Origin: Lytechinus variegatus
Taxonomy: Eukaryota > Echinodermata > Echinoidea > Temnopleuroida > Toxopneustidae
Length of the DNA: 64,000 nucleotides
NCBI RefSeq assembly: GCF_018143015.1
Contig: NC_054751.1
Coordinates: 24,132,425 to 24,196,424, forward strand
Reading direction: 5' to 3'
Below the pieces are notes generated by a model. The model searched no databases. It was not told the origin of the DNA and saw only the letters and a list, made by a program, of their open reading frames with translations. Positions within the stretch are counted from its first letter, which is position 1; every line of letters starts with the position of its first letter. Of this stretch, positions 1 to 64,000 are shown piece by piece. Made by a program: the position numbers and the translations under genes.

Positions 1-4
1 ATCT

Positions 5-147
5 GGGGCCTGTTTCATATAGACATGTAAAATGATAAGTGCCTAATTTCTGCAACAACTTCATTAGCCAATGAAATTGATTGATTTCAGTAGCTTTCAA
101 CTGCTATTACAAATTTGTTATAGCAAGTTTTATGAAATGGGCCCCTG
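5..147. mobile_element. Short MITE in the last visible eIF3a intron
   Basis: The ends are near-perfect inverted repeats: GGGGCCTGTTTCATA at the left and TTTATGAAATGGGCCCC at the right, with an AT-rich interior. Structure only; superfamily not assigned. Confidence 0.55.
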
Positions 148-322
148 ATATATTTGGATTCGTTATTGTAAGATTATGTTTATTCAGTGCAAGTTTCCCA
201 TTGACTCACACATTCATGTTGAATAAATGAAATATTGAACACCCATCCACCAGAGAATTACCCTGAAATTGTTCATGGTTTTTACCGTCATCTTACAATT
301 TCAATTTCATTCATTTTCTTAG

Positions 323-1469
323 GCCAAAAGAGATCTGGCGTCCTGTCACTAAGGAAGGAGGTTGGAGGGATCGTGAGAGGCAACGCGAAGAGATGCGTCG
401 TAGGGAGAGCTCTAATCAGGAACCACAAGAAGAACGGGAGGCTCCGCCTCGGGAGCATCCTGATGCGGAACAGCAGGAAACAGCGCCCCCACCGCCAGAG
501 AGAGAAGAGAGGAAAGTTGAGAAGAGTCGCTTTGCCAGCCGTGACATCCGTTACGAGGAAGGTGGAGAGTTTCACCCAGCGACCAAAGAGCGCGAGGAGA
601 GGCTTGCCCGAGAGGCGGCAGAGGAAGCGGCACGTGGGCAAGGTGCAAGGGATGAGGTAGAGATCCGAAGGCCTGCCAGCCGAGACATCCGTCTTGATGA
701 ACCTGATGGCTTCCGTGATAAACACGAGCACTCGTATCAGGATGACCGTAATAGAGGTGAACCGAGCGAAGATAGAGGCCCCTGGAGAAGGTCAGATGGC
801 CCATCTCGGGATCTAGGTCGTCCTGGACGAGACTTTGGTCGCCGCGATGAGGGTCCGAGGTCTTACAGTCGTGATGATGGGCAACGAGGAGGCTTCGGAG
901 GAAGAAGAGATGATGGTCAACCAGCAAGAGATTTTGGCCGGAGAGAAGATCGTTGGGGAAGAGATGGTGGACGCGATGGAGATGACAGAAGTAACTGGAG
1001 AGGAGGTGGTGGTCAATCAAGAGGTGGATATGACAGACCTCGTAGGGATGATGATGGAGGAGGAGGAGCATGGAGAAGCAGCCGTGGTGGTGATCGTGGC
1101 GGCTATGGCGGTGACCGAGGTGGAGATCGTGGAGGGTATGATCGCGGTGGTGATCGCTATGGTGGCGACCGAGGCGGTGGCCGCTATGGTGACCGTGGGG
1201 GTGACCGTTATGGTGATCGTGGAGGTGACAGGTATGGCGGAGACCGAGGTGGTGATCGTGGTGGATGGCGCAATGAAGACCGTGGTCCAAGGTCCGAGCC
1301 ACGAAAGGATTTCCAACGTCCAATGAGAAACGAGGATAGACCACGAGGGGAGGAACAAACCTGGCGAGGGCGGGGTGGAGATAAAGGTGGCGATCGAGGT
1401 GGTAACCAGCCAAGAGCTGAACCTCAACGAGAAACCGAAGAAGATGGGTGGACCACTGTCAGGCGTTAG
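323..1469 (+). CDS. EIF3A: eIF3a C-terminal exon (translation initiation factor 3 subunit A), 3' end of gene
   Basis: eIF3a is the scaffold subunit of the eIF3 complex, which acts on 40S ribosomes in the cytoplasm during translation initiation. The visible exon opens after a TTCTTAG acceptor and reads [20 protein letters not shown], matching the tryptophan-rich WRP..K.GGWR.. stretch near the end of animal eIF3a, and it stops with [10 protein letters not shown], the characteristic eIF3a C-terminus. Between these lie an acidic and basic low-complexity region, two copies of an ASRDIR.(E/D)E motif (about 535 and 675), and a long Gly-Arg-Asp tract of DRGG, GGDRYGG and RGG units (about 1070-1270). 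Vertebrate eIF3a has DDDRGPRRG-type decapeptides in this tail, so the composition here differs while the ends are conserved. The start is the splice site, not a methionine. The rest of the gene lies upstream of the window. Identity is confident; the exact exon start is well supported by frame. Confidence 0.92.
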
Positions 1470-2565
1470 ATTCTGTTAAGATATTTCCAAATTCTGATTT
1501 TGTCATTTGGTAGGTTTTTGGATGTTGGCAAGCAAATTCTTTTAAATTCACTCTTTTCTTGACCTTATTTGTCTCTTTCTCTATTCTTTGCATGGATGAA
1601 GATAGCTATAAAGGCCAGTTTTATTTTGAGAGAGAAGTTTGTGTTACCTGAACATCATTCCTTGTAATGCAAAGTTTGCATGTAATTTGCCATAAGGAAA
1701 CCTCTGTGTGTTAATTCCTTTCAGTTATAATTTTTTTTTTAATGTTAAGTTATGTGACTATTCCTCGTTTCTTTCAAAATCAGAAGTAAAGGTTATTCAC
1801 TCATACTGTAGCAAGTGCTACTAAAAAATTCTAGAAAGAAAAGTTGAAATTTACTACCCCTGTTGGAATTAAAATCATAGAACTTCTACCACATACATAC
1901 ATGGTAATGTTTATGAATTTTCGAATAGATTGACTCTTGGGCTCGTTATTTAATCTATGTCTGTATATAATTATCAACAGTGGAGAAGGTGCAAAATTAA
2001 TTCCTTTATAATGTTCCCACATAATACCAAAGTCAGAATATCTTTGTGAAACTTATACAATAGCTGAATACAACTTTTCATGTTTTGAATCTTGATAGAA
2101 GTAGTATGTGTAATTTTAAGAATCCCCAAAATACTTATACTCTTTAAGTTTTGCATTCTTTTTTTTTCTGTCCATCTGTTATTATAATTAGTATTGCTCT
2201 TATGTATGTTGAGAGTCAGAATGTTCATTTCACTACGTGTAATTACCATGGCTTTATCATGGTTATATCTGATTAGGTTTTCAATTATTCAGCACCTGAA
2301 GGAGATGCCTTTTTGATTGGCATGCATTTATTGTCATCCTGTTACTTTTTTGCATTTCCATTTATTATTGAAGGAATGGATAGGAAATTTAGACTGCATT
2401 AGAAAATCATGAAAATGAAGAGAAGTATTATAATGACTATAAATAATCAATTTTTAACAGCGAAAGCTATCAAGCATTATTTTAGCCATATTGCAGAATT
2501 ATTGTTGCATTCTAATTTCAGAGTTATTTTACCCATATATCAATAAACATTTCTGGATACTAATT
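1470..2565 (+). other. eIF3a 3' untranslated region
   Basis: AT-rich sequence after the TAG stop with no sizeable reading frame. An AATAAA signal lies at 2542-2547, giving a predicted 3' UTR of roughly 1.1 kb. The end is inferred from this signal only. Confidence 0.55.
2542..2547 (+). terminator. Polyadenylation signal for eIF3a
   Basis: Canonical AATAAA in the sense orientation about 1.07 kb past the stop codon; I noticed no other canonical signal in sense nearer the stop. Confidence 0.5.
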
Positions 2566-2754
2566 ACAATATTTCTTTGAAAGAAAAAGAAGATTAAATA
2601 AATAAAAGATAGTAATCAAGTATTGATTCAATGTTGGTTTTGTTTTTTGAATGTGTAATTCAATTGATTTCCACAATAGATTTACATTTGTTCTTTGAAT
2701 ATATCTGGTCGGTGTTTCACAAAGCTGTGGGGGGGGGGTAGTCAACCCCAAAAA

Positions 2755-3022
2755 AAGTGGTAAGCAGGGGTGGATCCAGAATTTTCCTAGGGGGGGCACA
2801 TTTTCTTAAGGAAAATTTGACAAGCAAGGGAAAAAAAAGGTAATCACTTGTGTCGGAACAATATATTGCCATTAAAAATATTTGCTGTAACTTTTAAGGG
2901 GGGAGCACATTTGTGCAAGGGCATATTTACATAACAGATATTGACTGTCTTTTAAATGGGGGGGGAGCATGAGGCAGATGTGCACCATCCCCCCCCCCCC
3001 CCCTCCCTGGATCTGCCACTGG
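2755..3022. mobile_element. Dispersed poly-G repeat with GGATCCAG-type ends
   Basis: The left end reads AGGGGTGGATCCAGAATTTT and the right end CCCTGGATCTGCCACTGG, which are imperfect inverted complements. Long G runs near the left end and C runs near the right follow directly inside. Related ends and G/C runs recur near 38.5, 43.5 and 45.3 kb. Likely a non-autonomous DNA transposon. Confidence 0.5.
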
Positions 3023-4879
3023 TCCTAAGTTATATTTACAAGCCACTTAACAAACAACTGGTGGTCCTTCCTTAGGCAGCAAATAAACAGTGAAAACTTG
3101 GTGTTTTATCATTTACCACAAGAAAGGTTCACCAGTCGTTGGTAAGGTCGCTCATAACTTAAGTTATAAATCACCCACCAGAAAAGTATGTGCTTGTAAC
3201 TTTGCTTCAGTCAAATCTATTAGGGCCACAAAAGTCTGTTCTCTGCAATGAGGTACATTACATATTATGCATAATCTGATCTGAAAAGTTGCTTTGACAC
3301 TTTCAAATACTAATGGGAGGCCGACTTTACAGGTTTACGTGTAGTATGTATGCATTGGTTCACTTTTTTTTACTAAAAAACAAAAAATGACCAAAGTCAC
3401 TACAGAATTGACTTTGGCAAGTTATAGAAAAGGATCACATCTGTAGAAGGGAAGTCCCTCCACCAAAATTGATTTGAAAATTTTCTGTGGAAGTCCAATA
3501 TGGAATCAGAAAGTTCTTTTTAAATATTTACTCGATTGCACCAAACTGTTTCATGCACATCTCGGCATGTAAATGAGGGAACCAATTACTTTGCTCTGTC
3601 TTGTATTTTATGACATTTGCTAGATGGAATGTTAATATACTGGTATTCGAAAAAGGATAGAAATAAAAGACCATATTGATGTAATTAAACCGATGTTGGG
3701 AAACCTCTTATTCAATCTCGTCAAATTCTTTCCTCAGAATCTTGGTGTACTTTAAGGCTTAGAAATTCACATTAATATTCACCGACAGTAGCGCTGATCG
3801 AAACTTGTACAATTGTTCTAGTTGCACGAGAATGATTGAGCACTTATTTGATATAATTTTGTAACTGAATTCAGCCCATACTGATTCAGAAAAAAAACAT
3901 TCTCTGCAGTGATGACATCATCAAAGTTGAAATAAGAGGGTTCCCAATCTTGCTCAATGAAGGCAATGGGTGCTATGCATACTCTTGAAATTGCGACAAA
4001 TAAGTCATAAGAATTTTTATTAGATTGGGGATGGATACGAAAATCATTACTAGCACCAATTTTGTCTGATTATCTATATTACAATATCCCATTGTTCTCC
4101 ATCGATATTCCTTTGAACTCTTTCCAACCCATTCCCTTTCCCCCCTCTTTTGCCTATTCTCATCTCTCTCGATCTCTCCATATTCCTGCCTCCTATCTTT
4201 CCCACTCTCCCACCTCCCGTTATTGCCTCCTTCACTCTCTCTCCTTCCTATATTCCTCTCTTTCATCTCTTACCATTTCCCTCTCCTTTCAATCTTTGTC
4301 CTCTCTCCCCCTTTTCTGCCCCACCCTCTCATCACTCCAGTCCACCTGTTTGTTTTTACAAGAGGCCACTCCACAAGCAATACCCTTTCAACAAGCTCAT
4401 TGATGTTTTGTGTACATATTTTCAGTGTCAAGTTAGAGAAAGATGATTTATACACTAGTACTCCAACTATTTTGAAATAGTTTTCGATATTGAATGACTC
4501 GGTGTATTTGCAACTTGCACTGCATGCATGCATGCACATTCAACGTCAACTAGCTTAGGAAAATTCGCACAAGACAACACTGGCATACCAGCACAGAAAA
4601 GAGCATGTGTTCATGAATAGTAATAATTTTATCCATTATTTATGAATTACAATACATACTGCCATCTGGGTCTTAATGCCACAATATAAACTTACATGTA
4701 TCAATGACCAACTGTAACAACACAGCTTTGAGTGAGTCTGGTATCACATTTACTATATTGCAGATCATTGACATTAATGGGACACAAGTAATATGGTATG
4801 CAAGTGCCACAGCCAGACTGACCCAATATGTCAAAGACTGTTGGTGAAAAGCTTGGTGTGTATTTACTTGGTCTACTAG

Positions 4880-5215
4880 CAGGTGATGCTATTCTCAGAT
4901 TATTTACTATCAAATTGGTCCAGTTGCCATTACTTGGGCTAACTAATTTAATCTAAAGCCAAGTTGGTCTAATTTCCACTCGTGTCTACTTCTTCACACA
5001 TTATGTGAAAGTTTGGTTCATAAAAAGTTCATATAATCTTATAGGCTCTAGTATAATGGGGTGTAAGACCAAGAAGATAAAATTAGACACAATGGAAAGT
5101 GGGCTTTCAAGTGGCAATTAGACCAAATGGTGATATACATACTGGTTATCAACAAAACTACAGTAGGAAAGGAGACCAAATGGGTGTAGACCAAGTGGAA
5201 ATTCACTAACAACAT
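4880..5215. repeat. Diverged copy of the 'GGTCTAATTNCCA' foldback repeat family
   Basis: The left half carries TTGGTCTAATTTCCACT-like words, the right half their complements (AGACCAAATGG, AGACCAAGTGGAAA). The same vocabulary builds the inner arms of the foldback element at 59.4-60.9 kb, so this is probably a decayed relative. Confidence 0.45.
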
Positions 5216-5384
5216 GTGTACTATAAAATATCAGTCCCGGTCACACAGATATGCTCTGTTCTAATCGAGCTTTAACAGTAAGCCCTGTCACATCTTTCGG
5301 AGTGCCATGTGATCAAAGATGAAATTAACACATTGCGACATCAGCCATCACTGCGACATTGTACAAATAGCGAACATGCATGAG

Positions 5385-5510
5385 TGCGATGGTGCGAGAT
5401 TTCACATGAGGTGAAAGAAAGATGCTCTGTTCAATGAGGCGTTAGCCGAGTTGAATAGAGTGTTTCTTTCACTGAATGCGAAATCTCACACCATTGCACA
5501 AAAAAGAATA
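5385..5510. repeat. Short inverted repeat (hairpin), MITE-like
   Basis: TGGTGCGAGATTTCACATGA at the left pairs imperfectly with the right arm GAATGCGAAATCTCACACCA, around a spacer in which GATGCTCTGTTCAA and GTTGAATAGAGTG are also partly complementary. It lies between eIF3a and GRPEL1; no gene is visible. Confidence 0.4.
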
Positions 5511-6956
5511 TTTGCTATCTGTGTTGTACAACGCCTCAGAGTTAAACGGATTTATGAAAAAAACAAGGTTTTCCTGAAGTAATCTATGAAAAGGGAGCAA
5601 AAATATGGAAAATGAAAAGCAAAATCCCACAAGCGAACACCTCGGGCAGCATTGCGCATTTAGCCAGCAGGCTATACGCGTCTTGCGCCTGCATTTTTAC
5701 TGAGCGCAATGAATTGAATCATATTGTGACGTCACCTCCCAAAGCCGTGCAACGGTACATTTTGGGTGGTACGTCTTGTGTGCAACGGTACGAATGTGTG
5801 ACATTCAGCCTCCCATTTGATCATGTACAACAAGCTAAGTAGGCGTTGTACAATACTGGTTATGACAGGGGCCTCTGGCAGCGCATTGTTAATGTTAGTG
5901 CCAATGTTTCTGTGTGGCCAGTACAGGATGGTGTTGAGATGACATCAGCAAGGGTGAACAATGATCTTACCCTACTCAAACCCACTGAACAAGTGATTTG
6001 ATGGTGGACTAGCATGCATACTATCATAGATCTGGAACCTTCTACAGTGTTACGTGAAGGATGAGGACATCAGCAAATAAAACAGTACGGTAGGGGTACC
6101 TACCTGTATAAGGGGGGGATACATGCGGCTCGGGCGATTTCAACACCGAAATGCTCAAGAGTGTCCTTGAAATACCCCATCCAACTAACGCAGGCCGTGA
6201 AAAGTAGCCCCCGGACAAAAAAAAAATTGCCCGATACCTCTCTAGATCTCTAGAGAGGAGTATCCAACTTAAACCTACAACTTCTGGAATATCAGAAGAT
6301 GATTAAATTTAAGCGTAAAATTTCTGGTGAAATTGAATTGATTTGACCATCATCAGCATGAATAACTGTACCATTGTACCCTCACAAATTTGGGGACCAT
6401 CTCATCAAAGAAAACTTTTCTGGTTTTACAGAACATATCATGATACACTACGACTTAACATATTCCATTGATATCTGTCTTAAACTACTCATTGTCTCTC
6501 CTCAGAAGGGGAATTGTACACAAGTTACATATCTATGTTTTCTGTTATTAGCTTAGATCCCATTGGGTCTACGGACCTAGAAGATGGATCTGGTCTTACT
6601 ACATTCTATTGTTACTTAGCTCCATTCAAATTATAATTTTATTTATCAGTGTTGACAATAGAAAGATAAATATATTCTTAACTGTGGATGATTAGACTTT
6701 GGTTCTTCATTAACAAATTAATGTCCAGCTGTGCTCCAACTGTATTCTTCTTAATTACATCTATATGACCATGATCTTGGCAGAGTCCAACAGCAATGTT
6801 AAGATATTTGAGGCCAATCTTGAATGCTCTATCAAATACTGTTGATTAAATTCCATTACAGAAATGATGCAAACCAGCAATCCAATCAATTCACAGCTAT
6901 GGAAAGCCAGCAATGCCATCATCTACAATGCATATGCCTGTTCAAATGTTTTCAAA

Positions 6957-7472
6957 ATATGATGCAGTATTTGGTACCCTGGGGTACCAAATGATAATCC
7001 GCCATTTTGTTGAATTATTTATTTTTTTTGCGCTGTACCCTGGGTTACCAAAAATGTGTGCAAGTATATTTTAATGTTTTGTACAGATTTTTTTTTCTTT
7101 TTAGTGATCTTATGTAACAATTGATGCATGCAAATGATAACTTTATTCTAATTTTCATGTTCTGTTCTAATCTTCACTGTGCAATAATCAGTTTTGGGAC
7201 TATAAGCTAATCTTTTGTGTAAGTTAGCTGTCGAAAAGTATACTTAAATTCTTAAGTATAACATAATTTGTTTACTATTATTGGCACTAGATTGTATCAA
7301 AGAAATGAAATGATCATTGTCCCCATTCATTGTCATGATTGTCGCACCGAACATACGACCGTGATCACCATGACAACAATGTAACTGTACACTATTACAA
7401 CACGAGATGGCGCTGCACAACGCCTTACCCCGGGGTACTACGGTACCCCGGTGTACGGCGTGGTGCATCATA
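6957..7472. mobile_element. MITE-like element with GGTACC-rich inner ends
   Basis: Terminal ATATGATGCA at the left and TGCATCATAT at the right are inverted copies. Just inside each end lie short palindromes rich in GGTACC and CCCCGGGG (GGTACCCTGGGGTACC at left, ACCCCGGGGTAC at right). There is no open reading frame of note. Confidence 0.45.
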
Positions 7473-7779
7473 TGTATGGTCATGCATGAATCATTTGACT
7501 TAATATCAGTATGTTCCGCTTTGTTTCCAAAGGGATGATGGGTGTATTTCCTAAATATAGAATTATGACATTGATGACTTTCCATAATTTAGATCGATGT
7601 AACTCATAGAACGATTAGACCCTGAGCTCAATCCAACACCAACTCAAACTCTTCTTTCTGATATCTACTGGTGTTGTTGTTCTCGGTTGGCCTGGTATAA
7701 TCTCTCGACAGCTTGTCTCGTATCATGAAGCCATGTCCACTGTTCATATTGCATTGTTCATTCTCATGACATCACACCA

Positions 7780-7935
7780 GGGGGGCGTTTCATCAATATT
7801 TTCGTCCGACAAGTTGTCAGATCTGACAACTTTCCTGGATTCTGATTGGTTGAGAAGCATTGTTACTATAGTAACTGTCGGATAAAACAGGACTTGTCGG
7901 ATAAAATGTCTGACAAGTCCTTTCATGACATCTCC
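7780..7935. mobile_element. MITE (family 'GACAAGTTGTCAG'), copy 1
   Basis: About 155 bp, closely similar to 27634-27792. Both begin G-rich + CGTTYCATCAATA, contain GACAAGTTGTCAGATCTGAC and a TGATTCTGATTGG motif, and end in GGACTTTTCGG or GTCTGACAAG followed by TCCTTTCATGA. This copy lies about 20 bp beyond the GRPEL1 stop codon, so it is expected to lie in that transcript's 3' UTR. Confidence 0.6.
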
Positions 7936-7954
7936 ACAGGTCAAAGGTCATGTC

Positions 7955-10607
7955 CTATGAGGCTTTGGTGACCCCTACTAAAGCTGGTCTAAGTGTCCTT
8001 TCATGTAACCTATAACCTATTTTCTCTACCACCGCAACGGTTCCTGGCTCCTTGCCTGGAATGGGAATCTCAAACAGAGCTTCGTGAACGTTGGGGTCAA
8101 ACTTCTCATCGTTAACCGGATTTATCTGTTCCAGCTTGTTCTTGGCAAACACCTGGCAAGGACAGGAGAAATTGGAAAGAAAGAGATAAGGTTGAAAACA
8201 AACACTGTATTGAAATTCAAATCAGCCTCTGAAGATATGCATTCTTGAAATGTACCACGTAAAATTTCCCTTGTCAGCTGAAATAAAATGCAGTTTTCAA
8301 GGAGTAAGTGGTCCAGTTTGATGGTCTGAAATTGAAAATCTGTATTCATTGTGGCCCAGTGGAATAATCTCCAGACTAGGAAACAGAGGGACCTAGGTTC
8401 AAATCCTAACCATGGCATAATTTCCTTCAAGAACTTGACCCACAAATGAGCTGCACTCAACCCGAGCAAGGTATATGGGTACCTGCAGGAAGTACTTCCT
8501 CAAAAAGCTCTGAGCACCGAAATCGATAGCCTAGCTTACCCGGGTAATATAGGAGCGCCTTGAACATCTAACAAGGTGGACAGGTGTGCTATTACAAATA
8601 CCTTATTATTACAAATATTATCATTATACATGTATGTTACAATGCAATCTGCTAAATGCTATACTGAACTTTTATGATAATTTGACAATTTTCCAGATAT
8701 GTGCACCTGGCAATATGCATGCTTACTATTAAAAAGATTCAAATTTAATGTTTCTTTCTTAGGAACTTGTTACCCATTTCAAAGTTATTAAAAAATGAAA
8801 AAACAAATGAAATAGAATACTTGGGATCCAGAGTGCACTAATCAGTTGTTGCTATGTCAGTCTGGCAATTTGCAGTACATGTTCTGCTTGATCTTTGTTC
8901 GAAAAGTATGCATGAAATTTGAATGTGTTGGTGAACATGACTATTCATCATCTTAAGGCTTGAAAAAGATCTGCAATTTGGATCTAAATTTCTCAAGACA
9001 GCTAAAGCTTTATCAACATAGTTTAGCTACAATACCTTTTGTAGTTGTGACTCTGTCATGATAAGGCCTTCATAAAGATTCTTGAGGTGAATATTAGCAT
9101 CCGCTCCATCCACAGCATCCTTAGGAACACTGGTTGTTGCTTTACCCAGGATATCAGCAACCTCCAAAAGATCCTTGCAGAATCCAGAGATGGAGTAGAG
9201 CTTGGAGTCGTTCAGCTGCTTGGTGAATCTCATTCGGACGTTCTCTGTCTCGGCTAGGGCGCGTTTATACTTATCCTGTCAATGTGAAAGAAATTATTAG
9301 ATTCAAAATATCAGTTAAAATCAAACAATTTTACCACTATGGTGTATCACTTTCGATGATACAATATTGCTTGGCTTCATGTGTAATAATCTCTCCAGTC
9401 CAATACAATTATAGTCACCTAATTCTTCAAAAGAAATGTTTATTTTACTGATTGGTAATGTTCCAGGTCACAGTAAATAGCCTAGCACTGTGTAGTAATC
9501 AGAGTATGACGATGTGCCAATGATTTTGGAATTCAGAAATAAACTTCAGCTGACTCTTTCAAAGTCTACCTTCTTTAAGACAAATATTTGCCAAAGACAA
9601 ACAGATTTCTGTGACCCAAAAGATTAATTTCGGCAAAGCTACCTGTAAAACAATTCCTGACTGTGCCTTTAAAATTCATTTACCAACCGACACCATCTGA
9701 GAAAAGAACATAAAAGCCTAACATAATCATGCTTTGAATTGATAAAAATAGACAGTAACTTCTTTCCCATAGAGACAAAACAATTCTTACGGTAAAATCA
9801 GCTACTTGAGCCGTGAGTTTCTCCTTCTCTTCTGTCAACTTTTGTTCCAGTTCACTCAGCTTAGTCTCCTCTCCAGCTTTACTTCCATTTTCCTTGTTAG
9901 CTTCTTTTGTTTCTGCAAACACTGCCCTATATGTCACAAACAAAAAAGAAAATATTGCGATTTCATTACAAGAAGAAATTACATGAAGAAATCTCAATCA
10001 AAGTCACATGTTTAGAATAAATGAAAGTAGGACCTTTTTCCCTTTCTCCATGATATTTATATCAAAAGAAACTACATGAAATTAGATTAAAACTTTCAGT
10101 TTATTGTTCCAATGAAAATCCTTCCAAAATCCATGCTGGTACTCTGGTATTATGCTTGCATCCCTCCAAGTGCCACACCCCTGCATATGAATGAATCAGC
10201 CCAGATCAGCCGATTCCAAAGTCTAAAGCCCAAAGATGTAAACAACTCATTCATGAACTATTCTTTGAGACTGACCCCAGGTGGAGCATTTCTTGAACAA
10301 TTTCATCCCTTGCCCACACCATGTTCCCGCCCCCACTTGTGGCACTGCCCACGATTCTACACATGTATTTCAAAAAAATATTTTGCAAAATATTTAATTT
10401 GAAATACCTTTTAAAATTACGATTTTTTATCATTTGAACCTACATGTATAACTGGGTCTATTTTTGGAGACTAGTCGAGAAAGTACCGGTGAAGACGGGC
10501 GCATGTTGGAATGTAGTTTTCATTGTGTGAGGCAAGGTTGCATTATTGTTTTGAAACATGAAAGGAATTCTCCAGCTCCCACCCTTATCTTTCTCCCTCT
10601 CTCTCTC

Positions 10608-10648
<41 letters not shown>

Positions 10649-13583
10649 TGGGGGAGGGGTCAATTTATTTCTGAAGTCATGACCTCTCCTGATAAGGGAA
10701 CACGTGCCTTCTTCTATGTTTCCCCAAAAGTTTCATTGGCTATCCGAAGGTCCAATCAGCTCAAGTGAGCTGGGTTGTGTGTTTTCTTATTGTTTTGTGC
10801 ACGCAGACAATGGCCGGCCGGCCAGCTGTGTATAGCTAGCTCATCTTTCGGCGCGCCTTCGGACTAGACTGCATACATGCACTGGACGTCGCTGGTAAAG
10901 CTAAGGTATTGAATACTTTTTGAGATCAGAGAAAAGTTTGCCTCGCTCAGAAAAAAAGGTGCAGACTTTCAAAAGGGGCACATTATATGTCAGAAAAAGG
11001 GCACATTTATGAGAAAAGGCCGTAATTTTTAGCAAAAAGAAGAAGGGCATGACGGCCAGTAATGGGGGCATCGACGGCCATGGCCGTCGATTATTTCGAG
11101 GCCTGCAACTGGGTATACAACTCACATTTTAATAGTTCATTAAAATGCAACCTTTTATACCAAAAATACAAATTTTCATACAGTTGCAATCTATTTTTCA
11201 TTAGTACAGTAGAGGCGCATGGCCAATGTTGGAGACTGTCTCCAAGGTGGGAGACTATCTCCAATATCAAAGACTTATAAATGCAAAGAATTAAGGTATC
11301 CAATTTCAGAGACAGTCTCCAGTTTTGGAGATCAATTTCCTTTGTTTACATTTGCTGCAAAAGAATTACCTTGGCGGCAAATAAAAATGTGATAAGCAGA
11401 TTCCTCATGAAAAATTACCCTTTCCACCATCTACTTTTGTTTTGATAAGGATTTTTGTTGTCAATCACACACAAAACAAATGGGCTTCTGAACTTAGTGA
11501 GACAAAATTTTGGATGGTAAAAATCATGATTTTGTTGGTGTTGTTTCTTTTGTCCTTTTGCAAAGCAAATCTCCAATGTGGGGGATTGTCTCCATATTGG
11601 AGAGTCTCCCATATGGGCCGTGCGCCTCTACTGTAGTAAGGTGCTGATCATTATCTTTTATTCACCTGAGCACTCAAAAAGTTGATTTAACATATTTTTG
11701 TGTAAGCCCTTTATTGGTGGAAAATAAAAGTTCAAGATTGTCATTTTTCAATTTCTATTTTTAATTCAGAAAAAATAATTGAAAGAATTCAATTTACTTA
11801 AGTCGTTAAGAACCAAAAAAGAGAGAAGAAAAGTTCTGTCTCATTCGATCTCCTGTCAAAATTGAAAACAAAATGGCCCATCGATACTGAGAACAAACTG
11901 CGACATTGAGGTCTTACTTTTCCTTTTTTTGGAGGGTCCAGTTTGTGCCACGATGTCAGGATTCTGTGTCCCGAAAGACCTTCATCCACATTATCGAAGT
12001 GCAAAATTTATTTTTCCCCTTTTTATCTAAAGTGCTATTGCGACCCCATTCTACCCCATTTTGGAGAGTATATGTCTGCCATATTTTACACAGACGAGTC
12101 CTGGGCTGCGGCCTGTTTCGTGGGCCCGAGCTCACTGGGTTAAATATATCATAAACCTAGCCTTTTTCGAACATTTTAAATTTTTATCAAATTTCTTGTC
12201 ATACACAGAATTAGGCTCGCTATCATGCAGCCACCATTGGGGGTTAAAATGCAAAATCCCCCGATGGGGCTCATCGATTTTTGTCTTATTTCAAAAATAT
12301 ATAAAAAGAACTGTACCAAAATAATGATTATTATTCCGTTTTGGCCTGAAATGCACTAAAACAGGGAAAAATAAACTTATAAAGGGGAAAAACAGTTACT
12401 TACTTTGGCTGTTGTGCAACTTCACTTCCTAGTTTTATCTGACCTTAATACATAAATGTTAAACATATCAATTATTGCCATTGAGTCCCTGTACAGATCG
12501 AGCTAGAACTTCGGTCTCTGTATTTGGTGAGTGGAACAGAGACTCAGTGGAACCAATATGAATATCACACAGAAACCGAACCATTAAAGTTTTGCCTTTA
12601 CTTTAGTTTAGTCGCAATTCTCTAGGCTAATATTAGACCAAAAGCTTCGGTCTCTGTTATCATGGTTATGTTGCTTGTTGGTTGTTCAGCTGAACTCCGT
12701 TGGCTTCACTCACCAAATACAGAGACCGAAGTTCTAGCGCTATCTGTACAGGGGACTCAATGGCCATGTGTTTATGTAGTTAAGATCGGACAAAACGGGG
12801 AAGTGAATTTGCGTGACAGCCGAGGTAAGTCACTGTTTTTGTTCCTTTTAACTTGATTTTTCTCAGTTTTTTGGCAATTAATGCCAAGAGGGAATATTAA
12901 TTTGCATTTTGGTTGCAATAACTATCAATTTTTTTATTCATTAAAGACAAAAATTGAAGAGCCCCGACGGGGGGATTTTGCATTGCAAGTCCCCTAATGG
13001 TGGCTGCACGATAGCGAGCCGTCTGTGTACGAGGAGAAATAAAAAAAAATTAAAAAAAAACTCCTCGAAACAGACGGCTGCCAGCTGTCTAGCCTCTAGG
13101 CTAATTTACACCAAACAAGTTTTGGTCTATGTTCATCATATTCATTGAATGAGTGCATTTGCCATTGAAAACTGCATGCGCGGTGAGTGGTGCATAGCTT
13201 AGCTTTCGGACCCCCTTCCATACATGATGAAGTGCACCTAAACAAATTACATTATGCAATATGCATTGCCTATTGCCGCGCCAGTGACGTAACTTCACCC
13301 GGCCGGCCACGGGGATGCCTATATCCGTGTCGCGCGGTGTGGGCTCTCGCCCATCGGTGGCATGCATGGGGAGACGCAGAGCTCAGACTCGACTGCGCGT
13401 GGATCTAATTGAATTTCTTCCCCCTAAAAAGCAAAAAAATATTTCGTAGTAAATATAAATGTTATACTAATGACAATATTATGTATGTTACCTTGTGAAA
13501 CTAAACTGCCGCCAGGAAATGGCGTTAAGTGACGATAGTCGTAAATTTGCACAGCGAGATCGAAAGGCCATGGTGGCTGCCAT
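7955..13583 (-). CDS. GRPEL1: GrpE protein homolog 1, mitochondrial (complete, four exons)
   Basis: Nucleotide-exchange factor for mitochondrial Hsp70 (mortalin) in the matrix; it drives ADP release during TIM23 import and folding. Coding exons on the minus strand: 13583-13492, 9926-9791, 9275-9036, 8152-7955, joined with consistent phases (2, 0, 0) at GT-AG sites. The product is 221 residues; the human protein is 217. Exon 1 starts at ATGGCAGCC and encodes a typical presequence (MAATMAFRSR..., Arg/Ser-rich, no acidic residue) ending ..WRQFSFTR. Residues about 40-80 form the long helix (KLSELEQKLTEEKEKL). The GrpE core includes FCKDLLEVADIL, HLKNLYEGLIMTE and NPVNDEKFDPNVHEALFEIP, ending GKEPGTVAVVEKIGYRLHER and TLRPALVGVTKAS. 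A longer reading frame over exon 1 in another register does not join exon 2 and is rejected. Intron 1 (3.6 kb) is packed with nested transposons. Confidence 0.97.
8348..8612 (+). mobile_element. tRNA-derived SINE in GRPEL1 intron 3
   Basis: A polymerase III A box (TGGCCCAGTGGAATA) and B box (GGTTCAAATCC, 8396-8406) lie at normal spacing, followed by a non-tRNA body and a TTATTATTA-type tail. It is antisense to GRPEL1. The tRNA arms are degenerate, so it is a SINE and not a tRNA gene. Confidence 0.65.
9927..11090. other. Left part of GRPEL1 intron 1, no gene
   Basis: Noncoding. It contains a CT/CA microsatellite at about 10595-10646 and a GGCCGGCC-rich patch near 10815. Nothing else recognised. 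Confidence 0.5.
10595..10646. repeat. CT then CA dinucleotide microsatellite
   Basis: Simple repeat in GRPEL1 intron 1. Confidence 0.9.
11207..11633. mobile_element. 427-bp TIR element with TAGTA target duplication
   Basis: Inverted ends CAGTAGAGGCGCATGGCC and GGCCGTGCGCCTCTACTG match at 17 of 18 positions and are flanked by TAGTA on both sides (11202-11206 and 11634-11638). Comparison with the uninterrupted relative at 20.7 kb (CATTAGTAACTTGG) supports a 5-bp duplication, although a TA duplication of a Tc1/mariner-like element cannot be excluded. Inside are palindromic GGAGACTGTCTCC words. No reading frame for a transposase. Confidence 0.65.
12090..13095. mobile_element. Foldback element (long palindrome), ~1 kb
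   Basis: The two halves are reverse complements along almost their full length around a centre near 12620. Examples: TAGAACTTCGGTCTCTGTAT at 12503 versus its complement near 12715, and CTCGCTATCATGCAGCCACC near 12218 versus the complement near 13000. The right terminus reads CAGACGGCTGCCAGCTGTC; the same end occurs at about 21960, where a half copy lies in CFAP58 intron 1. No credible protein is encoded. Confidence 0.65.
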
Positions 13584-15597
13584 TTTGTTTTGTAACATGT
13601 GAGCAAACCTGCTGTGGCGCCGGAACTATAGCTTTATGTATTAATTGCATGCGGACTAATATCCTAAAATGATGTTTAAGTTATTCGCCCCACTGCACTG
13701 AATTTGCCGACTAGAATAACTTGCTTTGTTGCCAATTTAGATGAGAAAAACAACAAAGTAGTGTACATATTTCCGTAAAAGTACATCGGTCATGTCGGTA
13801 AAATACCGTAAAAAAATGGGACCATGTCAATCAGGCCTATCAGTATATCATAGTGGATGTAATGGCTGTGTAGCATGATGATAAGAATAATAATTCGAAA
13901 GCAGAGGCTGCGCAAATAAACGCGGAAAGAAGAGAAATAGAAGATAAAGAGGAAAATGGGAGATTTGGAGAGAAAAAAAAGGAATGAGAGAAAATAAAAC
14001 AAGAAAGGGAAGAAAATCGTAAGATCGAGTTGATAAATAGAATTAAGTCACTATTACTAGGATAAAGAACAACTACAGTAGATCATCCCTCTCATCAGGC
14101 TGTGCGAGGCGGACTGAAGCACGAAATGACCCGAAAGGTTTTTTTTATTTTCTAAATCATATTTCCCCAATTCTTTTTCTTTCACTTTTGTTGTTATTAG
14201 GTTTCCTCTATTTTTTTCTCTCCTCTCCAACTTCACCTAAAAGAGAAGGAGAAAATGCGAGCGAGCGTGAGCTTGAAAAGTTTCACATCAGTTTTCCTAT
14301 CTTGAAAAGTGCGTCCCTTAGAAAAGTCATTTTTTTTAAATCTCCAATTAAGGTCTTGTGCAATTTTTCAACTTCTCCCCGAATGTCGAAAAGTAAAAAC
14401 AAAGCAAAACAAACAAAACAGTCTTAGTGAAACTAATCAGTGTGCCCGCATGGCATAACTAGGAGAGATCGAGATAGAGAGGGAGAGGGGGCGATATAAT
14501 TAATGAAGTATATGTTGTTGTTGTTATTTTGAATAGGCAAACTAGTGAGTTTTGACTATTGTTGCCTTATAAATATGCTTTTCTTTTTTTTCAAAATATG
14601 ATAATTTCTTTGTTCAAATTATGTCAGTTTGAAAAGTAAAAGAAAGAAAGGAAAGAAAAGTTCTCAGGAAATTGTGCAAGACCACCTCTCCTGCCCTGTA
14701 TTAGTACGTTATCCTGACAAGCCCGCTCGAGGTGCATTTCGCGAGGGCGTCTCAGGAGTACAAAAAAAATTGTATTCCCTATGTCTCTCAAACGTGAGCA
14801 GGGGGCGCTCTATCCAATACCTCGTAGAACTTGATTTAAATTCCGAAGGTGCAAATTTATGTCAAATCGATCGGAACCATATCAACATTATCATTTTTTT
14901 TAAAGCGAAAACATTTATAGTAGAGTAAATACTGACATTCAAGGGCCATGTGATAAAGTGAAAGTGACAATAAAGGTGCACACATAGATTAATTCGGTGA
15001 AAACATCATAAAAATTACCCCCGAAAAATATGAATAATTATATACACTTTGCTCAGCAAGGTATTATGGTCACGAAAATAATAATTTGCTAAAGTTTAGT
15101 TCTCTTTAGTCTTGACTACACCCTGTTATGATGGTTGCCATCCTGGCAGCCAATTTGAAATCTATGAGTCCTTTTGAAATATCTGATTAGAGCACTTTGT
15201 GTCTTAAGTGTGAGATTCTCCACTTTACGTTCCGCATCAGGGATATTGATAGATTTTAGAGAAGCTATATATAAAGGCGCCACTGCATGTATTTTGCAGC
15301 CCCACCCCCCCCCCGGCTCAAGTTCGGAGTGATATAATAGTCTCCAAACTATTACAGCACCGTAGAGCTATACCCATAACATGCATAAGACAATGTATCC
15401 CAGCATTTACCCCCCCCCCCCTCAAAAAATGCCCTCATCAAGATTTTAAAGACTATACTCCCACCGTAGTTTTTTTTAAGCATTTGATTCAGATGCCGGC
15501 TGGGGGGGGGGTGTCGCTCATATTTCCTGAACATAGGCCTAATATTTTGCTCTTTTTTGCAATTTATGCGCCCACTTGAATTGTCGCCTGAAGAGTA

Positions 15598-16756
15598 GGG
15601 AAAGGCGGGGTAAGTTGTGACACTTTGCTTTTTGCATGTTAGAATTGATGTGATTAATAATCTTGTAGAAATATGTCCCTTGCCTTGAAATTTAATTCTT
15701 CGGAAATATCTTTCACCTATATATAACTTTCCACCCCACACTGAAAGTCATTGTCATCTTTGAAAAAAAGAGATGTCAAATGACTCAACTTGCCCCATCT
15801 GTGGGGTATATAAGTTAAGCCACAAGACTATGTACAAAATGTATTCGGGAAGAACCTATAAATATTAACATCCTCAAAGAGGAAATAAACAGTCATGTAA
15901 ATTTGCTCTTGTCTGCCTGCATATCGATGGCTTTTTAAGGTTTTTTTTATATATACTTACAATACGGAATTACCATGGCTCAACTTGCCCCATTTTGGCT
16001 GGCTCAACTTACCCCAGTCCTAACTTAATGCGATGATTTAATATCCACACATTTCTTATGCATCCATCATGTAAAAAACTGTGACAACACTCCTTTCATA
16101 AACATATCCTCCAATTAGCCGCCTAAGAGTAATGCGGATAATTCAATAAAAATTGCGTTCACAAACTCCGAAATAAGCCGCATCATAGAGCACCCGTCCT
16201 GAAAAAGGCGGATAATCGTCATGACAACTGGACACGCCCCCTCCGATGCGGTTGTGTTGGAAAAGGGTGATCTTGTGACCGCACCATGGCAATTATCCGC
16301 ATTATTTGGAAATGCGTTCATAAACTCAAAATCTTGTCCCGATGCTGCTATTATGCGGATAATAGCAGCATCAAAATAATGCGGATAACTCTGGTCCTCC
16401 AATATTTTACGACCAAATTATGCTGCTATTAGCCGCATAATTGGGTTTATGAAAGGGGTAGAATGAAGATCCATACCTGGACTAACAATGTTGTTCTTAT
16501 GTCTTTATTGTATTTAAAGCCGTGTGCGTGTAAAAAGCACTTATCTATTTCGCACCCTTTTTTACTTTTTTTTGCTGAAATTTCTATTTTACCCTCTAAA
16601 AAAGTACTTTTTCTTTCAAAGTTGAAAACAATGTGGTGGGGTTAGGGGTTATGCAATGGGTCATCAATACATGCACCACCACACCTGACTCATTCATTAT
16701 TAGCCTGGGGGTGGTGGCTCAACTTGCCCCTATGTTCAACTTACCCCGCCTTCCCC
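15598..16756. mobile_element. TIR element 'GGGGAAGGCGGGGTAAGTTG', copy 1, with nested MITE
   Basis: The left end GGGAAAGGCGGGGTAAGTTG and right end CAACTTACCCCGCCTTCCCC are inverted copies, flanked by TA on both sides, as expected of Tc1/mariner-type insertion. The interior repeats words such as GGCTCAACTTGCCCC. A second copy starts at 63483 and runs off the window. The first copy is interrupted by another element at 16092-16456. Confidence 0.65.
16092..16456. mobile_element. MITE nested in the 15598-16756 element
   Basis: The ends CCTTTCATAAAC and GTTTATGAAAGG are perfect inverted repeats. The interior has many ATGCGGATAAT/ATTATCCGCAT and TAGCCGC words in both orientations. It lies inside the other element, so it inserted later. 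Confidence 0.6.
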
Positions 16757-17247
16757 TATACACACAATTCTTTTAAATAACCCTGATGCTGTAAACACCG
16801 AACCCCGATCATTAATGATAACGATATATTTTCGAGGAGATAAAAAAAAATATGAGGAGAATCTGAGCGACATAATAGGCGTTGCAATAATTGCCCTTTA
16901 AACCTTGGAGTGGGAGAGGGGGAGTCTTACATAGGATTTTCTCTGCTTTCCTCATTTTTTTTTCTTTTGAGTGTTAATACGTTGTACCCACTAGATAAAA
17001 AAAACCTTTTGCTTAATTCATTATGTTACTCGAATTATGCAAATTATATGTTTTTTAATTGGACTTGGAGCCTCGCATCTCGTATTATGAAAAAAAAGAA
17101 AGATGCAAACGACCAAGACCATGCTGAAATGTTCAAATTCAATAGATATTTAGTATATCTATGATAAATTCAATAAGTTCCCAAGGTATGATGGTTGTTA
17201 TGCCTATATAACACATTTCCAATGCAAAATATACGCCTTTTTAAAGA

Positions 17248-17832
17248 TGAAGTCTGCCCCAGAAAAATGTTGATCCCCATAAAATAGAGAAAAATCAAAC
17301 AAGCATGTATGCATATACCACTGAATATGTCATCGAAATCGGATATAAAATAAAATTATGACATTTTAATGGTTATAGGCACAACTCAGTGATATTATGC
17401 ACTAAATAAGAGAGTCGATGATTTCCCTTACTCACTATTCATTTTGTTTTGTTATTCTTGAATTGTACTTTTCAATTGTTACAGATTGATAATAATGACC
17501 ATCTTGACTGAACTATATACAAATAATAATAGTTCCACGTTATGTTCAGGAAGGAATAAAACTATGTTTTACATGAAAATGGGGAAAAAAGGGGAAAATA
17601 TATAATATTGCATTTAATGAAATGTACAAAGAAAGAGTGAGTGAGTGGTGTCCCCAGTCCCCTAATTTGCATATCGACCAGGATGTGCAGATAACTGTTG
17701 GTGAAATCAAGCGAAAATTCAAAATGTCTTAGCTTTTTTTTACATCCAATTTTGATGAAATTTTCAGTGTTATGCTTGTTGGATATTTTCATTTTTACTC
17801 AAAACTGTTTGTTTGGGTGGACCTGTCCTTTA
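17248..17832. mobile_element. TIR element 'TTAAAGGACAGGTCCACCC', copy 1
   Basis: The right end GGGTGGACCTGTCCTTTAA and left end TTTTTAAAGATGAAGTCTGC are imperfect inverted copies. The last 200 bp resemble the CFAP58 intron 16 element at about 34216-34645, sharing TTTGCATATC and GATGAAATTTTCAGTGT. Confidence 0.5.
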
Positions 17833-17984
17833 ATGTTATTCAGGGACTCGTTTCGTAAAGAGTTACAACCATAACTTTGACTTTAACTATAAAATTATTG
17901 GGATTGGATGATGAGACCTGATGTTTCCAATTAATTTTGTGGTGTATTTTTTTTTACCTAATTGCTAAGAAAGCATGAATGCTT

Positions 17985-18160
17985 GCAAGCAAGCAACCAG
18001 AGGAGCGACGGCTGAAGGTCCTCTGATAGGGACCTGATAATCACATACTAAAGGATTGCCCTTAGGCCCCTATTACCCATAGCGCACCAAGCGGAATCGA
18101 ACCCGGGTCACTGGAATCCGAAATCCCCGCTCTATACCGGCTGAGCTATCGCACCTCCTC
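17985..18160 (-). mobile_element. tRNA-derived SINE, minus strand
   Basis: The reverse strand reads GGTGCGATAGCTCAGCCGGT (A box region) and later GGGTTCGATTCCGC (B box). The anticodon loop would read TCG, but the T stem is mispaired, so this is a SINE head or tRNA pseudogene. The body continues to about 17985 with a CTTGCTTGCAAGC motif. Confidence 0.6.
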
Positions 18161-19442
18161 TGTTCACCTCTTAATTTGTCTATTTCCAAAGGTCTCTTTA
18201 CTTGATTAATAATCGATTAGTTTAGAACATTACAAAATTTATGATATTTACGGAAAAAAATTGAAACTAGGCTTAAAACTTGTTTTCATTTATGTTATTT
18301 TAGAATAAATATTTTTTTTTTCATCTTCGATGCTGGGCCAAATAAGGCTATTTGCTCTTTTGTGTTGGCCCCTCGTTTTTTTTTTTTTTTGTTGTTGTGA
18401 CAATATTTTACTCTGTAAAAAGAGCTAAAATGTTTTAAGCACGTTAATTGTTAAGCCCGTCACTCTAACAACTAATGTTTAAACAACTGTTTAAACTTTT
18501 AAACAAGTTGTTTAAAAAGTTCAAATAACTCGAGATTCACAGGCTTAAACAACATGCTATTGTTTTAGATATTTTTTAATGTGTACTCCCAGGTTTTACT
18601 GATATGTGTTTCCATTATTTTTTTTATCGAGGATGTAAATAAATTGAATTGAATTGATGACAATTGCCATAATGACAAAAAAAAAAACCTATACCGGTAT
18701 TAGTCCTTTACAGGAGATCCGGCGGGTGCTGATGAGAATGTTTCGCCTATTACCCGATAGGCTATGCCTTACTGTATGACCGGGCCTTCCCGGTATAGTC
18801 CATAAAGATGTATACTAAATGGTAAATGAGTTCGATGCTCCGCGGTGGGGGTTGACATAGGATTGGCCTACATAAAAATAAACTGATAGATTCAAGATTG
18901 TAAATACATTGATGAAAATACTAATAAATGGTAAATACTTATATCATGGACCTGTGGGTCCGTGCTTATATGAATTCGTTAATTTTCATAGAGATATTCC
19001 GTACATCGTAAAAATTGGCAACTATATAGTAACCATTGGGAGTCGAAAATATGGTCGGCAGTTCATATCGTACTTTTTCTTAAATCATTTTTTATTTAAT
19101 AATTGCTTTTGTCTGAGTATTCTTTCGAATCTTAAAAGGTTAGACTTGATTTTTCGTTTGTAATGCTTATAAAATTGGCACTTTATCATCCGAATTACTG
19201 AATTATATAGGACTTTATTTTTAGGCGGAAATATATGAAATCAAGATAATGCGATGCGGCCTAGCTACGAATCAACATTTTGCACAGCAACGATCGAATG
19301 TGAGGACTATCATCAGCTGCTATTTTTCTGTTCACGATCAAGATCAGGACTTAAGAACAACAAGATTAACGAAAAATTTGTAATACAGTGTCAAATATAC
19401 TGATGATAACGGTGTAAATTTCAGATTGAACCATCATACATC

Positions 19443-22400
19443 ATGACAGACGTAAGTAAGAAAAGGAAAGGTTTCCTCAGGCTCAATGCGAACGAACAGA
19501 CTCTCTGCTCTTGGCGGGGAAGGAAGCGAGGATCCGCGTTCAGCCCCGGGGGCGGCCCGGGAAGATCGTGGACCAGTGAACGCTGTGAACTTGCAGGGAA
19601 TGAGGGATGGGGGTTGTGTGGTCTTTGGTTAGGGATAACCGTCCTTATTTTTTTACCTTGTAAACAAAAGTTTGAGCTTTTTTTTAAGGCTTAGACTAGA
19701 GTTAGAGACCAGGGGCGGTATTCTGAGGTCATTTTATCTTTAAAATATTTTACTTTATCTCTTAAAATGAAAGTGATATATTCTGAGATGACATTTTATC
19801 TCCGAGATAAAATTTACAATTTTATCTTGCGTATAAATTTGATCTTGCTTAAGTATAGATGATACGCAATAGAACAGTGCCTGCGTAGACATACCCATCG
19901 CGTATCTGGTTATTGCAACGCGGATGATGTGCTTTCACCCAAGTTACTTTGAAGAAAAAAAATCAAATAAACTTAAAAGAGGGTAGGGGCTATTTTATCT
20001 CCACGACGTTGATTTCACCAATATTTCTAGGTGAATTAACCCCAAATGTTGACATGAAAATGAAGAAAAATTAACTATTTATTGAGAATAACACCTTAAC
20101 GTTATTCCTGTACAATCAGAAAGCATTTCATAGGATATATCTTGACTAATATCGTCTTTGAAATGATGCTTTAAAAAAATGTGACAGAGACTTCGGAAAA
20201 AAGATGAGAGTATTGTCCTTTTTGTTAAAAAGAAATCTCTGGAAAGACGCGCAAGCGTATAGTGCAAGCGTATTTGAAGTCAATAAATTGACGCAATCTG
20301 TCCCCTTTGCCACACCTCCTGGCGGAATGGATTTCAGTTGGTTGAGTGACACGAGAGAGCCATAAAAGCGCGTTTCTAATTGGATATTGATTAAAAAGTA
20401 AGTGTGTCTTACAGAGATAAAATGAAGATAAAATTGTTCTCAGAATACCAATTCGGAGAGATTTTAAGGGTATTTTATCTCACTGATTTTAACAGAGATA
20501 AAATATTTTATTTTATCTGAGATAAAATGGATCTCAGAATACCACCCCAGGGTGTGTTTATGCTTCCACTGCGCACTTGTTCACTGCAACCATCCTGCCT
20601 GTGAGGAATCGACTACAGGTAGGACTATGGTATGCCAATGCTGTACATAACACACACTTTGAAAAATCATTAAAATATCACTTTTGTGACCAAAATTACT
20701 TATTTCCCTGCAGTTGCAATTTATTTTTCATTAGTAACTTGGGAATAATTTTTGTATTCACCAGAGCGCTCAAAAACTTGAATTTTGGGCATATTTTTGT
20801 GTATGCCCTCTATTGGTTGAAAGTAATATGGCAAGAAAATTTTCACTTTTCAATCTCTATTTTGAAATAAGAAAAAATAATTTAAAGAATTAAATTTACA
20901 TAAGTGCCAAGTTATATGATGAATAGCTGTAATGAAAACTGACAGTGTAAGAAAATCAAGCATTTGTCCCATACAGAAAGAGAAATTCAGCCAAACATTG
21001 CCACCATTATTTTGCCACACATGGGGATGTAACTGAGAACAAGGTTATATCATAACCTTGTTCATTGAATGAGTGCCACTGCGTAGACAGAATCAGCGTT
21101 TTCAAACGTTGACATTACAGAACAGTGACAGATCACAATGGTTCTGGAGAGTGGAGAGTGCTGTTTATGCTTAGTTTTTCAGATCTGCAGCTGGCTTTGC
21201 ATCATAATTTTCGTTGAGCAGGAAAGTGCGGTCAAATTGGGTGCGCCTGTTTCGAGGGTTTTTTTTTCCGAGTGTTTTTATGGTCGACTATTACCGGTAC
21301 CGGTAGGCACTTGTTCACTGCTACCAGTACCACCCTGCCTGTTGGGAATCTACAGGTACATTGTATGTAGGACTATTTGCCAACTTTGTACAGAGCACAC
21401 ACTTTTAAAAATCATTTAAATATCACTTTTGTGACCAAATTACTAATTTCCTACAGTTGCAATTAAGTTTTCATTAGTAACTTGAAAATAATTTTTGTAT
21501 TCACCAGAGCGCTCAAAAACTTGAACTTTGGGCATAATTTTGTCTACGCCCTCTATTGGTGGAAAGTAATATGGCAAGAAAATTTTCATTTTTTTATCTC
21601 TATTTTTAATTAAGAAAAAAATGATTTAAAGAATCAAATTTAAATAAGAGCCAGGTTGTATGAATAATAGGTGTAATGGGAACTGTCAGTGTAAAAAAAT
21701 CAAACATTTGCCCCAAAGAAAAAGAGAAAATAAGCCAAACATTGCCACCCTTATTTTGCCACACATGGAGATATAACTGAGAACAAGGTTATATCATAAG
21801 CCTTGTTCATTGAATGAGTGCCGGTAGGCCTACATGTATTTTAACTTCGAAAAATTTTCAATCATATTGCTTGGAGCTACTTGACATAGCAAGGCTTATA
21901 CCATGGTGCTAAAATATACATAAAGGAAATAATAAGACATTTAGATCTACATGTATTTTAGACAGCTGGCAGCCGTCTGTTTCGAGGAGTTTTTTAACAT
22001 TTTAATTTTTTTTTAAATTCTCCTCGTACACAGATGGCTCGCTAGCGTGCTGCCGCCATTAGGGGAGTTACAATGCAAAATCCTCCCAACGGGGCTCATC
22101 GATTTTTGTCTTTATTTCATAAAAATATATAAAAAGAACTGTACCAAAATAAAGATTATTCAGTTTTGGCCTGAAATGCACCAAAACGGGGAAGAGAGAG
22201 ATGAGAGGTAATTCCGTGGCGGTAAGTCTCTGTTAGAACCATGCGTTTGGCACAATTATTTCACTTTGCTGCAATTTTTCATTGTGATCTGATTTCCAAT
22301 AGTATGAATAGTCATACCACCAGAAAGAGCATCAAATTTACTATTTGGCACTTTATGGGACAAGTTTTTAGCATCAAGAATAAATATGTAACACCTCTCT

Positions 22401-25400
22401 CTTGGATTCTAAAAAGTTTGGATTTGTGTGTCCTATTTATTAACTACACAGTCTATGGCAGGGAAATGCTGAAAATTGCCCTGATTTCATTCTTTCATTC
22501 TTTTTTTGCTGCCATTTCTTGGATTGTTGCATGAAATGTTACATTTCTGTCAGTCTGTCTGTTATTTCTCTTTGAATCCACAAAGAAAATGTGGCATTTT
22601 AAAAAAATAAGAAATGCAAATTTTTCATCCAGACAGCCTAGCATTGCAATTGCTGGCAAAGTCAGAACACTCATGATGGACAGACTAGACGTTGTTCATC
22701 ATGTTTCTTTAAATAATGATTGGCTACTCCGACCGGCTGAGTAGTTCGCAATGGGTGCGCACTGAAATGAGAAACCACAAATTTGAGGGTCTCCGGAACA
22801 GGTAAAAAATAAGAATTTCTATGGCTTTCTGAATTGGTAATGCCCTGGAATGGAAATTTGGGATGATAATGGGGGTCTTGACTGCAGCACATATGTATCT
22901 AACATTTATAACAAGGTTTCGTTACTTTTGTATTCATAATTTTGATAATCTGTCTTTTGTTCTTATACACACAGGAAAAGAAACGTGATGAAAGTGCGGG
23001 GAAGGAGAAAGCGGCCATTGAAGACACGGCCTTTGAGGCTCTTGAGAAGGATTTCCAGGAGGTTCTCAATGAGCTCATGGGTGATAAGAGTCTGGAGAAG
23101 TTCAGGTCAGAGTACGAGAAGCTCCACCGTGCCTTGAAGAAATCCCATGAAAGCGAGAAGCGGCTGATGCAAAAATGCAGGGAGCTGAACGCAGAGATTG
23201 TGGCCAACTCGGCCAAGGTCTCAACCGCCCTGAAACTATCACAGGAAGACCAGACGACTATTGCACAGTTGAAGAAGGTATGTGGATCACTGCCTGAATT
23301 TGCAACACTGATTAATAAAGGTTTGTTTCACTGTAGTGAATTGGGATTTTCCACGGCTCTTGGAGCATTTCAGGGGCGAAATCTCCTGTGCCCCGGGTAA
23401 TTTGTCCCCTGAATTATGTGGTAACCAAACAGACATTAATTATAAGGGCCTTTCTAAAAATATTCTTTCCAGTGGATCAATATGTTATGTATTATAAGAC
23501 AAGAGAAAAGTGCTATATTGAAATATATATTAGTCTTTCTTTTGCATGTAGTAAAAGTATTGTGTACCAAATGTTGAGGGGAATGAATGGGAATGTTTGC
23601 AAGTGAACAACATTTGTGTAATAATGCAACCACCTTGACCATTTTCATTCTGTTATTTGCATCCTGAAGGAGATTGAGAAAGCATGGAAGATGGTGGATG
23701 CATCTCAGGAGAAGGAACAAAGAGCTAGGGAGACCATCCAATCTCTCAAGCTTGAGATCACCAACCTGAGCCGTCTGGTCGAACAGGGAGCTGGGCTTAC
23801 TATGGGTCAAGAACATAGGTCAGTAGACAAGGTCACCAATAATAGTAATGTTATGAACCATTTATATAGGGCTTAATACAATATTTCAAAGCACTGCATA
23901 CAATTACCACAGCTTTAGCACAGCTATCTTCGTCAGATGCTCGATAATTCCAAGGAATCTCTTCCTACCGGATACACCTAAGCTCAGTTGGTCAGTATAA
24001 ACCAGCTGGTCAATCAAATTCATAACCTCTTTGACTTTTGGAATTCTTGATATATCTCCCAGTAATCCTTTGGGTTGGCTGGATATGTTTTCAGATATTC
24101 ACCAACTTTATACAAAGTATGTCCTTTGTGATTTATGATATGATGATGGTTAGCAATGATGGTGAAAGTCAAGGTCTTATTTTTAAAAACATGTTATTGG
24201 TAACAGCACAGTGCTACATAACTTTTTAGAAGCACTTGTCCAGTCGGGCAAGTAAATTTTCAAAAAATATACTTGCCCGAAATAATCCTTGAAATTTTTT
24301 TCCCTTTTCAAAAGAAAGTATTGTGGTTTTATAAACAATTGACCTTTTTCTGTCTTTTTGACATGAATAGATCTACCTGCCATGACCAAAATTAGGGTCA
24401 ATATCATTTCATATCGACCCTAATTTCAGTCATTCTACTGTGAGAATTTTGCTTGCCCAATGCGGGCAAGTAGTTTTGGTCTTTATTTCAAAACAATTGT
24501 CCGACTCTAATTTTTAACTGCCCTGTGCAATCGGGCAAGTGCTAATGTAGCACCCTGCGGTAACATCTCGTTTTAAGTTTTAATTTCAGTTTAGATGATA
24601 GCGGCATTCTTTTACCATAATAATCATGACATCGGCTTCTCTGTATTTTTATCTTGTTATTGCCAGTGTGAACGAGCTGTTAAAGGTGAAAGAAGACTTG
24701 ACCAAGGAGAGAGATGAGCAGCTTTCTGAGATTGTCAAGCTCCGAGACTCCTTGGCCGAAGCCAGCAAGAAACAGACCAAGGCAGAAGAAGATAGAACTG
24801 AAGCAGAAAGCAAGATTGCTGAGGTATGTATCATAGGAAGATTCTGAAGGGTCATTTAATATTTCAGCTCGGAGAGTCATGAAAAATGGATATAGCAACA
24901 ATGAATATGTTCTTAATAGTATTGTCAGGTTTCAAAAATTTTCTACTTAATGATGATAGCAATAATGATAGTTTTAATGTAATTCAGTATGGAAGCAAGT
25001 CCACACTGCACACTGTGATATTTTTGTTTCAGTAAACCTTGCCTGTAGTCTCACTCAAAGGGAACAGAGTTGTCCCTGAATTGGACTTTTATTAGAATGA
25101 AATTAATATTTTTGTATAAACTCATTTGGGGCCTGTAACACAAAGTGTTGTGTTTTGTATTGTAATTTACAGTTGATTTGTACAATCAGTTGTGTGTTAT
25201 GATCAATGTAATCAATCATGAAACATTAGCGATACAACCAATCATTAAGCTTTGTGATATAGCACCCACGTTCTCAATAAGTACTTTCAAATGTATTGAT
25301 TTGATTTCCAATTTAATTTGAAGAGACAAAATCAAGGAACACAATGCATACTTGCTATATTCTCTCTTGTCTTACCCATCCGAAGTTAGAGTATTACACC

Positions 25401-28400
25401 GGATCTTGTTTTTTAATGTTCTATTTAATATGTCCCCCTTTCTTAGCTGAACCAAGACATTCAGGTCCGTAGCAATGAAGCACAGAGAGAGCAGCGTCGT
25501 AAGGAGAAGCTGGACCGTGAACTCAAGCAGTCAAAGGTGGAGCTTGAACAGAAGACTAATGAGATTAAAGGGATGCAGACTCAAGCACATCGCTACAAGG
25601 ATGACATCTCACGTCTAGAGACGCAGCTCAAAGAACAGAAGGTACGTTACTTGCTCTTAAAAATAAATTCCAGTTCTGGTAACGATCTCAAAATGACTTT
25701 TTACAGAATCTAATATAATGACCACTCAAGTGTCTGTTTGTATGAATAAAAATATGTGCCAAAGGATTCTGGAAGAAATTGTCTAATTGCGGAGAAATAA
25801 GCAAAATAAGCGCAGATTCGGTCACTTCCGTCGGGTCTTTATTCCAGCAATAATAATACACTGTCCCACGTGTGCCTATCTGTGTTGGCGATCTTCAGTG
25901 TGATCATATTTCAGCTTAGATTTTATGATTTCACGAAGTTCAGTTTATGTAACTGTACCAGATCTAGATCCACGATGATATAGTCTTACTTAACCTTGGT
26001 TTTACAGACTTTCTCAAGAAATTAGTGTTTTACTGCAACTACTATCATTTAGCTTTAAAAAACCTAAATTTCTGACCACAAATTTATTTGTCATTGGTAT
26101 CCACATTGAAAGAAGAGGTGATATTTGGCAATTTTTTTTTGAAGGTTCATGAAATTCTCATTCAGTCAAATATACAGTGTATATCAGTATTTTTTACTCT
26201 GCCACAGATTCTACGTACTTCTGTGCTACCAATGAAGTTAATAACAATGTACTTCTATTACTAAAATGCAACAGGTAATTCTATTCCTACTGCTTTTCTC
26301 CAAATGGTTGATGTATTCCATAAACTGTGTTAAGTGGAAGCGTTGTGGTGTAGCGGTGCTGACTCTCGCCTTGTAATCAGAGGGTCGTGTGTTCGAATCC
26401 CACCATGGCCTAGCGTCCTTTGGCAAGGCATTAATCCACACTTTGCCACTCTCCACCCAGGTGTTAAATGGGTACCCGGTAGGATGTGAAAGCCTATATG
26501 TAGTATGCCTAGCAATTGAGTCTTGGAACTCTTGTTGGAATGCTCCCCAGGGAGTGGAGAAGGTGCATACATTGTATGCGGGCATGCGAGGATCCGATGA
26601 CCGGGGTAATAATTATGTCTGTAAAGCGCTTAGAGACATCGTTCCGATGTATTAAGCGCTATATAAATGCGGAATATTATTATTAAGTGATTACCTGATG
26701 TTTTCTTTTGTTCTTCAGATCTTGTATGAGCGCACCCAGAAGGACACAGACATCTTGAATGCTCGATTCACCAAGCTTCAACAAGATTACGAGACACAGC
26801 TTCTTAACTGTGATGGCCTGGCTCAAGAAAACCAACACAGGGTCAACGAACTTAAGGTCAGGCCATTTTTTCTAAATCTGTGCCTTTGTAAACATTCCTG
26901 AGATTATTTCTGACCTGATTACCAAAAAGTTATAGAAACAGCTTTGACAGAAATGTTTCTAATGAATTGTAGCAGTAAGTGATAATAATGAACATATAAT
27001 AATTGCATATATATTGGCGATGTTAGTAATTATATCTCATCGATGTCAGTGTACAGTTGCTGTACTATATTATGAAAAATTATGGAAATTCTATAATGTC
27101 CTCCATGCTCATATCTGTTATGATGTCATTAGTGTATTCATTAACTACCATGACCTCTATGTGGACATAAAATGAATGTTTATATGGATGTGAACAGACT
27201 TTGTCATCTAGGCCAAATCATTTCCATGGGTTGATTAGACTGGCACCAGTTCTCATGACCATTTCTCTCTCACCATACATCACTCATACAGGCCAAAGAA
27301 GATGAGATAGGGAACCTGAAGGGTGACACTACCCGTCTGACCAAGATGCGGGAGACCATTCAGCGGAAGCTGCGTAACGTGGAGGAGCAGAAGGCAGAGA
27401 CAGAGCAAGCCAAAGAAACCCTCAAGTCTCAGATTGTTGCCCTCGAGAGAGGTGAGTCGGGAAAGAAAGAAACTCTCATGATCCTTATTTCCATTTTCCT
27501 GTTTGTAACAAAGCAACCACCAATGGATCTTGGTACTTTGACTGTGCATGGTCATATTTTGGAAATCCTTTAAAGGATGGGATTAGGAAACATGCTAGTA
27601 CGATTGCGATCATTGGAATACAGCACATAATCCGGGGAGCGTTCCATCAATAATTTCATCCGACAAGTTGTCAGATCTGACATCTTTCCTTGATTCTGAT
27701 TGGCTGAAGGGTACTGTTCCTATGGTAACTGTCGCATAAACTGGTACTTGTCGGATAAAATGTCCGAAAAGTCCTTTCATGAAATGCCCCCCAGCTAGTA
27801 CTCAAGAGTCCAATTTCCTAAAAAAATTGTCATGAATTTCAAAACGCACATTTCGTTGGAAGATCTACATGTCACATTCTAGTATCGCTCAACATGTAGC
27901 TTTGTGAAAGAAGGTCCAGTTTCATTTATGAACCTCTCCTCACACTTGGTTAAGCTATCATTCTGTACCACCATTTTTTCATGCGAGTTCATACTGTTGG
28001 TTTTTTTTCTTCAATTTTTCTGCAGAGATTGATTCTAACAAGAAGCAGACTGAGATGGACCGTAAGGCCATCGATGACTTGGTGCGTGAGAGGGACATCC
28101 TTAACAAGAACTTGCTGAAGGTAGGTCAGAACACCAAGGGACATCATCAATAGAAATTAAAACAGGGTTTTCAAAATTGATGAAACCATTAGCCATTTAT
28201 CTTTTAATCTTTAATCTTTCAGAATTGTTTTGAGCTTGTTTGTTCAAAGCTGTAGAAGGGGATGTTGAATGAAGCTTGCCATTAAATAGCAAATTGATTT
28301 ATGACCATAAATTGGTCTTAAGTTCTTGTAAAAATTAATCTGTAAAGTGAAATGATTGTAAAATGGCCTTTTGTGAAAGGAGGTATAAATTAATTTGGGG

Positions 28401-31400
28401 TAGTAGATATTGATTTGTTTGCAAATTAGCAGTTGAAATTTGCATTTAATCGCATACAAGTATCTTGCAACATCGAGTTATCACATTAGGTTTATTAGTT
28501 ACTAAGTATGGAATCCGAGATATATGCATGCAGCAGCCAACCTCTTTCCCACAATGATATCATGTACCTGATGTTCATTATGCCAACCTCCCCTCCACAC
28601 AGGCTGCCAGTGCCACCCAGAAGCAGCTGAACCTGGTCAAACTGCATGAGCAATCCAAGAAAAACCTGGAGCAGGAGATTGCCAACTACAAGGAAGAAGC
28701 CCAGAAGCAGCGTAAGATCATCTACCAGCTGGAGAAGGAGCGCGATCGCTACATCAACGAGGCCAGTGACCTCACTCAAAAGGTGAATAGACTATGTATG
28801 ACTTGGAACCGTTTTCATACTCAGTTGGGAGATAATGAAAATTGTTTTGGGATTTTTCATTATTAAAGTATGTATCTGAGAGCTTCATTTTCGTGAACAT
28901 GATGAAGTTGGAGATGACAGTCTGTAGGATTTTGTCTGATTTCAGGCACTGGCTGCTCTTCACTTCAGGTTATGTGTTGTGCAGCACATGTGGGACTTGA
29001 TAATGTGTTCTGGCTTTTTTAGGCACTGCGAGTAAAACTTGACTTGAAAGCATATGAATTTTGTGATACGGTTAATGTATTCCTTGAGAATTGAATAATT
29101 TTGAATATATCTCCTATAGTGTTTTGTTATATAGAACACAAAGTTGCTAAAATTCCTTGCAAAAACAGAGCACACTGTTCAAAATGCTGAGACAAAACAG
29201 TTTTCATAACTTGTACAGACAAATAACAAAATAGGCTTTTCCAGATTCCCTTATCAACATTGTGTATTTGCAAAAAAAAAAACATCTTGACCAAAATTGC
29301 CAACTTTCATTCCCACATCGAGTAAAACCTATCTCTTCCACCTCTGATCTTGTCTGTCAGGTTCTTCAACACATGGAGGATGTGAAGGTGAGAGAGATGC
29401 AGATCTTTGACTACAAGAAGAAGATTGCTGAAGCAGAGACCAAGCTGAAGCAGCAACAGAACCTCTACGAGGCTGTCAGGAGCGATCGTAACCTCTACAG
29501 TAAGAACCTCATCGAGTCACAGGTAAGGATTGACCGAGGTGATGAATGCATGGTCATTGCTGTGAGATACAAATTCCAAAAAGGGCTTTCTAGAATTTAG
29601 TAGTGAATGTGAAAGGGTAATGTGAAAATCTATGTTTTTCATTATCTATTTTTGTCTGTTTAAGGGTAATTTTGTTTACTTGGGAATGGGAAACAGAGAC
29701 TTTAGAGGATAGGAGTTAAAGTAAGTAATGAAAGGTTTATAAATAATGATGTTGGAGAGGAGTAGATTGGAAAATGCTTGATTGGAAAAGAAAATGTTTA
29801 GGCTGAATCAAAAATGATGTATCAATGATGAAAGAAGAAAATGGAGGAATGGGGATCAGGTGACAGGTAACTTTTCAACTAGAGAAATTTCTACCAGACT
29901 TGTTTATCAGAATAATACCGTAGAATCTACACTGGATGAATGGCACTCGACATTAACATTTCATTTTGTTTGCCTCTCTCTATCCAGGATGAGATCACCG
30001 AGATGAAGAGGAAACTGAAGATTATGAACCATCAGATCGACCAACTGAAGGAAGAGATCACAGCCAAGGAAGCTGCTCTTGTCAAGGAACATCTTGATCA
30101 TCAGAGGTATGAAGAACCTTTAAAGTGTTTCTTGTGACTGACTAATTTGCTCTCGGCTTATCAGATGCAAGGATTTCAGTAGCTTGTAACAAATGTAATT
30201 AAAATATCACTGACTGTCTTTCATGAAATGCTCCCCTGAAAAACAGACTTTACTGATATGGTAGACATACAGTTTAGTAATGGTCTAGTCTTCTAGCTGT
30301 GTCTAAGTCCATCTTTGCAATTACTTTCAAATGTTTTATGCATAATCAATGCTGAAGGGAGCTTGTACAAATCAAATCTAGTATCTGAATTAATTTTTTT
30401 TATAGACTAAAAAAGCAGTTTTCCTGAATATTTCTCATGTATTCCTGTAAAGTTTAACTAAGACTATTCTCCGATACTATGATGTACCTTGTTGCATTAT
30501 TGATCATAGTATTGAAACCCTCCAACCAGAAATTTGTGTTGTGTGCACGTAAAACACCACCACTCACCAGTTACCATTATGTTACCTGTTTATAAAAAAT
30601 TGATTGGATTATGTGTAGAATTCTTTCTATTGAAGACGAGTGGGGATTGATTGAACATATCTAGATTGATCAGGTAATGGAAATAATAGAGATACTCTTT
30701 TAACCATGATTATTGCAATACCAAACAAGCAGACATAATGGTGTGAGGTTATCTGTCAATAATCAATCTGATTATGATTTTCTAGGGTTGAGAAGGAGAA
30801 GGAAGCACTGAAAGCAGAATTACAGCGTATGAAGCAGCAGGCTGCGGAGAGCAAGGCTTACATTGAAGCCCAGGAGGCAGAGGAAAGGAAGCTGCTGAAG
30901 ATCATCTCTGAGGCGGATGCTGAGAGACTCAGACAGAAGAAAGAATTGGATCAGGTAAATGACCTTGGTAGCATCTCTGGAAATAATTCTCTGTTCATCA
31001 GTTACAAGGATAATACCGCTCCTTGGCCCAAAAACCTTGTTTTTCAAATTCCACCAATATCCAAAGGGGCACTCTTTTTCTTTGACATTGCCTTGTTGCT
31101 TTATTTTTCTGTAGAGTGATTGTACCTAGACAGGATATTACTTGATAGAGTAAGTCAGTTAAAGAGATTTCCCTCCAAAATTAGAGTTACAAAATCATGA
31201 CATACCAATGATTATGAGTGATCAATGGCCAAGTTATAAGGGACTTTTATTACCAGCCATAAATCTAGTGCTTTGTTCACATGATTAAACAATTATTCAT
31301 TAATTTTTCGTGTTTGATGATAAAGCATTTCTTGTTGACAAATAAGTGCAAAGTACTCTCAGAAACTTGATTTACATGAAAAGCAAGTTCTTCCCAGAGT

Positions 31401-34400
31401 TTATAAACTGTTTTAGTGTTATCCTCTTATCAATGATATCAACAATCTCTTTGGTCATCAGGTTATCAGCGAGCGTGACATCCTCGGTACCCAGCTGGTG
31501 CGCCGTAACGACGAGCTGGCCCTGCTCTATGAGAAGATCAAGATCCAGCACTCCACACTCGGCAAGGGAGAGCTCCAGTACCGTCAACGTCTGGAGGACA
31601 TCAGGCTCCTCAAGCTGGAGATCAAGAAGCTCCGCAGGGAGAAGAACATCCTCAACAAGAACGTGGCTAATGTCGATGACCTCAGGTATGGTAACTGCCA
31701 GTAGTTAGTTATAAGGGCCCTGCAACATAAAACTTAGCGATTGATCATGGGGCCGATTTCTACAATTGATTTCATTGATTATTATGCATGATCAATCATG
31801 AAAATCAATCCTATGATCAATAGTCTAGCATTTTGTTAGGTGGCCCAGAGGATTTGTGTAATTCTTCAATCTGACTTGACAAATTTGCTTGATTTAGTGT
31901 AAAAATTAGAAAACAGGTCTTCTTGTGAAGAAATCCTTAACAGTGGGTGCTATGGCAAGTTCTATTTGTTAAATATTAGAATTCACAGTAAGGATTATTC
32001 TGTCTGGGTACATTCAGGGAGTAAACTGTGGCTTCTGAATCTTTCAAATTCTGTATATTCTTATTTCACACTTTTGAGTACGGGTCGTGTGGTCCAGTGG
32101 TTAGAGCATTGGACTCATAATCGCAAGGTTGTGAGTTTGAATCCCAACTGTGCCATTGTCTCCACTTTGATAAAAAGGCCTGATAGTGATATCTGCCGTC
32201 TTTTACATCAGCCACTGATTAACCTAGACGTAAAATGTTTCCGAGGTAATTGGTTATATACCAGCTTGGCGTTTACCAGCAAATTGCTGTCCCGCCGAGT
32301 TCCTACGGGAATTACCATAAAAAGAAACAGAAACAGAATAGGACCCAGTTATTTTGACAGTACTGTATTCGTTGTGCATTATTGTCTCCAGACGTGAAGT
32401 GTACCACCTCCAGCGTGAGCTGCTGAGGGAGCGTACCCGCTGCAAGGCCTTGGAAGAGGAGCTGGAGAACCCGATGAACATCCACCGCTGGAGAAAGCTA
32501 GAGGGTTCTGATCCGAGCACCTATGAGATGATTCAGAAGATACAGACTTTGCAGAAGAGACTCATCCAAAAGACGGAAGAGGTGGTGGAGAAAGAGCTTC
32601 TTATTCAGGTAAATGTTTGATAATAATGGTGATGATGGCAGTTGTGATGATGCGATGATGGTGGTAGTGATTGTGATGATGGTGGTGGTGGTGATGATGT
32701 TGATGATAGTGTTGATGGGTATAATGAAAATGGTGATGGTGATGATGTTGATGATGATAGTGATTATGGTAATGATGATTGTAATAATGATGTTTTTGTT
32801 GTTGATGTTTCAGAGGATAGAAATTTTGCTTCATTGTACAATTTCCCAATTTGCCTGATATATACTTTAATTTATACTTATTGGTGCCAAACCCCAGTTT
32901 CACCTACAACTGTTCTAAAGTGTATGACTGAAGCTTCTGACATGGCATTGAATGTATGGTGATACATATGATCCCTGACTTTGATTATTGTATTTACAGG
33001 AAAAGGAAAAGTTATATGTGGAGCTGAAGCACATCCTGGCCCGTCAACCAGGACCAGAGGTGGCTGAGCAGCTCCAGATCTACCAGCAGACACTCAAAGA
33101 CAAAACTAAACAGCTCAAGGTAAACTAATTTACATCCGTGTAGAGCTATACCAGCAAAATAGACTCCATGCCTTCCAATGGTATTCCGTTTGAAATAAAT
33201 CCATAACTTTGGTCTTTTCAGAGTCATTTTGTCAATGTGATTGTGACACAAACTAGAATGAATTGGTTAACTAGAATGACTTGCCTTAAAAAAAATGTTC
33301 TTAGCTGTGCCGTTCAATCTTCCATCACATAATCTTTTTACAGCAATTGATTTAGGATTAGAAACGTTTCTGTGAAATCAGGGGCAGATTTGACAGTTGT
33401 TGTTCTTTGGGGGTGCAATGTTGTAAACTATTTTTGCCCCAAATTCTTTGATTGAATGAATGAATAAAATGATAAATGCAATGGATTTTATGGAACTCTG
33501 AATTTACCATGTAATTATTATGCATGAATAAATGAACAATTACAAGTTTAATTGAACTCTAAAATACTGTTATTGCTCATTAATAAAGCATAGGAATACA
33601 ACAGCCTTCATGGATCTCTGAATATGAGTATTTCACATAAATTTTGAGGTATGTCAAGTAATTTCACTTGTTAAAACCATATTTCTTTTTGCAGGGAATG
33701 GCCTCTGAGCTGAACATGTATGAATCCCAGGTACAGGAATACAAGTATGAGATAGAGAGACTAGCCAAGGAACTACAAGATGCCAAGAAAAAATACTATG
33801 CACAGAAAAGAAAGGAACAGCAAGCAAGGTAACATTCACTTTCAAGTATTACCCCATATGATAATTACTGTACCCTTTCCATGCTACCAAATCTTTCAGC
33901 TGGTATCCAGAGTGAACTTTGAAGATTAACACAAAATACTTTTTTCTTGGATAACAATGGTAACAGATGTATCACAGACAAATGATCTTTTTTGAGACAT
34001 TCTGAGCCTGAGCAGAATGTTCATCACTCGTATATTTGTATGAGAATGCCCTCTAATGAGGGGGGGGGGGTCAAGGGTCATTTGTATCGAAAGTTGTTTC
34101 TGAAAGATAGGCATAATGCAACACATGATTTCACCAATGACTTGTAAGTATATCAGGAAGCCCAAAGCCTTTCCTGCTGGTTGAATAATGTGGAACTATT
34201 TCCCCATCATCTCACGTAAAGGACAAGCATAACACTGATAATTTCATCAAAATCAGTTTTAAATAAGTTGCGACATTTTAAATTTTTGCTTAATTTCACG
34301 TATTACTAGTAGTTTTATTTCTCCTGAAGATGTGTAATCATCATTTTTAAAAAACATTTGTGATTCTAACAATAGGTTCCTCATTGTCAAATCTATAAAA

Positions 34401-34922
34401 ATTAGAATACTGTATAATTCAAGCAAATAATAAGCAAAAGAAATAGTGAGTGAGGGACATCATTGACTCTCTCATTTGCATATCAAGATGTGCATATAAC
34501 TGTTTGTGAAAAGTAAACAATACTTTAAAATGTCATAAATTTCTTATATTACATCCGATTTTGATGAAATTTTCAGTGTCATGCTTCATTGATTTTTCTC
34601 TTTTTCTTCAAATCAATTTTTTTCTAGGGTGGACTTTACCTTTAAATTGTGGATAGTATGTAATTTCAAAATTAGGAAGCTGATAACGTTACATTCATCT
34701 GCACATCTGTTGATTGAAGAAATATATCTTGGGCTTTTCAAATTGTTGCATGAATGATAAAAACCATGTTTATATACCATTATCTGCTTTCTTTGCAGGG
34801 AGAGGGACAGAGCTTTAGCACAAGCCGGAGCGCCCCCTATCCAACCACAGCGAACAGACGGTGCAAGATTCACAGGAGGGGGCTTCAATTTAAAGCAGAC
34901 TGGGAAAGTAGGCGCCAGCTGA
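19443..34922 (+). CDS. CFAP58: Cilia- and flagella-associated protein 58 (CCDC147), complete, 17 exons
   Basis: CFAP58 is a coiled-coil protein of the ciliary/flagellar axoneme and basal region, needed for sperm tail assembly in mammals. Exons: 19443-19451, 22975-23277, 23670-23818, 24667-24823, 25447-25641, 26719-26856, 27292-27451, 28026-28120, 28603-28782, 29361-29522, 29988-30106, 30786-30954, 31462-31685, 32392-32608, 33000-33119, 33695-33828, 34799-34922. All junctions are GT-AG and keep phase; total 2,655 nt, 884 residues (human 872). Recognisable blocks: ALEKDFQEVLNEL near the start, KCRELNAEIV, EIEKAWKMVD, LVKLHEQSKKNLE, LYEAVRSDRNLYSKNLIESQ, RLRQKKELDQVISERDILG, RRNDELALLYEKIKIQ, ALEEELENPMNIHRWRKLE and KLYVELKHILARQPGPE, ending RFTGGGFNLK. 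Almost the whole protein is heptad coiled coil. The start ATGACAGAC followed directly by GTAAGT is chosen because it joins in frame to EKKRDES. It looks intact. Confidence 0.97.
19710..20550. mobile_element. 841-bp TIR element in CFAP58 intron 1
   Basis: The left CAGGGGCGGTATTCTGAGGT and right ATCTCAGAATACCACCCCAG ends are inverted copies; ATTTTATCT/AGATAAAAT words repeat just inside both ends. No reading frame for a transposase. Two internal AGATAAAAT clusters (near 19790 and 20420) extend the inverted symmetry. Confidence 0.65.
20572..21077. mobile_element. MITE 'GCACTTGTTCA..TGAATGAGTGCC', copy 1
   Basis: It starts GCGCACTTGTTCACTGC and ends TTCATTGAATGAGTGCC, a short imperfect inverted repeat. 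The body is clearly homologous to 21305-21822 (CACTTTTGTGACCAAA, TTTTTCATTAGTAACTTG, GAACAAGGTTATATCATAA). Confidence 0.6.
21305..21822. mobile_element. MITE 'GCACTTGTTCA..TGAATGAGTGCC', copy 2
   Basis: Second copy in the same orientation, 228 bp after copy 1, with the same ends and body. A third, interrupted copy lies in GRPEL1 intron 1. Confidence 0.6.
21960..22195. mobile_element. Half copy of the GRPEL1-intron foldback element
   Basis: It begins ACAGCTGGCAGCCGTCTGTT and continues through GCCGCCATTAGGGGAG and ATCGATTTTTGTCTTTATTT to CCTGAAATGCACCAAAAC, matching one arm of the 12.1-13.1 kb palindrome. The other arm is absent. Confidence 0.55.
24205..24559. mobile_element. TIR element 'GTGCTACATTAGCACTTG' in CFAP58 intron 3
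   Basis: The left CACAGTGCTACATAAC..GCACTTGTCC and right CGGGCAAGTGCTAATGTAGC ends are imperfect inverted copies. CTTGCCCGA and its complement recur inside. Noncoding. Confidence 0.5.
25128..25267. mobile_element. MITE 'GTAACACAAAG', copy in CFAP58 intron 5 side (after exon 4)
   Basis: Left end GGGGCCTGTAACACAAAG, right end GCTTTGTGATATAGCACCC. The inner portion is rich in GATCAAT/ATTGATC words. Related copies lie at about 31715, 39255 and 44549. Confidence 0.5.
26337..26685 (+). mobile_element. tRNA-derived SINE in CFAP58 intron 5
   Basis: The head resembles a threonine tRNA: A box GTGGTGTAGCGGTGCTGA, anticodon loop with TGT, B box TGTTCGAATCCC. A ~250-bp body follows and ends AAGCGCTATATAAATGCGG then an ATTATTATTA tail. 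The same 3' end recurs truncated at about 35850-35895, implying a family spread by a LINE that recognises this tail. Confidence 0.75.
27634..27792. mobile_element. MITE (family 'GACAAGTTGTCAG'), copy 2
   Basis: Homologous throughout to 7780-7935. It lies in CFAP58 intron 7. Confidence 0.6.
31715..31846. mobile_element. MITE 'GTAACACAAAG', diverged copy in CFAP58 intron 13
   Basis: Ends GGGCCCTGCAACATAAAACT and TTTTGTTAGGTGGCCC, with GATCAATCATG/CATGATCAATC palindromic words inside. Assigned by this pattern; more diverged than the other copies. Confidence 0.4.
32081..32330 (+). mobile_element. tRNA-derived SINE in CFAP58 intron 13
   Basis: A box GTGGTCCAGTGGTTAGAGCA, an anticodon loop reading CAT (methionine-like) in GGACTCATAATC, and B box GAGTTTGAATCCC. 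The body ends with TTCCTACGGGAATTACCATA and an A-rich tail. Distinct from the threonine-headed SINE. Confidence 0.65.
32620..32800. repeat. GATGGTGGT/GATGAT microsatellite
   Basis: Degenerate GAT/GGT triplet tract in CFAP58 intron 14; the reading frames across it are low-complexity artefacts. Confidence 0.7.
34216..34645. mobile_element. TIR element 'TTAAAGGACAGGTCCACCC', copy 2
   Basis: In CFAP58 intron 16. It starts GTAAAGGACAAGCATAACAC and ends GGGTGGACTTTACCTTTAAA. The interior shares the GATGAAATTTTCAGTGTCATGC core with copy 1. Confidence 0.5.
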
Positions 34923-35573
34923 AGACCTTGCTCTCAATCAAATTAAATCCGATCATATTATATATCTCCTATGAATATTCTACTTACCAAACCATTTTAT
35001 ATGTTTGCACCTGTGACTGCCTTATATTGCTCGGTATTGACACTTCTATCAATTACTCAGTGTACCATAATGACAAATAAGGGGGGGGGGTAAAGAAATA
35101 GAAGGGAACGTGTATTGAAATTTGTAACTTACAGAATAAGATAATGGCGATCAACCTTGAAGGATCATTATTAAACTTCCAAATGAATTCTGCTACAATT
35201 GTATTCAATAGCATGCATGAATCTCGATAGGATCAGTTTCTGGTAGTTGCAACAATAACGCGACCATGAATATCTTCAATAATATAAGCCAGTATTATTT
35301 ACTGGTAACTCAAATTGATCTTTTTGCCTCTGTCATTCTTGATTATTTAGTTACATCTACCATCACTGTCATTGTTTTGCTCTCTTTTTTTTTGTATTTA
35401 TATGAACTTATCACTTTTATGTTCAAAGTTCCATATTCTTATGTTGTGAAAGTTTTTCTCTCACCTTTATAAACGCAATAGGTAATCCCCCTTATCTGAA
35501 TACCATAACTTTTCAACAAAATTGGTTTTAGCAAAATAATTTGGCAGGGGTCTTCCTACACTTTGTCGCGTCT

Positions 35574-35683
35574 GTGCAGGAACGCCCTTGGCACCACACT
35601 TCCATGCAGCTCACTGGTGCAACTAAGGGCGTTTATGCATGCACGCAATGCGCTTAAGTGTGGTGCTAAGGGCGTTCCTGCAC
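35574..35683. repeat. 110-bp hairpin with 28-bp stem
   Basis: The left stem begins GTGCAGGAACGCCCTTGGCA and the right stem ends TGCTAAGGGCGTTCCTGCAC; the arms pair at 27 of 28 positions around a 54-nt loop. Probably a tiny MITE or its remnant, 650 bp past the CFAP58 stop. Confidence 0.6.
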
Positions 35684-35849
35684 CGACAACGATTTATTGA
35701 CGAAGCTTTGTGATGATGTTGATCTTTCAAGTCATGCATGATGGAGAACACACTAAGAGCGAAATTGACACTTTTCAAAACTCACTAGTGTTATGGAGGG
35801 GGTTTCTTTTTTGTCGTTTATATTAATATTTCAGCATTTAGAAACATTC

Positions 35850-35895
35850 CAACGTATCAAGCACCATATAAAAGTGGAATATTATTATTAAATAA
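35850..35895 (+). mobile_element. Truncated SINE 3' end
   Basis: CAAGCACCATATAAAAGTGG then AATATTATTATTAAA matches the 3' end of the 26.3-kb SINE; only the tail is present. Confidence 0.5.
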
Positions 35896-37424
35896 TTTCA
35901 CATTTCTGTAAAATATAAGCAAGTCACTGCAAGCCGTCCATATCTATGTTGTATGCAAATTGAAAACCTTGATATTTCTATCTTCAAATTAAAATGAAAG
36001 TTTCATTGAAAATATAAACTCAATTAGACATGTGTTATATTTTGTTTGAATATTTTTTAATTCATGATTTTAGTGTTGTATTACAATCTTTGCAGTATGA
36101 TATCCATATTTATGTGAATTTTTCAAGCACAAATGAATGAAAGATATAAAATTAACCTGCAACAATTCATAGCAATACAAACACATTTTGTCAATATCTA
36201 TTATTGAAAAACCATTTATAGGCAAAACAAAAGTAAAAATTTACTGAACAACTAAACTTTGATGAACATGATTAACACATCGGAAAACAAATGAATGTCA
36301 TCTTCCTTGCCATGTCTGCTATTTGTATTGCCTTTTCGAGAAAATGCAGAAGGTTATTGAAATCACAATCAGAAATTACCAAAATACTATTTAAAACTCT
36401 TTGTAACTTTCTGATTTTTTCAAGGTTACAACTGATCAATTCGTTTTTTTTTATTGCCTTTATTTAGCCATTTTCTAAAGTCATTAAAATACAAAGTTTG
36501 GCATATTTTATGAACCATTTATCTCAACCAAGTTTGAATGAAGACTTTCTTTATTCTGTGCTTTTGATTGACTCAACCCCCCCCCCAAAAAAAAAAAACA
36601 TCCCAAAGCATGTACTACATACACAAAACTCATACATCATTTAATTCTGATTGGGTTTCTATTTAGAGTGCATTCATTTAAAGGATTCACAATGGGTGAA
36701 AACGGTTACGTCAAAGATGATTTATTTTTGTGGGTGCTTTCTTCCGCCGAGATGACCAAAGCAGGCAAAGGGACAACATCCCTGAGAGCCGGTAGAACTA
36801 TCCTGAGATGCTAACAGCTCGTAGCTGATGGTACCTAGGTTGCCTCTTCCTGTGGACAGGAAAAAGCAGAGAGAAATCGAGATGAATATGAGGATTTATT
36901 AATCCATTCATTCATTTCCCCATGGCATCCATTCACTTATCCATTCAATCATTCGTTCACCGATTCGTTTCCTCATTCATCTATGTATTAATTCATTCAC
37001 TGGTGATAGAGATGCAGACAGGAGAGAGATAAATGGAAGGGTGAGAGGGACAAGGGGGATGCAGACGGAGCATTAGAGAGATAGAGAAAAGTAGAGATGG
37101 ATGGCAGAACGGGGGGGGGGGGGTAAATGGGAGACAGTGCCTCCTTTGAATTTTCAATGTGAAGAAAACAAGGAAGAAAAAAAAAGAAAGATGAAGAAAA
37201 TGTGAGAAAAGGGAGGAAAAAAGAAGAGTATAAAAAGGAAAGTTGTAGGTCATGAAAGTCTATATTACCTCTATAATTTACTATTAATTCAGAAAAAATG
37301 TCACTTTTATAGGTCGTCTTGTAGCCCCCCCCCCCCCATCCAAATACCCTACAGGGAGTGCCGCCACACCTGAATAAACAATACAGTGTAAATAAAAAAA
37401 GTTCCATTTAAGATCGAACATGAG

Positions 37425-40400
37425 TTAAGTGCTCCTGAATACTTCACCTTTCTTGAGTGACTTTGGTAGTTCTAGCTTCCTCCTGATAAGACCACCTCCC
37501 GATGACGACACAGTAGATGTTCGATTCCCGGGAGTTGATATTTGTGAACCAGGGGTGTAGAAATACACGTTGGCGCCACCAGCTCCATCAACGAGATCGT
37601 CTGACATACTCGCTTGCAAGGCGTAATGTCGGTCCGGGGATGAAGTACTGTAGGTCCTTTAAAAACAGAAAGAGGGGTCTTGAGCTTACGATTAAACGTT
37701 GGTTATTTACAATATACATGTAGAGTTAAATACGTATACAACTCTATGATTTACAACTACAAACGTGCGTCATTCTTATTGAAAGCATTTAATCATAACG
37801 TATGTTGTTCAACTTTTTTTTTATAATTACACACCTTCTGTTTGAAGGGTATGTGGTTTGGTGTGAATGGGGAGAAAATAATATCGCATTTCTCCTTCGA
37901 GTGATGAACAACCACAGTCTTGAAATATCGTTGGAATAAAGTAAATCGCCTAATGTCTAAAACCATATCATGTCTCATTGGCTTTTTAGACACCCCTTTC
38001 TCCTTCTGGGCTATATCAACTTGAACAAAAAAAAACAACAAACAAGCACACAGACGAAACAAAAAAAGGAGGAAAAAGGGTAGGAGGAGGAGAAAAGAAA
38101 GGAGAAAAAAGAAGAAAAAAGGAAAAGAAGGAGAAGAAGAACTTACAAAAGGAAAGGGAAAAGTAGCAGAAGAAGAAAAAGTAGAAGATGAAAGGTAAAA
38201 GCTTACATGAAATCTGTGTCCTCTTCGTCATCTGATGCGAGTTGGCCGTTGAATTCGTGGTTGAGATATAAATGATCACCGATGACATGACCACAGATGA
38301 TAGTCTGTACCTCGCTTTCCTTCTTATCTACCTGCGACTAACCAATGAACGCGCGCGCGCACACACACACACACACAAAAAAAAAGATTAATATTTTCCC
38401 CAGCATTGTTCAACTAATTTTGATAAAAATAAGTTTTTTTCAGTCTATTTCCCAATGTCTGCGAGTAATGTACTAAAACAGGCGCTATCTAGCAACTCCC
38501 TGAAAACGTGACAAAATTGTAAGAGTTGCAATGAGGGGGGGGGGGCTCTTGACCCCCCTCCCAATTTTTCACGACCAAGAAAAAAAAGAGAAAAGGAAAG
38601 AAAGGGAAAGAACATCAGGTGAAATATGTATTTTGAAAACTACATTCAAGTCTATCAAAAATTTTGTCATAAAAATATGGATTTTCTTTCTCGCTCGCTT
38701 CACTCGTAACTTTTTATAAATTTTGTGCGATACGCCATATCTAGCCCCCTCAATTTTTTTGCTCATTACGCTACTGAGTTGCAAGATTAAAATGTTTATC
38801 TAACAATCTCTAGAATATCTTTTATTGACACGATATCCCCACTTTATTTCATTTTTGTTTGTTTCATCCACGTATAACGCATTAAATTAGCTTATCTTTT
38901 TTTTTCACTTCAAACAGATACATCTTAATTTCTGAAAAAAGTGATGTAACAAACGCAAATTCATCGCTCAAAAACCTGCAAAAGGAACCCCCACCCCCAT
39001 GGCCTGATCTGTTTCTCACTATTTGTTTCGGTTTATCTGTTACTTTCAATTTCAAATTATACAGTGCGAGTGAAAAAATTGACACCTCACAAATCCCCAA
39101 TGTAAGGAAAAAAATGAATACGTAATAATCATATATGGCGTGATTTAGTATCATCTCTCCAATAATTTGATACTATGTGGTATAACGCTTGAATAATGAT
39201 ATCTTGAATTTGCAATGAGTATTAATCCCCCTTGGAGGATTATGGCATCGATATGGGCTCCGTAACACAAAGGTTTGCGATGAATTGCAAATATGAAAGA
39301 ATCGCATTAATTGGTCCCTGGTCAGTATTTTAAACCTAATGCGCGTGTAACATTGATATTGATAGGTCAGTTCATTTAGCGATTGATCGGTGATCTTTGT
39401 GTTACGGAGACCTGCATGGATTCATTAATTGATGTTGTGCCTCACTTTGGCGTCAAAATTTACATCTCTGCATAAAATACCTTCTATTTATCCAAGCGTA
39501 AAGGCATACCACATCAATAAATATGTTTTCAAATCATTTTGGAGAAGATACTCTTTCCGGCTATAATGTATTATTCTTCCATTTAATTGGGGATTTGTGA
39601 GGTATCAAGTTGGGTTTCTTTTTTTGCTCACAAAGTACAATAAATCAAATTCTTCACTTGTTTTAAAAAGTTGTAAATGGATTTTGAACAAACTGATTTT
39701 CTAATTTTCACCCACCTTCTTGGAGAGTTCCTTAGTCAGTGAGGTAACTTCGGCCTTGGCTTCATGCAGTTCCTCTCGCAGCTTCGGTCAGGATGAGAGA
39801 TCGAGAAAAGAAGAAACATCATTTTCAAAGAAAAAAATATGTTTAGGAATAATATTTAGAAACATGACGTTTAAAAAGTCATTCTGCAAAACTATTAACT
39901 CAGTTGCTCTTTTTTTAAATTCGGAAACAAATTTAGGTGTTTGGATGCGTTTATGACTTGACAATAATGGTTAGCTCTACTGCCGGTTCAGTGACTTTTG
40001 CTCCGGCGGCGGCAATTATTCCGCAGCAAGTTCTACGCATTAATGGAATGACCAACTGCCTGGATTTGACACTGTCCCCTATCCTAAACCTAACACCCCC
40101 CCCTTACTGCAACCCTAACCCTAAACCTGTATCTTTAGACAAAATAAAGCCCGGAGCAATTGTAGCCAGAACAAACTTCGTGGCAAATGTCATGTCACCA
40201 TAGTGCCCTAATGGATATCCTTTTATTCATTTATTTTTTTTCAAATTGTTCACAATTCCATAGTTTTACTACTCAATTTTACAATATGTAAAAAAAATAT
40301 GCAATATGATCCCTATTCACATGAGGAAATGGGGGTGGGGTAGTATACATCTGAAACGTTTCGAAAGAGGACTCTTGATTTTAGGCCCCCTAGTTTTTAA

Positions 40401-42958
40401 CATTCTGATCAGTCACTAACATTACCCCCCCCCCCGTCCCTCCCACTGCTCGGACCTGGTGGCCTAAAGTGCTGTACTAGAGCTTCTGTGAATGATGGGC
40501 TGACCGGGCTAGTCCCTTAAAGTGTTGGTGAACGGAGCAGCAAGCAAGCAAGAGGCCACCATGCCGCAGCTGAGAATACAAATAGGTGATTCAATTTTAA
40601 TGTACACAATTACATACATGTTTTTGTTACTTATCTCTATATTATATTCTTTGCTGGACACTAATATTGTAAGCACTGTGATACTTTTGTGTATAATAGT
40701 GCATATATAAATAACCCTTATTATTATCATTATTATCAATATACATCATACGATGGGGCCCGGATAGGGCCTGATTAATCATTCCATAATGGTCAGTGTC
40801 TAAACTCTCCATGTTGGATGCAATTCACAACCCTATCACAAAACTTAAAATAAAAAGCTATGGTTGCCCCTTTTTCATCTGTTATATACCTTTGCATTTT
40901 CCATTACGAGTATACTGCTGGCTTGGGCCTGCTCGATAATAAATTCATTAAAGCCGCGATCCCATCCCTCGGCTAAGCTTTCAGGACCGCCGCCACCAGC
41001 ACTACCTCGACTGGAATAGTCCATGGTGACGTCACGCTCCTCAGATGCAGACGCAGTCAACTGCTGTGGGGTTACCTTAGCAACTAATCATGACACAAAA
41101 AATATATAAAATTGGTTGGTTGATATATGTATATGATCACAACATTTAGGACTCCTCCAGACTCGAGTAATCTCAACGATTTAGCATGCTCATCCATGTA
41201 AATTTTAAGGCATTTTGTTTAATTGGAGGTGGGGGGGACGCTATAGCTGTCAGTCTTTGTGAAGAGAAACGCTTTCAATTATTCATAGTCATGGTTGATG
41301 ATGGTTGGTATACAAGCAGATGATTAAGATAATTAAATTCATTTCTTTTATGTTATAAACTAGGGAGCTATTACCTCTTCCACATGAGGCAGGGAGGCTG
41401 ACGAAATGCCCCCCACCCCCTCTCCCTAACTGGTACACAAACTTAAACCAACCAACTAATTACCTTGTGATGGGATCTTTGGGCTGACTGTCTGGTGGAA
41501 TCTCGGCCTATATTGGAACTCGTTCCTTTTCGGTGAATTGGTGACAACCCCAGTCTTTTCTCTCTCATCGGTTGCTATGGTAACCGATTTCGCTCTGAAA
41601 TAAATATCAAGCCACTTTGGTTGTTACCCCTGATGACATTCTTTTTCTTGGAAAAATAAGAACCATAATCATTCATAACTATAAATGTTAAAAAAACAAT
41701 AATAAAAAATAAAAGTAAAAAGTGTTTTTGATTTCACTCAGGTACCTGGGTAGTATACTTGAAGAAGATGAACTCTTGGGATAGTAATAGGAATCATCAT
41801 TGGCTTGGAAAGGTGACGATCCCCTCAATGAACGTCGACCATCTGATAGATGTGGCTTCCAGTCTTCAGATCTTCCTCTGGATGGATTCCTTAGAATCTC
41901 TCCATCTTGATGATGAGGGATGGAGCGATAGATGAAGGGGAGACATCAAGAAAGAGTGGGTGAGAATTACGGAGATATATTAAGACAAAATGACGATATG
42001 AGGATGGATGGATTGATAGATAGATAAATATACAATTTGATTTGATTGCTAGCTAGCTTAATAGGTTGAGATAGATAGATAGATAGAGACAGATACATAC
42101 ACCACACACCCACATATACACACATACATACGTACATACATACAAATCGGATAGATAGATACATTTCACACTGTTTAAGCTAGCTATGTTTATTTTGTAT
42201 CATGCTTATTTATTTCACTTTCTTGGCAAAATAAAAATGAATCGAGTAATATAAGTCCCTTCCATAAGCTATAGGTATTGCCGATTAGTCTGCTACCAAA
42301 ATATCAAAATGATCAAATTTGGAGAATTGTCTTTCTGTTTGTCAATTCACAATGTATCGGATTCATCGACAATTCACAATCTTCCCATCTTGTTCAAGAT
42401 ATTTTAAATCTGGATAGGAGCGTTTCATAAAGCTGTTTGTGGTAAATGATAAACACCAATTGTTCACTGTTGACGATTTAGCGCCGGCGAGTAAGAAAGG
42501 ATCACCATTCGTTCTTAAAGTCAACGACTTTTTTTTCAACGGCCCTAAGATTTCTTAATTGGATCATTCATTGTTAATCATAAATTGAAATTTTATTTAT
42601 TTATTTTGTTTATCTATCATACTTATTTATTTATTTTATTTTTATTTTTTATTTATTCTTTATTTTTCTTCTTCTTCTTCTTATTTTTTTTGGGGGGAGT
42701 GGTTACAAAAACAGTGATAGTGAAATCTGAACATTATCGTAAGTCACGGAAAAACGGAACATACCAGTTGCGACACGGTGTTGTTCAGTGAGAGAGCCAT
42801 GGCCAAGATTCCTCTCATCCGTTCCGAGTACTCTGGTTAGAAGGTCTACCGCAGATTGGGCCGCATCCAACAGGTTTACCGCTGATCGGGTCTCATCCAA
42901 GATCTGTCGACTCTCGTTCATGTTCGAGGAGAAGTCAGTGGGGTACCCGGCCGGAAAA
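37425..42958 (-). CDS. Unrecognised serine-rich, partly coiled-coil protein, C-terminal seven exons
   Basis: Seven minus-strand exons join in phase: 42958-42765, 41905-41746, 41594-41464, 41083-40890, 39781-39716, 38331-38207, 37647-37425. All have AG/GT borders, and the last ends in a stop. The encoded 364-residue segment starts FPAGYPTDFSSNMNESRQIL; a helical stretch follows (SRQILDETRSAVNLLDAAQS), then a long Ser/Arg/Pro-rich, probably disordered region. A coiled coil runs from EQAQASSILVMENAKLREEL through KAEVTSLTKELSKKVDKKES, and after NHEFNGQLASDDEEDTDF a basic tail ends SLKKGEVFRST. I know no family with this combination; a cytoskeletal or centrosomal scaffold is only a guess. The 5' end is missing or lies further up (see 45203-45239). 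It converges on CFAP58. Confidence 0.72.
38525..38780. mobile_element. Poly-G dispersed repeat
   Basis: It begins with a 12-G run followed by CTCTTGACCCCCCTCCC, carries a TCGCTCGCTTCACTCGT motif, and ends TAGCCCCCTC..CATTACGCTACTGA, as other members of this repeat group do. It lies in an intron of the serine-rich gene. Confidence 0.45.
39255..39413. mobile_element. MITE 'GTAACACAAAG', copy
   Basis: Ends GGGCTCCGTAACACAAAGGT and TTTGTGTTACGGAGACC are near-perfect inverted repeats; the inside is rich in GCGATT/AATCGC words. Confidence 0.6.
39950..40205. repeat. Dispersed repeat with TTTGCTCCGGCG and CAACCCTAACCCTAA
   Basis: Words of this stretch (ACTTTTGCTCCGGCG, GAATGACCAACT, GCAACCCTAACCCTA, TTAGACAAAATAAAGCCC) recur in order but split over 43790-43870 and 44830-44960, showing a dispersed repeat. 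The CCCTAA run is only two to three units and is not a telomere. Confidence 0.45.
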
Positions 42959-43544
42959 CTCGATCGTCAGGGGGGAACTATTTTATGACAAGCAAAAAAA
43001 AAGTTATGGAAATAGTCTGCCCCTTCCCCAATAGCTACAGTTGGTAGAGCAAATCTCGCGTGGGGTGTAATGCGAAAGTCAAACAACCCCGCCGTGCACA
43101 TTCAGTTTAACGTCATGATATCCGGCATGATATCATGACAATCAGAAGTAGTTTGGACATTGTGATCATAAGACGTGATGTTTTGCTGATTGTTACAAAC
43201 GACTGAGATTCTAACTATCTTTTCATATGACTGTGTTTTTTCTTCCTCCCACCCCCCCCCCTTCAATTTGTTTTTCTCACTAGGCCTATCTTAGGGGTTG
43301 CTCCATGCCTGCCTATTTCCCGCGTCGGCCTTATGTATGCCTACATGTCTACCAAGTTCGCATTCTAGAGGTGATACAAACGTGTTTATCATGCAATTCT
43401 GACAAAGAAATTAAATGGAATGCACCTATATAAGACTGTCAGTGATATCTTCCCCATGCAGTACATGATTACCGTCCCTTCCTCCAGATCATACCACCCA
43501 CTGTATTATCCATATACAAGGCACAAGGCATCCCATACCCGTGG

Positions 43545-43765
43545 CGTACCTAGGATTTTCCACACGGGGGGGGGGGGGGCAAAACCGTCCGCCAAAAAAT
43601 TTGACAAGCAAAAAAAAAAGTATTCAAGCTCGTCGTGGGGGGGGGGGGACGGTGTTTCATGCTTGTCAGGGGGGGGGGGCAGGGATACGTCCTTTGCATG
43701 GGTTGTGACTCGTCAGGGGGCAGGGGGCAGACTGCCCCCCCCCCCCTTAGGTACGCTAGTGACAT
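43545..43765. mobile_element. Poly-G dispersed repeat with GTGGCGTACCTAGG ends
   Basis: The left end CGTGGCGTACCTAGGATTTT with poly-G and the right end CCCCTTAGGTACGCTAGTGA are imperfect inverted copies. The interior has TTTGACAAGCAAAAAAAAAG, also found at about 2816. Confidence 0.55.
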
Positions 43766-44548
43766 GACCACACAAGCGTCTATCGGCACATGCATCTTGA
43801 TCAGCGGTTCCATGACATTTGCTCCGGCGACAATCAGCCAGTTCGGAGTTCCGTTCTGCGCATGATCAGAAGAAGGTACGTGTACCATGGCCATATGTGA
43901 AGAGATGGATGATTAACGCGAGCATTTCTTTGATCTAATGATAGTTTTGTTGGCTGATACCCTTTTTCAGCATGTGCCTTTCAATCAACATGCTTCAGAG
44001 TTGGAGCAGCAAACTTGAGAAGCAGACGATTTCTGTGATATAAAATTTGATATTACTCAATCCGGACACTTCCGGGCGCACATAAGGACCTCAATAACAT
44101 TGAGAAATACACGATCTATACCTACACGTTATGTGCCACGTATATCTGGAATATAATGCAGAAACTTGGGAAATGGAATTTTAAATGGTTGACAAATTTG
44201 CCTATATATTTAAATATGCAGACATTTTCCCAAGAACAATAACAGTCACCTGTTAGTGAATTCATAATGAGCGATGAATGTCCATCTCTTTATAGGTCCA
44301 TGTCTGTACTAAAGCGACATGATGGTTTTGATATTTAATGAGATTAGCACCAACTTTGATGTCTTGATTATTCATATATCCTTTTGAATTAAGTTTTTCA
44401 TTAGATCCACACATAAACAACAACAATGCGTCCACTGGCGACTGGTATTGCACAGTTGGCCAAGTACATTGTTATAACGACATGCTAATGCATCCAAAGT
44501 AGAAATGCAACAAATGCCTTGTCCATTGGTGTGCTATTCTAGTCACCT

Positions 44549-44680
44549 GAGACCCGTAACACAAAGTTTAGCAATGATCGTAGAATATTCTTCTACGATT
44601 TATTCCATTGACTACAATGTACAGTCAATCGTAATAATCAAGCGTACGATTCATCGCAAACCTTTGTGTTACGAGACCCT
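44549..44680. mobile_element. MITE 'GTAACACAAAG', copy
   Basis: Ends GAGACCCGTAACACAAAG and CTTTGTGTTACGAGACCC are inverted copies; the centre contains TCTACGATTTATTCC and AATCGTA words. Confidence 0.6.
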
Positions 44681-45202
44681 TGTCTACGCAATTTCAGCAT
44701 CCTGCTTTATAAGGCACGCTTACATAATATCCTACTTTGAAAATGAAAGGTCATTATTTTGACCAAAATTATCCAAGAGGTGACTCCCAACTGGTCATTG
44801 CTCCGCTCTAAATTCCACATACTCATCGAATGACCAACTCCAACCCTGGTTTAAGACTATACCATGCCGTAAACCAACATAAAAAATCCTATTGCAACCC
44901 TAACCCTACATCTTAGACGAAATTAAGCCCATTACTGTCACAGGAGATAGTAGTGTCTCCTGATCGGTTTGCAATTAATACCAATAAGAAAACAGATCAA
45001 CATACATGTATCAGAATCCGCTGCCATCACATTACCATCATTCAAAAAAAAACCGTCATCAAGCTTCAGATGACAATCAACATCATGATACCCAAAGAGC
45101 AATTCTCCTCATCATCCACAAGAAATGTGATTAGACAGGAATAGGACTTACGTGATAATAACAATTTTAGTTTTCCAAAATTAAGGAAACGGCTCAACTA
45201 AC

Positions 45203-45239
45203 CTCTCTTCCTTTGGTTCAAGTTGGACAAGGTTGCATC
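45203..45239 (-). CDS. Probable upstream exon of the serine-rich gene
   Basis: A 37-nt exon between a GTGCAG acceptor and an AGAG|GTTAGT donor. In the frame that joins the 42958 exon it encodes (R)CNLVQLEPKEE(S), with both split codons completed correctly (two bases left over, one base supplied by the next exon). Short, so the call rests on splice signals, phase and hydrophilic composition. Confidence 0.45.
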
Positions 45240-45282
45240 CTGCACGGAGCAAACAAATGATTGAGTTACTCTTAAAAGGGGT

Positions 45283-45465
45283 GGATCTAGAATTTTAGGG
45301 GTGGGGGCATAGAACTATTCACAGACCTTCACTAAAAGAGACCTATATTTATTCCTATCTTCAAGGTGGGGCGCAAGAAGAGAGACTTATACCAAAGGTA
45401 GTGTTTGTATTCAAATTTGCATGCACCGGGGCGGGGGGCGTGCCCTTACATACACCCCTGGATAA
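45283..45465. mobile_element. Poly-G dispersed repeat, GGATCTAGAATTTT end
   Basis: It starts GGGGTGGATCTAGAATTTTA, ends ATACACCCCTGG, and has G-rich patches at both ends, resembling 2755-3022. Confidence 0.4.
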
Positions 45466-45831
45466 GCTCCAGCTCGTTAATAATGAAATGAATCAAATGC
45501 ACATTGTAATTGTAAAAGAAGATTACGAACCTTGGTAGAACTTGATCTTAATTCACCATCTTGATCCGTTTTATAACACTTCCAAAGATGACAGACGAAA
45601 GAAACCCTAGCATGTATAAAGATTATTCGAGTCGGATAATGGACCATTTTAAGCATAGACCTTGCTATGGTTTAAGATAATGTATCGAGGTGTCCCTTGT
45701 ATGCATGCTATTTTTCTACAGAATGCACAGTGTCCTTGTGATTGCAGTTAAATGATCGGATATTGTGACAACGTATGTCAATTCCAACCAGTTTTCAAAT
45801 CGACGAGCTACAATACTTGGAATGCACTTAC

Positions 45832-45869
45832 TTTGTCTCGGAGAAGATCGCGTGCTTGTTGCTTTATGA
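45832..45869 (-). CDS. Possible further upstream exon of the serine-rich gene
   Basis: The donor AAA|GTAAGT at 45831 is strong. In the frame that joins the 45239 exon it reads HKATSTRSSPRQ, serine/arginine-rich like the downstream protein. The acceptor is uncertain (TAG at about 45870 or AAG at 45862) and has a poor pyrimidine tract. Confidence 0.28.
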
Positions 45870-45920
45870 GCTATCGTGGTGCCGAGACGGTATGTATAAA
45901 ATGTGAATACATAAGAAATA

Positions 45921-46068
45921 CCTTGGTCACATTTTTTCTACGACGGCCGTACGGCGAGTCGAAAACAGCCGTTTTAACATCTGTTTGTACCAACTACATA
46001 TAGATGGTTTTAGTCAAAATGAATAAAACGGCTGTTGTCGACTCGCCGTAGAGCAAATGTGACCGTGG
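45921..46068. mobile_element. 148-bp MITE with TA flanks
   Basis: Ends CCTTGGTCACATTT and AAATGTGACCGTGG, then CGGCGAGTCGAAAACAGCCG pairing with CGGCTGTTGTCGACTCGCCG, form a near-complete palindrome. TA occurs on both sides. It lies 50 bp outside the possible exon at 45832-45869. Confidence 0.65.
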
Positions 46069-46670
46069 TATAAAGGAACTCTATTTGAGGTTCTTTTTGC
46101 AACCTTCAGAATTCTTGAGAACTGTGTAAAGAATCCTATTAATTTTGTATTGGGATCTTACTCCATCAAGAACTGATAGGTTGTAACAGCTCCTGGAAAA
46201 TGTCCAAATAAGGGAAAAAGAAAAGTTATAAAATGTAAAAAAAAAAATGTATACTTTTCATGGCGAAGTTACATTTCGTTGCGCTCTCTTCACTAGCGTC
46301 ATGACATGTACATGTATGGGAAGATTAGGGACGCCAAAGTTAAACAAAGCAGATTATGTAACCAGGGCCGTAGCCAGAAGCATTTTGTTGGGGGGGGGGT
46401 GTACCAGCTAAATTTGCCAACTAAATATTGTGTGACAGCGCCAATTCGAGCACAGGGGGAGCCTGATGGGAGATGTGCCCCCCTACAATAATCACATGTA
46501 AAAAGATTTTGAATTTTTGGAATTGAATTAGTTGCATTTGGTGAATAATTTAAGGTAAATTATACAAAGATATGGAAAATATTGAACTGTAAAAATAAAC
46601 ATTTCGGATCAAAATAGAAAGGCTAGTGTGCCGTAGTTGCTAACTTGCAGTATAATGATTTAACCTAATG

Positions 46671-48225
46671 TGGCGGACCATGGGTCACGGCATGGTGTGG
46701 GGGGGGGGGGCACCGGCAAAAATTTTGAGTCACTATGTGAGCGCGCAAAGCGCCACGTATAGGTTTATTGACCTTATAGAGATATTTTATGGACTGTGCC
46801 ATTAAACGGATATGTAATGTTGTCACTGATGAAATGATGCGAGAGGGAAGCGCGAGCTTAAAATTTTTGATATTCAGGCCTAAAAAGGGACATAATAAGA
46901 AATTCTTAAAAAATAAAAATACGTATCTGTCTCACTAAACAAACAATGTGAGCGCGAAGTGCGAGATGAAATATTTGTATTTATTGATCCCAAACAGAGA
47001 AAGTTTAAGGACTATTTTTTAGGAATCAAATATGAGAATACACATCTCACCTTACTCATCTAATTTGAGTGCAGAGCGCTTGCTGATTTTTTTTAGAAAA
47101 CATACAACACTTTTTGTAGTCATTGTAATCATGATTAAAATACGCATCTGACTAATCAAATATTCTGAGCGCGGAGCGCGAGCTGAAAATTTAGGAAATT
47201 CATACCTGAAGAAAAGCATTTTAAGATCTTGTTTGTAGGAATTTACGAAGACCTTATCTATTTCAATAACGAAATAATGCGAGTGCGAAGTACGAGCTGA
47301 AAATTTTGTATATATTGACCCTAAACAGGGACATTTTAAGGACTATTTCTTTTTTTTAGAATCCATTAAGAGTATACATAGCTCACCATAGTCATCTAAT
47401 GCGAGTGCTAAGTGATTGCTGATTTTGTAAGAATCACATCCAAACACATGAAGAGCTTTTTGTAGTCATAGTCATAGTATCCAAATAATATCCAAGTCCT
47501 TTGGAAGTGCATAGAGACATTATTCATAATTGTGATATGCGCTATGCAAGAACTGTTTATTATTATTATTGTTATTATTATTAGTAATCATGATTATCAT
47601 ACACATCTCACTAGCGCAAAGTGCGAGCTGAAGATAAAAGAAATTCGTATCTGAAGAGGGGAATTCTTAGGCTTGTTTGCAGGAATCTACTAAGACTATA
47701 CGTACTTCTCTAATCAATTCATGAGAGCGCTAGCGCGAGCTGAAAATTTTTGATATTTAGATTAAAAAAAGAGACATTTTAAGGACTGACTTTAGGAATT
47801 CATGAAGAGCAGACATATTTCATCAATCCACTAATTCGAACGTAAACACGGACAGGATTTTTTTTAAAGCAGAACTTGAAATGGGGCAATCACTTTAAGT
47901 AGAAGCATATGTCACTACATAAAACAATAATAACTCGAATTGCGATGAAATATATTTGGTGCATAATGACTTAGTGCCAACATGATTATATATCTCGTTA
48001 AACTGACAATGCGATGAAATAGACCCTGAGCAAATAATGTTCCATAAAGTTATGAAAATATGTAATGTAACATAACATAATTATATAATATAATATAACA
48101 TTATAATGTACAATAGTTTCTTCTTTCCCACTACGCTTCATTTTTCTCCCTCTTTTTCTCCCGTTTTTTTTTTTTTGGAGGGGGGCAGCCGATACCACGG
48201 CCCCCGTAGTTAAGCCACTGATATA
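46671..48225. mobile_element. Poly-G element with GCGCGAGCTGAAAATTTT array
   Basis: The left GTGGCGGACC and right AAGCCACTGAT edges resemble the CAGTGGC-type ends of the poly-G repeat group. Inside, a degenerate unit recurs about every 110 bp: (G)CGCGAAGTGCGAGCTGAAAA, then TTTTGTATATTGACC and AAGGACTATTTTTTAGGAAT-like words (near 46850, 46955, 47070, 47175, 47285, 47400, 47620, 47730). Confidence 0.5.
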
Positions 48226-49003
48226 ACCCTATGAATTAATAATATTGAAATCAAAGATTTGTTAATTTTTAATTGACCCTCTGTGCAAGATGTCTCAACT
48301 ACTGACATTCCACGAGTGCTATTGCTAACATGTATCTCTTTCAGTCAATAAAAATGTTACAGAAATTATTGAAGTTACCTTTATCTTGTATGTTATTCTA
48401 AATCATATTTAACGTCTTGGTTTTGATGACCAAGCTGTTAGCAAGAGATTTAAGTCGGCAGTATCTGTAAGTTCCTTTTCACAGTTCAGGAGTAGCAGGT
48501 TGTCCAGTCGCCAGTCTCCTATGGTTGATCTAACACTTATTGGTGCTGTCATTAGAAGCTTGTAAACATAACTTAGAACATCTTTGAGTTTTTTGCCAAC
48601 TGCAAACTTGTAGACAAGTCTCCAAGTTGTAGACTTGTCTTCATGAACTTGCCAACTGCAGAGTTACCAGTTTTTTAAGTTTTGTGTTCTGTTCTTTTCA
48701 GATCTGAAACGGGGCAGTACTTGTACATCATATTGCTGACTGGTAGAGTGTAAAGTGTTCTGCCACTTTAATAGGCCCACTTTATAAAATGCCAACTATA
48801 GGCCTACTTTGGATTTGATTATTCAATTTAAACCTTGGAAATTCATCCCACCCCATATCTATTTACCCAGTCTTGCCTCTAATTTTACAAAACTAATGTG
48901 TTTGTTAAATCGTCAACAATAAGTGTTATAATTGCAAACCCATAAGCTTGTTTTATATTGGGGCCGAGGCCCTCAGCTTACTTTGTGCGTTATAATAGCT
49001 TTA

Positions 49004-50339
49004 AGCCCCAGTCACATATAGACACGGATCCTCACGGATCAACACGGCAATGCCGGCATGATCTGGGGACGTCCGGGATAGTTTTGCCCCGGATGACTGT
49101 AAACACGGCATCAACACGGCAGCTTCACACGGATCTACATGGACCATGCCGGCGGAGCACGTCGTCAACACGGACCGACACGTCAGCAACACGGACCTAC
49201 ATGTCAGCTACACGGACCAACACGTCAGCAACACGGACCAACACGTCAGCTACAAGGACCAACACGGACCAACACGTCAGCTACACGGACCAACACGCCC
49301 AACACGTCAGCAACACGGACCAACACGTCAGCTACACGGACCAACACGTCAGCTACACGGACCAACACGTCAGCTCAAGGACCAACACGGCAGCTATATT
49401 GACCAGCACGGCAAATGAAAATCTGTTCATAACAATGAGCTGATATTTATTTAATTATTTATATATTTATCTATTTATACGGTTTTTTTTCTCATCCTTG
49501 TCGCAACATTATCATGTTGTGTTTAAAAAAAATATCAAAACTTCCTTAACCAGTAAAAACGCTGTTTTTTATACAACAAAGTTTACTGTTTTAACAGTAG
49601 TTGTTAAGTACTTAAAATCTTGAACGACAAATGTAATTTCGATTTGATTTGATATCACTTCATTGAAATCACAATAAAGGAAAGAAATTTACAAAGTCAA
49701 TAGAAAACATGATAAAAATTAAGATAGGCCCAGGTCATATCGCATAACTGTCGATGCAGGGCAGTAGTATAAAACTTAATGTACAATTTCGATGTAACAG
49801 GTACATAACATATACATATAAAATATTTTTTTTAATGAAATGTGAAATAATAATAACAAACAGAGTTGGGGTAAATATTAGAAAAAAGAGAAAGAATTAT
49901 TCATACATGCACTAAGTTTACAAATATTAGGTTGGGGCCAATCTCCAAAGCGTAAGAAAATATCCTGAATCATTTAATCATCCATTTAAATAAATTAAGC
50001 ATGTTTGTGTCAACTGTTTAACAGCTACTGAAAAGTTCATAAAGTAAATAGCGTTGTAATGATTTGATGGGAAAAAAGAACACGGACTGCCAAGGATACT
50101 CCAGGCAGCCACACGGACCTACACGGACCATCCCGGATGGCTTTGCCAACCCGGCAGTCCACGGATGACGCCGGATGTTTTTGACAGTCAAAAACTGCCG
50201 TGTTGGCCTCCCGAACGTTCAAGGACCAACACGGACCACCCCGGACCCCCAAGGATGCCCAAGGCGCCAACACGGATCTCTCCCCGGACCACCCCGGATC
50301 AGATCCGGGATGGTCCGGGGTCTATATGTGACTGGGGCT
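49004..50339. mobile_element. 1,336-bp TIR element with TTA target duplication and 21-bp array
   Basis: The left end AGCCCCAGTCACATATAGAC and right end GTCTATATGTGACTGGGGCT are perfect 20-bp inverted repeats flanked by TTA (49001-49003 and 50340-50342). A 3-bp TTA duplication is typical of PIF/Harbinger transposons. Both arms are made of CACGGACC/AACACGG words; the left one contains about ten units of a 21-bp repeat (CACGGACCAACACGTCAGC) at 49135-49400. The reading frames over the array are repeat artefacts. Confidence 0.75.
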
Positions 50340-50439
50340 TTATCTGTTTTATCCTTTGTATTTTGCCGACTAGTAGCCTGGCTACATGGACTTGGATTTA
50401 CCAACTGGTTGTCTTTACTCTATAAGTCGTAACCTTCAT

Positions 50440-50525
50440 CTTCCTTTTTCTTTCTTTCTTTCTTTCTTTCTTTCTGTCTGTCTGTCTGTCTGTCTGTCTT
50501 TCTGTCTTTCTTTCTTTCTTCCCTA
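50440..50525. repeat. TTTC/GTCT microsatellite
   Basis: Perfect runs of CTTT then CTGT tetranucleotides. Confidence 0.85.
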
Positions 50526-50619
50526 TCCTCCATTTTGCCAACTGGTACATGATTTTGCCGACTGCCATGAATGTTGGGGGGGATCACACCCCCATACCCT
50601 CTCTAGCTACGGCCCTGCC

Positions 50620-52515
50620 CCCCCCTGTATGAATCTGTTATTTTTCAGGCTGACTATCACAATTATTGACAATGTCCTTTGCAGAAGATATAATCTTCTC
50701 TTATTATTAATCTGTTTTCCTCATTTTCTCCTTTATCACATCCCTTATATTTTCGTCTTATTACCGAAATTCTCATCTATACGCCCCTTTGTAATATAGA
50801 TTGTGATTATTTCGTTACTGATGGGCATTTACAACATTTTCTAACTTTAATGATGGTAAGTGGTAAAAATAGGTATATTACAATTGAAATTGAAAAAGAT
50901 TGTTTTGCCTGCTATAGATTATACTCTGTTAATTGCACAAATGAATCTTTACAAGACAAATCCTTTATGAAGGTTTATCATTCAAAAGCACAACATGTTA
51001 TAAGTTTGTATAAAAAAGTCAATTTACTTACCTTTACCCACCGATACGGACAAACAAACGAATAAAAACACGTTATGGCGTCTTAGACGTTTTGATGTCA
51101 TTGAAGGTGTCATTATCTTTGTTGATGATATTCGGAAATGGTCTTCGGATGGCAGATAACGTTCTGTTAAAGACGTGGTATTATCCTAGACTCACACCTA
51201 TCATGCCTATAGAGTATATAGCGACCAGAGGCAAAGAAAGTGAAATACTAAAACTTATATTTTCATTGCATTATTCAGCTATTATTAAATTACAGGTGTT
51301 CGTCATGAAAACAATTTATTCAGTCAGAATCAGACAGAATGTTCAATTATGTGAGTGCCCTTTGCATGCGCCATTTGTAATTTATATGTGGATTTCAATT
51401 TGTTGATGAAGTATTTTAATATTTGATTAGTTTAGTAACCATCCCAACCAGTATACAGTAGAACAACATTTGGCTGAAAAACTCAAATTAATATAAAGGT
51501 TATTTATTCTTTTTACGAATTGCCTTTAAGGCAATACGGGTACATCCCAAACGTAAATCAAAGTAGAGAAAACTTGTTTCACCCGAAAATTAGATTTTAC
51601 GAGAAGTAGAAATAAAGAGTCAGTTATATTGCAAAGAATCAGTTAAAGGTCTGGAAAGCATGACATATTATGTTGTTCAAAAAGCTAACAAGCTGTCAGA
51701 TATAACAACTTGCCTTGGATTGGCTTAGAAACACGAGAGTCTGACTGTAGCTACTGGAACAGTCAAATAACACTGTCCTGCACAAGGGAGTCATCGGAAG
51801 TTAAATTTGATTAAACTATTTATTAAGTCGTTTGATTTTTCATTGAGGAAGAAACTGCTTGGGATCATACTGTCAATCCAGTTTTGACGAATATTTTGGT
51901 ATTAATAAACACGAGTGACGGGGAATTGTCTGTTCTATATGCAATTTATATCCTCGATGAGGATCGAGAAACTATATGAATATAATTAGGGTTTTAAGGC
52001 GAAGGTCGTATGCCGAAACTCATTTACAGGGATGCCATTTCAGCTCAAACAGCAACAATAAGAGGTATTGCTTTTCAAAGTGGTTTGAGGCACATTGGAA
52101 TTAAGTTTTTAGATGCTCCTCATTCCCTTCAAAGCTCGTGCGACGATAACGTCCCAAACCACAGCACACACAACACACCTTGCATCCCACTTACTCAAAT
52201 TAATCATGATAGTACCGCTCTCTTCTATAGATGATTAACTATAGAAATGATTAAAAGGGCACTTTGCATGCATTAAACTCATTTCGTATTATAAAACGAT
52301 GGCAATTTTGTCGTGGCTTAAGAATATACCGCATTATGGACAGGCACAATTAAACAAATAATATTATTGATTTGCTCTCGATTATTTTCTTAACACCCCC
52401 CCCCAAATAAAAAAAGCCCCCAAAAAGATGACCAACATAGACAGAGGGTTGCATTTTGCACACCTAACACGCTTTAATATATCTCACTGCTTCTACGTAC
52501 GAATCGTAGTATCAA
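50620..52515. other. Interval without recognised gene
   Basis: AT-rich; reading frames of about 70-105 codons have no recognisable domain or good splice context. A weak relative of the 'GACAAGTTGTCAG' MITE may lie at about 51655-51790. Confidence 0.4.
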
Positions 52516-52517
52516 TA

Positions 52518-52755
52518 CACAGCAAAAACTGTGGTGTTAACCGGTGTACATAGAGGACCACACCAGTTATTTTACACCGGTGTTAAATTGGTGGTGTTAG
52601 TTTTACACCTATACGTGTTATTACAACACCTATGGTTGTTACATTTACACTCTTTGGTGTTATGTTCAATCTCTAGGTTGTTATTTTAACACCTCAGGGT
52701 GTGGTCCTCTATTAACACAATTGGTGTCAGTTTTAACACCACAGTTTTTACAGTG
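52518..52755. mobile_element. 238-bp MITE 'CACWGYAAAAACTGTGGTG'
   Basis: The left end CACAGCAAAAACTGTGGTGT and right end ACACCACAGTTTTTACAGTG are inverted copies flanked by TA. The inside is an array of GGTGTTA/TAACACC words in both directions. Confidence 0.7.
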
Positions 52756-52838
52756 TAGTATCTTAGAGCATGGCTCATTAAGATACTACATATTTTGTTT
52801 TGTTTACAAATTTTCGGCATTAAGATCCCATTTTTTAA

Positions 52839-52948
52839 AGATCGGTATGCTCGATCTGTAATGAAAATCATAATTCAGAAAAAATTGGAACCAATGGGAT
52901 TCGAACCTGCCATAGTAGATGGCAGGTTCGAATCGAGCATACCGATCT
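52839..52948. repeat. Inverted repeat with tRNA T-loop-like words
   Basis: AGATCGGTATGCTCGAT at the left pairs with ATCGAGCATACCGATCT at the right. Inside lies a near-perfect 33-bp palindrome, TTCGAACCTGCCAT / ATGGCAGGTTCGAA. Confidence 0.55.
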
Positions 52949-52949
52949 G

Positions 52950-54015
52950 AAACACATAGGAGTAATGCCAACAATTTGTAAACAAATTATAATTTCCTCC
53001 TATTAAAGCCTCTTCATTTACATACTACATATTGACAGGTACACTCAGACATTGTCATAATATCATTATACAACACATAGATAGATTTTTGACAGCTGAT
53101 TGGATGAATGCGCGTCACATGACATTCAGAGGAATCAGCTATAGCATGCCAAACATGAGACCCGTGCAATAGTCGACTATTGCACGCCCCAGCAAGAGAG
53201 CCGGCAGTGTAATAGATCCCCAACTCAATAAATGCGCGTATGCACATCACTGCGCTGAATATATCACGCGAAGATAAATTTTGCTAAATACTAGTAAAAG
53301 GCTGAAGTTAGACCCGAGTAGATCTATACTCCCATCCCTACTCCTTCATAGACCTGATACTGTAATACTTTCGATCTATGTTGGTTATTTGATGTTGTAT
53401 AAAACAAACGTTTTGTCATTCTTGTGACCGTTCGAATATTTTATTCGGTGCAAGTTGAAGCGGTCTATTCAACTTGCACACTCATGTATATAATATTAGG
53501 AACGATCGCACTCTGACTCATAAACACTGAATGTTTGTATATTATGTTACTATCGTTGTCTCTTCTCTTCAGTATATATTTTCCAAAAAATTCTTATCAA
53601 AGTTAACTATATAAAAGGAGATCAATGCCCAAATTAGCATATTCATAAAATAAAGATTACTAATCAAACAAAGTGATAAACAAATGGATTTTTTGAAATT
53701 AGTGGATGTGGACTGCAAATCACTGTACACATTGATATTCCACGCAAGGTTTCCAACTTTCAACTGATCATAAGAGTGAGATCAAGAAAAATATCTTGTC
53801 GGGATGAATTTTTATATCTTACTTAACCGATTGGAACCTGCAAAGTTGACTATTTGACATGTAAGGCAGGAATAAGAGAGGGGGGGGGGGGGGTAGAGAG
53901 AGAAGGAGATGGGAAGGGGGAGAGAGGGGGGTCAAGAAGGAGGGAGAGATGGAGAATGAGAGTGCATGGGGAGAATTAGTGAGTAATTTAGGTGATTGAA
54001 CTACGTCACATGTAA
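52950..54015. other. Interval without recognised gene
   Basis: It contains a GTGCAATAGTCGACTATTGCAC palindrome near 53164 and a G-run/purine tract at about 53875-53960. No coding sequence supported. Confidence 0.4.
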
Positions 54016-54019
54016 AGAT

Positions 54020-54400
54020 AAAAGTATCGGTTTATTTCCAATTGGTATAGTGCCAATTCGTCCAATTACCAACTCGTCTACTCTCATTTGGTCTATCATC
54101 AGTTCTTCCACGATCCACATGGTCTGATTGCCAATTCGTCTACTCACCATTTAGTCCACATACCAGTTGGTCTAATTGGACTAAGTTTTAATTGGGCGAA
54201 ATGAATGAAAATAATATGGACAATAGACCAACATGCATGCGACAAAATGGTCAAAGACAAACGGGTGATTAGACAAAGTGATGATTTGACTAAATAGTTA
54301 TTGTACCAAATGGTTGTTAGACGAAATCTTGATGGACGAAATGGCATTAAACTAAAGATGGACTCTGCGATGAGTGGACGAGTTGACATGAGGCGAAAAG
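54020..54400. repeat. Small relative of the 59.4-kb foldback family
   Basis: The left half has ATCGGTTTATTTCCAATTGG, CCAATTCGTC and TCTCATTTGGTCTA. The right half has complements: GACAAAATGGTC, TAGACAAAGTGA, GACGAAATGGCATTAAAC. These are the words of the inner arms at 59.7-60.5 kb. Confidence 0.5.
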
Positions 54401-54517
54401 GCAATTTACAAAAAAATGTCATGCAGGTATGGAAGCTTAAAAGTGCCACCGAGATGTTGAGATAATTATCTCGGGAAGTCGACATCTTGATAGCAAAAGA
54501 TAAGATGACGAGATCTT

Positions 54518-55360
54518 GGATCTCATCATGTCGACATCTTTTAGAAGAGATGATGAGATGACAAGATCCTGGATCTCATCATGTCAACATCTTTTAGAAG
54601 AGATGATGAGATGACAAGATCCCGGATCTCATCATGTCAACATCTTTTAGAAGAGATGTTGAGATGACAAGATCCCGGATCTCATCATGTTGACATCTTT
54701 AAGAAGAGATGATGAGATGACAAGATCCCGGATCTCATCATGTTGACATCTTTTGGAAGAGATGATGAGATGACAAGATCCCGGATCTCATCATGTTGAC
54801 ATCTTGTAGAAGAGATGATGAGATGACAAGATCCTGGATCTCATCATGTGACATCTTGTAGAAGAGATGATGAGATGACAAGATCCTGGATCTCATCATG
54901 TTGACATCTTTTAGAAGAGATGATGAGATGACAAGATCCCGGATCTCATCATGTCAACATCTTTAGAAGAGATGTTGAGATGACAAGATCCCGGATCTCA
55001 TCATGTTGACATCTTGTAGAAGAGATGATGAGATGACAAAGGCCTGGATCTCATCATGTTGACATCTTTTGGAAGAGATGATGAGATGACAAGATCCCGG
55101 ATCTCATCATGTTGACATCTTGTAGAAGAGATGATGAGATGACAAGATCCTGGATCTCATCATGTTGACATCTTGTAGAAGAGATGATGAGATGACAAGA
55201 TCCCGGATCTCATCATGTTGACATCTTGTAGAAGAGATGATGAGATGACAAGATCCCGGATCTCGTCATGACGACATCTTTTAGAAGAGATGATGAGATG
55301 ACAAGATCCATGATCTCGTCATGTCGACATCTTTTAGATGAGATGATCTGACAAGATGCT
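54518..55360. repeat. 53-bp satellite, left arm
   Basis: Exact 53-bp steps (GGATCTCATC at 54518, 54571, 54624 and onward), about 16 units. Every unit contains ATCTCATCAT and ATGATGAGAT, a 10-bp inverted pair, so each monomer could fold by itself. Confidence 0.85.
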
Positions 55361-56179
55361 TGCACCTGCACGCATTAACACCGACAGGAAGTTGGTTGAT
55401 ATTCGATATTCAAACTGTGAAGTTGGGTCGATATTCAAACGCGTGTGAATTTGGTTGATTTTCGAAATTCAAAATTAGGGGCTTTCAAAGCTAAATAGGG
55501 GAGTTTAACAGGTGCAGCACATCTCGGGCAACCATAAATACACTGGCTTGCCCTAGTACGAGGACATTTAGGGGACAAGGTCAGTGAAGAAAAGTGCATG
55601 AGATTTTTAAAAAAAATTTTCGAGGGACCCCTAGGGATATCCCGACGGCTTAGCCAGGGTAACCACGTATCTTGACTTGTAGAACTCGACTCGGGCAACC
55701 AGATAAACACTAGCTTTACCCGGCGCATGCACATTTAGGGGGCTCAAATTAACAAAATTAAAGGGAATAAAGGGCTATTTAGAGCATCTTTTTTAATTTA
55801 AAAAAGTATATTTTTTTCAAAGGGCCCCCAGAGATATCCAACGGCCTAGCCGGGGCAAACAGGCATCCTAACTTGTTGAACGTGACCCGTGCAACCAGAT
55901 AAACACTAGCTTGATCAGGTGTATGCGCATTTTGAGGGCTAAAATTAACTAAAATAAAGGAATATTGGGCTATATCAAGCATTTTTTATATTAATAAAGT
56001 GATTTTTTTTAAGTGGCCCCCCAAGATATCCAAACGGCCTATAGCCGGGACAACCAGGTATCCTAACTTGTAGATCTTGACCCGGGCAACCAGATTTGCA
56101 CTAGCTTCATCTGACGCATGCAAATTTTGGGGGCTCAAATTAACAAAATTAAAGGAATATAGGGCTATTTCAAGCATGG

Positions 56180-57930
56180 GGAACCACGGTCCTGACTTTT
56201 TCCCCATCCCTTGGTACCGCCAATGGGTACAGTAAAAAAACAAGGAAAGATAGAAAAAAAGAGAAAGAAGCGAAAGGGGGAAATAGGAAAGAAAGGGGGG
56301 GGGGGGGGGGAAGGGAGAGAAAGGAAAGGGAGAACTGATGGGTTGATCGTATCATTGTATGAACAGGATATTTTATAATCATGCCCCGAGCATAAGGGCG
56401 AAGCTCAATGCGTGATAAGGACAAAAAAGAGAGGACACACCATGGCGCACGCAGCAAAAATTTGCTTCATAATAAATCTCAGGCGAGCGAAGTGAGCGAG
56501 ACAAAAAATCACCTTTAACTTTGAGATTGATTTTGACATGGTATGCAGAAAATGACATCATATTTTTTTTTGGAGGGGGGGAGTGCTATGCGGATCGGGT
56601 CCGGGGCAATGATGGCACCAAGTTTTTTAACCTAGGAGGAGGAAAAACAAACATTTTGGGGCCGGGGGTGGTGACACACAATTTTTTAAAAATCGAGTGA
56701 GGAGCTCGAAAATGTAGTCCCTATACTGAATTGAAAAGGGACCTGTTAAGGATTAGCTGTTTGCATTGATCGGGTCATAAAGATGATATCTCACCAAATA
56801 AATAATGCAAGCGCGAAGCGCGAGCTGAAAATTTTTGATATCCGGGATGATACCTGGACGTTGTAAGCACTTTTTGTAATACTAATCATGAACTGAATGG
56901 CTATCTAATTAGCTGAAACTATTTCATTTATGAAAATTATGAATACGCAGGATATGTATCTCGCTAAAACGAATAATGAAAACTCTAATAACGTATGATT
57001 TTTAAGCCCCATGTGAACAGATAATTTACTTATCTCAATCATTAATAACTGCGAGCGTGTAGCGCGAGCAACATTTTGAATGGAGGACAAAAAATAAAAT
57101 TTAAAGAACAAAAAACATTTTTGGAGAATTATGACGTTTACAACACACTTTTTTCTTCAAATTTCGGGGGGGGGGAACTCACTGGGGCCTCCCCATTCGG
57201 TGGCGCCACTGGTCTGGGGCGGAGCCCCGGAACCTCGTGATATTTTTAAATATTGCAGATGGCCAATTTTTTTATCATATCGCGGGTACATACACCACAA
57301 TTATATTAAGTTCAACGCAGTTCCGGATAATAAACGAAATATGCTAAGGCACGACAACATAGCAAATGTGGAATAATTTGAAAAAGTCGCAAGCGAGCGA
57401 AGCGAGCTAGAAAATTTTGGCCTTTTAAAATGATTTTGAAATTAAATTCTAATTATGTGATAGTCGCTTTGGAAATTTAGTCGATCAATCAATCAAGAGC
57501 TTTGAAATTAGTCACGCGATATTGTCTAAAAGAGACATTTTCGTTCATGAAAGTTTTATTGGAGGGGTATTACTCCTTGCTGGTTAATTGAATTGAAAGA
57601 TACATGCAAAAGAAAATGTCTCATGACAATCATTCAAAGATTAGAGGAGCTTTATACTCATATTTTATATTTTGACAATACGTTTTCTATCGATATACGT
57701 CGACATCTTTTCTCCAAGATATGACGATCTACAACAAAAGGTTAAATATATTCATTCGACCCAACCAATTCTCATTTTTTTTAATTTTGTAAACTGATTA
57801 CAATGAAGAGTATGTGTAATGATTAGACTGATTCTAAAAACAAAGAATGGGCAACCACTAAACATATTTTGTGCAAATAAAAGAAAAATACATGTGTCAC
57901 TCAGCTTTCGGAATATTTTATTGGCGGAGG
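56180..57930. other. Core of the foldback element
   Basis: It holds poly-G tracts (56290, 57165) and GCGAGCGAAGCGAGC / GCGCGAGCTGAAAATTTT words like those of the 46.7-48.2 kb repeat, suggesting that a poly-G element (about 56170-57215) inserted here. No recognisable coding sequence. Confidence 0.45.
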
Positions 57931-58599
57931 AATGAGGACTGAGTATAATAGATTAAGATCTGCTCATGAGATGCTTTACCGAGTTGCCCCCTTAATGTGC
58001 ATGCACCGGGTCAAGCTAGTCAAGCTAGTGTTTATCTGGTTGCCCGAGTCGAGTTCTACAAGTAAGGATACGTGGCTACCATGGCTAGGCCGTCGGGATA
58101 TCCCTGGGGCCGGCCTCTTGAAAAAATACTTTTTTTAGTTAAAAAATGCTCTAAATAGCCCTTTATTCCCTTCAATTTTGTTAATTTGAGCCCCCTAAAT
58201 GTGCATGCACCGGGTCAAGGTAGTGTTTATCTGGTTGCCCGAGTCGAGTTCTACAAGTTCAGATACGTGGTTACCCTGGCTAAGCCGTCGGGATATCTCT
58301 AGGGGTCCCTCGAAAAAAAAAATCAAAAATTAAAAATTTCATGCCCTTTTATTCACTGACCTTGTCCCCTAAATGTCCTCGTAATAGGGCAAGCCAGTGT
58401 ATTTATGGTTGCCCGAGATGTGCTGCACCTGTTAAACCCCCTATTAAGCTTTGAAAGCCCCTAATTTTTAATATCGAAAATTAACCAAATTCACTAGCGT
58501 TTGAATATCGAACCAACTTCACAGTTTGAATATCGAAAATCGAATATCAACCAAATTCCTGTCGGTGTTAATGCGTGCAGGTGCAAGCATCTTGTCAGA

Positions 58600-59170
58600 T
58601 TATCTCATCTAAAAGATGTCGACATGACGAGATCCGGGATCTTGTCATCTCATCATCTCTTCTAAAAGATGTCGTCATGACGAGATCCGGGATCTTGTCA
58701 TCTCATCATCTCTTCTAAAGATGTCGACATGATGAGATCCGGGATCTTGTCATCTCATCATCTCTTCTAAAAGATGTCAACATGATGAGATCCAGGATCT
58801 TGTCATCTCATCATCTCTTCTACAAGATGTCAACATGATGAGATCCAGGATCTTGTCATCTCATCATCTCTTCTACAAGATGTCAACATGATGAGATCCG
58901 GGATCTTGTCATCTCATCATCTTTTCCAAAAGATGTCAACATGATGAGATCCAGGCCCTTGTCATCTCATCATCTCTTCTACAAGATGTCAACATGATGA
59001 GATCCGGGATCTTGTCATCTCATCATCTCTTCTAAAAGATGTCAACATGATGAGATCCGGGATCTTGTCATCTCAACATCTCTTCTAAAAGATGTTGACA
59101 TGATGAGATCCGGGATCTTGTCATCTCATCATCTCTTCTAAAAGATGTTGACATGATGAGATCCAGGATC
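58600..59170. repeat. 53-bp satellite, right arm (inverted)
   Basis: The reverse complement of the left-arm satellite, about 11 units, with the same internal dyad. Confidence 0.85.
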
Positions 59171-59403
59171 TCGTCATCTTAACTTTTGCTATCAAGATGT
59201 CGACTTCCCGAGATAATTATCTCAACATCTCGGTGGCACTTTTAAGCTTCCATATGCAGGGGCGCTTTTGCACTTAAGTGTTTATTTACGTATATTGCTT
59301 GGTTTGCATATAGGTCGACGTGATCTTCACATACTCTAATCATTATAATAACAAATCTGATACAGCTACATGATCAGGGATACTGGACTATTTACGTGAC
59401 ATA

Positions 59404-60851
59404 TGTTACAACCGATAATGTCGCACCAACGCATTATGTCGTAGATTGCGACATTTATATGCCAAGAGCGTCCGATGCTTAACATTGCATAATGTCGCAG
59501 TCAACGCATATTGTCGTAGTTTTTCTAACGCATAATGTCACATGTCGCAACGCATAATGTCGTGCTGGCAGTGGTATTTTCTTCAGGACTCGAACTACAG
59601 ATAAGATATAAAATATGCTTTCACTAAGTATTTTGAGACACGAGAAAGAGAATTAAGTGATACGGAAATCAGGATAACTCTTTGTGTATGGATATTTATC
59701 GGTTTATTGCCATTTCGTCTACGATCAGTTAGTCAACTATCAACATAACCAGTCCAATAACCATTTCGTCTAATTACCATCTTGTCTAATAGCCAGTTGG
59801 TCTAATAGCCGTTATGTTTATTATCATTTAGTCTTTCAATTTGTCCAATATCATTACGTCTATTACCTTTTGATGTAGTAGCCAGTTGGTCTATAATAAC
59901 CACTTGGTCTACTCTCATTTCGTCATTGTTCCATTTGGTCTAACTTCAGTTGGTTCGTTATCACTTTGTCTAAACCCATTTCGGCTAACAATCATTTGGT
60001 ATCGTTGCCATGGATGCAATCACCAATAGGTCCAATCACCGGTTCTAGCTCAATTACCTCCCGAACAATCACCTTCTGAACTACTATCCCCAGAAAACTA
60101 CCCCGAGGACAATTACCCCTAGACAATTACCCCGGACATTTACACCCTGAGGACAATTATCCCCTGAGGACAATTACCCCCGAGGACAATTACCCCCACT
60201 TACCTACCCCAATTGTTACCCGAAATGGGTTAAGACAAAGTGATAGCGAACCAACTGAAGTGAGACCAAATGGAACATTGACGAAATGAGAGTAGACCAA
60301 GTGGTTATTAGACCAATTGGCTACTACATCAAAAGGTAATAGACGTAATGATATTGGACAAAGTGGATATTGGATCAACTGAAAATAATTGGAATTAGAC
60401 TATGATAATTAAAAAACCGGCTATTAGACCAACTGGCTATTAGACAAGATGGTAATTAGACGAAATTGTTATTGGACTATGTTGATAGTTGACTAACTGA
60501 TCATAGACGAAATGGCAATAAACCGATAAATATCCATACACAAAGAGTTATCCTGATTTCCATATCACTTCATTCTCTTTCTCGTGTCTCAAAATACTTA
60601 GTGAAAGCATATTTTATATCTTATCTGTAGCTCGAGTCCTGAAGAAAATACCGCTGCGGCATTATGCGTTGCGACATGTGACATTATGCGTTGACAATTT
60701 GCTACGACATTATGCGTTGCGACATGTGACATTATGCGTTAGAAAAACTACGACATTAATGCGTTGACTGCGACATTATGCGTCGGACGCTCTTGGCATA
60801 ATGTCGCAATCTACGACATTATGCGTTGGTGCGACATTATCAGTTGTAACA
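59404..60851. mobile_element. 1,448-bp foldback element built of ACGCATAATGTCG repeats
   Basis: TGTTACAACCGATAATGTCG at the left and CGACATTATCAGTTGTAACA at the right are inverted copies, and the arms stay complementary for about 600 bp. The outer domain repeats ACGCATAATGTCG-type words. The middle of each arm (GATATTTATCGGTTTATTGCC) is unique, and the inner domain repeats GGTCTAATAGCCAGTT-like words. The spacer (about 60010-60220) has CCCGAGGACAATTA repeats. The target duplication is unclear. Confidence 0.75.
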
Positions 60852-62040
60852 ACATGTACATGTATTGCTCAGTTGTACTGCATATAGTTGGACTATGTAC
60901 ACGGACAGACATTAATATAAATCATTTTCATTTAAGTATAATGTTATGCAACTTCAAATAATTTATGACAGGATTGTCTATACTTTCTTCTGCCAATATG
61001 GGTTTGAAATGAAAAAGACAATTTTCTCCGTCATAAAGCAAGTTTATATAAATGTATTTTCGCATCTATAAATGTTTTTTTTATCACTGACCAAATATAT
61101 TTTCTACTTTAATAATTACTTTGAATTTGTGAAGTTGACTCTTGTTTGGCCTCATAGATAGAATTATACTCACCATGTTAAAATGAATCTTTTTTAAGCA
61201 GTCATCATGCATTAAAAAACAATCTATACTAAAATTTGAAAAGGGCTACTTCTCTTAAAAATTAAGTGTTTTTTTTTCAAAATGTCGACAAGAATCTACT
61301 CGATTAAAGGAGAGTATATTCATCATGACAAGAATTTTATAACGTTTGCTCGAAATATTGTGCTTTTATTTAACCCAAGTTGACATTAGAGTACACCTCC
61401 CAGCACACATAAAAGAATATCCCTTACCGTTCGAAACTGAATCAAAAATATTTTATAGCAATTTTAATTTACTAATGACTCATGCATTCGATTCCCCGAA
61501 AATATGAATTTTGCAAAATGTAAAATGATCTTTATATACGATTTGGATGTACACACTTATAAATATAGTAATGGTTTACTAAGAAGATAGCTACCTGAAA
61601 CACAGTTCATCAATGTTAATGCACATTAGTTTTATTTTTATTATTGAACTACGGAGGGGTTCGGTTATATTGTTAGTTTTATCATTGTTCAATGGCCTGC
61701 TTTTAAGATGGGAATGATAGAAATGTATTTTGCTCTTAATACATGTAATATCCAAATGATTTGTAAAGTCATTATAAAACGCTGTTTTAAACAGATACTT
61801 GCATTATGGTGTCAAGTTGTCATTGAGGGGCATATTGATAAATATTTTCATGAGGAGCGACCGTCCCCTGCCCCCCCCCCCCAGGATGAACGTCTTTGTC
61901 CATTAGGTCTATTTCCTCCATAAATATAAAAAGAAGAATTTAAACCTCATGTTTGTTTTTATCAATTTCGTCAAGAAAGTTTGAGTTTTAAGAAACACTT
62001 TTAACGCATAGGGAATTTCACATTAAAATTTCAAGACACT
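60852..62040. other. Interval without recognised gene
   Basis: AT-rich single-copy-looking sequence with one C-run at 61870. No exon, RNA gene or repeat could be supported; the right end may include the 3' UTR of the PAN-domain gene. Confidence 0.4.
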
Positions 62041-62331
62041 CTACGGTTCGTAATAAGAACATCCTTCTTCCTCTTGGAATGCGCTATAATGGACTTGGTT
62101 TCTGGTATTGTAGTTGAGGTCACAGACGCCATCTTTGAAATTAAATGAGACGCAGTAGTCTTCCTTCAAGCACTCAGCAGCACAGCGGGTCTTAGACTTC
62201 TTATTGACAGTCTTCTGTGTGTATCCACGAAGACATCGGTTGGAGAGAGATGAAGCCTTGTAAGAACTGGATCGGGTGATGGCGGCTGGAGCTGCATTGA
62301 TGCACACACACATAGATATCAAAATAATCAT
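62041..62331 (-). CDS. Small secreted PAN/apple-domain protein (or last exon of one)
   Basis: PAN/apple domains are disulfide-bonded modules of extracellular proteins that bind protein or carbohydrate. Read from the ATG at 62331 the product is 96 residues: a short hydrophobic start (MIILISMCVCINAAPA), a Ser-rich linker, then a domain with six cysteines at residues 33, 50, 54, 60, 70 and 91. The core CAAECLKEDYCVSFNF and CDLNYN are the usual C...C..C.....C.SF.F....C.L pattern of the family. The stop follows EEEGCSYYEP. The hydrophobic start could be a signal peptide and the gene then complete. However, ATCAATGCAG within it is also a plausible splice acceptor, so this may be the terminal exon of a longer gene. 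No related neighbour is visible. Confidence 0.65.
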   Translation of the reverse strand: MIILISMCVCINAAPAAITRSSSYKASSLSNRCLRGYTQKTVNKKSKTRCAAECLKEDYCVSFNFKDGVCDLNYNTRNQVHYSAFQEEEGCSYYEP

Positions 62332-62428
62332 GATCAATAATTATTGATTGACGGCAAAATCCTAGGCACCTATGTACAACAAGGGCCGCGAAACGGGGGA
62401 GAGGGCTTTTACCTCGTGCCATTTTTGT

Positions 62429-63083
62429 CTTACCTGCATATAGCAGAGTGAGACTCTCGGCGCCGCTCCGCTTTGAAATTACATCATTAACTAAAAAGTA
62501 TATGGACCTAGTTCATGAAACTTGAACATAAGTTTAATCAAGTATTGCTAATCTTAACCTAAGATAAGTTTTTGAAATGTCATCATAACTTAGAAAATAT
62601 ATGGACCTAGTTCATGAAACTTGGCCATAAGGGTAATATTACCTGAGTTTCAAGTCACATGATCAAGTTCAAAGGTCATTTAAAGTCAATGAACTTTGGT
62701 CAAGTTGGGGGTATTTGTTGAATACCATCATAACTTTAAAAGTTTATGCATCTGATTCATAAAACTTGGACATAAGAGTAATCAAGTGTCATGACTAAGG
62801 TCAAAGGTCATTTAAGGTCAATGAACTTTGGCCATGTTGGAGGTAATTATCAATTGCTGTCATAACTTTCTAAGTTTATGAATATAGTTTATGAACTGTT
62901 AAGATAGGGGTTATCAAGTATCACTGACAAGTCTTAGGTCACATGATCAAGGTCAAATGTCACTTAGGGTCAATGAACATAGTATTGTATAATTATGTTA
63001 ATGGCATTTTTGTCAATAATTATTTCATAGTAGTTTTCAAAGTCAGCACTACTGCTATATTGAATCGCGTAATGTAGGTAAGA
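62429..63083. mobile_element. TIR element with ~150-bp internal repeats
   Basis: The left CTTACCTGCATATAGCAG and right CTGCTATATTG..AATGTAGGTAAG ends are imperfect inverted copies. The inside contains four degenerate units (TTCATGAAACTTGGACATAAG, AGGTCAAAGGTCATTTAAGG, TCAATGAACTTTGG, CATAACTTT). Located upstream of the PAN-domain exon. Confidence 0.55.
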
Positions 63084-63482
63084 CTAGCAGAGGCGCTCCA
63101 CTTGTTTTTAATAATATATACAAAAGCGTGAAAACATCCAAGTGGTTTTGACTTCTTTGCATGGTCACTCCCCTCTTTAAAAACCGCCCACGGCCCCTGT
63201 ATAGAAGAACAGACATTAACCTTGGTCTGGCAATCAACAGCAGAGAAAGATGATCATAATAATGGGAAAAATGGGGGACAATTACGATTTAAGGCTGACC
63301 ACTTCAACGCTTGTCCCAAACAATGAAAAGACCTACATGCCCTACACTAAACATCATTTTTGTTTTACCATAAACATGATAAACGGAATGTAACACCACC
63401 TGTAACGGATACCTGGGTAATAAAAGGAGAACCCAGATATTAAATGGATGATAAATAAGCTATGATATACAAAATATTGGTA

Positions 63483-64000
63483 GGGGAAGGCGGGGTAACT
63501 TGTGACACTTTTTGAATGTTAGAATTGATATGATTAATGATCTTGTAGAAATTAGTACCTTGCCTTACAATTCAATTCTTCTGAAATATATTTCACCTAT
63601 ATATAACTTTCTACTCCCACACTGAAAGTCACTGTCACCTTTGAAAAAAGATTTTCAAATGGCTCAGCTTGCCCATCTGTGGGGTAAGTTGAGCCACCTT
63701 CTGGGGTAAAGTGAGCCACAAAAACTATGTACAAAATATATGGAGGAAGAACCAGCATGTCAATTTTTTATTCAAAGTATTTTGACTTGCTAATTCGCTA
63801 TAAATACCAACATCCTCTAATAGGAAAAGAACAGCCATGTAAAGTTGCTCCTTTCTGCCTGCACATCGATGTTTTTTTAAGGTTTGTTTGACTTTTATAT
63901 ACATTACCTTAAAAATTACCATGACTCAACTTGCCCCATGTTGGCTGGCTCAACATTACCCCAGTCCTAACTTAATACGATAATTTCGCATCCACACATT
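63483..64000. mobile_element. TIR element 'GGGGAAGGCGGGGTAAGTTG', copy 2, cut by window end
   Basis: Homologous to 15598-16756 over its entire visible length (same TA flank and left end, AACTTGTGACAC, CACCTATATATAACTTTC, ACTCAACTTGCCCCAT, CCCCAGTCCTAACTTAAT). The window ends before its right terminus. Confidence 0.7.

Follow-up and report, generated by a model that had tools for sequence, protein, structure and literature searches.

The window, a stretch of 64,000 nucleotides from Lytechinus variegatus (NCBI RefSeq assembly GCF_018143015.1, contig NC_054751.1, positions 24,132,425 to 24,196,424 of the forward strand), contains a foldback element of 4827 bp at 54428-59254 with the ends TATGG..CCATA (Table 1). 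From the outside in, each arm is composed of a 72-bp tip, a 53-bp satellite, a layer of approximately 290 bp and 195-bp modules, and the first 422 nt of the arms from the tips are 97% complementary. Long terminal inverted repeats (TIRs) with internal tandem repeats constitute the foldback layout, which is a structural class and not a lineage. An earlier sequence-only reading of the window had described arms of three layers, namely a tip, the satellite and the 195-bp module. Satellite and modules are both present and the arms are indeed layered, but the approximately 290-bp layer between them is a fourth. The left tip includes a 14-bp perfect palindrome, GAGATAATTATCTC. In the core there is no open frame of at least 150 codons, and 9 open frames scanned in the core and adjoining sequence (21 listed, at least 45 codons) gave no Pfam match.

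Table 1 Anatomy of the foldback element in window coordinates
Feature	Position	Strand	Remark
Left target-site duplication (TSD), TGCAGG	54422..54427	.	same letters at 59255-59260; one copy in three empty sites
Left TIR tip, 72 bp, TATGGAAGCTTAAAAG...	54428..54499	+	72/72 identity with right tip
Left arm satellite, 53-bp unit, 16.1 copies	54499..55347	+	
Left inner arm layer, ~290 bp	55348..55635	+	inverted match at 58293-58598, 89%
Left 195-bp modules, 2.8 copies	55636..56177	+	
Core without recognised coding sequence	56178..57983	.	Pfam scan of open frames
Right 195-bp modules, ~1.6 copies	57984..58297	-	matches in L031 (the window element)
Right inner arm layer	58293..58598	-	inverted counterpart of left layer
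Right arm satellite, 53-bp unit, 10.9 copies	58602..59179	-	
Right TIR tip, 72 bp, terminates CCATA	59183..59254	-	
Right TSD, TGCAGG	59255..59260	.	

Directly beside the foldback element, at 59568-60657, lies a second inverted-repeat element with 180-bp arms (97%); sequences related to its arm occur at numerous genomic positions (40 scored of 486 candidates). Elsewhere in the window, a 21-bp tandem repeat of 11.4 units (49158-49394) is found inside a 161-codon open reading frame, and a 358-codon RG-rich open frame (393-1469) presumably resembles a SERBP1/HABP4-type gene, judged by eye.

The ends of the element were set at 54428 and 59254 because T precedes ATGGAAG in 49 of 50 tip listings (which include L010 and L011, showing the same three tips), a base that the search did not require; the exception is one tip of L022. 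T is also the first base in all 29 pairs fetched from contig C1, which were selected by an exact tip pattern. Among lengths from 2 to 12 bp, the flanks of the window copy agree exactly at 6 bp only, as TGCAGG. The sequence-only reading had recognised a real element, but had placed it at 54421-59261 between 8-bp flanking repeats identical at 7/8 positions. This imperfect repeat arose because one base too many was counted per side, the T and A next to the tips being part of the element, and it is replaced here by the perfect 6-bp duplication.

A search of the assembly (869.6 Mb, 33 contigs) with a 22-base tip pattern, allowing up to 2 mismatches, gave 1801 matches, 896 forward and 905 reverse. 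The same pattern read backwards gave 0 + 1, hence the abundance of tips is not due to chance. The first 100 listed tips, all exact and all on C1, form 32 adjacent pairs of 449 to 3435 bp and leave 36 tips unpaired; 29 of the 32 pairs span 1265 bp or less. Sampled copies of this size class are hairpin-like short forms that read tip, 5-10 satellite units, 6-12 inverted units, tip, with almost nothing between (one side of L023 has 3 units), and their arms are 93-98% identical to each other in 13 copies. Long copies have the same anatomy as the window copy. Genome-wide, a 33-mer of the core (up to 3 mismatches) occurs at 44 places, an inner-layer 33-mer at 88, and a satellite pattern has 8676 matches. 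The idea that the 53-bp unit resides mostly in free satellite arrays was rejected on the basis of 100 exact satellite places listed among the 8676 matches, all of them on C1 and none further than 781 bp from a listed tip. One family copy (L004, ~1-1000, minus strand) has a transposon-like sequence, recognised by eye, inserted in its satellite; it starts CAGTGGCGGATCC, which we take to be a hAT-like tip.

Target-site duplications were evaluated for 29 C1 tip pairs in map order, that is, the 32 adjacent pairs without two inside nested clusters and without the L003 pair, which itself has an exact 6-bp duplication. An exact 6-bp duplication is seen in 24 of the 29; the other five comprise two of 7 bp, one of 11 bp and two with none, and duplications of 8, 9 or 10 bp are absent (0/29). 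Mis-paired flanks, used as a control, never agree at 6 bp (0/812). When loci were picked by similarity, 11 of 16 testable pairs were exact at 6 bp (a 17th lacks a left flank), with one mismatch in L023 and disagreement in L012, L014, L022 and L029. The 11-bp case of the map-order set is the copy formed by L130 and L131 (C1:57140256-57141169), which has an exact 11-bp flanking repeat instead of 6 bp. In the 24 exact pairs, at positions chosen post hoc, G/C is found two bases outside the duplication in 22 (left) and 19 (right) cases, and the central two positions of the duplication hold A/T in 22 and 21, a weak indication of a symmetric target preference S-N-[NNWWNN]-N-S.

Empty sites give the same duplication length. 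When the two flanks of the window copy are put together around a single TGCAGG, the composite has three matches elsewhere on its chromosome, with 96, 94 and 89% over the junction; all three read ATGTCATGCAGGGGCGCT, with a single TGCAGG and no element. The check on an empty allele proposed earlier, carried out here on these paralogous copies, thus bears out a single site, as one TGCAGG and not as the predicted 8-bp ATGCAGGK. The three recurrences of the flanks (C12:24203382, 24220520 and 24245092) are downstream of the window, share one orientation with the locus and are 89-96% identical to it; the locus is thus apparently one member of a segmental duplication series in this region, and the element entered one copy. 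On C2, a long copy recorded as both L007 and L032, which their coordinates identify as one element, has inserted into the tip of another copy and duplicated that tip's TAAAAG. The family is mobile and duplicates 6 bp of target.

These results bear on two other explanations of the locus. An inverted duplication of local origin, flanked by repeats through chance and favoured by nothing beyond the window copy itself, is refuted by the 1801 dispersed tip matches, the target duplications and the empty paralogous sites, and its probability is negligible. A foldback of TU type or Mutator/FB type, making 8- to 10-bp duplications, would account for the tandem-repeat arms, which resemble those of FB, Tetris and TU, and the authors of the Tetris study suggest Mutator for that element (PMC4079207). 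Such duplications are refuted by the C1 pairs and the empty sites, and together with the ends TATGG..CCATA this makes a foldback of these types very improbable. The earlier reading of a foldback transposon with satellite arms is supported, given dispersed copies, target-site duplications and empty sites, and the many genomic copies that it predicted exist, with duplications of 6 and not 8 bp; its likening of the element to TU is not supported, the duplication being 6 bp and the ends TATGG..CCATA as in IS3EU.

The element is probably a DNA transposon of the cut-and-paste kind, non-autonomous and of IS3EU/GingerRoot type, in which the satellite-armed foldback layout evolved independently. The superfamily call rests on the ends and the duplication length because a transposase-bearing partner was not found. 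Another superfamily capable of 6-bp duplications, whether a hAT6-like lineage, a Polinton-derived one or an undescribed one, is improbable, since hAT and Polinton ends differ from TAYGG..CCRTA. Such ends are instead those of a set of rust-fungus IS3EU families, which also have 6-bp TSDs and TIRs >30 bp (PMC12730594), and TA..TA ends and, as a rule, TSDs of 6 bp characterise complete IS3EU families, with which GingerRoot is grouped (PMC10045372). In favour of another superfamily, TSDs of 6 bp are known from hAT6 families (PMC12730594) and from Polintons (PMC10045372), and no transposase was found to decide. With IS3EU/GingerRoot the window family shares the 6-bp TSD, the TA..TA ends (here TATGG..CCATA) and a TIR of 72 bp, that is, >30 bp as in the fungal families; it differs in its 53-bp satellite arms and layered modules and in that no transposase was found for it.

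The search for an autonomous partner, limited to rva_4, IS481 and rve_3 profiles and to loci with widely spaced inner layers, produced no transposase match that could be placed between the family's tips. The PF24764 (rva_4) profile gave 35 matches, and within 1.5 kb of 30 such loci (L051-L080) there was no family tip, satellite, inner layer or module. Scanning these loci and the 9.9-kb L081 for TAYGG..CCRTA gave one pair, with 15/24 tip bases alike and flanks agreeing at 2/6; L081 has a 207-codon frame that matches rva_4 and appears by eye to be a gene split into exons. With NF033577 (IS481), 65 of 1386 candidates were scored, and 58 of the 65 matches lie in open frames >700 codons, as LTR retrotransposons have. 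With PF13683 (rve_3), 150 of 604 candidates were scored; open frames >700 codons account for 38 of the 53 matches.

Widely spaced inner layers were found at C12:24230921-24239352 (8.4 kb), which is without the core 33-mer and was sampled in three 571-bp pieces. Two of the pieces are open over 190 codons, one with a weak RVT_1 match (E 2.7e-5, below the curated cut-off) and the other with no Pfam match; by eye the three pieces read as a LINE, so a nested insertion is most likely. This further family copy sits between the second and third downstream recurrences of the flanks of the insertion (24220520 and 24245092). At C10:4641911, C15:28864753 and C9:18132374 the inner layers are widely spaced and the core 33-mer is present, which suggests nested insertions. 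At C5:5958462 the inner layers are closely spaced and the core 33-mer is absent.

The family is young. Twenty cores differ by 0.76% on average (range 0.06-1.49%, substitutions only), a value biased downward by the choice of cores, which were the 20 ranking highest against the window copy of 40 scored out of 1943 candidates. Where the left tip had been read as well, the long copies among these 20 have left satellites of 4 units (L034) to 18 (L038 with L002). Arms thus change by whole 53-bp units between copies and, set against a core divergence of 0.76%, unit number changes fast relative to point mutation. Homogenisation of the arms at each insertion is weakly disfavoured, given that over 300 bp the arm identity is 0.964 on average within elements and 0.988 between elements, the latter favoured by being the best of four. 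Aligned with the satellite unit, the tip scores 18, compared with a mean of 10.2 (SD 2.06) for shuffled sequences, of which 4/1000 reach 18; gaps are needed in the alignment, tip and unit alike have low sequence complexity, and the resemblance is suggestive but not strong. The 53-bp unit holds a 13-bp palindrome with an unpaired centre, which, together with the 14-bp palindrome of the tip, would fit a putative dimeric binding protein.

We propose that the transposase is supplied in trans by an IS3EU-type element, as an IS3/IS481/retroviral-integrase-like DDD/E enzyme that would bind the tips and cut with a 6-bp stagger at S-N-[NNWWNN]-N-S sites. The satellite may have been born when a segment of subterminal TIR was duplicated again and again, and its present gain and loss of whole units would be due to slippage or unequal exchange. 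The transposase, or an accessory protein, may also bind the added units, and the short hairpin-like copies, without inner layers and core, would be the main amplification product. A broader proposal, which we consider possible and on balance unlikely, is that an IS3EU system independently evolved satellite-armed foldbacks whose 53-bp arrays serve as additional sites at which the enzyme, or an accessory protein, can bind. Mobility would then depend on arm length, and hairpins that are short and consist almost entirely of arm would have displaced the long forms in competition, so that they now make up most of a family of approximately 1800 tips.

In the parts of the literature covered by our search, IS3EU and foldback co-occur only through the word foldback in a reference title, and the family may already be catalogued in Repbase or Dfam. 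Two oyster satellites, CgiSat35 and CgiSat47, carry the label DNA/IS3EU in a table seen without its column heading (PMC8268682), so a link between IS3EU and tandem repeats may not be unprecedented. According to the account that accompanies Tetris (PMC4079207), repeat-armed foldbacks generally go with Mutator-type transposases, although there are exceptions. If the reading is true, a young and abundant foldback family of IS3EU type would mean that the same layout has arisen convergently under an unrelated, retroviral-integrase-like enzyme, and such convergence would suggest that repeated subterminal sites are generally advantageous. The family lends itself to tests of TIR satellite growth and of whether such satellites influence mobility, since its copies diverge little and vary in unit number and empty paralogous sites are at hand.

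Among known foldbacks, the TU elements of sea urchins are similar in having long inverted arms with a repeated outer domain. They differ in unit size (approximately 15 bp, compared with 53 bp here) and in their 8-bp TSD (6 bp here). Galileo of Drosophila is a member of the P superfamily with a 7- to 9-bp TSD. Like FB, also of Drosophila, it has tandem repeats inside its TIRs, which in Galileo hold extra transposase binding sites; it differs from the window family in its THAP-domain transposase (cited in PMC4079207). Tetris of Drosophila virilis shares with the window family a tip domain, a tandem-repeat domain of variable unit number, an inner domain and a middle that looks non-coding. Also comparable are that Tetris has its ends in common with a MITE (DAIBAM) and that its repeats may derive from the tip domain. 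Tetris differs in its approximately 220-bp units, its 8-10-bp TSD and its 3 structurally complete copies (PMC4079207). The Tetris repeats also form satellite-like arrays, whereas the 100 listed satellite places of the window family are all near tips.
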